NCBI GenBank assembly: GCA_958510825.1
Contig: OY294052.1
Span: 6,407,816-6,471,815, forward strand
Direction of reading: 5' to 3'
DNA from: Brachypterus glaber
Taxonomy: Eukaryota; Arthropoda; Insecta; Coleoptera; Kateretidae
DNA: 64,000 nt
The stretch's first letter is position 1. The number at the start of each line of letters is the position of its first letter. Under the pieces are notes generated by a model. The model searched no databases and was not told the DNA's origin. It saw only the letters and a program-made list of their open reading frames with translations. Both the position numbers and the translations under genes were made by a program. Below are positions 1 to 64,000 of the stretch, piece after piece.

Positions 1-1051
1 TGCGTTTTTGGTGACCCCCTGTATAGTATAGTGCCCGAAGTATTATTCAACGACATCAAAATACGCCACTGACGGCAGGTAATCATCATTATCGTAGCAA
101 TAAGAATCGAGATCCAGCACGTCATGAAATCTGATATTGTGGCGTGATCGGACGAGGCATTGCAAAACTGCACTTCAAAACTACTAATAAGGTAGGTGAA
201 CCAATTATTGTCATGCTCCTAGCACTGCCACCCCTCTTAAACTCGTTAGTTCATCCTCGGTGTCATAGATAGATGTCAGTATGTTTGTTATATCGAAAAG
301 ATGCCTGTAAATATGATGTATCTGTATCCAGTTGGTAATGGCGTACACAACAACGCAGTTCGTGTTTCATGCTCTTCCACTATAAAAACTTTTAAAATTA
401 TGCTGACTGTCGCAAGCTGGGTAGCATCGATTATTGCAGGGCAAAAACGTAATAAGGTGGGCACAAACATGCAGTTTCTTGGCCCATATTGTGTTTCACT
501 CAATAAAGAAGCGAAAGGGTATTTTTTGCGATTGTTGTCTAAGTAGCTGTGTTCCTAATATTGCAATGCAAAGTAGTTGACAAAAAAATGAATAAAACAA
601 AAAAAAAAATAAGAAAAGAAAGTAACGAAGAAATCAGAGTTCTGAATCTTGATACTGATTTTTATGCGAAGAGAATCGCCAGGCCGATATGAGATTGTGC
701 GTTATTTTTAATCGATACGTACATGAATATATGGGACATGAGTTCCTAATATTTTCAGTATGAAATCTTTTTTAAAAAGCAACGATACTTTTTTGAAGCT
801 ATTGCAATATGTTTACTTTTAATATTAGAATAAAGATATATAAATCAATGCAATAAAAAATAAATTATCGTGGTAATATTTGGCTCACGTTATTTTCGAA
901 AAAAAAAAACAAGTTAAAGGACCGTCCAAAAAAAGTCACTTAAAAATTGTCTGAGACGAAATTGAAAGCATTCATTGTTAATGAGAGACTACAAGCCCTA
1001 GAGTCCCTGGAGTCCAGGTCCTGGAGCCTCTCATCAACAACACGTTGAGCA
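1..1051. other. AT-rich non-coding DNA
   Basis: No gene supported. Two short reading frames overlap at 288-546 on opposite strands, show no recognisable domain and are likely chance. There are A-rich runs near 600 and 900 and a long CCTGGAGTCC-like direct/inverted mini-repeat near 995-1030. Confidence 0.5.
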
Positions 1052-1238
1052 AGAAAAATATGCTCTCTTTGATTTTCTGCTAACTCACTTCTTCTTACTT
1101 CTTTTCTTTCCCTTACTCCTTCTCTTCTGGTAGTATAGTACCAGAAAAATATGTTTGCTCTCTTTGATTTTCTGCTAACTCACTTCTTCTTACTTCTTTT
1201 CTTTCCCTTACTCCTTCTCTTCTGGTAGTATAGTACCT
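1052..1238. repeat. Two-copy tandem repeat, about 91 bp
   Basis: The block beginning AGAAAAATATG and ending GGTAGTATAGTACC occurs twice head to tail (near 1052 and 1143). The unit is strongly pyrimidine-rich (TTCTTACTTCTTTTCTTTCCC). The second copy carries a few extra bases (TTTG) after AGAAAAATATG. This is a local duplication; no function is visible. Confidence 0.85.
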
Positions 1239-1254
1239 TTTGTATTGTAGTGTG

Positions 1255-1440
1255 CCAGTTGAGACTTGGGAATAAAAAAAAGGTCAAAAACTTTTTTGAG
1301 GACCATTGTATTCCTATGTATTTTGAGGTGCTGAACCCGAATTTGAAGTCAAAACAGCACCTGATCCGATTAGTTTCGGAAACAACGTTATTTTCATACT
1401 CAAAAGGGTATATACCCTTTATTTTTTTTGTGTGGTGTAA
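1255..1440 (-). repeat. Degenerate relative of the 6.15-kb palindromic element
   Basis: The order 'CCTATGTATTTTGAGGTGCTGAACCCGAATTTGAAGTC' in outline (positions 1310-1350) parallels one arm of the palindrome at 6152-6447 (TATGTATTTTTGCCCGCTGAATCCGAATCCGAGGTC). Matches are diverged and no clean termini or TSD are visible. A 64-codon frame here is not considered a gene. Confidence 0.4.
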
Positions 1441-1943
1441 TTAAATTATCCTTGAAGCTTTAAATAACAAAAAAAAACTCGAATTCCCATAATCCTTTGT
1501 TTTATAGAATAATGAAAAATTAATAAAAACTTTTCATACATGTACATATATTCGAGGCAACTACTTTAATTAGTTCTTCTACGGTACGGCCCCTTCATAA
1601 TAATTTAATAACTGCACGTATGTACGGGCAAATTTCTCCTCCCTTTTCCTGTTAAATCCTGCAATGTTTTGACGAAGATCCTGCAGGCCACCGCAACCGC
1701 CTCATCTTCATCACGATTCTAAATATCAAGGAGGCAAACTGCGTGCACGTACAAAACGTGAACGTGATGCCTGCCCACTTCTCTGGTCGACGCTAAAAAG
1801 TTAAAAATTATTTTAACATTAACCCGGCGCGTGTGTGGTGGGGTTAAAACCACCCATGACATATTTCAAACTTGCTTCGCAGTATTTTATAATGTAAAAA
1901 CAAATTTTTACATTATCCTCTTCACTAGCTGTAGGTTAACATA

Positions 1944-2177
1944 GGGAACGTTAAGGTATTACGTAACACAAATTTTAGCAAAACTCATACACTTCATACC
2001 CCGGTTCCCGCGTTATTAAAGGCTGTAGAAATTTTATATTTTGGCTACCCCCCCCCCCCTAAAACACCCCCTATTTGGGGGGTAGCCAGAACATGAAATC
2101 TCTACAGCCTTTAATAACGCGAGAAACGGGCTTTGAATTTTGGTACAATTTGCGTTACGTAATACTTGAACGTTCCC
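1944..2177. mobile_element. Harbinger-like MITE, family GGGAACGTT, copy 1
   Basis: Inverted termini GGGAACGTT..AACGTTCCC enclose 234 bp, with a 3-bp ATA on each side. The long terminal inverted repeat (TIR) continues inward through ATTACGTAA, an 'AAACTCATACACTTCATACC' segment and CTGTAGA, so the element is almost wholly a foldback around a C-rich/G-rich centre (2047-2085). Related copies lie at 17725 and 31231 with TTA on both sides. A 3-bp TSD with this TIR layout suits PIF/Harbinger-type MITEs; the superfamily is inferred. Confidence 0.75.
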
Positions 2178-2180
2178 ATA

Positions 2181-3295
2181 TTGGCAATTTTTGTTTGACC
2201 CTTATCCTACACGTTTATTTTTTTAGCTGTTTCACAGTTCCGTATTGGCGGATTTAACCCCACCACACACTTATCGTTATAAAAATATTCATAATTTTAG
2301 ATGCGTATAGCCGTCGCAATACGAACTGGCACCTGAGAGCTGAGGCAAGGGAAGAGGTAAAATATAGCAAGTAAAGTATAGGTAAACTTGACTTTTTCAC
2401 ATTCCACAGAGGTGCCAGTTCATAAAATGTAAACAGTATACACCATGTAAAATTTTCGTTTTCTTAAATATTTTTTTTCTCGTTGTTTTTCATTTTATGT
2501 TATTTTATTTGGATAAATAAAGTTGTTTTTTTTTGTGTTTTAAACGCCACTACCTTTTTTAAAAATTCGCGCATCAAAACAACCAAATAATAAACTTACC
2601 TATAAATATATTTATGAAAAAAAAAACTAATTATAAATAATTATTTTTGTCCACCATATTGAATCTCCCATATTATTTATTGAAAATTTATTACTACTTT
2701 TAAAATGTACGACCTCTTAAACCCTTGTTTACGCGTTTTGCAAAAAAAAGCTTATTTTCGGTTTTTACCAGTTTATGGTAAAATTTTGCCACTGTGTGTG
2801 TGGTTTTGAAACAAATTAGGGACCAGGGAGGTCTTTTATTGTCAAATTTGTACAAATCGCTAAACAAACTTGAGAGAAACAGTCTGGTTAAGGGTATCAG
2901 ACAATGTTATGATATATTTCTTTTGACATGTGCAACGTTAAACCCCCCAGACTCCCCACCACTGGAGATAAATAAATATATGTAATGTTTTTATAAAGCC
3001 TATAGGAGTATTCCATATATAAATTTTTGGCTGTATCTGTATTATTTTTATAAAAATTTTAATGAAATATATCGGAAAAACACGAAAAAAGTGCCATATT
3101 TGGAGTTTGTGGCCCTGTAGGGTAGATACGAGTGTAGATATTTAAAATCTGCAAGGTATGGCATGAATCACTTTTATTTAGAAATATTTCCATAAAAAAC
3201 CTTTTTCTGAAATCTTGAGGATTTTTTTTGGCATACAAAAAAACCCAATGTGCGCTATATCTTAAGATTTTGAGGGTCAACAATTTTTTTCATTG
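2181..3295. other. AT-rich non-coding DNA
   Basis: Nothing gene-like is supported. Short frames such as 2794-2985 lack domains and codon regularity. Homopolymer A/T runs are frequent. Confidence 0.5.
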
Positions 3296-3390
3296 CCATA
3301 TTCGTTTTCAGCGCACAAAAATACGTAGAAAAAATATAGTTTGGTTTACAAAAAACTAACTTTATTTTTTTTGTGGTCCTGTGTAATGAA
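3296..3390 (+). repeat. Degenerate end of the palindromic CACAGCCCC family
   Basis: CATATTCGTTTTCAGCG followed by AAAAATACGTAG and ending TTTTTTGTGGTCCTGTG parallels the right arm of the 6152-6447 palindrome (GGATTCAGCG, AAAATACATAAGG, TTTTTGTGGGGCTGTG). Only one end is recognisable. Confidence 0.45.
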
Positions 3391-3819
3391 CAGAAATTAA
3401 TGTGAATATATGTTGATATAACTGGTGAAGTTAAATACGAGAAAACACCGTATCGTAAAAAATCGAACAATAATACTAAATCATCTCAACAGAGCTCTTT
3501 TATGTGCTGACCATCCAGCTGGTAGTCGATGGGTATTATTTTGTATTACCATGGTAATTGTTTTACGTCTCTCAACGATCACTAGATGTACAAAGATGAT
3601 TATTAGGATGACTAGATTAGTAGTGCCAGTATTTTTTGTTTTGTTTTTGTTATAATTTCGATTTTTTATATTGTATGAGGGTCGGAGATAATAACTCACT
3701 AAACCTTTTTTAGAGTACAAATTCGGTAGAAAATTTCTACTATATATAAGTTATAATTATATACAACAGATAGATAATAATTATGCATCCATCACGCATA
3801 AGGGCATATTCACAGGCTC

Positions 3820-3929
3820 GCATAAGAACATAAAACATAACAATGCGATGCCGTGATTGGCTTGATGTGCCGCCATGTATCTTGTAAGCCAATCACGGCA
3901 TCGCAATCATATGTTTTATGTTCTTATGC
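3820..3929. repeat. 110-bp hairpin (inverted repeat)
   Basis: The arms GCATAAGAACATAAAACATA and TATGTTTTATGTTCTTATGC, followed inward by GCGATGCCGTGATTGGCTT and AAGCCAATCACGGCATCGC, give about 45-bp arms around a loop of roughly 20 bp. It could be a very small foldback element; no TSD was identified. Confidence 0.8.
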
Positions 3930-3975
3930 AAGCTTCTGTATAGGCCTTAATGTAATCACAGAATTCTATGGTATA

Positions 3976-4035
3976 CAGTGCGGTCCAAAAGTCACCCCTC
4001 CCCTTTTGAACGATATTACGTATACTTTTAGTTCA
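3976..4035 (+). mobile_element. Solo left end of the CAGTGCGGTCC mariner-like family
   Basis: TA then CAGTGCGGTCCAAAAGTCAC, the same terminus as the full copy at 20361. No matching right end follows, so this is a truncated copy. Confidence 0.65.
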
Positions 4036-4194
4036 ATAACACGGTGAGACAGCAAAAAAATTTCTGGCAACGGACAAACGAAAAAAATTAGAATGAAAAA
4101 AAAACAGGTTTTAAAAAAATATATTATTTTCAAAATAATTCGTAACCGATTTAAGCTAAAACTTGGTAAAAAAGGCAACTCATGGGCTCATTTT

Positions 4195-4335
4195 TTTGCT
4201 ACACTGAAAAAAAATGAGCTCACGAAGTGCCTTTTTTATGCCAGATTCGTGTTCAGCATCCCAAAATACAGAAGAATAGGTGGGTCTCAACCCCAGCACA
4301 GATTGTGTTTTGTGGGCCTGTGTTATTGTTTTCAA
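4195..4335 (+). repeat. Degenerate end of the palindromic CACAGCCCC family
   Basis: GCCAGATTCGTGTTCAGCAT, CCAAAATACAGAAG and a terminal TTTTGTGGGCCTGTG followed by TTA match the right arm of the palindromic element at 6152. The interior is diverged. The 110-codon frame covering it (4093-4425) is not treated as a gene. Confidence 0.5.
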
Positions 4336-4470
4336 TATTTATTTTTTAAATGGTACACGGTTCTTCTTAAAATGCAAATTAATTATTCAAGTCTTGATGA
4401 AAACGAGTCGGCACAACCAAGATAAATCAACATTGTCGTCACAAAATACATTCTAATTAAGGTGTCTTAT

Positions 4471-4897
4471 ACACGGAAAGAAATTAGTGGGCTCTGCGCT
4501 ATACATTATAAGATATTTGGTAACAGTGGCAAATTATAGTGATTTAAGCTATAGATTATGAGGGACACAATAACTAATAATGTTAAAAATAAATTGGAAA
4601 CGATTATATATATTACAGACACGATTATATTTATTACAGGCACTATTATAAATTTACAGAAATTTTATTATATTATAAAAATTATTAGCACGGACAATAA
4701 TTAAATCTATTTAAGCTATAAATGCCATACTATTTGTTATATTTTATTATTCACTAAACAATTAAAGTATTTCAAATAAATTTTTACACTGACTGCCATA
4801 ATTGTAAGAGAAAGCCTTGTATTTATATAATAAGCGATTATAATTTGCTTGGTATGTGTGTTATAGAGCTCCTAGCTATAATTTTTTTTTTCCGTGT
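4471..4897 (+). mobile_element. Non-autonomous element, ACACGGAAA termini, copy 1
   Basis: 427 bp bounded by ACACGGAAAG and TTTTTCCGTGT, nearly identical to the copy at 14785-15210. The interior is AT-rich and repeats the motifs ATTATATATATTACAG and TTATATTTATTACAGG. It has no coding capacity. TSDs are not clear, so the superfamily is left open. Confidence 0.8.
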
Positions 4898-4974
4898 AAG
4901 GCATGCAAAAACTACACTATATTGTTGTCATGTTAATCCAGAGGTAGAAACAAAAAGGTTCCATATGACACTTT

Positions 4975-5396
4975 TCAAAATTTTCAGTCCTTTAGGAATA
5001 TTTTAATAGCTTCTTCATCATAAAAAATCTTTAAATTCTTGGATACAAATGTGTTTCATGAAAAAATAAGAAACTTTGGAATGTCCGTCTGTCCGTCCGT
5101 TCGTCTGGCGACACATTTTTTGTAAACACGATAAATCAAGAAAGAATTATCTGATCGACGCGAAATTTTCAGGAAATATGAAGTTGTATGAGAGGAAGAA
5201 CCCTATTGTTTTTGAAAGTAATCCCCCCAAAATCAAAAAAAGTTATGGTAACTTAAAAAAAAATTATCTTGGTATTTACTTTTTGACATACACCTCAAAA
5301 AACCAGCCGCCAGATCACGTTGGATCAATGAAAGCTTTTCATCAGGAGGATGAAATCTACATCATACTAAAAATCAGATTTTTTGACCGAAAGCCA
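4975..5396 (+). repeat. Dispersed repeat containing a TCCGTCTG-type segment, copy 1
   Basis: CTTGGATACAAATGTGTTTC, then a TGTCCGTC/TGTCCGTCCG microsatellite-like tract, 'GACACATTTTTTGTAAACACGATAA' in outline, and TTTCAGGAAA are shared with 16330-16560, 51460-51530 and, inverted, 6700-6955. The reading frame 5076-5486 crosses from this repeat into the next element and is not a gene. Confidence 0.65.
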
Positions 5397-5398
5397 AT

Positions 5399-5805
5399 GG
5401 AGATCTCTACAACTAGAATTATGAAACAAAAGATGTCTACCCTATCTCTATCTCATTTGTGCTACACTTTGCAGCCAACCAAATAAATACTGTATTTGTT
5501 TTTCATACAACAAATACAGTATTTATTTGGTTGGCCGGAAAGTGTAGCACTGAGCGGCACTAACGAACATAGCTGTGTGAATCTGTAGAATAAGATAATT
5601 CTACTGAAATTTAGATGGCGCCAGTAATTTCTTTAATTAAAATAATATAGTTACAGTTTTCGCCCGGCCAAGTAAATATTGTATTTGTTCAACAAAGAAC
5701 AAATACAGAATTTGTTTGGTTGGGTGGAAGTGGTAGTGTATGTATGTGTTCTATCCTTTTTGGGTAGAACTTTTGTCCCTGTCTAATCTAACGGGAGAAA
5801 TCGCC
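5399..5805 (+). mobile_element. Multi-hairpin MITE, family GGAGATCTC, copy 1
   Basis: 407 bp from GGAGATCTCTACAACTAG to GGGAGAAATCGCC, flanked by AT on both sides. It contains a near-perfect hairpin (about 5461-5548; arms GCTACACTTT and AAAGTGTAGC with TACTGTATTTG inside) and a second hairpin around TTGTTCAACAAAGAACAA. It is non-coding and five further copies occur in this window. Confidence 0.85.
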
Positions 5806-5807
5806 AT

Positions 5808-6148
5808 TTACATAAAAAACGTGCTTGGCCAAAATGTTCCTGCGAAATCTTTTTCTTCTTACGTCGGAAGCATCAAGGCTTTGGGTATTATATTTTATAG
5901 GATCATAAACGAAGTATTATGATAATATAGACGGACTACATTTGGATAAATACTGTGGGTAATTTTAGAAAATGATATGCTCATGATTCCATCCATTAAT
6001 CTGTTTTGCAAATACAAGGTTGAAAAATCATAATTCGAAATAAAATACAAAGTAATAATATTTAAGCTTAAAAATATCCAGCAGAAAATATCGCCAATAA
6101 AGATTAACAAGTCGTGAAGATATGTAATGCTACGCATTCCATTATATA
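5808..6148. other. Non-coding gap
   Basis: AT-rich with no gene, repeat boundary or RNA recognised. A weak 89-codon frame on the minus strand has no recognisable features. Confidence 0.45.
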
Positions 6149-6151
6149 TTA

Positions 6152-6447
6152 CACAGCCCCACAAAAAAAAAAAAAGTCTGGATCTCTAGACCAGACATGT
6201 GTATCCTTATGTATTTTTGCCCGCTGAATCCGAATCCGAGGTCAGAAAAAGCCCTACACCCCAGGAATTGGCCCCAGAGGCCGAAAATTCCCGTTTCACA
6301 CCTTTCAGCGGCCATTTTCGGCCTCTGGGGCCAATTCCTGGGGTGTAGGGCTTTTTCTGACCTCGGATTCGGATTCAGCGGGCCAAAATACATAAGGATA
6401 CACATGTCTGGTCTAGAGATCCGGACTTTTTTTTTTGTGGGGCTGTG
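6152..6447. mobile_element. 296-bp near-perfect palindromic element, TTA flanks
   Basis: CACAGCCCCACA at the left and TGTGGGGCTGTG at the right are flanked by TTA on both sides. The arms stay complementary almost to the centre (GGCCCCAGAGGCCGAAAAT against ATTTTCGGCCTCTGGGGCC) with a loop of about 25 bp. Both strands therefore show the same 87-codon frame, which is a palindrome artefact. It is much more GC-rich than its surroundings. The 3-bp TTA suggests a Harbinger-like mover (inference). Confidence 0.85.
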
Positions 6448-6449
6448 TT

Positions 6450-6690
6450 ATTCACAGTAAATGGTATCTTGCATTTCCCAAATACTTAAAAAAATAATAT
6501 AACAAAAATACATTTAAAAAAAGATCTCTTTTGAAACAAAACAAATTATTGAAAAAAAAAAAAAGTTTTTAAAAACACTTAATTTTTTTATTTTCAATTT
6601 TTTTTATTAAATTTTCTTTTTGCGAAAAATTAAAAAAAAAAAATTAAAAAATTCAAAAAAAAAATTAGTTTTTTTTATTTTCCTTTGGTA
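6450..6690. other. Low-complexity A/T-rich tract
   Basis: Long A and T homopolymers with AAAAAAATT alternation; no coding or structural feature. Confidence 0.6.
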
Positions 6691-6694
6691 GAAT

Positions 6695-7490
6695 TAATTA
6701 TTATAATAAATGTAATTTTTCCTGAAAAAATTACGTTAATCGAAATTTTCTTTCAGCTTTTTTCGATTTTTAAGTTTAACCCCTCATAACTTTTTTGTTT
6801 TTAGGGGGACTACATTCAAAAACAATAGGGATCTTCCCCTCGTAGAACTTGACTTTCCTGAAAATTTCAAGTCTATAGATTATTCGTTCTTGAGTTATCG
6901 TGTCCACAAAAAACGTGACATCAGACAGTCGGACAAACGGAATTTTTTTTTTTAAATGAAAAGGGAGGTCGTGTGATACATCATTTTAAAGCAAATAAAA
7001 TTCTCTATTAGACTGTATATTTTTTATTTTTTTAAATATTTTTTGAAGGTTTTGATTTTTTAATTTTTTGTGCTAAAAAATGCAATGTTTTTAAGTTTTT
7101 TTTTGTAAATTTTTATTTGTCAATTAAAATTAGTTTAAAATTATAATTTACGTTTTTTCATCATGAAATTAGTAATTTTTAAAAAACTGATTTTTTAGAG
7201 AAATTTTGACAAAAATTCCCATTTTCAACCCTATTTTAAACCAAAAAAAAATGTTAAAAAAAATAAAAAATATATAGTTAAATGAAGAATTTTGCAAGCT
7301 TTAAAATGATGTATCATACGACCCCCCTTTCCATTTAAAAAATATCCCTCTAAGCCCCCCTGCACATATTTTAAGAGCTGAAAGTATCAAATATATGCTA
7401 AAAGATAGTTTAAGTTGTCTTGTTTAAGATGGTTTTCTCAGAACTTTTATTTTACGAGAAAATCGCTGGGTAAATAGAGTTGGGACACCC
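6695..7490. repeat. Composite of two dispersed repeats
   Basis: 6700-6950 is an inverted copy of the repeat at 4975/16330 (TTAACCCCTCATAACTTTTT, CTTGAGTTATCGTGTCCAC). From 6951 it passes into the interior of the CAGTGCGGTCC family: GGTCGTGTGATACATCATTT at 6967 and its complement around 7300 (TGATGTATCATACGACC) form a long foldback, followed by GAGCTGAAAGTATCAAATAT as in the copies at 20361 and 45385. Termini of the second element are missing. Confidence 0.65.
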
Positions 7491-8257
7491 GGTATAATAA
7501 ACTATGCAAAATCAACAAGAGATTATTACGGTGTGCTCCTAGAAAAAAATAGATGGACGTTCTAAACCCAATTTATATGCAAATATTAATTTATAAAAGT
7601 AAAAATAAAGTGTGCGACTGGAACCTGCGTCTATATGTTAAAATCACTTTTGAATGGACTGAATTCATAAAAGAGATCATTTTGAAATTTTTAATACGGG
7701 GAAAGGCTGCTTCCGAAGGAGCCGACCTAAAGTAATAGTTTTTTAAAAAATTGGGATGCTGTACTTTTTTATTTCTGATCAAAAAATTATCGTTGCTAAA
7801 AAAAAACTACTAGACCAACCAACTAGATATAGTATATTAGATAACTAGTGTGGAAAGTGACATATTTCACGCGTGTGGAGAGGTTTACGAGTGAGCGAGT
7901 GAGGAAACCACACGAGTGTACGAAATACGAAATAAAGTTTCTTAATTTATTATTTTCTAATTTTTATTACTTATTCAAAGAATTTTTGAGAAAAGCAAAG
8001 CATACAAAGCAAAAAATAGCATACAAATTTATGTATGTTAAACAGGAAATATAATTTTCTTTTACATTTAGTTTTCTTGGTTTTTAAATTGAATACAATA
8101 TTATACAATACAATACCTAGCTGTTTAATGGGTTGCCTAAAACGCAAGCCTCTTGTGTAAATCAAGGCAAGACAGTTCGCTAATTAAATTAGATTTCATT
8201 AGATTCATATAAAACGGTAAAATTGTACTTTTTACGATTTCATAAGAAAAAGACCGA
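7491..8257. other. Non-coding gap with a short foldback
   Basis: No gene supported. At 7872-7917 GTGTGGAGAGGTTT pairs roughly with AAACCACAC around a GAGTGAGCGAGTGAG centre, resembling the GC-centred foldbacks at 14.3, 43.7 and 56.4 kb. Short frames at 7553-7782 overlap on opposite strands. Confidence 0.45.
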
Positions 8258-8665
8258 TGTTTTTTTATAAAATGTAAGGTATCTGTGAAATGAAAAATTA
8301 AGCAATTTTTATAAAATCTAGACATACATAAAACATCCCAAGTTATATCTTGGTCAATCTAGAAAGGTTATAACTATAGTTTCTATTTTTGACAAAAACA
8401 GATATATTTGGATTGAAAAACATAAAAGGCTGTGATGAAAGGTGGAAAATAGCATATAAAACGAGATGAGCTAAATTCGTAGAATCTACAACGCAAATTA
8501 AGGCACACCTACATACGTGAAATTAGGCAAACCTACTTACATAAATATCAAACTAAGGTTATAAAAAATATCAAACTAGTGTGATATAAGGCGTTTTTTG
8601 AAGAACAAAAGAGTGTACTCAATGTCATTTTTATAAGGGATCGTAGGAAAAAATGCTTAAAACCA
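8258..8665 (+). repeat. Dispersed repeat pair, copy 1
   Basis: The stretch containing CATCCCAAGTTATATCTTGG, GGCTGTGATGAAAGGTGGAA, AATATCAAACTAGTGTGATA and GGATCGTAGGAAAAA recurs inverted at 52480-52885. It is diverged with no obvious TIR. An unclassified non-autonomous element is likely. Confidence 0.7.
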
Positions 8666-8933
8666 TTTTCTATAATATGGAATAACAACAATATTTTATA
8701 ATATCGTATAATATGACCAAATTATGGTATGCATTTAATGTTTATTTCTGATTTTATGGCTTCTTTTTTCGAATAATTAAATAATTTATGTAAATTCCTA
8801 CCAAAAAATTACCATAAAAAGTTATTTACTTCACATAAGTGTGTCCGAGCAAAACCAATTATCTCCATGATAAATGTTTTTATATTTTTAGGGACCTTTT
8901 GAATAAAAAAATTGTTATATTATGACTCACATA

Positions 8934-9636
8934 CAGGGTGATCAATAACTGGCATGCCAAAATTTAACTGGTGGTTCTAAATCGAAAAATATCAATCCTA
9001 TAAAGGTTGGTCCGGAAATGACACCTTTAAAAGTGTAATAAAAATAAGGTTTTAAATTAATAACTCTGGTACCCTTTAAGCTAGAGCGACAAGCTTTTGC
9101 AAGTATACTAGTATTAATAAGAGCAATAAGTTTATGTGAATTAATTTTTTTGAATTTATCCAGAGGCGTGCCTAGTCGGACAAAATATGTGATGCTTAAC
9201 ACATTTTTGCCCCAAACTTTTTTATGTGTTTTTTTTTTTATTTTTTGTAAAACATATAGATTCCTTGAGTAAAAATACATAAAAAATGTCATATAGTGTA
9301 ACACTGTAGGAGCAACCGTTTAAAAAAATGCAATTAAGTGAAAGTAACATTTTGTGCTACCCAAAACGTACTTTTTAAAAGGCTATTACTCCTTTAATAT
9401 TAAATTTAGGTGTTTTAGCAAAGAACACTTTTTTGCTCAGTTTTAAATGAAGAATTACCCTGCAGCATCAAAATTTTATTCATGCTTTTTTTTGTTCCCC
9501 ATTCAATATTTCATCTTCGAAGGGTCGTAGCTCCGTTAGGGCTCATTTCCGGACCAACCTTTATAGAATCTTTTTTCATATTTTTGGATGTAGAATCACC
9601 TCTCAAATTTTGGCATGGTAGTTACTGATCTGCCTG
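8934..9636. mobile_element. Tc1/mariner-like foldback, CAGGGTGATCA family
   Basis: TA, CAGGGTGATCAATAACTG..CAGTTACTGATCTGCCTG (inexact inverted ends), TA. The inverted arms include CATGCCAAAATTT and GGTTGGTCCGGAAATGA / TCATTTCCGGACCAACC. There is no transposase. Fragments of the same family lie near 10120-10496, 11279-11375 and 32230-32930. Confidence 0.75.
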
Positions 9637-10119
9637 TATTTCGCTACGTTTATTTTAATAAAACACAATTTTTAAAATTAGCCTAACACAACGCCCTACC
9701 TCTTGCTCCCTAAAGGGTTAATGCCCATCGTTCCCAAATGGGATCAAGGTGCAATATAGGGTTATAATAATATTTCATATTTTATTGACTGAATGAATTT
9801 CGGCATTTTTTTTCGAATAAATGTTACGCATAACTCAAATAGTTTATGAGAACCCATAACCACATTCAACTTGTGACCTGTTTTTAAAAGAAGAATCAAC
9901 AACAAAAAGCCTTAAGACATAACCTTCTATGGAAACTCTTCGTATTAAAAAGTTCGTAATAAACATATGTTCGTACAAGTAGTTTTACCCGTTCTTTGTC
10001 CGGAGATCGTTCGGTTACCATTTGAGGGCCTATTACAGTTAAACGAATCATTTTGTTTGACCCCTTCTACATAGCAGACATTTATTTGGTTCCTATTTTT
10101 GGTGCTCAGCACGTGAAAT
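9637..10119. other. Non-coding gap
   Basis: No gene or bounded repeat recognised; AT-rich with short patches resembling repeat interiors elsewhere. Confidence 0.4.
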
Positions 10120-10496
10120 TGCCTCTTTAATTAAAATTTTCTCTAAAACGGTTGGCTTTACGGTGTTACATAAAGATCCCCTTTTTTATGCATTTTTAAT
10201 TAGAGATTAATATTTTATAGAGAAAATGCCAAAAAATCTGCGGATAAAAAAGTTTGGAGCAAAAAAGTGACATCGCCCCCCCCCCCCACTGCTAAGGCAT
10301 ATGCAAAAATTCTTTACTGTGGTTTATAGGGTTTCAGAAATATTAACTAAAAACTACATTTTAGATGTACCCTCCGGAGGGTCGTAGCTCCCTTAGGGCT
10401 CATTTCCGGACCAACCTTTATAGGAACTTTTTTTCATATTTTTTAACGTAGAATCACCTCTTAAATTTCTCGAACTTATTTCCGAATAACCCTGTA
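10120..10496. mobile_element. Truncated CAGGGT-family element (right end)
   Basis: GTAGCTCCCTTAGGGCTCAT, CCGGACCAACCTTTATAGG and the terminal AATAACCCTG/TA match the right part of the 8934 element; upstream, AAAAAAGTTTGGAGCAAAAA matches the 'GTTTGGGGCAAAAAAGTGA' segment of other members. A C13 run lies at about 10267. The left end is absent. Confidence 0.6.
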
Positions 10497-11278
10497 TACC
10501 CGGCTATACCCTTTACAATTTTTTTTAGTGTACTTGCTCCATTTGTAAAAATTCATTTAGGTTTATAAATACAGCATGTAAACATAACCTAAAAACAAGT
10601 CAGTTGTGAAATATGGATGATAAAAAATTCTGAAAACTTTGGAGACCCGTTTTTTGATCTATCACCTAAATAATGAATACTTATGGCTGGGGAAACAATT
10701 TTAGTTTTTTTCAATGTACTATTCAATCTCCCGTTACGTCCCGTTTTTTGCAATAAATATGAGTACCTTTTCACCACAAAACTCCGAAGAGTATACGAGT
10801 AACAAGTGAATATCAATCACAAAGGTTACTAAACTTTTATTCGAAAATGCAAAAAATTACCAAAATAAATCAAGACCAAGGAACGATCGCTTTTATCTTC
10901 GAAGACAGATTTGTTAAACCAAAGCTTTGCAAAGTTATGTTGTTTGCTTCAATCTGACAAGTTTATTAACATTTTTGTGAAACAGAATTTATTGCAAAGT
11001 GTCTTTTTGTTGATTTTAAAACTTTGTTTTAGGCAAAATCATCTTGTTTTTATTTATTTTCTTATTATGTCCAAAGTCTCAGCCAAAATAACCAGTTTTT
11101 AGCCATGTGAATATAAATGTAGCCCCAATCAAGAGCCTACTTTCCATATACTGTATAAATAAAAAATTATATATTTATTTTTTAAATCGTTCGATATTTA
11201 GGTTGATGCTTTAACATAAATGCATTGTACTAAGTTGGTCCTAGTCTAAATACTTTTGTGTATAACTACAGGGTGATC
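10497..11278. other. Non-coding gap
   Basis: AT-rich; short frames at 10589-10816 and 10911-11102 have no recognisable protein features. Confidence 0.4.
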
Positions 11279-11375
11279 AGTAACTGCAATGCCAAAATTT
11301 AAGAGGTGATTCTTCATCAAAAAATATAAAAAAAAGTTTCTATAAAGGTTGGTCCGAGAATGACCTAACCTGTTT
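11279..11375 (+). mobile_element. Solo left end of the CAGGGTGATCA family
   Basis: TA then CAGGGTGATCAGTAACTG, CAATGCCAAAATTTAAGAGG and ATAAAGGTTGGTCCGAGAAT match the left arm of the 8934 element; the sequence diverges after about 95 bp. Confidence 0.65.
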
Positions 11376-11681
11376 TTTAGCTTTTGGTTATACCTAATAG
11401 ATGGCGAAATCTCCTTGTCTTTAAACAGTTAAAAGTTTGCGAATAAAATAACTTAAAATTTTTGTTTATTTCTACGAACAACAATAAGAAATAATATTTA
11501 TTTATATGGTTTATACCGAGACTGATAATAGAAAATAACAACGAGCCACTTATTTAAATTATTATTTAGTTGAAATTTATAGTGAAGTTAGAAATCTGCA
11601 ACATTTCTGTAGAAGATCATTTAAAATGGTGAATTTTACGAGGTAATGTGTTATTTATTTATGCTTGTGAATAAAATTCTG

Positions 11682-11793
11682 TTCTAACCACATAAGAAAA
11701 TGACATTTCCAACTCTCGAGATGCTAATTTGGCCTAGGCTGCCAAATAACATCTCTCGAGTTGGAAATGTTTCATTTTCTTATTAGGTTAGAA
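11682..11793. repeat. 112-bp hairpin
   Basis: TTCTAACCACATAAGAAAAT and ATTTTCTTATTAGGTTAGAA, continued inward by CATTTCCAACTCTCGAGATG / CATCTCTCGAGTTGGAAATG, make about 45-bp arms around TTTGGCCTAGGCTGCCAAAT. It has no coding content. Confidence 0.8.
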
Positions 11794-11968
11794 ATGTGCA
11801 ATTTCATTCTCCCCTTTACGAAATATTAGTTTTCTATCTTGATAAAGCGAAAGTCAAAAATGCTAGGTGGTTGCTAGCTATGAAAAGATTTCGTGCCCTG
11901 AACAAAAAAGTAAAAAAAAACGCCAATAATAAATACATCAATACAGCAATATTTGAGGTTTCTTCAAT

Positions 11969-12307
11969 GGAGATTTCTCCCGTTAGATTAGACATGGACA
12001 AAAGTTCTACCCAAAAAGGATAGAACACATACATACACTCCTACTTCCACCCAACCAAACAAATTCTGTATTTGTTCTTTGTTGAACAAATACAATATTT
12101 GCTTGGCCGGGCGAAAAGTGTATCTTTATTAAAGAAATTACTGGCGCCATCTAAATTTTAGTAGAATTATCTTATTCTACAGATTCACATTAGCTATGTT
12201 CGTTCGTGCCGCTCACTATTTATTTGGTTGGCTGGAAAGTGTAGCACAAATGAGATAGAGATAGGGTAGACGTCTTTTGTTTCATAATTCTAGTTGTAGA
12301 GAGCTCC
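11969..12307 (-). mobile_element. Multi-hairpin MITE, copy 2, internally deleted
   Basis: Inverted relative to copy 1: GGAGATTTCTCCCGTTAG to GTTGTAGAGAGCTCC, AT on both sides. At 339 bp it is about 68 bp shorter than its siblings because one arm and the loop of the large hairpin are gone (CCGCTCAC runs directly into TATTTATTTGGTTGGCTGG near 12212-12220). Confidence 0.8.
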
Positions 12308-12671
12308 ATTGAAATCATTTTTTTCTCATATATTTTTTTAAATATTCGAAAATTATTACGGTGTTTGACAAATGACATAAGATATGGGTAATTCTCGAGT
12401 CACTCTATTTAGAAGCGGCTTTAGCTTTATCGATTATCTTTTTTTACAAATGTCGAGGGGAGAATACATTACCCGCTGCGAAAGCCCTTTCAGGGGCTCG
12501 CAGTTTTTGAATAGCCTCGGCTACGCCTCGGCATATCAAAAAAACACCTAGCACCTAAAAATAAACTTTCGCATCTGTTAATGTAAATAATTATTCCCTA
12601 CGCCTCCTAAGAAAGCCAAAAACTCCGCACAATTGGGGATCAAGAAAATATTCCGTTTGGACTTTCAAAAT
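12308..12671. other. Non-coding gap
   Basis: No gene. A GC-richer patch (12475-12535, with CTACGCCTCGGC) contains short imperfect repeats. No classified element. Confidence 0.4.
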
Positions 12672-12733
12672 GCCAAAAACATTGTAATAAATAAGAGACG
12701 CCTTAATTTCTGATCATTTATTAAAATAAATGC

Positions 12734-12775
12734 GATGCATTTCGGTTTTTAAAAAACCATCTTCGGGCATATAAC
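12734..12775 (-). ncRNA. Degenerate hammerhead-like motif at Penelope 3' end
   Basis: Minus strand: ATGC, CCGAAGA, stem TGGTTTTTTAAAAACC, GAAA, TGCATC, GCAT. This follows the hammerhead order (helix I strand, CUGANGA box, helix II, GAAA, short helix III with AUC, helix I strand): AUGC pairs with GCAU. Two departures are visible: C in place of the invariant U4 and an unpaired U before helix II, so self-cleavage is doubtful. Confidence 0.5.
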
Positions 12776-13224
12776 ATCTATAAAAAGTATAAAAGAAGCT
12801 TAAATAATAAGAAAAACTACAAAAAAAAAATATAAAAAGTGGAAAATTTGTGAAAATTGAGCTTACCTATCTAAAAGGGTTTAAACCCAAAACAAATAAA
12901 CACCAGTACAAAAAGATGATTTAAATGTAATCATCTTATTAATAATAACCATTAATTTAAATAAAAATAACACAATACGGGAAAACAAACGTTACATTAA
13001 TATTTTGAGGTTATATGTTAAGCGTTGTTTACAGTAAGACGTGTCGGTAAAATAACAAATTATAGCGTTAAGCGCTATTTACAGTAGGGCGTAAAACCAA
13101 CATGACGGTAAAATAATAAAAGTATAGAAAAATTAAAAGGAAGAAAATAAAGGATAAGTAAATAAAATAAAGTAAAATAACCTACATAAACGAAATAATA
13201 GATAAAATAATATATTTTTTTTTT

Positions 13225-13521
13225 TTAATCAATTAATAACGTAGTTAGCTGATTTTTGAAATATGGTTGCACTGTATTTAAACTGACATAATCTGGATTA
13301 GTGGAAAGTTTATATATTTCCAAGTTTTCTAGAAAATTCATAAAAAAACCTTTGTTGCAAATGTAAAGTAATTCAACATTAACATTTTGATCAAAAATGT
13401 GATTGCGCATGCGCAAGTGTTTGCCAAAAATTGATTTGTCGTTATTACACAATCTGCGAGACTTTAAATGTTCATTAACGCGAGTAATAATTTGTCTACC
13501 AGATTGGCCTACGTAAGCCAT
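13225..13521 (-). pseudogene. GIY-YIG endonuclease fragment of a Penelope-like element
   Basis: The 98-residue frame opens with AYVGQSGRQIITRVNEHLK, matching the YIG half of a GIY-YIG nuclease (Y-V-G-Q-x-G-R, then R-x-x-E-H). It continues with KHLRMRNH and a later ENLEIYKL containing a glutamate where the family has its metal-binding Glu, and ends with an Asn/Leu-rich tail. In Penelope-like elements this domain sits after the reverse transcriptase and nicks target DNA. Here translation starts abruptly at the YIG motif because the copy is truncated and joined to an inverted terminal fragment; the GIY motif and the RT are missing. It is a relic, not a functional gene. No other family fits as well. 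Confidence 0.75.
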
Positions 13522-13552
13522 ATTGCATTTATTTTAATAAATGATCAGAAAT

Positions 13553-13957
13553 GGAGATCTCTACAACTAGAATTATGAAACAAAAGACGACCACCCTATC
13601 TCTATCTCATTTGTGCTACACTTTCCAGCCAACCAAATAAATACTGTATTTGTTTTTCATACAACAAACAGTATTTATTTGGTTGGCCGGAAAGTGTAGC
13701 ATTGAGCGGTACGAACGAACATAGCTAATGTGAATCTGTAGAATAAGATAATTCTACTAAAATTTAGATGGCGCCAGTAATTTATTTAATAAAAATTAAA
13801 TTGTTACACTTTTCGCCAGGCCAAGTAAATATTGTATTTGTCAACAAAGAACAAATACAGAATTTGTTTGGTTGGGTGGAAGTGGGAGTGTATGTATGTC
13901 TTCTATCCTTTTTGGGTAGAACTTTTGTCCCTGTCTAATCTAATGGGAGAAATCGCC
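13553..13957 (+). mobile_element. Multi-hairpin MITE, copy 3, inside the Penelope-like copy
   Basis: 405 bp, GGAGATCTCTACAACTAG to GGGAGAAATCGCC. It splits the inverted terminal fragment of the Penelope-like element. The intact counterpart at 12680-12733 gives the target before insertion (GATCAGAAATTAAGGCG on the opposite strand reading), so only AT is duplicated on insertion. Confidence 0.85.
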
Positions 13958-14035
13958 ATTAAGGCGTCTCTTATTTATTACAATGACTATTTCTGAGACG
14001 AGAAAATTTACAAACTTTATAGCCAAAAACATTGT

Positions 14036-14271
14036 TACGTGTGTATTTTATATGTATGTTATCCCAATATTTGTCAAAGATAAACAATTATCTTATTAAA
14101 TATTATTTAAAATATATATTTTTTAGATGTAATTTATAAAATAAACATGCTGTAAGGTTGGTTAACCATATTTGTTTTGTTCGGATGTTTAAATATTATA
14201 AAAATTTAACATTTCCACTTTTTCTTATCTATTTTAATAAAAACAGTATTTTGGTTAGTATGGTTTTGAAT
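14036..14271. other. Non-coding gap
   Basis: AT-rich DNA; nothing recognised. Confidence 0.4.
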
Positions 14272-14521
14272 AATAGTTATTTGCGCTTCTAGTAGAGGTA
14301 AGTGAATTTTTATGTGTGAGTTCGTATTTTGTGGACCGAAGCGAAGCTGAGGTCCGTAAACACGACCGAAGACACAAAAAAAAACTTACCTACGAGTAGC
14401 GCATTACGTTTTTCTCACTACCAAGGACTTAAAATCGTATTTTATCAATAATATTTTTCACATTTATATGTGTGACAATTCAATCATTTTTTTATGGAAT
14501 CACTCTATAAAATTAAGAATA
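14272..14521 (+). repeat. GC-centred foldback repeat, copy 1 (pair with 56351)
   Basis: AATAGTTATTTG, CTAGTAGAGGTAAGTGAATT, then a stem with TTGTGGACC / GGTCCGTAAAC around GAAGCGAAGCTGA, then ACTTACCTACGAGTAGCGCA and GGAATCACTCTATAAAATTA. The same order recurs at 56351-56597. Non-coding; no transposon ends fixed. Confidence 0.75.
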
Positions 14522-14784
14522 GTAGTCTTGGGTCTAGGTAAGTGTCGGATACTTAGTGTTTACGGTAAATGGTTTTTTCTGTCTAGTTACGGTTTTGTTT
14601 GTATCGATTCTATTGATTTCATCTATCACTACTAAGTGTGCTTGATATAATACTTTCCATTACTGTTGGCTTTTTGATTAAGTAATGTCACCTAGGTGGT
14701 AGTGAGAAAAAAATATTTTATCCAATACATACAGATAATAAGACAATTACCAGCTTTATTTTAAATAGATAAACTCAATAATAA
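14522..14784. repeat. Gap containing an inverted match to 18.95 kb
   Basis: 14716-14784 (TCCAATACATACAGATAATA, ACCAGCTTTATTTTAAATAG, ATAAACTCAATAATAAC) is the reverse complement of 18951-19018, so it belongs to the repeat that is tandemly duplicated there. Nothing else recognised. Confidence 0.6.
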
Positions 14785-15210
14785 CAGGGAAAGAAATTAG
14801 TGGGCTCTGCGCTATACATTATAAGATATTTGGTAACAGTGGCAAATTATAGTGATTTAAGCTATAGATTATAAGGGACACAATAACTAATAATGTTAAA
14901 AATAAATTGGAAACGATTATATATATTACAGACACGATTATATTTATTACAGGCACTATTATAAATTTACAGAAATTTTATTATATTATAAAAATTATTA
15001 GCACGGACAATAATTAAATCTATTTAAGCTATAAATGCCATACTATTTGTTATATTTTATTATTCACTAAACAATTAAAGTATTTCATATAAATTTTTAC
15101 ACTGACTGCCATAATTGTAAGAGAAAGCCTTGTATTTATATAATAAGCGATTATAATTTGCTTGGTATGTGTGTTATAGCGCTCCTAGCTATAATTTTTT
15201 TTTTCCGTGT
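14785..15210 (+). mobile_element. Non-autonomous element, ACACGGAAA termini, copy 2
   Basis: Nearly base-for-base the same as 4471-4897 (start ACAGGGAAAG, end TTTTCCGTGT), with a handful of substitutions. The high identity suggests recent activity or conversion. Non-coding. Confidence 0.8.
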
Positions 15211-15387
15211 ATCATATTAAAATATCAGTTTACATTTAAACAATGGTTTTACGGTTTTACTAAATCTGATTACCATTTCATAATAATATATGTTATTTCA
15301 ATTATTTATATAACTAAATTTCTGCCTTACAATTGTTACAATTGCAAAACATCCACGTTTAAAAATGAATATCAAATATTCATTATT

Positions 15388-15412
15388 ATACTATTCACAG
15401 CGCCTGCGCTAG
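15388..15412. repeat. Imperfect palindrome TATTCACAGCG..CGCTAGAATA
   Basis: The 25-mer occurs here, inverted at 18598-18623, and in variant form at about 51391-51414. It lies at one end of the dispersed repeat into which the ribozyme array inserted, and is probably a terminal structure of that repeat. Confidence 0.6.
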
Positions 15413-15469
15413 AATAGTATTATGGTGTTTATTATTTCATCTATTTTCTAATCATCGTACAGAGTGATA

Positions 15470-15514
15470 TTGGAATACTGACAGTTTCGGGCTGCATGCC
15501 CTCTTCAGTACCAA
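15470..15514 (-). ncRNA. Hammerhead ribozyme 1
   Basis: Minus-strand order: UUGGUA (helix I), CUGAAGA, helix II GGGC-AUGCA-GCCC, GAAA, C-UGUCA-G forming a two-base-pair helix III with loop, then UA and the cleavage position before UUCCAA (helix I). All invariant residues are present (C3, U4, G5, A6, G8, A9, G12, A13, A14, A15.1, U16.1, H17 = A). Helix I has one U-U mismatch. The short helix III matches the Penelope/retrozyme subtype. Predicted cleavage lies between 15476 and 15475. Confidence 0.85.
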
Positions 15515-15805
15515 GAGTCAACTCTGCACGCTGATTAAGAAAACGTTTTAAGACTTTATTCGCAAAAGGAATATAGTCATTAGATTGATGTAGATTTGAG
15601 CGCCATCTATTGCTAGATGTAGACAACTGGTCATACCTCTCCTAGTCTGGAGACTTTGAATGGTAGCAAATTGAAGACTTGTGTGTCTCAAGCACTGAAG
15701 TACCACTAACGAGTGATTAGACGTAGAATTAGTAAGGACAGAAATTTTTAATTTTAAACAAAATTATAAAAATATTAATTTATTATTCCATCGTACAGAG
15801 TAATA

Positions 15806-15850
15806 TTGGAATACTGACAGTTTCGGACTGCATGCCCTCTTCAGTACCAA
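15806..15850 (-). ncRNA. Hammerhead ribozyme 2
   Basis: Exactly 336 bp from copy 1, same core. Helix II reads GGGC..GUCC: the C-to-U change gives a G-U wobble and keeps the pairing. Helix I and the GUA cleavage triplet are as in copy 1. Confidence 0.85.
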
Positions 15851-16160
15851 GAGTCAACTCTGCACGCTGATTAAGAAAACGTTTTAAGACTTTATTCGCA
15901 AAAGGAATATAGTCATTAGATTGATGTAGATTTGAGCGCCATCTATTGCTAGATGTAGACAACTGGTCATACCTCTAATAGTCTGGAGACTTTGAATGGT
16001 AGCAAATTGAAGACTTGTGTGTCTCAAGCACTGAAGTACCACTAACGCGTGATTAGACGTAGAATTAGTAAGGACAGAAATTTTTAATTTTAAACAAAAT
16101 TATAAAAATATTAATTTATTATTCCATCAGTCTATTTTCTAATCATCGTACAGAGTGATA

Positions 16161-16205
16161 TTGGTAGACTGACAGTTTCGGGCTGCTGGCCCTCTTCAGT
16201 ACCAA
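16161..16205 (-). ncRNA. Hammerhead ribozyme 3 (best paired)
   Basis: The core is identical. The helix I 3' strand is UACCAA, giving six perfect pairs with UUGGUA, and the cleavage triplet is GUC, the most efficient one known for this ribozyme class. The helix II loop changes (GGGC-CAGCA-GCCC) while the stem is kept. It lies 355 bp from copy 2 because the leader between them is 19 bp longer. Confidence 0.85.
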
Positions 16206-16290
16206 GAGTCAACTCTGATTGATGGAATAATAAATTAATATTTTTATAATTGTGTTTAAAATTAAAAATTTCTGTCCTTAGTATTATGGT

Positions 16291-16810
16291 AGTTTCGAAT
16301 TTTCCAAAATTTTCAAAAATCGTCCTAGACCAAAAATTCTTGGATACAAATTTGTTTTATAAAAAAATAAGACACTTTTTTTTAAATGTCCATCTGTCTG
16401 TCTGTCTGTCCGTCTGATGTCACGTTTTTTGTGGACACGATAACTCAAGAACAAATAATCCGTTCGATTTGAAAATTTCAGGAAAAATCAAGGTTTATGA
16501 GGGAAAGATCCCTATTGTTTTTAAAAGAAATCCCCCAAAAACAAAAAAGTTATAAGGGTTAAACTTTTTTAAAAAATGAAAGATTTCATATAAAAAAAAT
16601 CAAATTTTTTTCGTTTTTTGCAAAAAAAGTAAAGAATTTTTGATGATCAAAATTAGCGTTACGTAATACGTTCCCTTATTTAAAAAAAGTGTTATTTTTT
16701 TTGATTCGCAAAAAGGAAATAAAAAAAAATAAAAAATGTTTTAGTTTTTTTTTAACAATTTGGGAAAATACAGTATACCATTTACTGTGAATAGTATATA
16801 ATGGAATGCG
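16291..16810 (+). repeat. Dispersed TCCGTCTG-type repeat, copy 2 (target of the array)
   Basis: AGTTTCGAATTTTCCAAAAT, TTCTTGGATACAAATTTG, a (TCTG)n/TCCG tract, GTGGACACGATAACTCAAGA and GATCCCTATTGTTTTTAAAA. Its beginning is continuous with the sequence left of the ribozyme array, so the array sits inside this repeat. GCGTTACGTAATACGTTCCC at 16656-16675 is a stray end of the GGGAACGTT family. Confidence 0.65.
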
Positions 16811-17035
16811 TAGCATTGCATATCTTTATGGATTGTTTACTTTTAAAATATTGGGTTATAATAACTGAACTCATAACCTTTTTAATTATATTAAAAATAT
16901 ATTTGATAGCTTATACAACGATTGGAAAGATTAAACTAAGCATCATTACTTAAATGGAGTGGATAATTATTTGTATTGAATGAATAATAAATCTTAGCGT
17001 ATATAAACACTAAATCTAGCTTTTTGATTTTTGGG

Positions 17036-18070
17036 GTATAGGGCATGGATCTGACTAAAATTGTTATCTAACTTTGCTGTGACGTTTCGACGATGGATTT
17101 TCGTCGTTTTCGAACAGAGAATTAAAGCCAAAGATTAGTCAATGTCACTAACAGTAAACACTCACATAAAAAAACATTATTCAAACAAATAAATAACAGT
17201 TAAAAAATAAAATTAAGACTGTAGTTTTATATACGCAGCAACCGCAACTAGTAGGTAGGGCTTTGGATCTGACTAAAATTGTTATCTAATTTTGCTGGGA
17301 CGTTTCGACGATGGATTTTCGTCGTTTTCGAACAGAGAATTAAAGCCAAAGATTAGTCAATGTCACTAACAGTAAACACTCACATAAACAAAACATTATT
17401 TAAACAAATAAATAACAGTTAAAAAATAAAATTAAGACTGTAGTTTTATATACGCAGCAACCGCAACTAGTAGGTAGGGCTTTGGATCTGACTAAAATTG
17501 TTATCTAATTTTGCTGGGACGTTTCGACGATGGATTTTCGTTGTTTTCGAACAGAGAATTAAAGCCAAAGATTAGTCAATGTCACTAACAGTAAACACTC
17601 ACATAAACAAAACATTATTTAAACAAATAAATAACAGTTAAAAAATAAAATTAAGACAGTGTACTTTTCTATACGCAGCAACCGCAACTAGTAGGTAGGG
17701 CTTTGGATCTGACTAAAATTGTTAGGAAACGTTCAATTATCACATAACGCAAATTGTACCAAAATTCATACACTTCATACCCTGTTTCTGGCGTTATTAA
17801 AAGCTGTAGAAATTTCATGTTTTGGTTACCCCCTAATGGGGGGTGTGTTAGGAGGGGTAGCCAAAATATAAAATCTCTACAGTCTTTAATAACGCCGGAA
17901 CCGGGGTATGAAGTGTATGAATTTTGGTACAATTTGCGTTACGTGATACTTGAACGTTTCCTTATCTAATTTTGCTGTGACGTTTCGACGATGGATTTTC
18001 GTCTTTTTCGAACCGCAAATTAAAGCCAAAGATTAGTCATTGTCACTAACAGTAAACACTATTTAAACAA
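17036..18070. repeat. Tandem array, about 219-bp unit, interrupted
   Basis: GGATCTGACTAAAATTG begins at 17047, 17265, 17484 and 17705 (spacings 218, 219, 221), with a further partial unit after a MITE insertion (17962 onward). Each unit contains, on the minus strand, a hairpin (GACGA..TCGTC) followed by GAAACGUC, a motif common at Penelope-like 3' ends; the upstream CUGANGA box is not present. No reading frame. A second Penelope-associated or retrozyme-like tandem element is possible. Confidence 0.75.
17725..17961. mobile_element. Harbinger-like MITE, family GGGAACGTT, copy 2
   Basis: GGAAACGTTCAA..TTGAACGTTTCC, 237 bp, with TTA at 17722-17724 and 17962-17964. It interrupts the 219-bp array between AAAATTG and TTATCTAATTTT, so the neighbouring units give the exact empty site and prove the 3-bp duplication. 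Confidence 0.9.
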
Positions 18071-18689
18071 AAATCAAAAGGCTAAATTATACAAATCGGG
18101 CAAAAACTTTCAATTTAAATACTAATTCATTTATAATAACTGTACGAATTACTTAATTGGACTAATATCTACTTAACTCAGTAATTATTTACCTCCATGT
18201 ATTAGAAAAATAAATTTAAATGATCTATTTTATGTAAGCTTTAATGTTAAAATTAAAATCTAGTAGAAATCTAATATTTTTCAGATGTAAATTTAATCTG
18301 AATAATATTTAAATTAAATTACTGAATAAATTTTACATTAGAGTACGTATTTAATTTTATAATATCTGATCTAATATATGTTAACACATTGGAAATGTGC
18401 AATAATTAAATTTCTTTATCATTATCGCTTATCAGTCTTAAAACTAGTTTTTATTTGATTGGTTCTAAAAGCTTCACTTTTTGTTCATGTTTTGCGGGCG
18501 AAAAGTTCCTAGGTCCTAGGGCCAAAGAGGTTTTTTGACCAGCTAACTAAAACTTGTTATTTTAAAGCTTTTTTTTATTTTTTTTTATTATTATAATTAT
18601 TCTAGCGCAGGCGCTGTGAATAATATAATATCCATTGATTTTTTTAAAACTAAATTTTGAAAAAAATTAACAGACTACACTGAAAAAGA
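18071..18689. other. Non-coding gap
   Basis: AT-rich; at 18598-18623 lies the inverted partner of the 15388 palindrome. No gene. Confidence 0.45.
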
Positions 18690-19270
18690 ATAGTTATTTA
18701 TGGTACTAGTGGGTAAAATAACCCTTAAATTAACCTGCGAGGCGTCAGCCAAGCAGGTTAATTTTCGAGAGGGCAATATCGGTTTACCCATGAGTGCCAT
18801 ACAAGGTTTTATCCAATAAATAGCTTAGAAATTCATATTTTTATTAAAAATTTTAATGACATTTACAAGAAAATAATTTGACAAGTGACAGTTGAGTGGG
18901 TAAAATAAATAATTATCCACTCAATAAAGTAAAAGCCACGCGAGGGTTATTATTGAGTTTATCTATTTAAAATAAAGCTGGTAATTGACTCATTATCTGT
19001 ATGTAATGGATAATAGTTATTTATGGTACTAGTGGGTAAAGTAAGATATTGCCCATGAGAAAATTAACCTGCGAGGCGTCAGCCAAGCTGGTTAATTTTC
19101 GAGAGGGCAATATCGGTTTACCCATGAGTGCCATACAAGGTTTTATCCAAAAAATAGCTTAGGAATTCATATTTTTATTAAAAATTTTAATGACATTTAC
19201 AAGAAAATAATTTGACAAGTGACAGTTGAGTGGGTAAAATAAATAATTATCCACTCAATAAAGTATGTAT
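18690..19270. repeat. Direct duplication of a ~265-bp block
   Basis: ATAGTTATTTATGGTACTAG, TTAACCTGCGAGGCGTCAGC, GAGAGGGCAATATCGGTTTA and GAGTGGGTAAAATAAATAAT each occur twice, about 318 bp apart. The first copy has lost the short segment (GATATTGCCCATGAG) present in the second. 18951-19018 between them matches 14716-14784 inverted. Unclassified mobile repeat. Confidence 0.75.
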
Positions 19271-19850
19271 TGGTTAAAAATATTATTATATTATGCATTA
19301 GCCATGAGAGTACAAATGGCGTTTTTCGGTGTTATTATTAAAACCGGTAATAAAGTTGCCAATAAAAAACATAAAATAACTCAATTTTCGCAACAATTTA
19401 ACAATTTTTTTTACTTGTTATGTAAAAATAATTGTTATTTTAATTACTTAAATTGACCAATTAAAATTTGAATAAAATTTGAAAAAGGTTTTACCGTTAT
19501 TCTTCTAGAGTTTATTCAGTGAGAAGATTCAATAGTTTTTTCCCATATTTTATGGTACAATATTAATAATGTGAAACTGAATGATAATATAGTGTTTTTG
19601 TTACGTAAAATCCACTAATATTGTTGCAAATGTTGCAATTTCATGTTGCAAAAATAAAATTAACAGTATTTTTGGTAAAAGAGAATTCCGATTTTTTTTT
19701 AAATCTTGAATTCAAATATTGTTTAATAAACGGCCACTAGGGTGGAATAAATCCAGTGACTGGATTCCAGTCACTTTTTTGTTTTTAAATATAATTATGA
19801 TAATAAATTAATTTGCACTTGATTGATAATAAAAATATAATAATATAATA
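19271..19850. other. Non-coding gap
   Basis: AT-rich with no supported gene or repeat boundary; a 63-codon frame at 19265 is unremarkable. Confidence 0.4.
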
Positions 19851-19861
19851 TTTAGTCCCAA

Positions 19862-20115
19862 GGGGTTTATTTATTGAAAAAAAGTGTACAAGGATTGTGA
19901 AAATCAAAGGATTGTGGAAGATTGTCAAAAAGATTGTAAAAGATTGTACAACATTTTAATGAAGATTGTTTAAGATTTTGGGAAGATTTCAGATGATTGT
20001 GGATTGTAGATGATTTTGGACGATTGTAGATGATTTTGGAAGAAGGAATTGTCAAAGATTGTAGAAGATTGTTGGACAGTTGTACATCGATTGTCCAATA
20101 AATAAACCCCTCGTT
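19862..20115. mobile_element. Small foldback carrying a degenerate GATTGT array
   Basis: AAGGGGTTTATTTATTG and CAATAAATAAACCCCT are the ends. Between them about 20 spaced GATTGT/GATTTTGG words (roughly every 10-15 bp) form a G/A/T-rich degenerate array. AGTCC lies on both sides, giving a possible 5-bp duplication in the host repeat. The 151-codon minus-strand frame over it is low complexity and not a gene. Confidence 0.6.
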
Positions 20116-20360
20116 CAGTCCAGTCAAATAACGAGAAATTCCTATGTTAAATTGCAATAAATGTACACAGGCTTTCAAGGGTAGTAGTGTATAGTAACAT
20201 AACACTCCTGTTGGTTTTTCACCGGGTGATTTGCGTAAGGGGTGTCCATTATCTTGAATTTTAGGAGTGAGTGCGGTTATCTCGCTAAATATGTATCTTA
20301 CGATAAAAATGCATATAACCAATTTCCAACAATTTTTGTTTGAATCATTTGTTTAATATA

Positions 20361-21072
20361 CAGTGCGGTCCAAAAGTCACCCCCCCCCCCTTTTAACTTT
20401 TGAACGAGTTGAGATATCGACTTCAAATTTAGAACTCTTAAATAAGACAACTTAAACTATCTTTTAATATATATTTGATATTTTCAGCTCTTAAAATCTG
20501 GGCAGGGGGGCATGGGGGGACATTTTTTTAAATATAAAGGGGGGTCGTGTGATACATCATTTTAAAGCTTATAAAATTCTCTATTTAAACTAACAATTTT
20601 AAATGTTTTAAAAATGTTTTTCAAGGTTTTGATTTTTCAATTTTTTGTGCTAAAACATTCGATTTTTTAAGACTTTTTTTATAAATTTTTATTTATGTCA
20701 ACTAAAATTAGTTTAAAAGTATAATTAACATTTTTTTGTGATGAAATAAGGCATTTTTAAAAAATTATTTGTTTTTTTAGAGGAATTTTGACATTAATGC
20801 CCATTTTCAACCCCATTTTAAACCCATTTTTTTTTATTTAAAAATGTGGAGTTAAATGGAGAATTTTATAAGATTTAAAATTATGTATTACACGACCCAT
20901 CCATTTAAAAAAATGTGCCGCCATGCCCCCCTGCCCACATTTTAAGAGCTGAAAGTATTAAATATATGCTAAAAGATAGTTTGGAAGTTGTCTTATTTAA
21001 AAGTTCCAAATTTGAGTCGATATCTCAACTGGTTCAAAAGTTAAGAGGGGGGGTGACTTTTGGACCGCTCTG
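20361..21072. mobile_element. Tc1/mariner-like MITE, CAGTGCGGTCC family
   Basis: TA-CAGTGCGGTCCAAAAGTCAC ... GTGACTTTTGGACCGCTCTG-TA, 712 bp. The interior is a long foldback (GGGGTCGTGTGATACATCAT against an ATTACACGACCC-type arm). A poly-C run follows the left terminus. The uninterrupted sequence at about 40229 (AAATATATTATTAAC) shows the empty site with a single TA. No transposase. Confidence 0.85.
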
Positions 21073-21175
21073 TATTAATAACAATAGAGTTATACATATT
21101 CAAAGATGACCATGTTGGGGGTGAAATTAGTTTTTCGAATTTTTAACCAAATTATTTATGGAATTTATAGAATGG

Positions 21176-21216
21176 ACACAATATTCACCAAGCATTCTGT
21201 TTGGTGAATATTGTGT
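21176..21216. repeat. Short perfect hairpin
   Basis: ACACAATATTCACCAA and TTGGTGAATATTGTGT, 16-bp arms around GCATTCTGT-like loop. Origin unknown. Confidence 0.75.
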
Positions 21217-21349
21217 TTATTCTTTGCCAAAATGTTATGATAAAATGTAATTAATTATCACAAATAAATAAATAAAATTTGTTTAGGGGTGAAATAAGAC
21301 CATTGCTTTAAACTCGAAGAAAAACACATTAGTATTAGAATGTGTATAC

Positions 21350-21677
21350 CAACGAACTAATAACTCTTCTCTCTAGACTAGGCATTTTATTCATTAAAAC
21401 TGACAAAAACGTCGGCAACATAAACATTCGTCTGGCTTACTCGCACATCTTTGTTCTAACAGAGACAACAATACCAGTTACTGGTAATTAAACATAAACA
21501 TTCGTCTGGCTTACTCGCACATCTTTGTTCTAACAGAGACAACAATACCAGTTACTGGTAATTGTTATTGTTCAGGCCTGAATATACCTACTATTTGTTT
21601 ACAAACAAACCGAGATGTTGGCGATACTTTATTTTAACGGTATGCGTATTCTAGAAAGAAGACTTATTAGTTCGTTG
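21350..21677. mobile_element. hAT-type MITE, CAACGAACTAATAA family, copy 1
   Basis: Termini CAACGAACTAATAACTCTTC and GAAGACTTATTAGTTCGTTG; 8-bp flanks GTGTATAC and GTTTATAC (one mismatch). A 72-bp internal segment starting ACATAAACATTCGTCTGG is tandemly duplicated (about 21419-21562), making it 328 bp against 254 bp for copy 2. Non-coding. Confidence 0.85.
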
Positions 21678-21685
21678 GTTTATAC

Positions 21686-22330
21686 TCATATTAAGTAGCA
21701 AAGCTTCTTGATTTGAGGTTAAATAAAATAAAAATTAAGATAATTCTTGAAATAATCTATAAAGAACAAGTCTGGATACCAGTATCTAACAACTTTAAAA
21801 TCATTATCTATTATTATAATAATTTAAAGGTTACTGACTTCATCCCATGCAATGTTTTATATACATTATATCGTATACCGAGTGTTTCGTCTGTACTTAC
21901 ATACGTAACATTTTTTGATAACGTACGTAACAACTATAATTTTCTAAAAATCATATTTATTTATTTTTTATCCCATATACTTATTAGAAAGTAAATCTTT
22001 CACAAATTAAGCAAACATAATTGCATAAGTGTACTTCCAAATTTTGTAACATACGAAACGCGCCCATAAGCTGCATTATTTTTATTGCCTAATTGATTAT
22101 TTAATTTATAAGTAAACTAAAAGATATAAATAAGTGCCTGTAAGGATCATAAAGGCGTACGAATGTAACGTACATAACGACGGAATGACCCAATTACAAT
22201 TATGGCGAAGGCGCTACTATGTAAAAGAAAATACTTAACACCTCTCCGTTACAGAAACCGTAAATATTTTAGTACCATGGTACATGCTAGAGCATCTCAA
22301 AAAAGTTCAATTTAACCAATATTTTAAAAC
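21686..22330. other. Non-coding gap
   Basis: AT-rich; the 93-codon frame at 21713-21994 is Ile/Tyr/Asn-rich, typical of translated AT-rich DNA, and not supported. Confidence 0.4.
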
Positions 22331-23516
22331 TAATAGTTTTGGGGTAAAGTTCAACAAAAAAAAAACCTGTATACTTAATATGTACTATTCTATCTCTAGA
22401 TATTTAAAAAAACGCGCGTTGTTAGCAACAACTATGACATTATAAAGTTTAACAAAAAATAACCTTTTAGAATTTTGTAGAATACTATTCTATCTCTATT
22501 TTTTGTATTTTATCTCTAGACATTTAAAAAAACGCGCGTTGTTAGCAAAAACTATGACGTTATAAAGTTTAACAAAAAATAACATTTTAGAATTTTGTAG
22601 AATACTATTCTATCTCTATTTTTTGTATTTTATCTCTAGACATTTAAAAAAACGCGCGTTGTTAGCAAAAACTATGACGTTATAAAGTTTAACAAAAAAT
22701 AACCTTTTAGAATTTTGTAGAATACTATTCTATCTCTATTTTTTGTATGTTATCTCTAGACATTTAAAAAAACGCGCGTTGTTAGCAAAAACTATGACGT
22801 TATAAAGTTTAACAAAAAATAACATTTTAGAATTTTGTAGGATACTATTCTATCTCTATTTTTTGTATTTTATCTTTAGACATTTAAAAAAACGCGCGTT
22901 GTTAGCAAAAACTATGACATTATAAAGTTTAACAAAAAATAACATTTTAGAATTTTGTAGAATACTATTCTATCTCTATTTTTTGTATTTTATCTCTAGA
23001 CATTTAAAAAAAACGCGCGTTGTTAGCAAAAACTATGACGTTATAAAGTTTAACAAAAAATAACATTTTAGAATTTTGTAGAATACTATTCTATCTCTAT
23101 TTTTTGTATTTTATCTCTAGACATTTAAAAAAACGCGTGTTGTTAGCAAAAACTATGACGTTATAAAGTTTAACAAAAAATAACCTTTTAGAATTTTGTA
23201 GAATACTATTCTATCTCTATTTTTTGTATTTTATCTCTAGACATTTAAAAAAACGCGCGTTGTTAGCAAAAACTATGACGTTATAAAGTTTAACAAAAAA
23301 TAACCTTTTAGAATTTTGTAGAATACTATTCTATCTCTATTTATTGTATTTTATCTCTAGACATTTAAAAAAACGCGCGTTGTTAGCAAAAACTATGACG
23401 TTATAAAGTTTAACAAAAAATAACCTTTTAGAATTTTGTAGAATACTATTCAATCTCTATTTTTTGTATTTTATCTCTAGACATTTAAAAAAATGCGCGT
23501 TGTTAACAAAAACTAT
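22331..23516. repeat. Satellite array, 120-bp unit, about ten copies
   Basis: TATCTCTAGACATTTAAAA recurs at 22390 and then every 120 bp (one interval 121) to 23471. The unit also holds ACGCGCGTTGTTAGCAAAAA, CTATGACGTTATAAAG and GAATACTATTCTATC. Units differ at few positions (CCTT/CATT; one TAACA). A degenerate partial unit precedes. There is no coding or tRNA/ribozyme motif in either strand. Confidence 0.95.
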
Positions 23517-23999
23517 GTTTTTTCTTATCTAACACCTACTTTTCTTTTATTAAATGTTTCCAATAAAAAACAAAAAACAATTATACTGTAAACAGATATT
23601 AACTAACAAATGGAATTTTTTTTTACATAAATAACATTGTTTATGTTAATGGTTACATAATTACATATTATTAGGTTAGGTTACTCATCTACATAATTAT
23701 ATAATCAAGATTTGACGAAGTACCATGACATTTAACGTTTTACCATCTTCGTCGAGTTATTGCTCCCATCCATACAGAACATGCCGGTTACTTGGTGTTT
23801 CCCATGGTAATAAGCCCATTGTCAATATGAAGGCTAATAAATTGACAATATATATCGAGACGTTTAAACCGAATACTGTGTTTGAAATAGGGTAAACTGG
23901 GGTAAATGGAATTTTGGGGCAAGTACAGTCTACTTCAAGTAACGAGACTAAGTTACCTGGATGACTGTTTTGATGTGTGTCTCTCTATGTCTTATTACA
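23517..23999. other. Non-coding gap
   Basis: No element recognised; AT-rich with ordinary complexity. Confidence 0.4.
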
Positions 24000-24685
24000 T
24001 CAGCACTTAGTGCTACTAAGGGTGCCGATGTATTGAAATCTTCGCCGAAAAGACAAAATCTTTGACCACGTTTTTTTCATATTTCTCGACGTTTTAGACC
24101 ATTCTGAGTCGAAATCAGTAAAAAACAATTTTGCGTCCTGTCTGTCTGTCTGTCTGGGTGTAAACTCTCTAACTCCATTTCTACATGAGATATCGATTTG
24201 CGGTTTTTTGCATATTGTTTCTTATCGTATTCCGAAGAGCTGATTAGATTTTGGGGGTTAAGGTTTGGGGGTAAGGGGGTAAAAATAGGGTAAAACTCCT
24301 ATTTTTAGCGTTTTTTGTTTATAATTAAGTCAATTATTATTGTATTTGGTTAACTTAGCACTTATATAAAAGATAATTTAAAATTGGTCAAAAAATGTTA
24401 TAAACAACGTTTTCCTAAAACGCATTGTTTTCGAGATATTGGCGTTAAAGCAGTAAAAGGTTTTTTTAGCATATCTCACATATTTATAAAAAATTATATT
24501 TTAAATAAAAGCTCTTTTTAAGCCCTTTAAAAATTGTTATATACAGTTTTTTGCTAGAATATAATGTTTTAAAGATACAGAATTTAAAATCAAACAAAAC
24601 ACCTAGTTGGAAATTTGCAAACTAGATGGCTCTAGTGTACAATAGTGCCGATTTTTTGACAGGGTGCTTGCAACGTTTCATCTAG
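24000..24685 (+). mobile_element. Helitron/Helentron-like non-autonomous element, copy 1
   Basis: Begins TC after A and ends CTAG before T (A-TCAGCACTTAG ... CATCTAG-T), with no TSD, as in Helitron-type insertion. The 5' end folds on itself (GGCACT..AGTGCC) and AGTGCCGA recurs near the 3' end; AACTAGATG pairs with terminal CATCTAGTT. Copies at 33677 and, inverted, at 51713 share the same boundaries. Confidence 0.6.
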
Positions 24686-24793
24686 TTCCTGCTTAAGATT
24701 ACTAGTCATCTTGTTCCTGCGCAAATATAATTCATTATACTGTCGTTTAAATACTGAAATATTTTGTATATTTGGAACTCCTTAAAACTTTAG

Positions 24794-25012
24794 TTGAATA
24801 CAAGTTATTACAATAACAATAACAGAAGAACCTTATATTTTACTGTAACAACTTTTATTAGTCCCGTCGTTGACGGTAAAAATACGGTATTACCTCCGAA
24901 TGCTTTCGGAACATCGAACAAAAGTGTCCTAGTGCCACGAGAACTTATTAAGCTTCCAATTAATTCAATTTTGACTTTTGTCAAAAGCATAAGTAACTTG
25001 TTGGAACAATAA
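24794..25012 (+). other. Unrecognised 72-codon open frame
   Basis: It opens after TAG without an ATG and reads through LPPNAFGTSNKSVLVPRELI to a TAA. The composition is less AT-skewed than other chance frames here, so it may be a coding relic of the surrounding inverted-repeat element or an exon fragment. A minus-strand frame overlaps it. I do not recognise the product and do not claim a gene. Confidence 0.2.
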
Positions 25013-25126
25013 CGGCTTTCTTGCATCAAATGATGGCTAACGCGAAAACACAATGGACCAGCTGGCCTGAGTGTATAGCAGTTATTTTGGAATTTCTGCT
25101 CCGTTACTGATGAGGATGATGATGAT

Positions 25127-25576
25127 GACCTAGTGCCGGTGCGTGATTTTACCCTGGGGGTGAAAATTTTTTCGTTTTCCCGTTATTTAACCTTGAATGC
25201 TTCGACTTCAGTTTTCAGCGGACAAGAAGTGACTTTCAACCAGCCAAAACTCGATTCTACAGAAATAAAAAAAAACAATCTTCTTGTTTTTTTATGAGCT
25301 TTATTTTTGTTTCTCAAAATTTGTTTGTTAAACTTAAGGTTTTCGAGTTATTCGTGAAAAATCGTTCAAAAACATGCACTTTTTCGATAAAAACCGAACA
25401 TTTTCAATCAGGTATAACTCAAAAAGTATTGACTTATCGATATAACTTTATAGGAAACTTTTTGCTTGAAATTCATTCCTCTGTTGATTCCTGTGTTGTT
25501 TTGGGTATAATAATTTTCATCCTCGGGAAGGGGTGACATTCACCCCCAGGGTAAAAGCACGCATCGGCACTAGGTC
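25127..25576. mobile_element. Foldback MITE, GACCTAGTGCC termini
   Basis: GACCTAGTGCCGGTGCGTG and CACGCATCGGCACTAGGTC are inverted ends of a 450-bp block, followed inward by TTTTACCCTGGGGGTGA / TCACCCCCAGGGTAAAA. A GAT trinucleotide run abuts the left end. There is no coding sequence. The TSD is unclear. Confidence 0.75.
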
Positions 25577-25679
25577 GCTTTTGTTCCTTAAGCCATCCTC
25601 TAAGTACTGTTCAAATTTCACGTTAATCGGTCTTATCCGAAAGAATTCGGAGCAGAAAACCGTCATTCACTGGACTATA

Positions 25680-26856
25680 CAGGGTGTATTTGAAATAGCG
25701 TAGGAAATTTTAACAGGTGATTCTACATGATAAAATATGACAAAAAGTTCCTATAAACATATGTCTAAAAATGCGTCATAAGGGAGCTACGCCCATTTGA
25801 AATTGACTAAAAAAATCGGTTTTTATTTAATAACTCAGGAACCCTTTGAGATATGTTAACGAGATTTTGCACGTGAATTAATCATAATAAGGCCCATCTT
25901 TGTATGTAATTTTCAAGTACTTATTTAAACCAGGGGTGTGCGAAATGGGGGGGCCTTATCAGTTTTTTGTGCCAAACTTTTTTCTGTGTAACTTTTTTGC
26001 AATTTTATTTGTGAAATATGATTCCTCAGGTCAAAATACATAAAAAAGGTACTCTTGTTGTAATACTGTAGGATTAACCGTTTTCGAGAGAAGTTCATTT
26101 GAAGGTGAAATTCCACGGTTCGAGGACGAAAAATTAAATACTAAAATGTCGAAAACCAAAATTTTAATGATGCAATGTTATTCTACATCAAAAACTAAGA
26201 AAAAAAGTTTCCATACATGTAGGTCGAAAAAACGCTTTTAAAGCTACCATAGCCCTTTAAAAATGGTGCATATTTAGGAGATCATAGCTCCATTAGGATT
26301 GATTTTTGGAAGTACCTGTGTATGAGGTTTTTTTCTTAGTTTTTAATGTACATTCGCCCTGCATCATTAAAATTTGGGTTTTCAACATTTTAGTATTTAA
26401 TTTTTCGTCCTCGAACCGTGGAATTTCACCTTCAAATGAATTTTTCTCGAAAACGGTGAATCCTACAGTATTACAACAAGAGTACCTTTTTTATGTATTT
26501 TGACCTGAGGAATCATATTTCAGAAATAAAATTGGAAAAAAGTTTTACAGAAAAAAGTTTGGGACAAAAAACTGATAAGCCCCCCCCCCGTTTCGCACAC
26601 CCCTGCTTGAAATAAGTACATGAAAATAACACATAAAAACGGGCCTTGGTAGGATTAGTTGACGTGCAAAACCTCGTTGATATATCTCCAAGGGTTCCTG
26701 AGTTATTAAATAAAAACCGATTTTTTTAGCCACTTTCAAAGCGGCGTAGCTCCCTTATGACGCATTTTTAGACATATGTTTATAGGAACTTTTTGTCATA
26801 TTTTATGATGTAGAATCATCTGTTAAAATTTCCGACGCTATTTCAAATACACCGTG
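25680..26856. mobile_element. Mariner-like long-TIR foldback, CAGGGTGTATTTG
   Basis: TA-CAGGGTGTATTTGAAATAG ... CTATTTCAAATACACCGTG-TA, 1177 bp. The arms run several hundred bases and include AGGGAGCTACGCCC-type segments and GTTTCGCACACCCC / GGGGTGTGCGAAA. It shares interior modules (AAACTTTTTTCTGTGTAACT, TACTGTAGGATTAACCGTTT) with 38473 and 44265. No transposase. Confidence 0.8.
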
Positions 26857-26991
26857 TATTCAAAAACTAAGGTTCCGAGGAGTTCCAAATATAAAAAATG
26901 GTTCAGTATTTAATACAGTAACGAAATTTCACTGTATACATGCAAATCTGTAAATAAAACGAGCCCATATTACATAACTTGTAGATAAAAT

Positions 26992-27399
26992 GGCGATTTC
27001 TCCCGTTAGATTAGACAGGGACAAAAGTTCTACCCAAAAAGGATAGAAGACATACATACACTCCCACTTCCATCCAACCAAACAAATTCTGTATTTGTTC
27101 TTTGTTGAACAAATACAATATTTACTTGGCCGGGCGAAAAGTGTAACAATTTAATTCTTATCAAAGAAATTACTGGCGCCATCTAAATTTTAGTAGAATT
27201 ATCTTATTCTACAGATTCACATTAGCTATGTTCGTTCGTACCGCTCAATGCTACACTTTCCGGCCAACCAAATAAATACTGTATTTGTTGTATGAAAAAC
27301 AAATACAGTATTTATTTGGTTGGCTGGAAAGTGTAGCACAAATGAGATAGAGATAGGGTAGACGTCTTTTGTTTCATAATTCTAGTTGTAGAGATCTCC
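26992..27399 (-). mobile_element. Multi-hairpin MITE, copy 4
   Basis: 408 bp, GGCGATTTCTCCCGTTAG to TTGTAGAGATCTCC, AT on both sides, both internal hairpins complete. It lies 83 bp from copy 5 in opposite orientation. Confidence 0.85.
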
Positions 27400-27482
27400 A
27401 TTGGATACGTGTCCTTTTGATAGTCTATGAGAATGGTAAGAAGGTTCGCCAAGAAATGATGAGTTTGCAAATTATTTGCAAT

Positions 27483-27890
27483 GGAGATCTCTACAACTAG
27501 AATTATGAAACAAAAGACGTCTACCCTATCTCTATCTCATTTGTGCTACACTTTCCAGCCAACTAAATAAATACTGTATTTGTTTTTCATACAACAAATA
27601 CAGTATTTATTTGGTTGGCCGGAAAGTGTAGCAGTGAGCGGCACGAACGAACATAGCTAATCTGAATCTGTAAAATAAGATAATTCTACTGAAATTTAGA
27701 TGGCGCCAGTAATTTCTTTAATAAAAGTAATATATTTACACTTTTCGTCCGGCCAAGTAAATATTGTATTTGTTCAACAAAGAACAAATACAGAATTTGT
27801 TTGGTTGGGTGGAAGTGGGAGTGTATGTATGTCTTCTATCCTTTTTGGGTAGAACTTTTGTCCCTGTCTAATCTAACAGGAGAAATCTCC
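27483..27890 (+). mobile_element. Multi-hairpin MITE, copy 5
   Basis: 408 bp, GGAGATCTCTACAACTAG to CAGGAGAAATCTCC, AT on both sides, hairpins complete. With copy 4 it forms a divergent pair able to fold into a very large hairpin. Confidence 0.85.
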
Positions 27891-27991
27891 ATTAAATTGA
27901 TTGTTATAAATTAAAAATTTATATATTAAAATTAGCAAATAAATTAATTCTTCTTTTGTTTACAATCTTCAACCTAAAAACAAGCCATATA

Positions 27992-28872
27992 CAGTAGGGT
28001 GGGCTATTTTTTTTTACTTTGTACTCTGAAAAATCGGTTGTTAGACACCTACAAATTTGAGTTCCTATGAAAAGAGATATGTTTAAACTATTTGTCTCGT
28101 TTTTTTTTAGTCCTACTTTTGTTTGGTTACATTGAAAAAAACTCAAAGTAAATGATTTATTAAATTTTGAAAAAAATAACGTTTTCGTTATGAATTAAAT
28201 ATGAAAAGTATTGATTTTGAAGAAAAAAAATTTTTATGAAAATATTATTAAAATAAAAGTTTCAAATAAATTTTCGAAAGGGAAACTTCTATAAGAGTTA
28301 CTCTTACGATAGAAACTCAAATTTGTATAAATTTTCGTGAAACTCATAAATTAAATTGAAATTTTTCGAATTATTCATCAAAAACTATTAAAATTAGTAT
28401 GCATTGAAGTTTGACGATGAATATCTTTTAAACGCTTAATTTAATCTACAAATCATAAGAGACCATTTTTGTAGAGCAGTTAATTTCCTACAAAACTATG
28501 AATTGCGCAATTCATAACAATTTTTTCTAAGCGAGTTATAAAATTCATAAGCAAAACTGAAATGTCTCGTAATATAATCAAACTTTAACCTTTGATATCA
28601 TTTAAACGGTGGGGTTACGAAAAAATTGTAAGAGACCTTTTTTGTAGAGCGTTCGATTTCCTACAAGAATATGGGGAGAAATACTTTTTATCGAACAGAG
28701 ATATGAATTTTTGTTTCTAATACTGAGGAAAAAATGGAAAATTGTAAAGCGGGGGACCTTCTTATCAAAATTAAGAGCTCATATTTGGTGAGAATTTTCT
28801 AGAGGTGTCTAGCAACCGATTTTTCAGAGTAAAAAGTAAAAAAAAAATAGTCGGTTTTTTTGACCCACAGCG
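27992..28872. mobile_element. Mariner-like foldback, CAGTAGGGTGGG family
   Basis: TA-CAGTAGGGTGGGCTATTTTT ... CCCACAGCG-TA, with extended inverted arms holding CTCTGAAAAATCGGTTG and CTAGACACC/AGGTGTCTAG. 881 bp, AT-rich, non-coding. Confidence 0.7.
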
Positions 28873-28902
28873 TAAAGATAGTATAACTGAATTGATTTTA
28901 AT

Positions 28903-29285
28903 TTAGTTCTTCAATCCATTAAATCGTATCTGGAGAGGTAGAAAAATTCCAGCTTGTCACCTGGTAAGCTCACATTCTTTAACAATTTGGCTTATAGTTT
29001 TATTTGCGGCTCCGCATCTGCAACGTAGATCATGAAGCTTGTCCCATTTGTGGAGGGAGTCCTTACAAACGCCATGTTGTGTACGGATTCTATTTGCAGT
29101 TTTCCATATGCGTCGGGACGCATCAAAGCCAGCTGGTTTGTGGCGGGTATTTATGTGGGGCTGAACTTCTGCGGGCACTTGGGCTGGCCAAAGCTGCTCC
29201 CATTTTTGATTAAAATCGACATTTTCTAGTAAAAGCTCTCTAGCACTGTGTAGATGTTCTTCAAATAAAAATCCTAGACGAAATT
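28903..29285 (-). pseudogene. C-terminal fragment of a non-LTR retrotransposon protein
   Basis: Read on the minus strand from about 29285: FLFEEHLHSARELLLENV, then WPAQVPAEVQPHINTRHKPA, RRIWKTANRIRTQHGVCKDS, LHKWDKLHDLRCRCGAANKT and ISQIVKECELTR. The N-R-x-R-T-x-H-G...LHKW...C-x-C-G...C order is the conserved tail after the reverse transcriptase in several arthropod non-LTR families, where C-x-C-G-x8-H-x4-C is a probable zinc-binding motif. Here the expected His is Gln and a TGA stop follows ELTR in place of a likely Trp codon, after which the frame continues 17 codons to TAA. It is inactive, and truncated on its 5' side by a stop near 29290. Confidence 0.7.
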
Positions 29286-29289
29286 TTAG

Positions 29290-31227
29290 ATCTTACCTCG
29301 GATTTGTACCTAATTGGGAGTACCCATAACTATTATATTGACATTAAGAAGTGACATTTTAGTTCTTTTGTTTCTAATATGCATAACGCGGTTTCTATGG
29401 TATTTAGCTTTCAATTGTCTTTCCTATGTCTACTATAATAGTACAATCAAAACTATTTAATATTCTTATACACAGACTTCATTCTAGGAGGCTAACGTAT
29501 AATCGGTAAAACCGTTCATATATCTGAGATTGCAATATCTGGCATTGTTTGTTAGTTTATTCATCTGAGGTTTGTTGTACCCATACGGATTTAATGTGTA
29601 TTTGTATGTAAATGTCACATTATTATGAATATATCTATGAATGTCTAAAACCATTTTTGTCTAATTCTTATTCATACTGTACCAGATGTTTCTGCAAATG
29701 TTATTCAATAAAATGCACTATTGCTCGCCCACCTGATAATGCCTGCCATTATTTGTAATAAATCTTCTTATTTATAATAAGTTGTAAATATGTAGATACT
29801 TACGTCAAATATTGCCTTGTTGTTGGTTACATGTATACCGATGTATACTGTCCATACTCTCCTATCAGATATATATTGGGGGTATTTAAAAGATTTAAAA
29901 GTAAACTGTAAAAAAAACGAACAAACAAAGAAACAAATAAATAAATAACTGAAATAAATAAAAGCGTATAAAAAATAATGTTTGGGTTATTTCAGGAAGT
30001 TTAAAAATTAGTTTTTTTTAATTAGTATATTTCATACCCAGATGGAAAACACTTCATTTCCTGAGGAAAAGTCAGCCAACCAAGGGGCTTAGCCACGCGG
30101 TCTGCTAATTCCCGAAGGAAAAATTAAATGTTTCGCCGAGGTTTGTATGCTATTTTATTTACAATTATACCAATTTTATTCACAATTGTGTATTTAATTT
30201 TTTACAACAAAACTGACATCATCTTTAAAATAAACATTGGTGAAGTTAGTTACACATTGTTGCTTTATTATCCACTAAAATAAAATAAAAAATAACTTTT
30301 AATATTAACAATTATAAAACATATAAATATATTGAATATAAATATTCTTTCGACAAAAATAATAAATATTTATCTAAAAAAGTATAAAATAACGTTATAT
30401 ATTTACTTCGTTAAATTAACAGCAGAGGCAGCACTTATCACTAAATTGGTTGTAAAAATATATTTTAGAAATACGAAAATATTCTAATTTAAATTTATAA
30501 AAATAAGTACCTAAAACTATTTTGTCCATAACATTTTAAACATTCAAGTTTTTGATATATCTATGTGAAGTTAGCCACAAGATAGTTTCCGACCAAGGGA
30601 TGAAAATGTGGTGTTTCCCACTTTTTAGGTAGCAGAAGTTAACAATAATTGATTTTCGTTTGGAACTTTTACGTATGTATGTAATTAGCTTATTTCTAAA
30701 TGATTGTGAATAATAGTATATTACGCACCAAGTAAGCGAACCTAGTTGAGTTGTCTATTTCCAATACAGGGTATATCCATAGGAAATCCATAGGACATAC
30801 CCGGTATTGGAAATAGACGATTCAGTTTTTTGTGCACGAGGGTGCGTTTGTTTTACGAGGCGCAACCGAGTAAAAAAAGCACTCGATGTGTACTGAAATG
30901 GTTTGCGTCGAGGTGCGTATACTATTTTTCCTACGGCCTAAACATCAAAAACACGCAAACATTACCTTAAAATACCCACGGTAAATGAATACTTCGATCC
31001 GACCAGTGGTTATTAGTTAGTGTATGTGGGTAATACATAGGTGTAGTTCTTGATTAATAGTCCGATTGTAAAACCAATTAATTAGAATTGCTTATTCACA
31101 GTGCTAATAGGAATTGAAAACAAAACACTGTAACAGTTTAATAAACGGTATGTTACTTTGGAAGGATATTGTTTAAATGAAGTAACGCGAAGAATAATTC
31201 TGTTATAAACTTGAAGTAAAATATTAA
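29290..31227. other. Longest stretch without recognised repeats
   Basis: About 1.9 kb of AT-rich DNA with no supported gene. A foldback at 30760-30825 (GTCTATTTCCAATACAGGGT / CCGGTATTGGAAATAGAC) is followed by a GC-richer GCACGAGGGTGCG..CGAGGTGCG segment. The A-rich tract at 29900-29965 is AAACAAA-like. Confidence 0.5.
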
Positions 31228-31230
31228 TTA

Positions 31231-31460
31231 GGGAACGTTCAAGTATTACGTAACGCAAAATGTACCAAAATTCATACACTTCACACCTCGGTTCTTGCGT
31301 TATTCAAGGCTTTAGATATTTCATATTTTGGCTAGCCCCCCTAACACACCCCTTATTAGCCAAAATATGAAATCTCTATAATCTATAATAACGCGAGAAC
31401 CGGGGTATGAAGTGTAAGAATTTTGGTACAATTTGCGTTACGCAATACTTGAACGTTTCC
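31231..31460. mobile_element. Harbinger-like MITE, family GGGAACGTT, copy 3
   Basis: GGGAACGTTCAAGTATTACG ... TACTTGAACGTTTCC, 230 bp, TTA on both sides (31228-31230, 31461-31463). Same foldback layout as copies 1 and 2. Confidence 0.85.
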
Positions 31461-31694
31461 TTAACCCATAATTGAGGAAAAAAAAGATAAAATACATGTT
31501 TTTCTATTTTAATGAAATAACCTATTGCTTTCCCATTTTGAAAATTTTCAAAATTTCGGAAAGCCTTGTATTCGTGCAAAAATTTTCAATTTTTTTTGCG
31601 TATTTTTGCGTTTTATGACGTTTTATGTCGATATAAATCAATTTTAAGCAAAAAAAGAATTTCGGTCGATCGGTTTGTTATTTTTTTCTAATTT

Positions 31695-31960
31695 CCCTCC
31701 CTAAGAGGTGGGGGGTAGTTTTCGTGAAAACTGATATATAGGGGTTTTTGAGATTGCTGAAAGTGAATCTGATTATAATAAATTCTAACTCCACCCCCAA
31801 AGGGGTGGGGGGTAGTCTTTGTGAAAATTGTGAAGTAAAGTAAATCTGATAATAACAAAATTTAAACGCTACCCCCTACGAGGCGGGGGGTAGTTTTCGT
31901 GAAAATTTGTATATTTTTAAGGGTGCTAAAAGTGAATCTGATAATAAAAAATCCATTTTA
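31695..31960. repeat. Three degenerate tandem units, about 80-95 bp
   Basis: GGTGGGGGGTAGT-TTCGTGAAAA occurs three times (near 31708, 31804 and 31886), each followed by AAAGTGAATCTGATAATAA-type sequence. Diverged. Confidence 0.65.
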
Positions 31961-32229
31961 CGTGCGGAGGTGAAAAATGGGAAAGCTCTTTTACTGGGCA
32001 GTGTATTTTACTTAGGTGTAGAAAATAAATTTGATGTTTATATCCCTCTAAAAAAATTTTTACTACGGATTCTGACGTTAAATCGATTAGTAACTTAAAT
32101 ATATGTATTAGTTTATTTGAAATCCCGTATATTTTAAATTAAAAAAACACTAATCATATATGCCATAAGACCAAGAATGTTGTATTTAAATATTTATTTG
32201 GGTTTACAGTCTTGAGATATTCTATTAAA

Positions 32230-32930
32230 AAAGGCCTGCAGGGTGTATTACTTAACGGTGAAGTATTAGACATCTTAGCTTGTTTCGATTCGTAGTTAAT
32301 ATACATGGTGTTTGCCGAGGTGTTTGCAGTCTTTTGGCATTAAATAAACGGATGATTCAACATCACAAAACATGGAAAACCAGCAATAAAATTTGAATGC
32401 TTCATGGCGATTTTTTATTAAAACTGAGCAAAAAAGTATTCTTGACCGAAACACTAAATTTAATATTAAAAAAGTACTAGCCTTTTAAATAGTAACATCT
32501 TTAGTGGAAAAATATGTTACTTACTTTTAATTAATTAATTTATTTTTTTAAACGGTTGCTCCTAGGAGCAACACAGTAGTGTTACACTATATGACATTTT
32601 CTATGTATTTTTACCCAAGGGATGGATATTTTTTACAAAAAAATAATAAAAATACACATAAAATGTGTTAAGCCTTTTACATTTTTCCGTCTAGGGACGC
32701 CTCTGGATAAATTTAACAAAATAAATTAACAGAAAATAATTGGCCAAATTAATGTCAGTATACATGCAAAACCTCATCGCTCTAGCTCAAAGGGTATCAG
32801 AGTTATTAATTAAAAACCTTATTTTTAGAACAATTTTAAAGGGTCGTAACTCTTAGAGTTCGTTTCCGGACCTATGTTTCTATGCTGGTTTGTCATGTTT
32901 TGTTGAATGGGTTCGTAAAACAGCACGGTC
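32230..32930 (-). mobile_element. Decayed CAGGGTGATCA-family copy
   Basis: TTCTATGTATTTTTACCCAAG, AAAATGTGTTAAGCCTTTTAC and GACGCCTCTGGATAAATTT are the reverse complement of the interior of the 8934 element. CAGGGTG at 32240 may mark one end; the other end is not clear. Confidence 0.55.
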
Positions 32931-33676
32931 CGGACAATACGTTACATTCGTCAGGGGCGCGATACTCACGCCACTATCGCTACCAAAGAACAAAAATAAC
33001 AATAGTTATTCGTAATGAACCACGCTATGGAAAATACATCCAATAAATAACATTTCGCGTAGAACGAGTTGCAAATAGGGCTTACGCCATTTCTCCGAGG
33101 AAACATCATCTTGGGACCAAGTACAAGAAGACACCTGGAACAATACAAGTAAGTCCCTTTTGCCTCACGTCACAAAGGTCCTTCGATAAAACACCCCAGT
33201 GCATTTTTGGAACCCATAGAATAATCCCTTTAATTTCCGCCAAAAGACTGTAAACACAGCGTTATCACCAGGTATAAATTAAACTTTAATTATAAAAGCC
33301 AAATACGTATTAAATATAAATAATAAATGTCACTGTATAATATAAATACTTATTACCATGATTTGTTTAAGGGTAAACGTGCTTCAAGAAAAACCAATTA
33401 CAATATATCAAATTACATTACAATTACCGCGATATTTTTCAATAATATGAATGATACTTATGACCTAGAAGGCTCAGATAATATCTGTTAATTAACAATA
33501 TTATAATATATTATGGTCAATATTTCACACGCCGTAGTATTATTAAATCGTTATTCATATTTAATTGTGATAAATTTTAACCAACTACATTCGAGTGTAC
33601 CGTAAAAATTACATACCAAAAAGTGTTTTTGATTTTGACTTTATTTGTTAATTATGATATGTAACCTATAATTACA
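32931..33676. other. Non-coding gap
   Basis: 32940-33240 is somewhat GC-richer and mixed in composition, with CAATACAAGTAAGT resembling a splice donor context, but no protein similarity is recognised. The rest is AT-rich. Confidence 0.35.
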
Positions 33677-34356
33677 TCGGCACTTAGTGCTACTAAGAGT
33701 GCCGATGTATTGAAATCTTCGCCGAAAATTCAAAATCTTTGACCATGTTTTCTTCACATTTCTCGACGTTTTAGACCATTCTGAGTAGAAATAAGTAAAA
33801 AAAAATTTGCGTCCGTATGTCTGTATGTCTGTCTGGGTGTAAACTAACTAACTCCATTTCTACATGAGATATCGACTTGCGTTTTTTTTTGCATATTGTT
33901 TCTTATCGTATTCCGAAGAGCTGATTAGATTTTGGGGGTAGATTGGGGGTAAGTAACTCCTATTTTTAGCGTTTTTTGTTTATAATTAAGGCAATTATTA
34001 TTGTATTTGGTTAATTTAGCACTTATATGAAAGATAATTTTAAATTGGTCAAAAAATGTTATAAACAACGTTTTCCTAAAACGCATTGTTTTCGAAATAT
34101 TGGCGTTTAAAGCAGTAAAAGGTTTTTTAGCATATCTCACATATTTATAACCCGATTTAAAAAATTATATTTTAAATAAAAGCTCTTTTTAAGCCCTATA
34201 AAAAATGTTATATACAGTTTTTTGCTAGAATATAATGTTTTAAAGTTACAGAATTTAAAATCAAACAAAACACCTAGTTTGAAATTTACAGATTAGATGG
34301 CTCTAGTGTACAATAGTGCCGATGTTTTGACAGGGTGCTTGCAACGTTTCATCTAG
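33677..34356 (+). mobile_element. Helitron/Helentron-like element, copy 2
   Basis: A-TCGGCACTTAGTGC ... GCAACGTTTCATCTAG-T, 680 bp, closely matching copy 1 along its length. The 5' end folds perfectly (TCGGCACT / AGTGCCGA), and AGTGCCGA reappears 44 bp before the 3' end. Confidence 0.6.
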
Positions 34357-34874
34357 TTTAAAAAGAAATACTTATATAAACAAGTAAAATAAATCTTAAT
34401 TATGATAAATTAAATAAATTCTTAATATATATGTATTTTAATCCTGGCATTTTAAAATTTAATTTTACTTCAGACATTTTATAAATTATTAAAATTCTGC
34501 TTTTTATAATAATATTAAAAGCACTATTAATTTTATCATCAAATTCAATTTTTTTTACAAGAATACAGAAATAAATAAACAAAATATACATATTTAAGAT
34601 AACAGCATTAGAATAATTAAAAATATTGGTTAATTACAATTTATAATGATTAACTAAAACCGCATAATATGTAGGTTTATATTTATGATCATTGAAATCC
34701 ATATTTTCTATTCAAAAGAGGATTTCTAAAACAATTATATTCATACATTTTTAAATAAATAAGAAATGATATTTTCTGTAATATTTAATGGACCGAAACA
34801 AATGTATTCTAGAAATACTTATTTTTATTTAATTATTATTAACCTAGCGAAATGTACATGCCTACTTACATTCA
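34357..34874. other. Non-coding gap
   Basis: Very AT-rich DNA with no gene or repeat recognised. Confidence 0.45.
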
Positions 34875-34886
34875 AAGAAGAACAAC

Positions 34887-35720
34887 CATAGACAAAATAA
34901 ACAAATAGATTGATTTTTGAGCGTCTGCGCATACTTCTGCGTCCCGACTAAATGCGTCCTCCATTTTGATTCCAATTGTCCAACATAAAGTAAAAAAATA
35001 TATATTTTATGTTGGTAACACTGTGTTGTTTTAGATAGGAATATTTTCTTTGTTAAAGATGTGTCTTTTCATTTCACTTCAGTAGTCAGTAAAAGTTTCT
35101 TTTTGTCGTTGTTTTGTTGCAACAGTTTGTTATATATGTAAAAATTAAATAAATATGTTATACTACACAGATATTTATTTATTTTTACCAGTAATTTAAA
35201 TATAAAATTATAATTCTTCGCACACACCTCTAACATATTCGTGCAACAGGTTAACATAACCTAATTTATGTATGTTTTGAGTTTGTTTTGGAGGTTTTTC
35301 TGTTATTTTTTCTACGCGTTTGGTGTTTTGTGTTAGAAGGGTGAACATTTTATTTTATTATAGACTATATAATAGCGTTTTTGAACTTTTAAAGTCTTTC
35401 TGTGTTTTTTGTATATTTTATAGTGCTTTCTCAAAGAACTAGTAAAGTCTTTGCAATGACGTGTTTTATAAAAAGTTGTAGAAACATAAAACGACTGCTA
35501 CCTGCAGACAGCAGTATCATATTTTTTAGCTAAGTTTGATTTTTTTTAATATAACATAAGAAAACATTAAAAAGTAAGGTTATGTCGTTTATTTATTTAC
35601 ATTTTACCCACTTATTTAAATTTCTAGGCTGATTTCTGACGTAACTTCCGATCAAAATGGAGGACTCGTAAATTTGTATATAACCTTGAGATGACAGGTC
35701 ATCTATGTTCTTTGTCTATG
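34887..35720. mobile_element. hAT-type element, CATAGACAAA family, copy 1
   Basis: Ends CATAGACAAA and TTTGTCTATG; perfect 8-bp TSD AGAACAAC (34879-34886, 35721-35728). 834 bp, nearly the same as 60376-61185. It contains paired arms GATTTTTGAGCGTCTGCGCA / CCTCCATTTTGAT..ATCAAAATGGAGG, and no transposase. It sits exactly at the left terminus of another hAT-type element. Confidence 0.9.
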
Positions 35721-35724
35721 AGAA

Positions 35725-35978
35725 CAACGAACTAATAACTCTTCTCTCTAGAATAGGCATTTCATTCGTTAAAACTGACAAAAACGTCGGCAACATAAAC
35801 ATTCGTCTGTCTTACTCACACATCTTTGTTCTAACAGAGACAACAATACCAGTTACTGGTAATTTTTATTGTTCAGGCCTGAATATACCTACTATTTGTT
35901 TACAAATAAACCGAGATGTTGGCGATGCTTCATTTTAACGGTATGCGTTATCTAGAAAGAAGAGTTTTTAGTTCGTTG
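35725..35978. mobile_element. hAT-type MITE, CAACGAACTAATAA family, copy 2
   Basis: CAACGAACTAATAACTCTTC to TTTTTAGTTCGTTG, 254 bp. Its own 8-bp TSD AAGAAGAA stands at 34875-34882 and 35979-35986, now separated by the inserted element at 34887-35720. The left terminal CAAC is present on both sides of that insertion (34883-34886 and 35725-35728) as part of its duplication. Confidence 0.9.
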
Positions 35979-35986
35979 AAGAAGAA

Positions 35987-36604
35987 CTATCCATTTACAA
36001 CAGAAAAAGAAAACGCTACAGAAAGAAGGGAGGGTTGAATATAAGCAAAATATTTGGAGTAGAGTGTAAATCATTAAAATACTAAAAGCAAATACATTTT
36101 TTACCCCTGTGTGAAAAGAATACCAAAGTTTTGCTCAATGGAATAAAAAAATATTAAATGGAAAACCTGACAGCCCCCCCTGGCACCCTGATACAAATGA
36201 ATACATTTTAATAGTATATTAAAGTACTAGTTCCATAACATACGTTTGGACTTTTTGGACTTTCTAAACTTGTACTCGTGCGCTAAAAATATTTAAATAC
36301 TTTTTTATTTCCTGAAAATGATTGTTTTTCATATCTTAAATAGATAATATTTCCCTCAGTGTATGATACCATGCATGGTATCATTTTTTGCAGCAATAGT
36401 TAATTGATGTAAATTTTAACAACATGCACTGGAGTTAATTGACCAAGATACGGTGTTTATTCGCACCAGGAAAATATAACTGCGTACAAGAAGGGAGATA
36501 ATGTAATTCTTCTATATAATTTTCGATTAAGATATACATTTTTACAATGGAACACGCTGTATATGATGCGTCACATCTTATAGTATACTTTTTGCAGTGT
36601 AATT
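35987..36604. other. Non-coding gap
   Basis: AT-rich; a C-run near 36174 and GGTATCATGCATGGTATCAT-like palindrome near 36365. No gene. Confidence 0.4.
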
Positions 36605-36612
36605 ATTTTTAG

Positions 36613-37161
36613 CAAAGAACTTTTACCTCAAGAAGGAGCATGATGAAATCTACCGTATGCTTTGTTTGAAGCGTGAACCAACTACGGTGAGGGGCTGATG
36701 GGGAGTGACTATTGTTTACACTTGGTACGCGTAAAGAGAGAGAAAGAATGTGTAAACTCACAGTCTAATGTCGTAAAATGACTGACAGAGGTACATTGTT
36801 GCCGATTGGAAACATATACTTTGGATATTTTATTGTAAATTTTAAGAAACATTAGTTCTGTATGAGTTTTATATGAACTAGTAGTTTAATTTTAATAGAT
36901 TTAAATATACTATATTATTAAACATAATTATAGTATACACAATAAAATTTTTTACATTTTTAATTGAAGTATAATGATTTGAATTCATGATAAGGTGGAA
37001 ACTACGCAACATCGCTACTGGGTAGCCTGAAAGTCGACTAGCGACATCTACATTTTAAACCACAAAGCTGTATCGCGTTTCTGTTAGTAAATAAACAAAC
37101 AAAAAGATGACACCTTCATAAACATTGGTCTGAAATTACTTCTTGAGGTAAAAGTTCTTTG
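36613..37161 (+). mobile_element. hAT-type MITE, CAAAGAACTTTTACC family, copy 1
   Basis: Ends CAAAGAACTTTTACCTCAAG and CTTGAGGTAAAAGTTCTTTG; perfect 8-bp TSD ATTTTTAG (36605-36612, 37162-37169). 549 bp, no coding. An inverted copy lies at 54503. Confidence 0.95.
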
Positions 37162-37169
37162 ATTTTTAG

Positions 37170-38472
37170 GAATAGAATATTTGTACGTCCGACGCATACG
37201 AAGCTACGTGTACTTAATGCATTTTTATTCTGATTTTTAGGGTTTTAAAGCTTTTGAGGTATATTTTTCGTTAATATTGTATTGCCTCCGTTTAAATGGG
37301 GGGCTACGCCCCCTATTAGCATCGAAAACATGAGACAGACGCTAAAAACTGACCTAAACCAAAGAGTTAGGTTATGTTACGTCGAACATATAAATAGCCA
37401 GGCTGTTTGTTAGTGGGTAATTAAAAAAACTATCCGTTTTTCGTCGTCGCGGTTCATTAGATTTATTTAATAGCGGATTAAATGCAATAAGACTGAAATA
37501 GGAAAGCTTTCGACTTATGTGCCTCATAAAATAATAAATTTTAATTAAAATATAAGAAAGAAAACGTAAATACTATACTTTCTTCTCGTTTATATAGAAC
37601 ATTATCTACAAACAAATATATAATTGTATTTATTATATTTTCAGTAAATGTCACAAAATAATAAATATAAATATAAACTTTCATGCAGTTTAAAGGCTAC
37701 ATGATGAGGACGTCGGTGCAATACCAATCTAATGTAATAATTCAATCTTACTCATCAGATATACTTCTTATCGGAGTAAAAGCATTCACTATTATTATAG
37801 TAGTCTACAACACGTATGGAATAGTGATTCCGCACTCGAGGGACCGTCTTACTCGCCTGCCGGCTCGTATGACAAACTTTCCGCTCGCGCGGAATATTGT
37901 CTATCCCATACTAGTTATTTTATTTATTTATTCACAAATATATTACAATAAAAGGAAATACATAATTTTAGTTCATCCGCCTAAATCAAAAGATTTGTGC
38001 TATACTATTCCAAATCCTTTTGGGGACCCTATTTGAATTTCCATATCAACCGTAATATTCATGTAAAATTTTACTGTGTAATTTTGTACTGATAAAAATA
38101 GCAGCATATTTATTTATGATCATATTCATATACAGTTTATGTTTAAATGCATTAAAATAATAAAATTATAACTATAAAAGCTATCCATTGTTAAATATAA
38201 CTGTATAGCAGGTGCATATATCTGCTTCATTAGATTTGAACTTATCCCTAGAACTGTCGAACTATAATTTATTACTTGTCATTAAGATCATTTTAAAATA
38301 ATATATAAACAAGATAAATTTAAAAAACTTGTCCACTTCTAACTTCATATCTAAATGTATAGAAGTTCAAAAACATTTAAGATATAAATACCTAGGTAGG
38401 AGTAAAGGGTTTATCAAAAAATACAATTAATAATAGTCGTTGAAACCGTTACCTATAATTGTTGTATATATA
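37170..38472. other. Gap with an unrecognised 117-codon frame
   Basis: 37683-38036 (plus) is the longest ATG frame outside known elements in this region. It has a locally GC-rich middle (HSRDRLTRLPARMTNFPLAR) followed by a hydrophobic stretch (IVYPILVILFIYSQIYY) that could span a membrane. No family recognised and no neighbouring exons; I do not call it a gene. The remainder is AT-rich. Confidence 0.3.
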
Positions 38473-39644
38473 CAGGGTGTTCCGTGAGGAAAGGGAAATA
38501 TTTTAAGGGTGTGTTCTAGAGGTCAAAATAAGAAAAAAAGTTCCCATAAACATATGTCCTAAAACGACTTGTAAGGGAGCTACGCCCCTTCAAAGGGGTA
38601 CCAAAATTTCGATTTTTTATTATTAACTTAGGAACCCTTTATATTATAGCATCGAGTTTTAGCAAATGATCTATGCTTTATAAGGCTTATCAGCCAATGG
38701 CATTTGCATGTAGTTAATCTAACCAGGGGCGTTCGTAATGGGGGGTCTTATCACTTTTTTGCCCTCAAACTTTTTTCTGCTTAACTTTTTTGTGGTTTTA
38801 TTTTTAGAACAGTATTACTAAGATAAAAACACATTAAAAAGGTACTCTTGTTGTAATACCATAGGATTAACCGTTTTCGAGAAAAATAAGAATAAACGCA
38901 AAATTGCACCTTTCGAAAACCAAAAAATAAACACTAAAATGTTAAAAACCTAAATTTCAATGGCGTGGGATTACTGTACACCAAAAAGAAAGAAAAAAGT
39001 TTTTATGTAGGTACGTAATTCCAAAAATCATTGATAAGGGAGACCATAACTTAAATAATAATAAATTTTAAAGACTCATGTTACCTTTAAAAGCGATTTT
39101 TGGATATACACGTATAAAACTTTTTTCTTAGCTTTTAATGTAGAATTACCCTGCATTATTGAAATTTAGGTTTTTAACATTTGTGTTTAATTTTTGGTTC
39201 TATAAACGTGTAATTTTGCCTTTAATTGTATTTTTCTCGAAAACGGTTAATGCTATGGTATTGCAACAAGAATACCTTTTTAATGTGTTTTTACCTTAGT
39301 AATACTATTCTAAAAATAAACGCTCAAAAAAGTTAAGCAGAAAAAAGTTTGGGGCAAAAAAGTGATAAGACCCCCCATTAAGAACGCCCCTGGTTAAATT
39401 AACTACATGCAAATACCATTGGCCGATAGGTCTTATAAAGCATAGATCACACGCTAAATCTCGATGGTATTACACAAAGGGTTCCTAAGTTATGAATAAA
39501 AAATCAAAATTATTGGTACCCCTTTGAAAGTGCATAGCTCTCTTACGAGTCGTTATTGGACATATATTTATGGGAACTTTTTTTCCTATTTTGACCTCTA
39601 GAACACATCCTTTAAATATTTCCCTTTCCTCACGGAACACCCTG
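38473..39644. mobile_element. Mariner-like long-TIR foldback, CAGGGTGTTCCGTG
   Basis: TA-CAGGGTGTTCCGTGAGG ... CCTCACGGAACACCCTG-TA, 1172 bp. The long arms carry AGGGAGCTACGCCC and GGGGGGTCTTATCAC-type modules shared with 25680. A (TA)n run (39645-39663) abuts the right end. No transposase. Confidence 0.85.
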
Positions 39645-39690
39645 TATATATATATATATATATAACGAAGAAGTAAATCCATACGTTATA

Positions 39691-39790
39691 CAGGGTGATA
39701 TAAAAATAAATTTATATATTTTAAGCTTCGTTTTAAGCGGTGATTCTACATAAAAAAATATTGAAAGAAGTTCGTATAATCATGTGTTTC
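39691..39790 (+). mobile_element. Solo CAGGGTGATA terminus
   Basis: TA-CAGGGTGATATAAAAATAA followed by GCGGTGATTCTACATAAAAA, as in the other CAGGGT elements; the match ends within about 100 bp. Confidence 0.55.
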
Positions 39791-40060
39791 ACTGTCTCTC
39801 TACTAGAAAAATTGTAGTAGAAATTAAGATTAATGGAGCTTCATTTATATAATAAAAAAAATTAATGTCATTTAAATTGGTTTAATATAATTGATTTAAC
39901 ACAATAATAATAAAAATGTTACACAGCGGGATATCAATGCTAAAATAATATGATTGAGATTGACAGTATATCATTTTCAGATATTTAATAACTAATGACA
40001 TCTACATTATCTTTTGATTTAATTAAAGTTAATATTGTATTAATTAATAATACACAACAT

Positions 40061-40741
40061 TTAGTCCAGTCATATAAAGAGAAATTCTCATGTGGGATAG
40101 GGGTGTCCCCTATCTTGAATTTTAGTGGTGAGTGCGGTTATCTCGCTAAATATGCATCTTAGGATAAAAATGCTTATAACTAATTTTGTTGAGGAGAAAA
40201 TTTCCAACAATTTTTGTTTGGATATTTTTTTAAATATATTATTAACAACCGAATTATAAATGTTCAAAAATGGCCATGTTGGAGGACTTTTTGGAGGTGG
40301 TTTTTTCGATTTTTTAGCCAAATTATTCATTGGAGGATATGAGCAAACTTGTAGTTCTTGAAATTCTCTATAAATTTTATATATTATGCATTTTCATAAG
40401 TATTTTGTTACAGTTACAGTGGGCGCTGAAAGTCGATTTGCTCCCTCTGTAACCGTACCAAAGTACCTATGAAAATTTTTAATATATGAAACTTATAGAG
40501 AATTTCATTAGCTAATAGTTTGCTTTTATCGTTTATAATTTGGCTGAAAAATGAAAAAAAACAATCTCACCTCCAACATATTAAGCAACTCACCCCTAAA
40601 ATTCAAGATAGCGGACACCCCTTACGCAAATCACTCGGTGAAAAACTAACAGGAGTGTTCTGTTACCAGCCACTTCTACCCTTTTAAATATCAACCCGTG
40701 TACATTTATTGCAATCTACATTTATTATTTGACTGGACTAA
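40061..40741 (+). mobile_element. TTAGTCCAGTC foldback element, copy 2 (intact)
   Basis: TTAGTCCAGTCATATAA ... TTATTTGACTGGACTAA, 681 bp. The arms share TATCTTGAATTTTAG / CTAAAATTCAAGATA. The centre holds AGTGGGCGCTGAAAGTC. Non-coding. It serves as the empty-site reference for insertions in copy 1 at 19850. A half copy lies at 56601-56758. Confidence 0.75.
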
Positions 40742-41159
40742 TTAACCTTCACGTAGAAATGTTTCTTTGCTAACACAGGCATGCAAGTTGATGATTTTTC
40801 TCCAGTTATAGAATTTACTTAAAATAATAAACATAAATCACTTCCATAGTTTTTCATCACGTCAGAATTTTTTTTTCAAAAACGATTAAAATAACACATT
40901 GCATTTTTTTAGAAGGGTTTTTATGAAACTTAAATTGGTAATTTTAAAGTTTTATCTTTTCCAGTTTGCAAAAAATACTGACGTGACGGATACAATGGAG
41001 TTTATCTTTTATTCAAAAGTATTAAAACCCAGTAAGGGGTGAGTCAAAATTCACAAAAGATATCTGCAAATTTGTTATTTACTTATTTTTTTTTTTGGCT
41101 GCAAGGCAATTTGCAAAAAAATCCCGCTAGGGTCATAAAAACAGAAGTGACTTTCCAAT
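40742..41159. other. Non-coding gap
   Basis: AT-rich; TGACGTGACGGATAC near 40980 and ACGTCAGAATTTTTTTTTC near 40860 form an imperfect inverted pair. No gene. Confidence 0.4.
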
Positions 41160-41566
41160 GGCGATTTCTCCCGTTAGATTAGACAGGGACAAAAGCTCTA
41201 CCCAAAAAGGATAGAAGACATACATACACTCCCACTTCCACCCAATCAAACAAATTCTGTATTTGTTCTTTGTTGAACAAATACAATATTTACTTGGCCG
41301 GGCGAAAAGTGTAACTATATTATTTTTTAAAAGAAATTACTGGCGCCATCTAAATTTAAGTAGAATTTTCTTATTTTACAGATTCACATTAGCTTTGTTC
41401 GTTCGTGCCGCTCAGTGCTACACTTTCCGGCCAACCAAATAAATACTGTATTTGTTGTATGAAAAACAAATACAGTATTTATTTGGTTGGCTGGAAAGTG
41501 TAGCACAAATGAGATAGAGATAGGGTAGACGTTATTGGTTTCATAATTCTAGTTGTAGAGAGCTCC
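41160..41566 (-). mobile_element. Multi-hairpin MITE, copy 6
   Basis: 407 bp, GGCGATTTCTCCCGTTAG to TTGTAGAGAGCTCC, AT on both sides, both hairpins complete (large one about 41415-41503). Confidence 0.85.
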
Positions 41567-41928
41567 ATTAATATACAAAAACCGAATTAAAAAATACTGT
41601 TTAGGTCATAAACGAAAACCCTTTCTCTTTCTACTTATTCAAATGACTACCTAGTTTTAGACAATTTGATCACTCAAGTATATTCTGATGCATTTAAATG
41701 TGACCTTAATTTAGACAAATCATTCACTAGAAATATTGGTTCAGACAGTCTAAGAGACAACTATTGTGTAGCTTCTCTTTGACGAAAGTGAAAGGGATTC
41801 AAAAGTAATTAAAAGAGTCTTGAGGATATCTTATTGTTTTCTTGATTATTCCTCAGCAGATTATTTTGTTCGATTTAAACGCAGATGACTTACTGACCTT
41901 AAAGATCTTAATCTGCAAAAATTGACCT
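41567..41928. other. Non-coding gap
   Basis: No gene or repeat recognised; ordinary AT-rich sequence. Confidence 0.4.
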
Positions 41929-42470
41929 TGATCCTACGGTGTTGCACACCTTATTTATGTATTTTTATCTATCTAAGGAGTCATAATCTGTCGATATAGT
42001 TTTAAAAAAACTAGAGGCGTAAAAGTTTGGGGCTAAAAAGTGACATCGCCCCTGTCAGTTTTTTTCTTAATGGGGGGAATTGGTTTTGTGAATGTTTTTT
42101 TTTTGTAAAAAATTGGTTTTGATTTAGAATAATACATTGAAAAACGGCTAGACCTCTACTACGCATGCGCAGCTCGGTGCAGGTAGCTATAACTAGGCGC
42201 TCCTGAACTGACAGGGGCGTTGTCACTTTTTTGCCCCAAACTTTTTCGCCTCTAGTTTTTTTAAAACTATATCGACAGAGATGCTTAGATGAAAATACAT
42301 AAAAATAAGGTACTCTAAGTGCAACACCGTAGGATCAACCATTTCGAGAAAATTGCAGTTAAATAGATAATTTCACGTTCTGAGCATCAAAAATAGGAAC
42401 TAAAAACTGCGTCAATAAAAATTTTACTAATGCAGGGCGATTCTATTTTGAAGCCTTAATAAAATGCGAT
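41929..42470. mobile_element. Foldback element of the CAGGGT-like group, ends diverged
   Basis: CCTACGGTGTTGCACACC (41932) is mirrored by GTGCAACACCGTAGGATC (about 42330); CTAGAGGCG-AAAAGTTTGGGGC / GCCCCAAACTTTTTCGCCTC and GGGGCGATGTCAC-type arms lie inside. A centre of about 120 bp includes GCGCATGCGC-like sequence. Terminal CAGGGT ends were not found. Confidence 0.6.
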
Positions 42471-42746
42471 GATTATTTTTATGTACCTGTTACACAGATG
42501 ACCAATTTTACGTAAAATGACAATTATGGAATACAATTAAGTAAAATTAGATGTTGTTACTGTAAAAGTACAGAAAATAGAAGTCGATATCGGTTTATGT
42601 TTCCTACACACATATTTAGACAAAGTAGCAATAAATACACATGGACATTATCTTTTAAGAAAATTGTAAATATTTACTCGTGCCAGAAACTAGGCCCCGA
42701 ATTTCGGTAAGCATATGCAGTGTAGGTGATCATTTGAATTTACCCC
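42471..42746. other. Non-coding gap
   Basis: No feature recognised. Confidence 0.4.
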
Positions 42747-42749
42747 TTA

Positions 42750-43491
42750 GGGGCTGTCCATATATTACGTAACGCGCCTAGGGGGGGGTCAGAGAAATTG
42801 TTACAGTTTGTGAAAGGGGGGAGGGGGGGGGTCTAGGTAAACGTTACGTAACGGAATATAGTAAATTTAATGTTTATTTCCTAAGCTTGGCAGATGTATT
42901 TTTATTTCAACATAAATTACTATTTAGTGGCCCATAATTCCCTTTATCACACAAAAATTGACGAAACTATGCATCTTTAAATAATATTGTAATCAGTCAG
43001 TAAAAAAAACTGTTGACATTGATATTAAAAAAAAAATCTAACGGTCCTGTTCTTGCGTGATCTTGCCGATGAATCATCGGCGATGATACATTTTCGCGCG
43101 GAATGTGTACTCATAGAACACCAATGAGTGTACTATTTGTGTACCTGTGCATAAACAATATACGTGTTATATGTGACACTCAGTGTAAAAAGAGGTACCT
43201 AGTATTTTTTCCCTGTGTGATATTGATTATGAATATTTTAAAGTTTAAGTGATTTTTTCGTGTAAATTTTTTTTAATGTTATGTTATACTATATTTTAGG
43301 TTCATGTTTGTTTTGCCGAGAAAAACGAATCAATAGTGAGAATACAGTTAAATTTATTGCGAAACAAAATTTTTATATTGTTACGCGTTACACAGGGGGT
43401 GGGGTGTTGGTAAATGTGACAGTTTGTTACACAGAGGGGAGGGGGGTCAATTTTTTTGAAAAATTCTGTTACGTAATATATGGACAGCCCC
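42750..43491. mobile_element. PIF/Harbinger-like MITE, GGGGCTGTCCA family
   Basis: GGGGCTGTCCATATATTACG ... CGTAATATATGGACAGCCCC, 742 bp, TTA on both sides (42747-42749, 43492-43494). Subterminal G-rich tracts (CCTAGGGGGGGGTC; AGAGGGGAGGGGGG) lie on the same strand near each end. The TIR and TTA duplication match the well-known insect Harbinger type. The 95-codon frame at its right end is not a gene. Confidence 0.85.
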
Positions 43492-43494
43492 TTA

Positions 43495-44260
43495 ACTCCC
43501 AGCTATCCCAACATAAAAGGGTTAAACCCCATCTTGTAATACGTCATTTGAAAAATGCTATATTTTAGTCAAAACAAAAATTAAATACACCAACCCTTAA
43601 CTTAAGGTTGGATGATTTTATTTCAAAATAATTGGTACACGATATTCACAAAAATAGCCCAGTATTTAAATAGTAGTTTTCGTAACGAGTAAGCGACTTT
43701 AGTCCTTAGTGCACGAGAATGAAGTTTTTTTGACGACGCAAAGCGAAGTCAAAAAATCATTCGAGTGCACTAAGGACTTGTCACACGAGTTGCGAACAAA
43801 ATTTTTCGTTCGATCTATAGTCTACTCTTTAAAAATGTATATTTTAAAGAATTACCTGTGTTTAATTTTGAAATTTCAAAATTTTATAAACGTCAAACGA
43901 CTTTGTCAAAATGAAAGCTATGTGTACTCGTTTGGATAAATAAGTGTGCATAGTTGTTATTTCATTCAAATATGCACTAGGTACTCGTGCGATAGAAATA
44001 TATCCTAACGAGGATATATAGTGGACATGCATTTTTCTTTATTTCATGTACACTAGGTCGTACGAAATTAGTATATTATGCACCTAGTATGCGAACTAAA
44101 AAAAACAATTGGGGTGGCTGGTAGCTAAAGGGTAGAAGTTACAACCCCTATGAATTAAACTGTAATTATTTATTTTTAAATATTTAGCCATTTTTGTGAA
44201 TATTTTGTACTGATTATTTTGTAATATAATTATCCACCCTTAAGTTAAGGGTTGATATAT
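43495..44260. other. Gap with a GC-centred foldback
   Basis: 43701-43778: AGTCCTTAGTGCAC / GTGCACTAAGGACT with TTTTTTTGAC / GTCAAAAAA inside and a GACGCAAAGCGAA centre. The rest is AT-rich with no gene. Confidence 0.55.
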
Positions 44261-44264
44261 TTAG

Positions 44265-44545
44265 TGACATATCTAAAAATATATGTCTAAAAATGCGTCG
44301 CAGGGGAGCTACGCTCCTTTGAAAGAGGCTAAACTTATTAGTTTTTTGTCCCAAACTTTTTTCTGTGTAACTTTTTTGTAGTTTTATTTTTGGAATATGA
44401 TTTCTCAGGTCAAAATACATAAAAAAAGGTACTATTCTAATACTGTAGTTTTCGAGAAAAATTAATTTGAAGGTGAAATTTCACGGTTCGAGGAGAATCA
44501 CCCCTTAAAATTAATTACATCATTTACTGGACATCCTGTATATCG
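44265..44545 (+). mobile_element. Fragmented CAGGGT-family element
   Basis: TAAAAATGCGTCGCAGGGGA, AAACTTTTTTCTGTGTAACT and GGTTCGAGGAGAATCACC match modules of 25680; a right end TGGACATCCTG/TA is visible at about 44530-44541. Confidence 0.55.
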
Positions 44546-45384
44546 CAAATTGGATGTGAAACCTTAATCAGGCCCTTCTTGGCATGAATAAACAAATATT
44601 TCTACGATTCCGTAATGAAATGATAATTTTTTTCGTTTCGTTTTCGCCCCATTTGTGGCTCTTACTATAAAACCAGAAGACAAATTGTATACACGCTATT
44701 GGACAAATATGGCAATATTTATATGATTCGTTAAAAAAAATCCAGCAACAAAGTGTATTTATTCAGTTTTCTCTTGCTGAGTTTCCTGTATCAACCGTAT
44801 TTGTAGATTTTATCAGGTTTATTATATATGAATGTATCCATTTGAAATCTACCATGAGGTATAAAACTACAAATATTTAAATCTATAAAGAAATTTTGCA
44901 CTGCTCGAGCAGAGCGCTCTGCTTTAGAATTTTTCATGATCAATGAGAAAATCCCTACCAAAATGACATATAGCTGCTATTTCACGCTTATTTTTCATCA
45001 TTAGTGCCGTATATTCTGCCGTTCTAAGCTGAAAGGTCCTATCTACATAGGATTAACATATACAGATAGGACCTTTCAGCTTAGCAAGGCAGTATTGATT
45101 TGGCGACTTTCGCATCGATTGCTGTAAAGTCTGGATTCATATTGAAACAAAACATTCCTGTATTGAGAGCCTATAATTGGTGACGCCATCTAATGTTGCA
45201 TATAAGTACTACATTTGATGGTGGCAGACCTTTAATTAATAGCAGCCATAATATGACATATTATTTCATTTTGGTGGGAATTTTCTCAATGCTTATGAAC
45301 TGATTGATTTTGACTTTATATTCAAAATTTTCATTTGGACCAAAAGGCATTTTAGTCTTTAAATAAGTTTACATGATTGATATA
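44546..45384. other. Gap with a 76-bp hairpin
   Basis: 45016-45091: CTGCCGTTCTAAGCTGAAAG..CTTTCAGCTTAGCAAGGCAG with GGTCCTATCT / AGATAGGACC inside. No gene in the rest. Confidence 0.6.
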
Positions 45385-46047
45385 AAGCGATCCAAAAGTC
45401 ACCACCCCCTATTAACTTTTAAACGATTTGAGATAACGACTTTTTAAATAAAATAAATTTAGAACTCTTAAATAAGACAACTTAAACTATCTTTTATGAT
45501 ATATTTGATTTTTTAAATGGAAAGGGGGGTGGTATTAAATAATTTTAAAGCTTATGAAATTTTCAATTATTATTTTTTTAACCATTTTTTTTGGGTTTAA
45601 AATAGGGTTGAAAATGGGTATTTTGTCAAAATTTCTCTAAAAAAATCAATTTTTTTTACATTACTAATTTTACAATGAAAAAACGTAAATTATACTTTTA
45701 AACTAATTTTAATTGACATAAATAAAAATTTAGAAAAAAGCTTAAAAAATCGCATTTTTTAGCACAAAAAATTGAAAAATAAAAACCTTAAATAAATTGT
45801 TTAAAAAATTAAAAAATATACAGTCCAATAGAGAATTTTATTTTCTTTAAAATGATGTATCACACGACCCCCTTTCATTTAAAACAATGTCCCCCATGCC
45901 CCCCTGCCCATATTTTAAGAGCTGAAAGTATCAAATAATACTAAAAGATAGTTTAAGTTGTCTTATTTAGGAGTTCTAAATTTGAAGTTGATATCTCAAC
46001 TCGTTCAAAAGTTAAGAGGGGGTGAGGGTGACTTTTGGACCGCTCTG
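45385..46047. mobile_element. Mariner-like MITE, CAGTGCGGTCC family, worn copy
   Basis: The left end is degenerate (AAGCGATCCAAAAGTCACC); the right end GTGACTTTTGGACCGCTCTG-TA is intact. The foldback interior matches 20361 (ATGATGTATCACACGACCCC, GAGCTGAAAGTATCAAAT). About 663 bp. Confidence 0.75.
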
Positions 46048-46524
46048 TATTTGTTTTCCATTTTTTTTTACTTTCTGTTATAAATGAGATTAGAAATAAA
46101 ATGGTTGATTTCCAAGGGAATCAATCAATTTCTAAGCGAGAGGCACAGGCGCCGCAATACGACAGTCATTTTTTATTTCAAGGAAAGTACGACTATTCAT
46201 CAGTGTTTACGTCATTACTATGCACACACTGTTTATCGATAAAAGTTAACGATACTGGAAAAAATTTATAATTACGAAAGTGTGTATTTTATTAGGTATC
46301 AATTAAATTATTTATTAATGGTACTACACCTGTAAGTATTCAACTATTAATTGATCGTAATGCATTTTTTATGTAGGTAATTTACAAAATCTTCTTTACG
46401 TACGATAACACTAAAATAATTTATTAAAATATTTTTAGTTTACAACAAAACTAAATGTTTAAACTTGATTTTGTTAACTATGTATTTATTTTTTTAATTA
46501 ACTCAATTTTTTTTATCGAGGCTG
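46048..46524. other. Non-coding gap
   Basis: A 78-codon frame at 46035-46271 starts inside the preceding element and shows no recognisable domain. AT-rich. Confidence 0.35.
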
Positions 46525-48962
46525 CACTGTAAATGAATTTCGCAGCAAATAAAGTAGGTCATATGTTACCAGCAAAGAAACTTGTAAATTTAAATCAGTA
46601 CTGTAAATTTACTGTTTTCTGTAAAAATGTGAATTTTTACCTGTGATTTCACAGTAATTTAAGCATCGAATTTAATGTGTATTTCAAGCATTATTACTGG
46701 CTGTTGTAATTTACGGGAAAAAGTGCCGGCTTTTTGGACCACATGTATGAATTTTAATGCAAAATTATTGTACCGACAGGAAAAGAGCTGAGATTTTACT
46801 AAACCCAGTAATATTGAGGTTAATAAATATTGTAAATTCACATTCTGAAATTGTAAATTTGCTTTAATTATTACAGTTAAAACTACTGTAAGATTGACGG
46901 ACAAATTTAGAGTGTACAAATGTACTTTAATTTTTGTTAAAAACTCGCAATTTCATGTCCGTCCCTAAATATTAAAGTACTTGACTTAAAAACTATAGTG
47001 TTTTTAACAAAAATTAAAGTACATTTGTATAGGATCATAACTTCCTATCCATTTCTAACTGAATATTTAGTTAGAAATGGATAGGAAGTTATGATCCTAT
47101 ACAAATGTACTTTAATTTTTGTTAAAAACACTACAGTTCTAAAGTCACGTACTTTAATATTTAAGGACGGACATGAAACTGCAAGTTTTTACATGTCCGT
47201 CCCTAAATATTAAAGTACGTGACTTAAAAACTATAGTGTTTTTAACAAAAATTAAAGTACATTTTTATAGGATCATAACTTCCTATCCATTTGTAACTGA
47301 ATATTTAGTTAGAAATGGATAGGAAGTTATGATCCTATACAAATGTACTTTAATTTTTGTTAAAAACACTACAGTTCTAAAGTCACGTACTTTAATATTT
47401 AAGGACGGACATGAAACTGCAAGTTTTTACATGTCCGTCCCTAAATATTAAAGTACGTGACTTAAAAACTATAGTGTTTTTAACAAAAATTAAAGTACAT
47501 TTTTATAGGATCATGACTTCCTATACATTTGTAACTGAATATTTAGTTAGAAATGGATAGGAAGTTATGATCCTATAAAAATGCACTTTAATTTTTGTTA
47601 AAAACACTATATCTCTAAGGTCACGTACTTTAATATTTAAGAACTAAAGAATCCTTAAATATAAATAAAAATACGTGACTTTAGAACTAAAGTATTTTTA
47701 ACAAAACTTAAAGTACATTTGTATAGGATCATAACTTCCTATCCATTTTTAACTGAATATTTAGTTACAAATGAATAGGAAATTATGAACCTATACAAAT
47801 TAACTTTAATTTTTGTTAAAAACTTGCAGTTTCATGTCCGTCCTTAAATATTAAAGTACGTGACTTTAGAACTGTAGTGTTTTTAACAAAAATTAAAGTA
47901 CATTTGTATAGGATCATAACTTCCTATCCATTTTTAACTGAATATTTAGTTACAAATGAATAGGAAATTATGAACCTATACAAATTAACTTTAATTTTTG
48001 TTAAAAACTTGCAGTTTCATGTCCGTCCTTAAATATTAAAGTACGTGACTTTAGAACTATAGTGTTTTTAACAAAAATGAAAGTATATTTGTATAGGATC
48101 AAATCTTCCTATCCATTTGTAACTAAATATTGAGTTACAAATGGATAGGAAATTATGATCCTATACACTGTAAATGCAAATATGGTAATTTTACAGCTAA
48201 AAGTAGGTGCCAGCAAAGAAACTTGTAAATTTAAATCAGTACTGTAAATTCACTGTTATCTGTAAAAATGTGAATGTTTACCTGTGATTTCACAGTAATT
48301 TAAGCAGCGAATTTAATGAGTATTCCAAGCAGTATTACGTGCTCTTGTAATTTTCGGGACTATCTGTAAAAGTGCCGGCTTTTTGGACCACATGCATGAA
48401 TTCTAATGCAAAATTACTGTACCGCACTGTAAATGAAAATATGGTAATTTCACAGCAAATAAAGTATGTTACCAGGAAAGAAAGTGGTAAATTTAAATCA
48501 TGTAAATTCACTGTTATCTGTAAAAATGTGAATTTTTATTTTGGTAATTTTACTGCTATCTTTTGTACAATGTAAGCTATAATTATGGTAATTTCCAACC
48601 AATATTGTAAAAGTGCCGGGTTTTTGGACCACATGCATGAATTTTAATGCAACATTATTGTACCGACAGGAAAAGAGCTGAGATTTTACTAATCCGAGTA
48701 ATATTGAGGTTAATTTAATAAATATTGTAAATTCACATTCTGACATGGTGAATTTGCTTTAATTTGCTTTATTACGGTTAATACTACTGAAAGATTGACG
48801 GACAAATTTAAGGTGCGACAGGAAAAGAGCTGAGGTTTTACTAAACCGAGTAATATTGAGGTTAATTTTAATAAATATTGTAAATTCACATTCTGACATG
48901 GTGAATTTGCTTTAATTATTACAGCAAATACTACTGAAAGATTGACGGACAAATTTAGAGTG
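46525..48962. mobile_element. Composite CACTGTAAATG element with a palindrome array
   Basis: Starts CACTGTAAATG and ends CAAATTTAGAGTG (inverted-like ends). The left module (46525-46919) and right modules (48173-48962) share AGTGCCGGCTTTTTGGACCA, GACAGGAAAAGAGCTGAG and GATTGACGGACAAATTTA; the right side is partly duplicated. Between them 46920-48166 is a tandem array of units that are themselves palindromes. There is no coding; the superfamily is unknown. Confidence 0.7.
46920..48166. repeat. Array of six palindromic cores
   Basis: Cores of about 76 bp, TATAGGATCATAACTTCC..GGAAGTTATGATCCTATA with AACTGAATATTTAGTT at the centre, lie at about 47028, 47265, 47503, 47721, 47905 and 48091. They are linked by AAATGTACTTTAATTTTTG and ATGTCCGTCC-type arms that are also inverted, so each unit of roughly 185-240 bp is nearly one long hairpin. 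The last three cores are more diverged. Confidence 0.9.
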
Positions 48963-49793
48963 TGCAACAAACATTACCTTTTTAAGTCTATCACCAAATA
49001 GGAAAGATTTGCGAATTTTTGCGTTACGTATTTAAAGTATGATCCCTAAGCTCTGTTTATGGTTGAGAATACTTTCATTGGATTAAAATTAATGTTGAAA
49101 TTCAAAGATTGATATGTTGTAACTGCGTAAAAATGCATAATGCAAAGTACACGTTTAAAATGCGTTACTTTCTTCGAATGCACTTTTTCCTGCATTTCTA
49201 GTAGTATTGGGTACGTTTCTGCCATTCTATTCTTTTATTATTACTATAAGTACTGTAACGTGAAAGTGGTCTATTTTAATTAGTATTTTCAGCGTGCTAT
49301 TATTAAGTCAAACATTACTAATGTTACATTAGACACACATAATTATAAATAAAGAAAACATGACTTTGTATAACTAAAAAATTAAACAATTCCTTATAAC
49401 CTAACTTTTATTGTTTTACTTTCTCTAGTTTTTCCTTTTTACGAAGTAATGCACGATTGTTTAATTTTATTTTAATCTGACTTTTTACTACCTGCAGGAT
49501 AATAACCGCAATTATATTAACTTATAAGTTATCACATTATCATAAAACTACAATGTATCAGTATTTTATCTGCTTAGCTTTTATATATTGTTAGCTTTAA
49601 GCCCATTAAAAACAACGGTATTTCTTTAGTACGGCTTCGACCTAAACAAAACCTTGATAACAAGTGTTTCTCCGACTTGTTTTAAATTTAAATTTATCTG
49701 CATTATATAACAGACAAATTTAAAGCGACACGTAGTAACTGTTTAAATATCTCTACAATATACACGGTGTTTGCAGTCTTATTTCACATATTA
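48963..49793. other. Non-coding gap
   Basis: AT-rich sequence with no gene or repeat recognised. Confidence 0.4.
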
Positions 49794-50121
49794 AGAGTAA
49801 AATTATTTAAGAACAGCCACACTTGACATCGACCCCCTCCGATTTGGCTGATTTTTGGTGGGCATGTTACCCACCCAGAGAGTAGTCAAAAGCCAAAATA
49901 TTAGGTCCCGCACAAAATTTATTTGGTAAAGTGTAGCCATTTTTCTTTTTTTTTTTCAAATTTTTGACTTGAATTTGGGTATTTTTTATTACGCAGGTGT
50001 TTTTTGTACTACAAGGCTGAAATTTGGGTTTCTAGTTTAAAATTGACCATGCCCTCACCAAGGCCCCCAGACCATCCGAAACTTTAAGTGTTTTTGGTGG
50101 AATGTATGTTGTTGTTAGGTT

Positions 50122-50365
50122 GGCAAAAAGCAGATATGTTGCAATGGTCACCGACGTCTACAGCGACGAATCAGAAGTGGATGTGTCACTCCTGATGCCA
50201 AAGCCAAGGAGCTAAATTGGCCAAAAGAAAAAAAACTGCAAAAATTCCACTCCCACATGTGCTTTGTGAAGCAGCACTTGTTGAGAAGTCTAACAAAATA
50301 TATTTGACTTCCTCGGATCTTGAAAAAATGTACACTCTGAGAATTTTCAGAAGGCCTCATTAAAG
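50122..50365 (+). pseudogene. Possible coding relic in the long-TIR element
   Basis: Frame 1 reads RYVAMVTDVYSDESEVDVSL then LMPKPRS and a stop; with a frameshift it continues ELNWPKEKKTAKIPLPHVLC and LVEKSNKIYLTSSDLEKMYT. The pattern (V-x-D-V-Y-x-D-E-x-E-V...W-P...I-P...V-L-C...Y) resembles a C-terminal tail seen in some arthropod transposon proteins. This is pattern memory, not an alignment, and the frame is broken by at least one stop and one shift. Confidence 0.3.
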
Positions 50366-50438
50366 GCTCATATTATTTTTTTTTTCAAATAAAAATAAAT
50401 TTAATTCCACTGAACTGGCTAATAAAGTGCATATAGTG

Positions 50439-50576
50439 TGGAGTAGAGTTGTTACGGGGTAGAGATGTTATGGAGTAGAGATGTTACGAAGTAGAGTTGT
50501 TATGGAGTAGGGCTGTTATGGAGTAGGGATGTTATGGAGTAGAGAAATTTAGAGTAGAGATGTTAGTCTGCCAAAA
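50439..50576. repeat. 20-bp minisatellite
   Basis: About six and a half units of TGGAGTAGAGATGTTA (20-bp period with variants TTGTTACGGGG, GGGCTGTTA). It lies between the coding relic and the right arm of the long-TIR element. Confidence 0.9.
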
Positions 50577-51065
50577 AATTGAGATTTTTGAAAAAAAAAC
50601 CAAAAACCTCAAACTTTGAAGCCGCGCAGTTTCTAAACGGTTCGTCCTAAAAATATATGCGAATGCTCATTGGATTCGTTGATTCTTTCTCTATGAGATG
50701 CCTGACTCGGATAGCAAAAGAAAACATTTTTTGAACATTACCCCAAGATTTGGGACTTTTTTGGTAAATTTTAAGTGTTTTTGACCCATATTTTTGGAGA
50801 TATTTGTCGTAGATCAAATCTGAGACCATGTTATTGTTCCTTGGTCAATTTTACACTAGAAACCCAAATTTCAGCCTTTTAGTACAAAAAAACACATGCG
50901 TAATCAAAAATACCCAAATTCAAGTCAAAATTTTGAAAAAAAAAGAAAAATGGCTACAGTTTAGCCAATAAATTTTTGCGGGACCTAATATTTTGGCTTT
51001 TGACTACTCTCTGGGTGGGTAACATGCCCACCAAAAATCAGCCAAATCTTAAATAATTTTACTCT

Positions 51066-51387
51066 AAAGGAGATGATTCTAAAACAAAAAACATAAAAAA
51101 CCACTATAGGAACATAGATCCGGAATTTTTTTGAACAAAACTTTAAAAATAGATTCTGACTTATGCCCTTTTGCATGTGGCATTCTTCATATCTTACAGT
51201 AACAATCGGATGGGTATCATTTTGTAGTTGAGTGGTATTCAATCGGAATTATTTAGTACTTAGTACCTATGTACGGGAAGGTCAATTTCCTTACTATAGA
51301 TAGATAGGGAGCGCCCAGTTTGATAATTATGATTTATGTACCAAGTAAAAGTTCAATATTCGCGCCAGAAAGGGACCTTGTCATACT
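51066..51387. other. Non-coding gap
   Basis: Contains GGTGATTCTAAAACAAAAAAC-type sequence recalling CAGGGT interiors, but no bounded element. No gene. Confidence 0.35.
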
Positions 51388-51555
51388 ATTCACAGCGGGT
51401 AGCGCTAGAATGGTATTACAAGGTAGTTTTGAATTTTCCAAAATCGCCAAAAAAAACCCTAGACAAAAAGTTATTGGATACAAATGTGTTTCATGAAAAA
51501 ATAAGTAACTTAAATGTCCGTCTGTTTGTGAAATCTCTACAGCCTTTAATAACCA
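51388..51555 (+). repeat. TCCGTCTG-type repeat, copy without the ribozyme array
   Basis: ACTATTCACAGCGGGTAGCG, CTAGAATGGTATTACAAGGT, AGTTTTGAATTTTCCAAAAT and TTATTGGATACAAATGTG run on without interruption, matching 15388-15426 joined to 16291-16350. A stray piece of the GGGAACGTT family follows (GAAATCTCTACAGCCTTTAA). Confidence 0.7.
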
Positions 51556-51712
51556 AATTCATTGTCGACCAGTGTAATTATAATTATAATTAGAGGTTGT
51601 TAAAAAGTTTCAATTAAAACGTACTGTGCACGGTGTGCAATGAGATCATACTAATAATGTTTATAGATCTTGAAACAGGGTAAGTTCATTCAGGTGTTCA
51701 AATAATATTAAC

Positions 51713-52306
51713 TAAATGAACAGTTGCAAGCACCTTAAAAAACACCTGCGTCTTGTAAGTTGCATAATTTATTAAAGTTTTGAAAGTATGTATCTCCAAA
51801 ACGTTATAACCTAGCGAAAAACTGTACATAACGTTTTAGATAGGGCTTAAAAACGGCTTTCATTTGAAATATAAATTTTTAAAATTGGATAATAAATGGT
51901 AAAAATTTTTTTTATTGTTTTAAACGCCAATATATTGAAAATACGTATTTCAGGAAAAAAAACTTTATAACACTTTTTAATCTTTTTAATAATATTTAAT
52001 ATAATTATAGTCGAAAAACGCTAAAAATAATATTATTACCCCATATCCACCCCCTTACCCCTAATAGTTTACACCCAAAATCTAATTATTTCTTCTATAA
52101 ATGATAAGAAACAATATGCAAAAACCGCTTGTCGATATCTTTTCTAGAAATGGAGTTATCAAGACACACAGACGAAGGATTTTTTTTACTGATTTCAACT
52201 CAGGATGGCCTAAAACTTCAAGAAATATAAATAAAACATCAAAAATTACTAGACTTGTCGAAGATGATTTTAGTACATCGACATTCTTAGTAGTACTAAG
52301 TGCGGA
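51713..52306 (-). mobile_element. Helitron/Helentron-like element, copy 3 (inverted, worn)
   Basis: Minus strand: A-TCCGCACTTAGTACTAC ... AAGGTGCTTGCAACTG then TTCATTTAG-T. The order matches copies 1 and 2 (GAGATATCGA-type, GTTTTTTGCATATTGTTTCT, ATATTGGCGTTTAAA), shorter by about 90 bp with a mutated 3' CTAG. Overlapping frames on both strands near 52100-52320 are not genes. Confidence 0.6.
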
Positions 52307-52479
52307 TGTAAAACCATAAAGTGCACTGTTGGAGTGCAATTAGAACGGTACGTATTAATTTAGCAAAAGATGATTTAATAAATTGACTCACGAGCCGTAA
52401 AAATTAAATAATATAATTGTTAGAATTGGTACACAGGAAAAAATACATAGCACAATTGGTTGCAATAAAAAAAAATGGT

Positions 52480-52885
52480 ACGAAATATATTTTTCCTACG
52501 ATCCTCTATGAAAATAACATATAGCACACTCTTTTGTTCTTTAAAAAACGCCCCATATCGCACTAGTTTGATATTTTTATATCACACTCGTGTGATATTT
52601 ATGTATGGAGGTTTGCCTAATTTTATTTAGATATTTACCTCGTAAATTCTACGAATTTTATTTACCTTGTTTTATAAACCATTTTCCACCTTTCACCACA
52701 GCCTTTTTTATCTTTTAAGTGTTTTAATCCAAATATTTCTGTTTTTCATGTCAAAAATAGAAACTATAGTTATAACGTTACTAGATTGACCAAGATATAA
52801 CTTGGGATGTTTTATGTGTCTAGGTTTTATAAAAATTACTTAATTTTTGGTTTAGTTACCTTATATTTTATAAAAACATCAAACT
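52480..52885 (-). repeat. Dispersed repeat pair, copy 2
   Basis: Reverse complement of 8258-8665 (TTTTCCTACGATCC, CATTTTCCACCTTTCACCAC, CAAGATATAACTTGGGATGT). Diverged; no TIR or TSD identified. Confidence 0.7.
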
Positions 52886-53113
52886 ACAAACATATCTTAA
52901 AAATAACAAAGACGTTTCTTTATTTGCAGGTACTTTTTTCAGTGTAAATTATAGTTAAGGATAGGTTTTATAAATAGCAGTTCATCCATATCCTGGCCAC
53001 TAAACGGTACTGATTTATATCCAACGAACGTTAATAGCACTGATAAATCATAGTACCGAGATTGTATTATGACTTGAATGAGCTTTTGATAATACATTAG
53101 ATAGATATATCCA
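52886..53113. other. Non-coding gap
   Basis: No feature recognised. Confidence 0.4.
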
Positions 53114-54213
53114 TATCGTCGGCTAAGAGGTAAATTTACCTATCTCGATATTTTCAAATTTTTCAGGAAGGTAAAAAACGATTTTAAAATTTATGTTGGT
53201 GATTTATACTTGCTATAAATATTTTTTTGGTACCTTAGAGCACTTAATTCGTTAATGTATTTAAATAATTTCATTCTTAACTATTTTATTTTAAATTCAA
53301 CAAAAATTGGTACAGGTACTTGACATTCTAAAAATGACACTTATTTTAGAGGTAAATTTACCTAAACCTAAGGATATACATAAGGGGATATGGAATCTAG
53401 TTTAAAATTAAGATATTTATAAAGATTTTTGTATGTCTTATTTTATTGTGTACTTGTTTTTTTTTATATTTCCAGGCACTTTTGTATTATATCTATTATA
53501 TTTATTTGATCAATTTCTGTATGGAACTATCACATTTTAATTGAAAAGCAGGTTAAAAAGTTTCCCTATTATATTAATGCCTCATGTCAATGATGGGAAA
53601 TGTCATCTAAAAGTCTAGCTAAAACACTTGAGTGCTTTACTTACAATTTTATGATCAGTTTAGGTAATTTTACCCCTAAAATGTTTAGTTTTCATTCTTT
53701 TTATCGGTAAGTATTGATACTTGAAATTCTAAAAATGACACACATTTTAGAGATAAATTTACTTAAACCTAAGGCCATACATAAGGAATATGCAATCTGG
53801 TTTAAAATTAAGATATTTGTAAAGATTTTTGTATATCTTATTTTATTGTGTACTTGTTTTTTTATATTTCCAGGCACTTTTGTATTATATCTATTATATT
53901 TATTAGATCAATTTCTGTATGGAACTATAATATTTTAATTGAAAAGTTCGTTGAAAAGTTTTCCTTTTATATTACTGCCTCATGTCAATGATGGGAAATG
54001 TTATCTAAAAGCCTAGCTAAAACACTTGAGTGCTTTACTTACAATTTTATGAACAGTTTAGGTAATTTTACCCCTAAAATGTTTAGTTTTCTTTTTATCG
54101 GTAAGTTAATTTTAAACAGAAACATAGAGTAAGGAATTTTGTATCCAATTCTGTAAAAATACAGATTAAAAAAAAATAGCTTTAGGTTAATTTACCTCTT
54201 AGCCGACGATATG
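53114..54213. mobile_element. 1.1-kb TIR element with internal tandem duplication
   Basis: CATATCGTCGGCTAAGAGGT ... ACCTCTTAGCCGACGATATG are about 30-bp inverted ends. Inside, a block of about 396 bp (TTGACATTCTAAAAATGACAC ... TTTTTATCGGTAAG in outline) is repeated at 53318 and 53715 with few differences. The palindrome GGTAAATTTACC occurs at the left end and in each unit. Non-coding; TSD not evident. Confidence 0.8.
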
Positions 54214-54502
54214 TAAAACTACTAGGTTTTAATTTATTGGTTAATATTTTCAAATTACATGCTGAATTTCAGGAATACGTGTTTCAGGGTTAATTTATGA
54301 ACGCATCTGTCTGAAGAAATCGGTTCGTATTAATCATATTCTGTACTGCGAAATATGTAAGCGAACTAATCAGGATTTACTTATAACTAGGCAGTGGAGC
54401 TTTAACAACTATACGCTAAACGTATTATTAAATTTACTGTACCTAGTTAATAGGGCTAATTTAATAATAACACAGGCCCACAATAAATTAGTTCAATTAT
54501 GT

Positions 54503-55052
54503 CAAAGAACTTTTACCTCAAGAAGTAATTTCAGACCAATGTTTATGAAGGTATCATCTTTTTGTTTGTTTATTTACTAACAGAAACGCGATACAGCTTT
54601 GTGGGGTAAAATGTAGATTTCGCTAGTCGACTTTCAGGCTACCTAGTAGCGATGTTGGGCAGTTTCCACCTTATCATGAATTCAAATCATTATACTTAAA
54701 TTAAAAATGTAAAAAACTTTATTGTGTATACTATAATCATGTTTAATAATATAGTATATTTAAATCTATTAAAATTAAACTACTAGTTCATATAAAACTC
54801 ATACAGAACTAATGTTTCTTAAAATTTACAATAAAATATCCAAAGTATATGTTTACAATCGGCAACACTGTACCCCTGTCAGTCATTTTACGACATTAGA
54901 CTGTGAGTCTACACATTCTTTCTCTCTCTTTACGCGTACTAAGTGTAAACAATAGTCACTTCCCACCAGCCCCACACCGTAGTTGGTTGGTTGGTTCAAA
55001 CAAAGCATACGGTAGATTTCATCATGTTTCTTCTTGAGGTAAAAGTTCTTTG
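54503..55052 (-). mobile_element. hAT-type MITE, CAAAGAACTTTTACC family, copy 2
   Basis: Same termini as 36613-37161 in inverted orientation; perfect 8-bp TSD AATTATGT (54495-54502, 55053-55060). 550 bp, high identity with copy 1, non-coding. A GGTT repeat near 54983 is copy-specific. Confidence 0.95.
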
Positions 55053-55060
55053 AATTATGT

Positions 55061-56350
55061 ACTATTAACAGGCTTTATTTTTCTTACGTATTTTTGGGTG
55101 ATGAGCCCTCGCTAACCCTCGAAGTACCTCCCTTCTTATGTAAAGGTGGTTTTAGTCAGGTTTGGCTGAATTGTGGATACGTAAATAAAACAGTCTGGCT
55201 CTTTGGAAAGTATAATTGTAAATCCTAAAATACCATTTTTTGGGACGCCACTAGTTACAAAAACAAAGAAGTATTTTGATCCAAGTCCGGTCTAAATATC
55301 TTCTATTGTTCGCAAAAGTTATATTAAAAAATATAACTAGCCAACTCCATCTTACTAAAATTTCTACACTCTACATCATTTATTATTTGTAAGCAGTATT
55401 CCATTCTGTATTCTTACTTCTAGAATGTTTGTCACAACATAACATAATGTGTGACCCTGCACAAAGAAATCCCTGTTAGTGTGTCAAATTTACGTATTTC
55501 TTTTTTGCTGGAGTCTTATGTAAAAAAGTTTTTTACATAACAATCCGATTTTTTTTAGATTGAAACACTAACTGGGTTTCTTTGTGCAGGGTCACATATT
55601 ATGTTATATTGGGACAAACATATCGCACTTAGTTTTTGTAAAAGAACATTTAAAAAAATAAATTTCACTTGTTTCGTACTTTTGATAGTATTTTATTTTA
55701 TGTACCAATTATAATTCCAATAATGGCATTTTCCATAGGATAGTTTACCAGCTCAATCTAATATAATTTTCGGCCTACGCAAAACCGTCTCACTCTGTAG
55801 TGATGTTTGCAAAGACGTCAACTTATAAAAAAAATGTCTTTAAAATTTATAAAAAAATTGATTTTACATGTTCCACAGTTCCATGTTGAAATTTAACATC
55901 TCAAAATAAAAAAAACATAAATATTCACGATTCACTTAAAACTTTACTATTAAAGTAATATTTTTACAAAAAAACATAAAATAAAATAAATCAAGTCATG
56001 TGCATATCTACGATAGCAGGCTGATGCAGGAGTAAATCCGCCTAAGCGGCCACATCTGTCTCTTACAAAGAACACGCTGCGACCTTATTTTATATACAAA
56101 AAAAAGTTTCCGAAATTCAGAAAACAAATCCGGAGCGAAAGGGTTAAGGTAGCAAATCCATTACACACTTATCCATTTATAAAATATAAAGGAAAAGGTT
56201 CGTATTTTGCATTACCTTTTATTACTTGTCCATTGAACCCAATATCAATATTTGTTTATACTTACAACAACTTGTCAATAATAATATTGTTATTGCCTTG
56301 TCCTACCTGAAAATAGAAAAAAATATATTAATTAAAAAATTGCATTTCGT
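55061..56350. other. Non-coding gap with one small element
   Basis: No gene is supported. The hairpin element at 55451-55595 is listed separately. The rest is AT-rich. Confidence 0.45.
55451..55595. mobile_element. 145-bp MITE, GTGACCCTGCAC termini
   Basis: GTGACCCTGCACAAAGAAA and TTTCTTTGTGCAGGGTCAC are inverted ends. Flanks AACATAATGT and ATATTATGTT are themselves near-inverted, so the exact TSD is uncertain. Interior non-coding. Confidence 0.75.
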
Positions 56351-56597
56351 AATAGTTATTTGTGCTCCTAGTAGAGGTAAGTGAATTTTTCTGTGTAAGG
56401 TCGTATTTTGGGGACCGAAGCGGAGCTGAGGTCCATAAACACGACCGAAGAGAGAAAAAAACTTACCTACGAGTAGCGCATTACGTTTTTCTCACTAGCA
56501 AGGAGTTACAATCTTATTTTATTAATAATATTTCTGACATTTATGTGTGACAATTCAAGAAATCATTTTTTTATGGAATCACTCTATAAAATTAGAG
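56351..56597 (+). repeat. GC-centred foldback repeat, copy 2
   Basis: Matches 14272-14521 (CTCCTAGTAGAGGTAAGTGA, GGGACCGAAGCGGAGCTGAG, AACTTACCTACGAGTAGCGC). Non-coding. Confidence 0.75.
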
Positions 56598-56600
56598 TGT

Positions 56601-56758
56601 GGCGCACTCACCCCTAAAATTCAAGATGGAGGACACCCCTTACGCATATCACAAGGCGATAAACTAAAAGTGTTTCGTTACCATCCACTACTAATCTTTA
56701 AAATATCAGCCCGCGTGTATTTTTTGCAATTTAAAATCTATGGTTTGACTAATGAATT
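56601..56758 (+). mobile_element. Right half of the TTAGTCCAGTC element
   Basis: ACTCACCCCTAAAATTCAAG, GACACCCCTTACGCATATCA and TTTGACTAATGAATTA follow the right arm of 40061-40741. The left half is absent; it abuts the foldback repeat at 56351. Confidence 0.65.
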
Positions 56759-56969
56759 ATAGGGGAAAGAATTTTCTGTCCGTAGTATTATTAAATTTTA
56801 ATGCTTTTTGTAGAATTTAATCAGTGTTAACTTAATAACTCTTATATAAATATAAATAAACGAGACATGCGACAATTTATTCAATCCTGTTACAGTTTAT
56901 TATTAATTTCATGCAAATGGGAAAAGAAATTGCTAATTTATATGCATGGGTGACGTTAATTTTCCCTTA

Positions 56970-58377
56970 GTACCTAATCTAAATCCCACTTTTGCGTATA
57001 GTTTATCGCACCACTATCTTATATAATTGGTAAGGTTTGTCCGATCTTAAAAAAGGGAAATCCTGCAGTGATTAGTAACTATCGCCCTATTACAATACTT
57101 TCCAATTTCTCCAAAGTGTTTGAAATGATTATCTACAACTACATATACAAGTCTGTGAAGAACCTAATTTCTATAAACCAACACGGCTTTATGACAAAAC
57201 GGTCTACTGTCACTAATTTAACTGAATTTTCTAATTTTGTTGCTCACACTGTTGATAACAAGGGTCAAGCCGATGTAATCTATACTGATTTTATGAAGGC
57301 GTTCGACCGAATCGATCATTATATTATTATTAAAAAACTTAAACAGAGATATGGTTTTAGTAGCAGACTAGTTAAACTTTTTTTGTCATATTTGTTAGAT
57401 AGATATCTTTACGTCTTTTATAATGGATTTGGTTCTGATCTATTTCTAGCAATGTCAGGGGTACCTCAAGGTTCTAACCTTGGACCTTTGCTACTTTTAT
57501 TATTCATAGATGATCTGAGTGAGTTAATTGAATGCCTGAATTTATTTTTTGCTGACGATTTGAAACTATTCATGCAAATAATTTGCATCAATGACTGCAG
57601 AGGGTCTTGGATGCACTGCAACAATGGTGCGAATATAACTGTCTCAATTTAAATGTATCTAAATGTAAAATCATCTCCTTCACGCGTAAAAAAAACCCAA
57701 TACTTTATAATTACTCAATAAGTTCTTTCTCCTTGGAGAGAGTATATTCCATTAAAGATTTGGGTGTCACATTTTCTAGTGATTTTTTATTCAGAGAACA
57801 TTTAGATAGTATTGTATCAGCCTCATTAAAAATGTATGGTTTTATAATAAGAAATTGTAGTAAATTTACCAGTGTACTTGCTTTAAAGACCCTTTACAAC
57901 TCTTTTGTTCGCTCTAGACTGGAATATTGTTGTACCATTTGGAATCCGTTTTATGAAGTTCACAGACAACAGGTAGAGAAAGTGCAAAAAAAGTTTCTTA
58001 AGTGTTTATATTTTAAAGTATTTGGTATATATCCAGCCAGAGGTTATGATTATGACGTCCTACTGTCTCAATTTGAGTATCAATCCCTAGAACTTCGCAG
58101 AACAATAACCAGTATTAAAATGCTATGTTACGTATTGAATGGTAGAATGGACTCACCATTTATTTTATCAAAGCTAAATTTTTGCGTTCCAGCTAATTGT
58201 ACAAGAACTTCTACCACTTTTTATAATCAAGTTGCCAGAACGAATACTCTACGCACTGAACCAATTTTCAATATGATGTTTTGTTATAATAGATATTGTA
58301 AGAGTTGCGATATCCACTTTGATTCAGTGAGTAGAATAATTAATTGTATAGTTCTAGAGTATTGGCCAAAATGTTGA
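56970..58377 (+). pseudogene. Non-LTR retrotransposon reverse transcriptase, frameshifted
   Basis: Frame one (from about 57027) reads GKVCPILKKG then NYRPITILSNFSKVFE, QHGF (motif 2a region), YTDFMKAFDRIDH (motif A), SGVPQGSNLGPLLL (motif B) and FFADDLKLF (catalytic motif C, FADD). A one-base shift near 57600 moves the continuation to LDALQQWCEYNCLNLNVSKC, then IKDLGVTFSSDFLFREHLDS and LEYCCTIWNPFYEVHRQQVE, ending at TGA 58377. Upstream, PLSYI joins directly to GKV, suggesting an internal deletion, and FAYSLS is in another frame. FADD and the downstream tail suit a Jockey/CR1-like LINE. The endonuclease and ORF1 are missing (5' truncation). A second-frame start at 57607 is an artefact of the shift. 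Confidence 0.85.
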
Positions 58378-58574
58378 TTTTAATTTCTACCATTTCAGTG
58401 ATATATCGTATCTGTATTTGTTATATTGTTATAATATTAGATATTTTATTACATTGTTAATTAACTTTAAACCTTTATTTTGTAAACTTTAATTTTGTAA
58501 ATTTTCAAATAATATTGTCCTGTAATTGGTTTTTCTGTTGGGCAATAAAGATATTATTATTATTATTATTATAT
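58378..58574 (+). repeat. LINE 3' UTR and (ATT)n tail
   Basis: An AT-rich 3' region after the stop ends GGGCAATAAAGATATTATT and a run of seven to eight ATT units (58552-58574), the usual 3' terminus of this kind of insect LINE. Confidence 0.8.
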
Positions 58575-59363
58575 GGTGTGAAAAAAAAACACGATCGCAA
58601 ACTATACTCCGTCCAGCAAGATAGTAAGGGACGCGGCCCGTTTTACACCACAGAGCGCATAAATAGCATAATTATGCATAACTCGTAGTGTATCAAAAAT
58701 TTAACAGATGTCGGTACTGTTTTCCTGGAAGGGGCCTATCCCCATGTCGTCATGTAATGGTTGTTACGCGAGCCTCTGGATAGGCCTTAAGTTGTAATTG
58801 TAACCTAAAAATTTGACGTTTTCCTCGTGTTCAATATAATTTACGTTTGTACAATATGTAGAATATGCTAATTTAGTGTGAGTGTATGAAAAATAAACCA
58901 AAAAAGTACCTTTTTCAATACCATACAAAATAACATTAAGTATAAACATTTTTTTATGTAACTTTTTCTTCTTTTATTAGCTTTAACGACCGTCAAGCAT
59001 TGTAATAGACAAAATATTTTATATGTTAAAAGGTACGAGTTTTTAACCAATGAGGTAGCTTAAAAATCGCGGGAATTTTAAACTACTATCTTGCACAATT
59101 GGACGGACTATAGTTGCATACATATTGCCCTCTATCTCACGGTACGACGTAATTGAGAGTACCAGTGTCAGTGTCAGTAATAAATAAATCTATGTGCATG
59201 TATCTGCATTTTGTTTAAAAATACCAATATTGAATCAGATATTAAGTATATACTTATAATTATATACTTATTAAATAATAAGTATATAATTATGAAATAT
59301 AACATATTACGTCCCAGAAGGACATATTGTTATTATCCTATGCAATTGTACTTTAATTTTTGT
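58575..59363. other. Non-coding gap
   Basis: No gene. Near 59333-59362, TCCTATGCAATTGTACTTTAATTTTTGT-type sequence (in two pieces) is a fragment of the palindromic array at 46920. An AT palindrome lies at 59245-59295. Confidence 0.45.
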
Positions 59364-59367
59364 TTAA

Positions 59368-59883
59368 CCCTTTGTTGACGGACGGTACTCTGAAGTACCG
59401 GTTTTTTGTTAAATCATATAAATTCCCTATTACCTTGAAAGCTTCTTATGCCGACCGATACTCTCAAGTCCTCTTTGAATAGTTGATATAACCTATTCAC
59501 ATCAAGCGGGCAACACTATACAACACAATATCATGATTTTTATAGAGTGTGCAGTGACAGTTGGCGTTTTTATAGTGAGTAGGTTTGGTTTTTTTTGTAT
59601 TTTTTTTTTATTTACTTGTGTGAAGTTTTTGGTAAGTAACGCATTATTATTCACCTGTGGGGACGTTCATAAACCTACAAAAAGACTTGTTTTTTTTTGT
59701 AAGGGGATGGACCGACTGCTTTAATTTGCCTACTTTCTTCAACGTACTCACCTCAAAATTTTTTGGAAAGCTTTTCCAAAAAAATCACTAAAAATTAATG
59801 TATGCAAATTCACATACTCTAAACACTTGTAGCAAAAAAAAATGTGAAATAATCGTATTTTTGATAAGTCAGGCAACAAAGGG
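59368..59883. mobile_element. piggyBac-type MITE
   Basis: TTAA-CCCTTTGTTGACGGACGG ... CAACAAAGGG-TTAA, 516 bp. TTAA duplication and CCC..GGG ends are diagnostic of piggyBac. The left subterminal GGTACTCTGAAGTACC palindrome is echoed by CCGATACTCTCAAG near 59455. No transposase; the 63-codon frame inside is phenylalanine-rich chance sequence. Confidence 0.9.
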
Positions 59884-59887
59884 TTAA

Positions 59888-60367
59888 ATCACGCAAGGTT
59901 GTAATTTTTGAACTTCTCCCCTGTCCTGGAGACAAAAGCCACAAAATATCACTTTTACTCCGAATTAAATATACTACTTTTTTATCAAACGTGAAAGATA
60001 GATTAGTTAAATATAAAAATGTAATAATAATAATTTAATTGTCTTTTGTCTTTGCATTGTTTTTTCTTAGTGTAAGTGGAGCATAATATAATTTCTCCCA
60101 AATTTGGAAAAATGATTGAACAAATCACAATAGACCTGTCTCGTCATATTTGTAACTGGATATTTGGCTGTGCACGACTTTCGTATTAATACAATAACTC
60201 TGATGAATTTATAATTAGGCATGGCTTGTTCTACTTATTTTGTCTGCTCTAGATGCACAAGTGCACAAACAAATCACGACATTCAGATGTAATTTAAGAA
60301 TAGACTCGAAGAAAGAGATAAAGAATTCCTAATTCGTACTGTCTTTTTCTGTTTTTGTCTTTTTACG
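59888..60367. other. Non-coding gap
   Basis: AT-rich; nothing recognised. Confidence 0.4.
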
Positions 60368-60375
60368 GGTGATTG

Positions 60376-61185
60376 CATAGAAAAAATAAACAAATAGATT
60401 TATTTTTGACCGTCTGCGCATACTTCTGCGTCCCGACTAAATGCGTCCTCCATTTTGATTCCAATTGTCCAACATAAAATAAAAAAATATATATTTTATG
60501 TTGGTAACACTGTGTTGCGTTAGATAGGAATATTTTCTTTGTTAGAGATGTGTCTTTTCATTTCACTTCAGTAGTCAGTAAAAGTTTATTTTTGTCGTTG
60601 TTTTGTTGCAACAGTTTGTTATATATGTAAAAACTAAATCAATATGTTATACTACACAGATGTTTATTTATTTTTACCAGTAATTTAAATATAAAAATAT
60701 AATTCTTCGCACACACCTCTAACATATTCGTGCAACAGGTTAACATAACCTAATTTATGTATGTTTTCAGTTTGTTTTCGAGGTTTTTCTGTTATTGTTT
60801 CTACGCGTTTGGTGTTTTGTGCTAAAAGGGTGAACATTTTATTTTATTATAGAATAGCGTTTTTGAACTTTTAAAGTCTTTCTGTGTTTTTTGTATATTT
60901 TATAGTGATTTTTCAAAGAACTAGTAAAGTCTTTGCAATGACGTGTTTTATAAAAAGTTGTAGAAACATAAAACGACTGCTACCTGCAGACAGCAGTATC
61001 ATATTTTTATAAAAAACATTAAAAAGTAAGGTTATGTCGTTTATTTATTTACATTTTACCCACTAATTTAAATTTCCCGGCTGATTTCTGACGTAACTTC
61101 CGATCAAAATGGAGGACTCATATATAACCTTATATAACTCGTATATAACCTTGAGATGACAGCTCATCTATGTTCTTTGTCTATG
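60376..61185. mobile_element. hAT-type element, CATAGACAAA family, copy 2
   Basis: CATAGAAAAA at the left (slightly mutated) and TTTGTCTATG at the right; perfect 8-bp TSD GGTGATTG (60368-60375, 61186-61193). 810 bp, very similar to 34887-35720 and in the same orientation, with short deletions. Non-coding. Confidence 0.92.
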
Positions 61186-61193
61186 GGTGATTG

Positions 61194-63080
61194 ATAATGC
61201 TAATGAAAGTTTTAAAGAGTGTGAAACGATATTTTCACTTAATTTTAAAAAGTATTCTTTTGTTGGCCGCAGTATAACCTTTTTAATTAAAGTCATAGTC
61301 GTTTTTAAAATAGCAAACATTGTTGAATTTAGACTTTATACTTTGACGCACGCATCTGTGGCTACGAGAGTAGTTATTTATAATACAAGAGCGAAAAGTT
61401 AAGTTTTTCGATTGAGTGGTTTTTAGAAGCTGAGGGCCGTCCGATGGGGCTGGCCCGAGGGTAATAAACCTACGAAATCGAAATTTAACTTTTTGCCCGT
61501 GTATTATACAATATTTTTTATTCGATTGTTACTAATTATAATAAATTATTAAAATATACTTAATTTTAAATTGCAAAAAGTATTTCTTGTTACTGTCTTA
61601 TTACTTATCTAGTTATCCATGACAAATTAATATCCAATACAAATTAAAAAATATTCTATTCATACAATAAAGTTCACTAAAGTTTGCAATGGAAAAATAT
61701 TAAATCTATATGGAATAACTGTTTATACTTTAATAGTAATTATATTGTTTTTCATTTGTATTTTATTGCAATAATATAACTGAAAATGCTTTTGGTTCAT
61801 AAAACATAATCACTTTTCTTTTTAATTAGACAATACTTTCACATATTTCTATTGAATATATTTTTCATTATTTGCGGATTGCCATTACTGTCAATCTATT
61901 CAGTAAATAAACAATTACCATAAGAACAAAAAGTATTTTCCACATTTTACATAGACGAAAATTTGTATTATCTTTTTTCAATAGCATGCAATAATAATTA
62001 TATAATTTAATTATACAAGATCATCAAGATTCTTGATTCAAGGAATTATTATTTTAAATTACCCAGTCTTTGAAATGTTAAACTGTGGAAAGCGGTTGAA
62101 TAATTTTCGGGTGAACTATTGAAGAAAAAGCAAAAAAGCACTTACATTTGGCGTGTGTGAAATTTCTTCCATCTACCTACTCCTCTGGATCCATCGTGCC
62201 TGTTGCTGCATGGATGAGGGTAGGAATATGGAGAAAAAGAACTATCTCGCGGTATATTACATCAAAAGCGGTGTATCTGTTAAATGCGGTAACGTGCACG
62301 TTGAACCGGTGTACTATGTCGTTACGTACGGTACTTTAGTTCTTTAGCGTTCCACCTAATCTAGGTGGCAGCACCTTAAAGGAGGAAAACTCGCCCTTAA
62401 GGTTTGAGTACATAACAAAAACAGTACCTACAATTCTATTCTTATATGGCAGCATATCCACAGAAATCTAATTTACTTAGTAAACTGTCAAGTTTTTCTT
62501 GATTTAGGACAAGATGCTTGCGCTTATAGGCAATCAAACAGTGTTGAGCTACAATAATGTAAAATATAAAACCAAGTAAACTAAAGGTAAATGAAAATCA
62601 TATTTCCTGTTTGACATACATATATGATTTTGTAGCTTTTGTGTTTTGCGTTTCTCAAAAATTCTGGGAATAAGTAATAAAAAAAAATATTAAAGGAAGA
62701 AACTTTATCAATAGTTCATATAAAGTCACGACTTGAGGTCTAAGGTGTGATCCAATTAGACTGGAATCAATAATTTATTCCTAATTTTATCTCATTATCT
62801 CGTGACACATAAATAATAAGTAACACAAGAAGAATTTATAATTAATATAAAATGTGTCTTGCCGCACGATATATGGTTCGTCATGTTCCACATTAACTCA
62901 AAATGAAACAATTGTTTGCAAAAAACATGTCTGTCACCCTGACACCATAGTTTTTGTGACTAATATGTCAATTGAATGAGTAAATTACGACCTTTTTTGG
63001 ATGATGGTTTACATGTTGTTCATTATTATTCAATTTTAACACTAGATAATTAAGATTAAATCACGGTCGTTTCTATATGA
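61194..63080. other. Gap with a foldback and a GC-richer open frame
   Basis: 61382-61505 is a foldback (AATACAAGAGCGAAAAGTTAA / TTAACTTTTTGCCCGTGTATT in outline) with a GC-rich centre. 62148-62347 is less AT-rich and open in two frames; the second ends NYLAVYYIKSGVSVKCGN then VHVEPVYYVVTYGTLVL. I recognise neither product. The rest is AT-rich and empty. Confidence 0.35.
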
Positions 63081-63129
63081 GGCATTAAGGTGGACCTTAT
63101 ATTTTTTATTTTCTTAAAATTTTATTTAG

Positions 63130-63875
63130 AGTTTTGGCATCTTTTTAAGACCAAATTTAAAAAAATCTATCGATGCGTTTTTGAAAAAAACGATTTTCAT
63201 TTGTTTTAACAATAAGAATATGACATATTTAAAAAAATTAAAATTTTTTTTTAGATATTTAGATTTTACGTCAAAATGTGAGACAAAAAGTTTCTATGAA
63301 CGTTTGTGTTAAATGGCTTCTTAGGGGAGCTAGAGCACGTTTAAGGGGCATTTTTAGAATATTATTCACTTCATAACTCGGAAACGGTTTAAGTTATTAA
63401 CTTAAAATGTTTACTGTAGTATGCAACCAATAAACATTATCATTTTATGACATAAAAAAATTAAATGTTTAACCAGGGGCGAACAGTTTTACATATAAAT
63501 TATGAGGCACAGTATCTACGCCCCTGGTCAAAAACTTAATTTTAATAAAAGGTTAAACGTTTACATTTATTGGTTCTATAGTTCATATTCAGTAAAAATT
63601 TCATGTTAATAAGTTAAACCGTTTCTGATATATGAAGTGATAAATATTCTAAAAATGCCCTTTAAAAGTAGGCTAGCAGCTCCCTTAAAAAGCAATTTAG
63701 CTCAAACGTCTATAAAAACTTTTTTCTCACTTTTTGGCGTAAAATCTGAATATCTAAAATAATTTTTAAATATGTCATATTTTTTTTGTTAAAACAAATA
63801 AAAATCGTTTTTCTCAAAAACGCATCGATCGATTTTTTTATATTTGGTCTTAAAAAGATGAAAGTTGAGCTAAAA
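63130..63875. mobile_element. Long foldback element at the right of the window
   Basis: CATCTTTTTAAGACCAAAT / ATTTGGTCTTAAAAAGATG, ATCGATGCGTTTTTGA / TCAAAAACGCATCGAT and AGATATTTAGATTTTACG / GTAAAATCTGAATATCT make arms of about 250 bp or more; GACCAGGGGCG-type inverted words lie near the centre (63473, 63520). The layout resembles the CAGGGT group, but exact ends and TSD are not visible. Confidence 0.65.
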
Positions 63876-64000
63876 ATTGTTTCCAGACCGGTGTGTACTG
63901 CAGTTCAAAATATTTTATCCGGTCGTAATCAATAAGGTCAAATCGCTCTATTTACTACAGTACTATTTGTGACTTCTTGTTTGACATGTTATAAGTTAAT

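Follow-up and report, generated by a model that had tools for sequence, protein, structure and literature searches.

The systems closest to the locus described here are the non-LTR retrozymes of metazoans and the Penelope-like elements (PLEs). In the sections of PMC7229834 available to us, circular retrozyme RNA is demonstrated in other species and PLEs are called a strong candidate for retrozyme mobilisation; the available part of PMC7761336 likewise puts PLEs forward as possible movers of retrozymes in animals. In the available parts of both papers, the argument is that type I hammerheads, tandem copies and co-occurrence are common to the two kinds of element. The action of the PLE protein itself is known from Anolis, where the purified protein cuts and extends both target strands (PMC11167929). 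There are two adjacent internal starts, mostly 111–118 nt into the ORF, and as the ribozyme cut is at +26, they lie ∼85–92 nt beyond it; what separates the two start sites corresponds to the genomic "tail" (PMC11167929). A PLE insertion that includes an inverted pLTR is reported in the available part of PMC3846280, where a tail of 31 bp may be present at one of the inverted pLTRs; nothing on tails was found in that of PMC12910113. In the open-licence literature, we found no published report of PLE-type ends on retrozymes.

The hammerhead array and its insertion

The window is the whole stretch of Brachypterus glaber DNA that was analysed, 64,000 nucleotides long. It had been predicted to carry three minus-strand hammerheads with a complete core. 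A strict descriptor (the core, at least 5/6 pairs in helix I, at least 3 bp in helix II and an A15.1–U16.1 pair) recovers exactly these three motifs in the 64 kb, and none in a control set of 150 first-order Markov sequences, each 64 kb long. The bare core pattern is moderately rare, with 25 overlapping matches in the window and 2 of 100 shuffles reaching 25. The array and its surroundings comprise the following features; the duplication was re-found in L048, the window's own region among the fetched loci (L048 coordinate + 8184 = window position).

15415..15426, no strand: left target-site duplication, TAGTATTATGGT, 12-bp direct repeat
15427..16278, no strand: whole insertion, 852 bp, two head-to-head arms (repeat and locus alignments)
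15427..16217, minus: long arm, outward 3' end at ∼15427, which is start site B (end mapping)
15470..15514, minus: hammerhead motif 1, predicted cut 15476/15475, GUA, helix I with one mismatch
15476..15811, minus: 336-nt unit, cut to cut (repeat analysis)
15806..15850, minus: hammerhead motif 2, predicted cut 15812/15811, GUA, G-U pair in helix II
15812..16166, minus: 355-nt unit of the full-length type, cut to cut (repeat analysis)
16161..16205, minus: hammerhead motif 3, predicted cut 16167/16166, GUC, perfect helix I
16218..16278, plus: short inverted arm, outward 3' end at ∼16278, which is start site A; tail-bearing, CTGTCCT (inverted repeats and end mapping)
16279..16290, no strand: right target-site duplication, TAGTATTATGGT, 12-bp direct repeat

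In the window, the pattern search places the starts of the CUGAAGA boxes at 15508, 15844 and 16199 of the minus strand, and the core order on this strand is CUGAAGA-GGGC-loop-GCCC-GAAAC-UGUCA-GUH with GUCC for GCCC in copy 2; that is, helix II is GGGC/GCCC in copies 1 and 3 and GGGC/GUCC in copy 2. Both helix I pairings that had been proposed are present: UUGGUA/UACCAA in copy 3, and UUGGUA/UUCCAA, which leaves one U-U mismatch, in copies 1 and 2. The cleavage triplet is GUA in copies 1 and 2 and GUC in copy 3. Helix III (ACU-GUC-AGU) has at most 3 bp, as short as had been claimed. The repeat analysis reproduced the expected spacings of 336 and 355, and the two cuts named in the original prediction, 15476/15475 and 16167/16166, coincide with cleavage positions predicted here. 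TRF describes the array as 336 x 2.0 with 98% matches. The units are non-coding, as no stop-to-stop ORF of at least 110 aa overlaps the element; in particular, the element contains no ORF with reverse transcriptase and GIY-YIG of the kind sought for an autonomous PLE. No LTR arrangement was seen in it. All three motifs sit inside the long arm of the head-to-head insertion. The original prediction overlooked that the array is one arm of a two-armed insertion.

The window contains further tandem arrays without a descriptor hammerhead, at 17039–17724 (period 219), 22386–23517 (120), 46954–48167 (238/185) and 53317–54106 (398). A reverse transcriptase stretch at 57002–58377, with two overlapping open frames and RVT_1 in the first, is probably a broken LINE copy.

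The hammerhead model of Rfam (RF00163, Hammerhead_1) has no match at the gathering threshold in the window, and no Rfam hammerhead is reported for 15300–16400 even at E≤10. The original prediction had named the lack of a match to this model as one possible refutation, and taken literally the miss is just that. We read it instead as a sign that a longer helix III is required by the model, its miss on the array being probably due to insensitivity of the covariance model to a helix III of 3 bp. Rfam, silent on the window motifs at this permissive cutoff, was therefore set aside as an arbiter of hammerhead identity. Over the 648-Mb genome, RF00163 gave one match, of 45.8 bits, elsewhere (73 scored of 69482 first-look candidates). 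This is a canonical hammerhead at L049:1501-1547 (G000:C10:30938340-30938386), outside the window's family, and short repeats of the ggcctagcgtacaaatgtgctaagtaccg type adjoin it. In another part of the same assembly, G000:C223 carries a mitochondrial-type COX1 (TGA read through) every ∼21.9 kb, which probably reflects a mitochondrial genome of rather large size that was assembled as a concatemer.

The predicted minimum-energy fold of copy 3 is not a hammerhead (−22.6 vs −12.8 kcal/mol), because CUGA pairs with UCAG; copies 1 and 2 behave similarly. The Rfam-positive hammerhead of the same genome is, by eye, not folded as a hammerhead in the prediction either, and as this control misfolds too, minimum-energy folding was dropped as an argument on activity in either direction. 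The mismatch rate in the window's family is 0.020 in the ribozyme core and 0.031 in the rest, and the 33-nt ribozyme falls at the 56th percentile of the windows compared; this is not significant within so young a family, and conservation was not retained as a sign of selection. Judging from their sequence, the window motifs may cleave themselves in the cell.

Retrozyme and Penelope-like ends across the genome

The core pattern of the window's family (family 1) has 4184 exact matches in the genome, and the reversed-pattern control has none. We analyzed 40 fetched regions, comprised of 39 other arrays and the window's own. As these loci were chosen for scoring best against the window, the sample leans to young, complete copies. 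The arrays contain from about one unit or less up to eight units of ∼354 nt, and the median identity is 97.6% (58 long units). The ribozyme core is intact in 109 of 132 segments, and 105 of these also have at least 5/6 pairs in helix I. One fragment of this family, without an A or B end, lies at L065:1183-1417, 93 bp from a family 2 insertion (see below).

The outward ends of family 1 copies fall at two sites ∼43 nt apart, B at ∼52 nt and A at ∼95 nt past the cut. There were 42 element rows, of which 28 had both ends callable and 12 fewer than two, the remaining two being L009, which is just under the A-end threshold although its duplication puts that end at A, and L040, whose end is lost beyond the fetched stretch and which was excluded from the count. 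With fixed thresholds, all 28 two-ended copies have one A end and one B end. No outward (3') end of a family 1 copy was mapped to the cleavage site.

Exact duplications of at least 11 nt (11–17 nt) flank 19 of 29 two-ended family 1 copies (the 28 classified plus L009), compared to 59 of 1562 mismatched flank pairs; neither L040 nor the first L020 cluster entered this test. Among copies with fewer than two ends, such a repeat was found in 2 of 11, and the one in L022 is inside the element. Ten of the 29 have no exact duplication of this length. One of them, L018, has a 12-nt duplication once its boundary is reset, having been missed because the boundary was set wide; boundaries in AT-rich DNA are uncertain by several bases. 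Twenty copies whose duplication is clear, L018 included, were picked by hand. On the A side, the base outside the duplication is a C or a T in 18 of them and is preceded by A in 15; the B-side flanking base is mixed and follows no clear rule, so that the AAY preference is confined to the A side. Poly(A) is absent from the ends printed for 20 family 1 copies. The identification of the array as a retrozyme is thus upheld by its type I hammerheads, ∼350-nt non-coding tandem units, dispersal and target-site duplications.

A second, retrozyme-like family (family 2) was first met in L050 (83-786) beside a family 1 copy, and is also present in L051–L070. Its unit is 436 nt long, helix III is a single pair with a UCGA loop, and the core has 2102 exact matches in the genome. 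It is younger than family 1, with a median identity of 99.3% (13 units). All 17 two-ended copies, from 22 loci, have A + B ends, A at nt 113–120 and B at nt 68–85, with a B-to-A distance of ∼45 nt. The 17 include L052 and L056, both split by intervening DNA, whose parts were joined into one copy by hand; L054, L060, L064 and L070 are single-ended, and L028 is incomplete. A repeat of at least 11 nt is present at the ends of 13 of the 15 uninterrupted copies, the mismatched-flank control being that of family 1 only. On sequence grounds, the two families do not seem clearly related: their local similarity is 20, a value reached by 18 of 300 shuffles, and the BLAST matches are weak, both around B (E 0.006, common GGAATARTAA) and around the ribozyme (E 0.045).

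Taken over both families, A + B in 45 of 45 two-ended copies departs from an even mix of ends with p ∼6e-14. Neighbours on opposite strands within 1 kb are arranged head-to-head in 17 of 17 pairs in family 1 and 27 of 27 in family 2, among the first 100 listed places per family, all on contig C1; at 1.5 kb, the same places of family 2 give 28 head-to-head pairs and one tail-to-tail pair. The inner (5'-ward) ends behave differently in the two families. In family 1, 41 of 76 fall in the ribozyme zone (15.7 expected, with the zone chosen after looking) and 7 of 76 are no more than 5 nt away from the cut (2.1 expected, noticed post hoc), and these ends might reflect structure, or run-off at the cleaved 5' end. 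The respective numbers in family 2 are 5 of 39 (6.4 expected) and 0 of 39, and template stops at the ribozyme were for this reason ruled out as a general feature.

The same genome contains an abundant PLE. In L050, there is a 436-aa open stretch with a reverse transcriptase domain (RVT_1, Pfam). RVT_1 is the only Pfam match of this fragment, and none to GIY-YIG was found; from its appearance we take the C-terminus to be GIY-YIG-like. Its relatives, as judged from the best 120 of 1506, include many insect proteins and some from Anolis and lamprey, and carry RVT_1, in most cases PF26215 and in some GIY-YIG (PF01541). A search of PDB yielded nothing of use. Searching the genome for it yielded 5631 first-look candidates, 96 of which were scored. 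Apart from the fragment itself, the scored copies are 97–98% identical to it, which indicates a young element, and have open frames of up to 971 aa, with 821 aa recurring. The ribozyme of the PLE is without its own helix III, and one additional U precedes helix II.

Twelve PLE loci were examined, and four of the five two-ended copies have A + B ends. These four (L076, L078, L079 and L080) each have one A end and one B end, at 87–91 nt and 54–55 nt past the cut, respectively, and a duplication of 13–15 bp. The fifth, L071, is a tandem copy. Both of its ends are of the A type, its boundaries are not directly flanked by a duplication, and it is the sole exception to the A + B rule among scored copies. 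Five of the 12 loci have a single outward end, and in L073 and L074 the left arm extends beyond the fetched stretch. Homology of the retrozymes to the PLE was rejected, as comparison of this one PLE family with either retrozyme gave only weak AT-rich matches. The lack of clear homology, which gives no clue to how a PLE would recognize the retrozymes, counts against the PLE as their mover. Among the 73 loci compared, no insertion combines one retrozyme arm with one PLE arm.

Machinery and template

Together, these data suggest that the window insertion is a copy of a type I (non-LTR) retrozyme that was in all likelihood inserted by a PLE reverse transcriptase-endonuclease. This is the most likely mode of movement because the retrozyme and PLE ends are alike and because two internal starts, with both strands extended, are published for PLEs. 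The link to Penelope that had been drawn in the original prediction is therefore strengthened by the end anatomy common to the two. The PLE protein, probably acting as a dimer, would cut both target strands ∼12–15 bp apart, and each target 3' end would prime reverse transcription on retrozyme RNA, one at A and the other at B. Each cDNA would extend back over part of one unit or over several units; the two cDNAs would then be joined head-to-head, and the stagger would turn into the target-site duplication. The exclusive A + B pairing points to a coupling of the two starts, for example by an asymmetric dimer on one RNA.

Other machineries could produce some of the same features. Twin priming by a LINE-type retrotransposon on a nicked target would give inverted arms and duplications of 7–20 bp, 5' inversions being known for LINEs too; the 11–17 nt duplications of family 1 agree with this, and the window has a LINE-like reverse transcriptase fragment (57002–57652, RVT_1). 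However, twin priming inverts a minority of copies and is not known to give two fixed internal end sites, while here there are two such sites and one of each is used per insertion. Given also that 20 printed end pairs are without poly(A) and that the PLE of the same genome has a matching anatomy, a LINE seems an unlikely agent. Similarly improbable is that the arrays are solo pseudo-LTR remnants of a PLE and not an independent element. The minimal ribozyme type, the end anatomy and the genome itself are common to both, but comparison with one PLE gave no clear homology, the 354-nt unit has no ORF of 110 aa, and a second, not clearly related family behaves in the same way. As for an ordinary satellite array that carries a relic ribozyme and spreads via recombination, tandem 354-bp units, up to eight in the fetched loci, are what it would look like. 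It is contradicted by the dispersal and the duplications: the copies are short dispersed insertions with common end sites, most two-ended ones are flanked by duplications, and the ribozyme cores are intact in most segments. We regard this explanation as highly improbable.

The form of the template is a separate matter. The arrays cross the cut sites and have no outward ends there, so the RNA copied by the putative PLE machinery seems to have been uncut at the ribozyme, being either a circle or an uncleaved multimer. In the classic retrozyme cycle, cleavage and ligation give monomeric RNA circles, and rolling reverse transcription turns them into tandem units; this model is published (available part of PMC7229834) and is compatible with PLE machinery. 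It agrees with the outward ends never being at the cut site and with the near-uniform arrays of L040 (98.9–100%), L031 (99.4–100%) and L042 (98.9–99.4%), and, on average, unit identity is higher within arrays (98.1%, 83 pairs) than between them (96.4%, 496 pairs). On the other hand, an uncleaved multimer accounts for the same data, and single insertions of mixed unit types are found in the window (336 + 354), L033, L036, L009 and L041. A single monomeric circle cannot supply the window array, as two units of the 336 type and one of the 354 type share the insertion. Mixed-unit insertions need a multimeric RNA or switching between RNAs. We therefore consider monomeric circles a possible template and lean somewhat against them. 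The original prediction of mobility by circular RNA is thus upheld for mobility, given the duplications and the thousands of genomic matches; for the window copy, the mixed units speak against a monomeric circle. In at least some insertions, the template was something other than a monomeric circle, and this matters for the question of what the ribozyme does. In L041 (1543-4358), an eight-unit array, the later units have, in turn, an intact core and one in which GAAA has become AAAA, making a 708-bp higher-order repeat; the core is broken in units 3, 5 and 7 of the seven printed.

The end anatomy links a young PLE to two retrozyme families that are not clearly related to each other, and can be scored in any assembly. 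Moreover, that each insertion has one end at A and one at B constrains the action of the Penelope protein, suggesting that both strands are primed together, through one RNA or a dimer. A more specific version is that one PLE dimer primes both strands at A and B of one RNA, which would give each two-ended insertion exactly one end of either kind, and that unrelated retrozymes are its RNA parasites by virtue of a ribozyme-B-A order on multimeric RNA; for this version, we see the balance as even. If it holds, the A + B rule could serve generally to assign orphan animal retrozymes to PLEs. Alu, which lives on L1, would be a parallel for retrozymes that parasitise the PLE machinery.

Comparison with known systems

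Among described elements, plant LTR retrozymes resemble the window family in being non-autonomous, non-coding and hammerhead-bearing (available part of PMC4918200). They differ in having type III ribozymes, LTRs and 4-bp duplications (PMC7229834 and PMC7761336, as far as available), none of which was seen here. The pDo500 repeat of Dolichopoda, as described in the available part of PMC2837043, is also an insect repeat with a hammerhead, but it is presented there as satellite DNA, and the likeness noted here is one of description.

PLEs with pseudo-LTRs and minimal hammerheads (PMC11167929, and PMC3846280 in its available part) share with the retrozyme similar start-cut distances, head-to-head arms, a tail at one end, duplications of ∼8–15 bp and extension of both target strands. 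The retrozyme differs from them in being non-coding, and it is not clearly homologous to the one PLE with which it was compared.

The closest match is to the metazoan non-LTR retrozymes. According to the available part of PMC7229834, these have type I hammerheads and non-coding tandem units of ∼300 nt with low GC, their duplications, when present, exceed 4 bp, and their hosts include insects. The window element fits this description, with type I cores in 3 of 3 motifs, non-coding units of 336–355 nt, inside the ∼150–450 nt range of the class, and a 12-bp duplication. In comparison with the metazoan retrozymes as covered in that part of the paper, the insertions described here are resolved into head-to-head arms with two fixed start sites, one end at A and the other at B.
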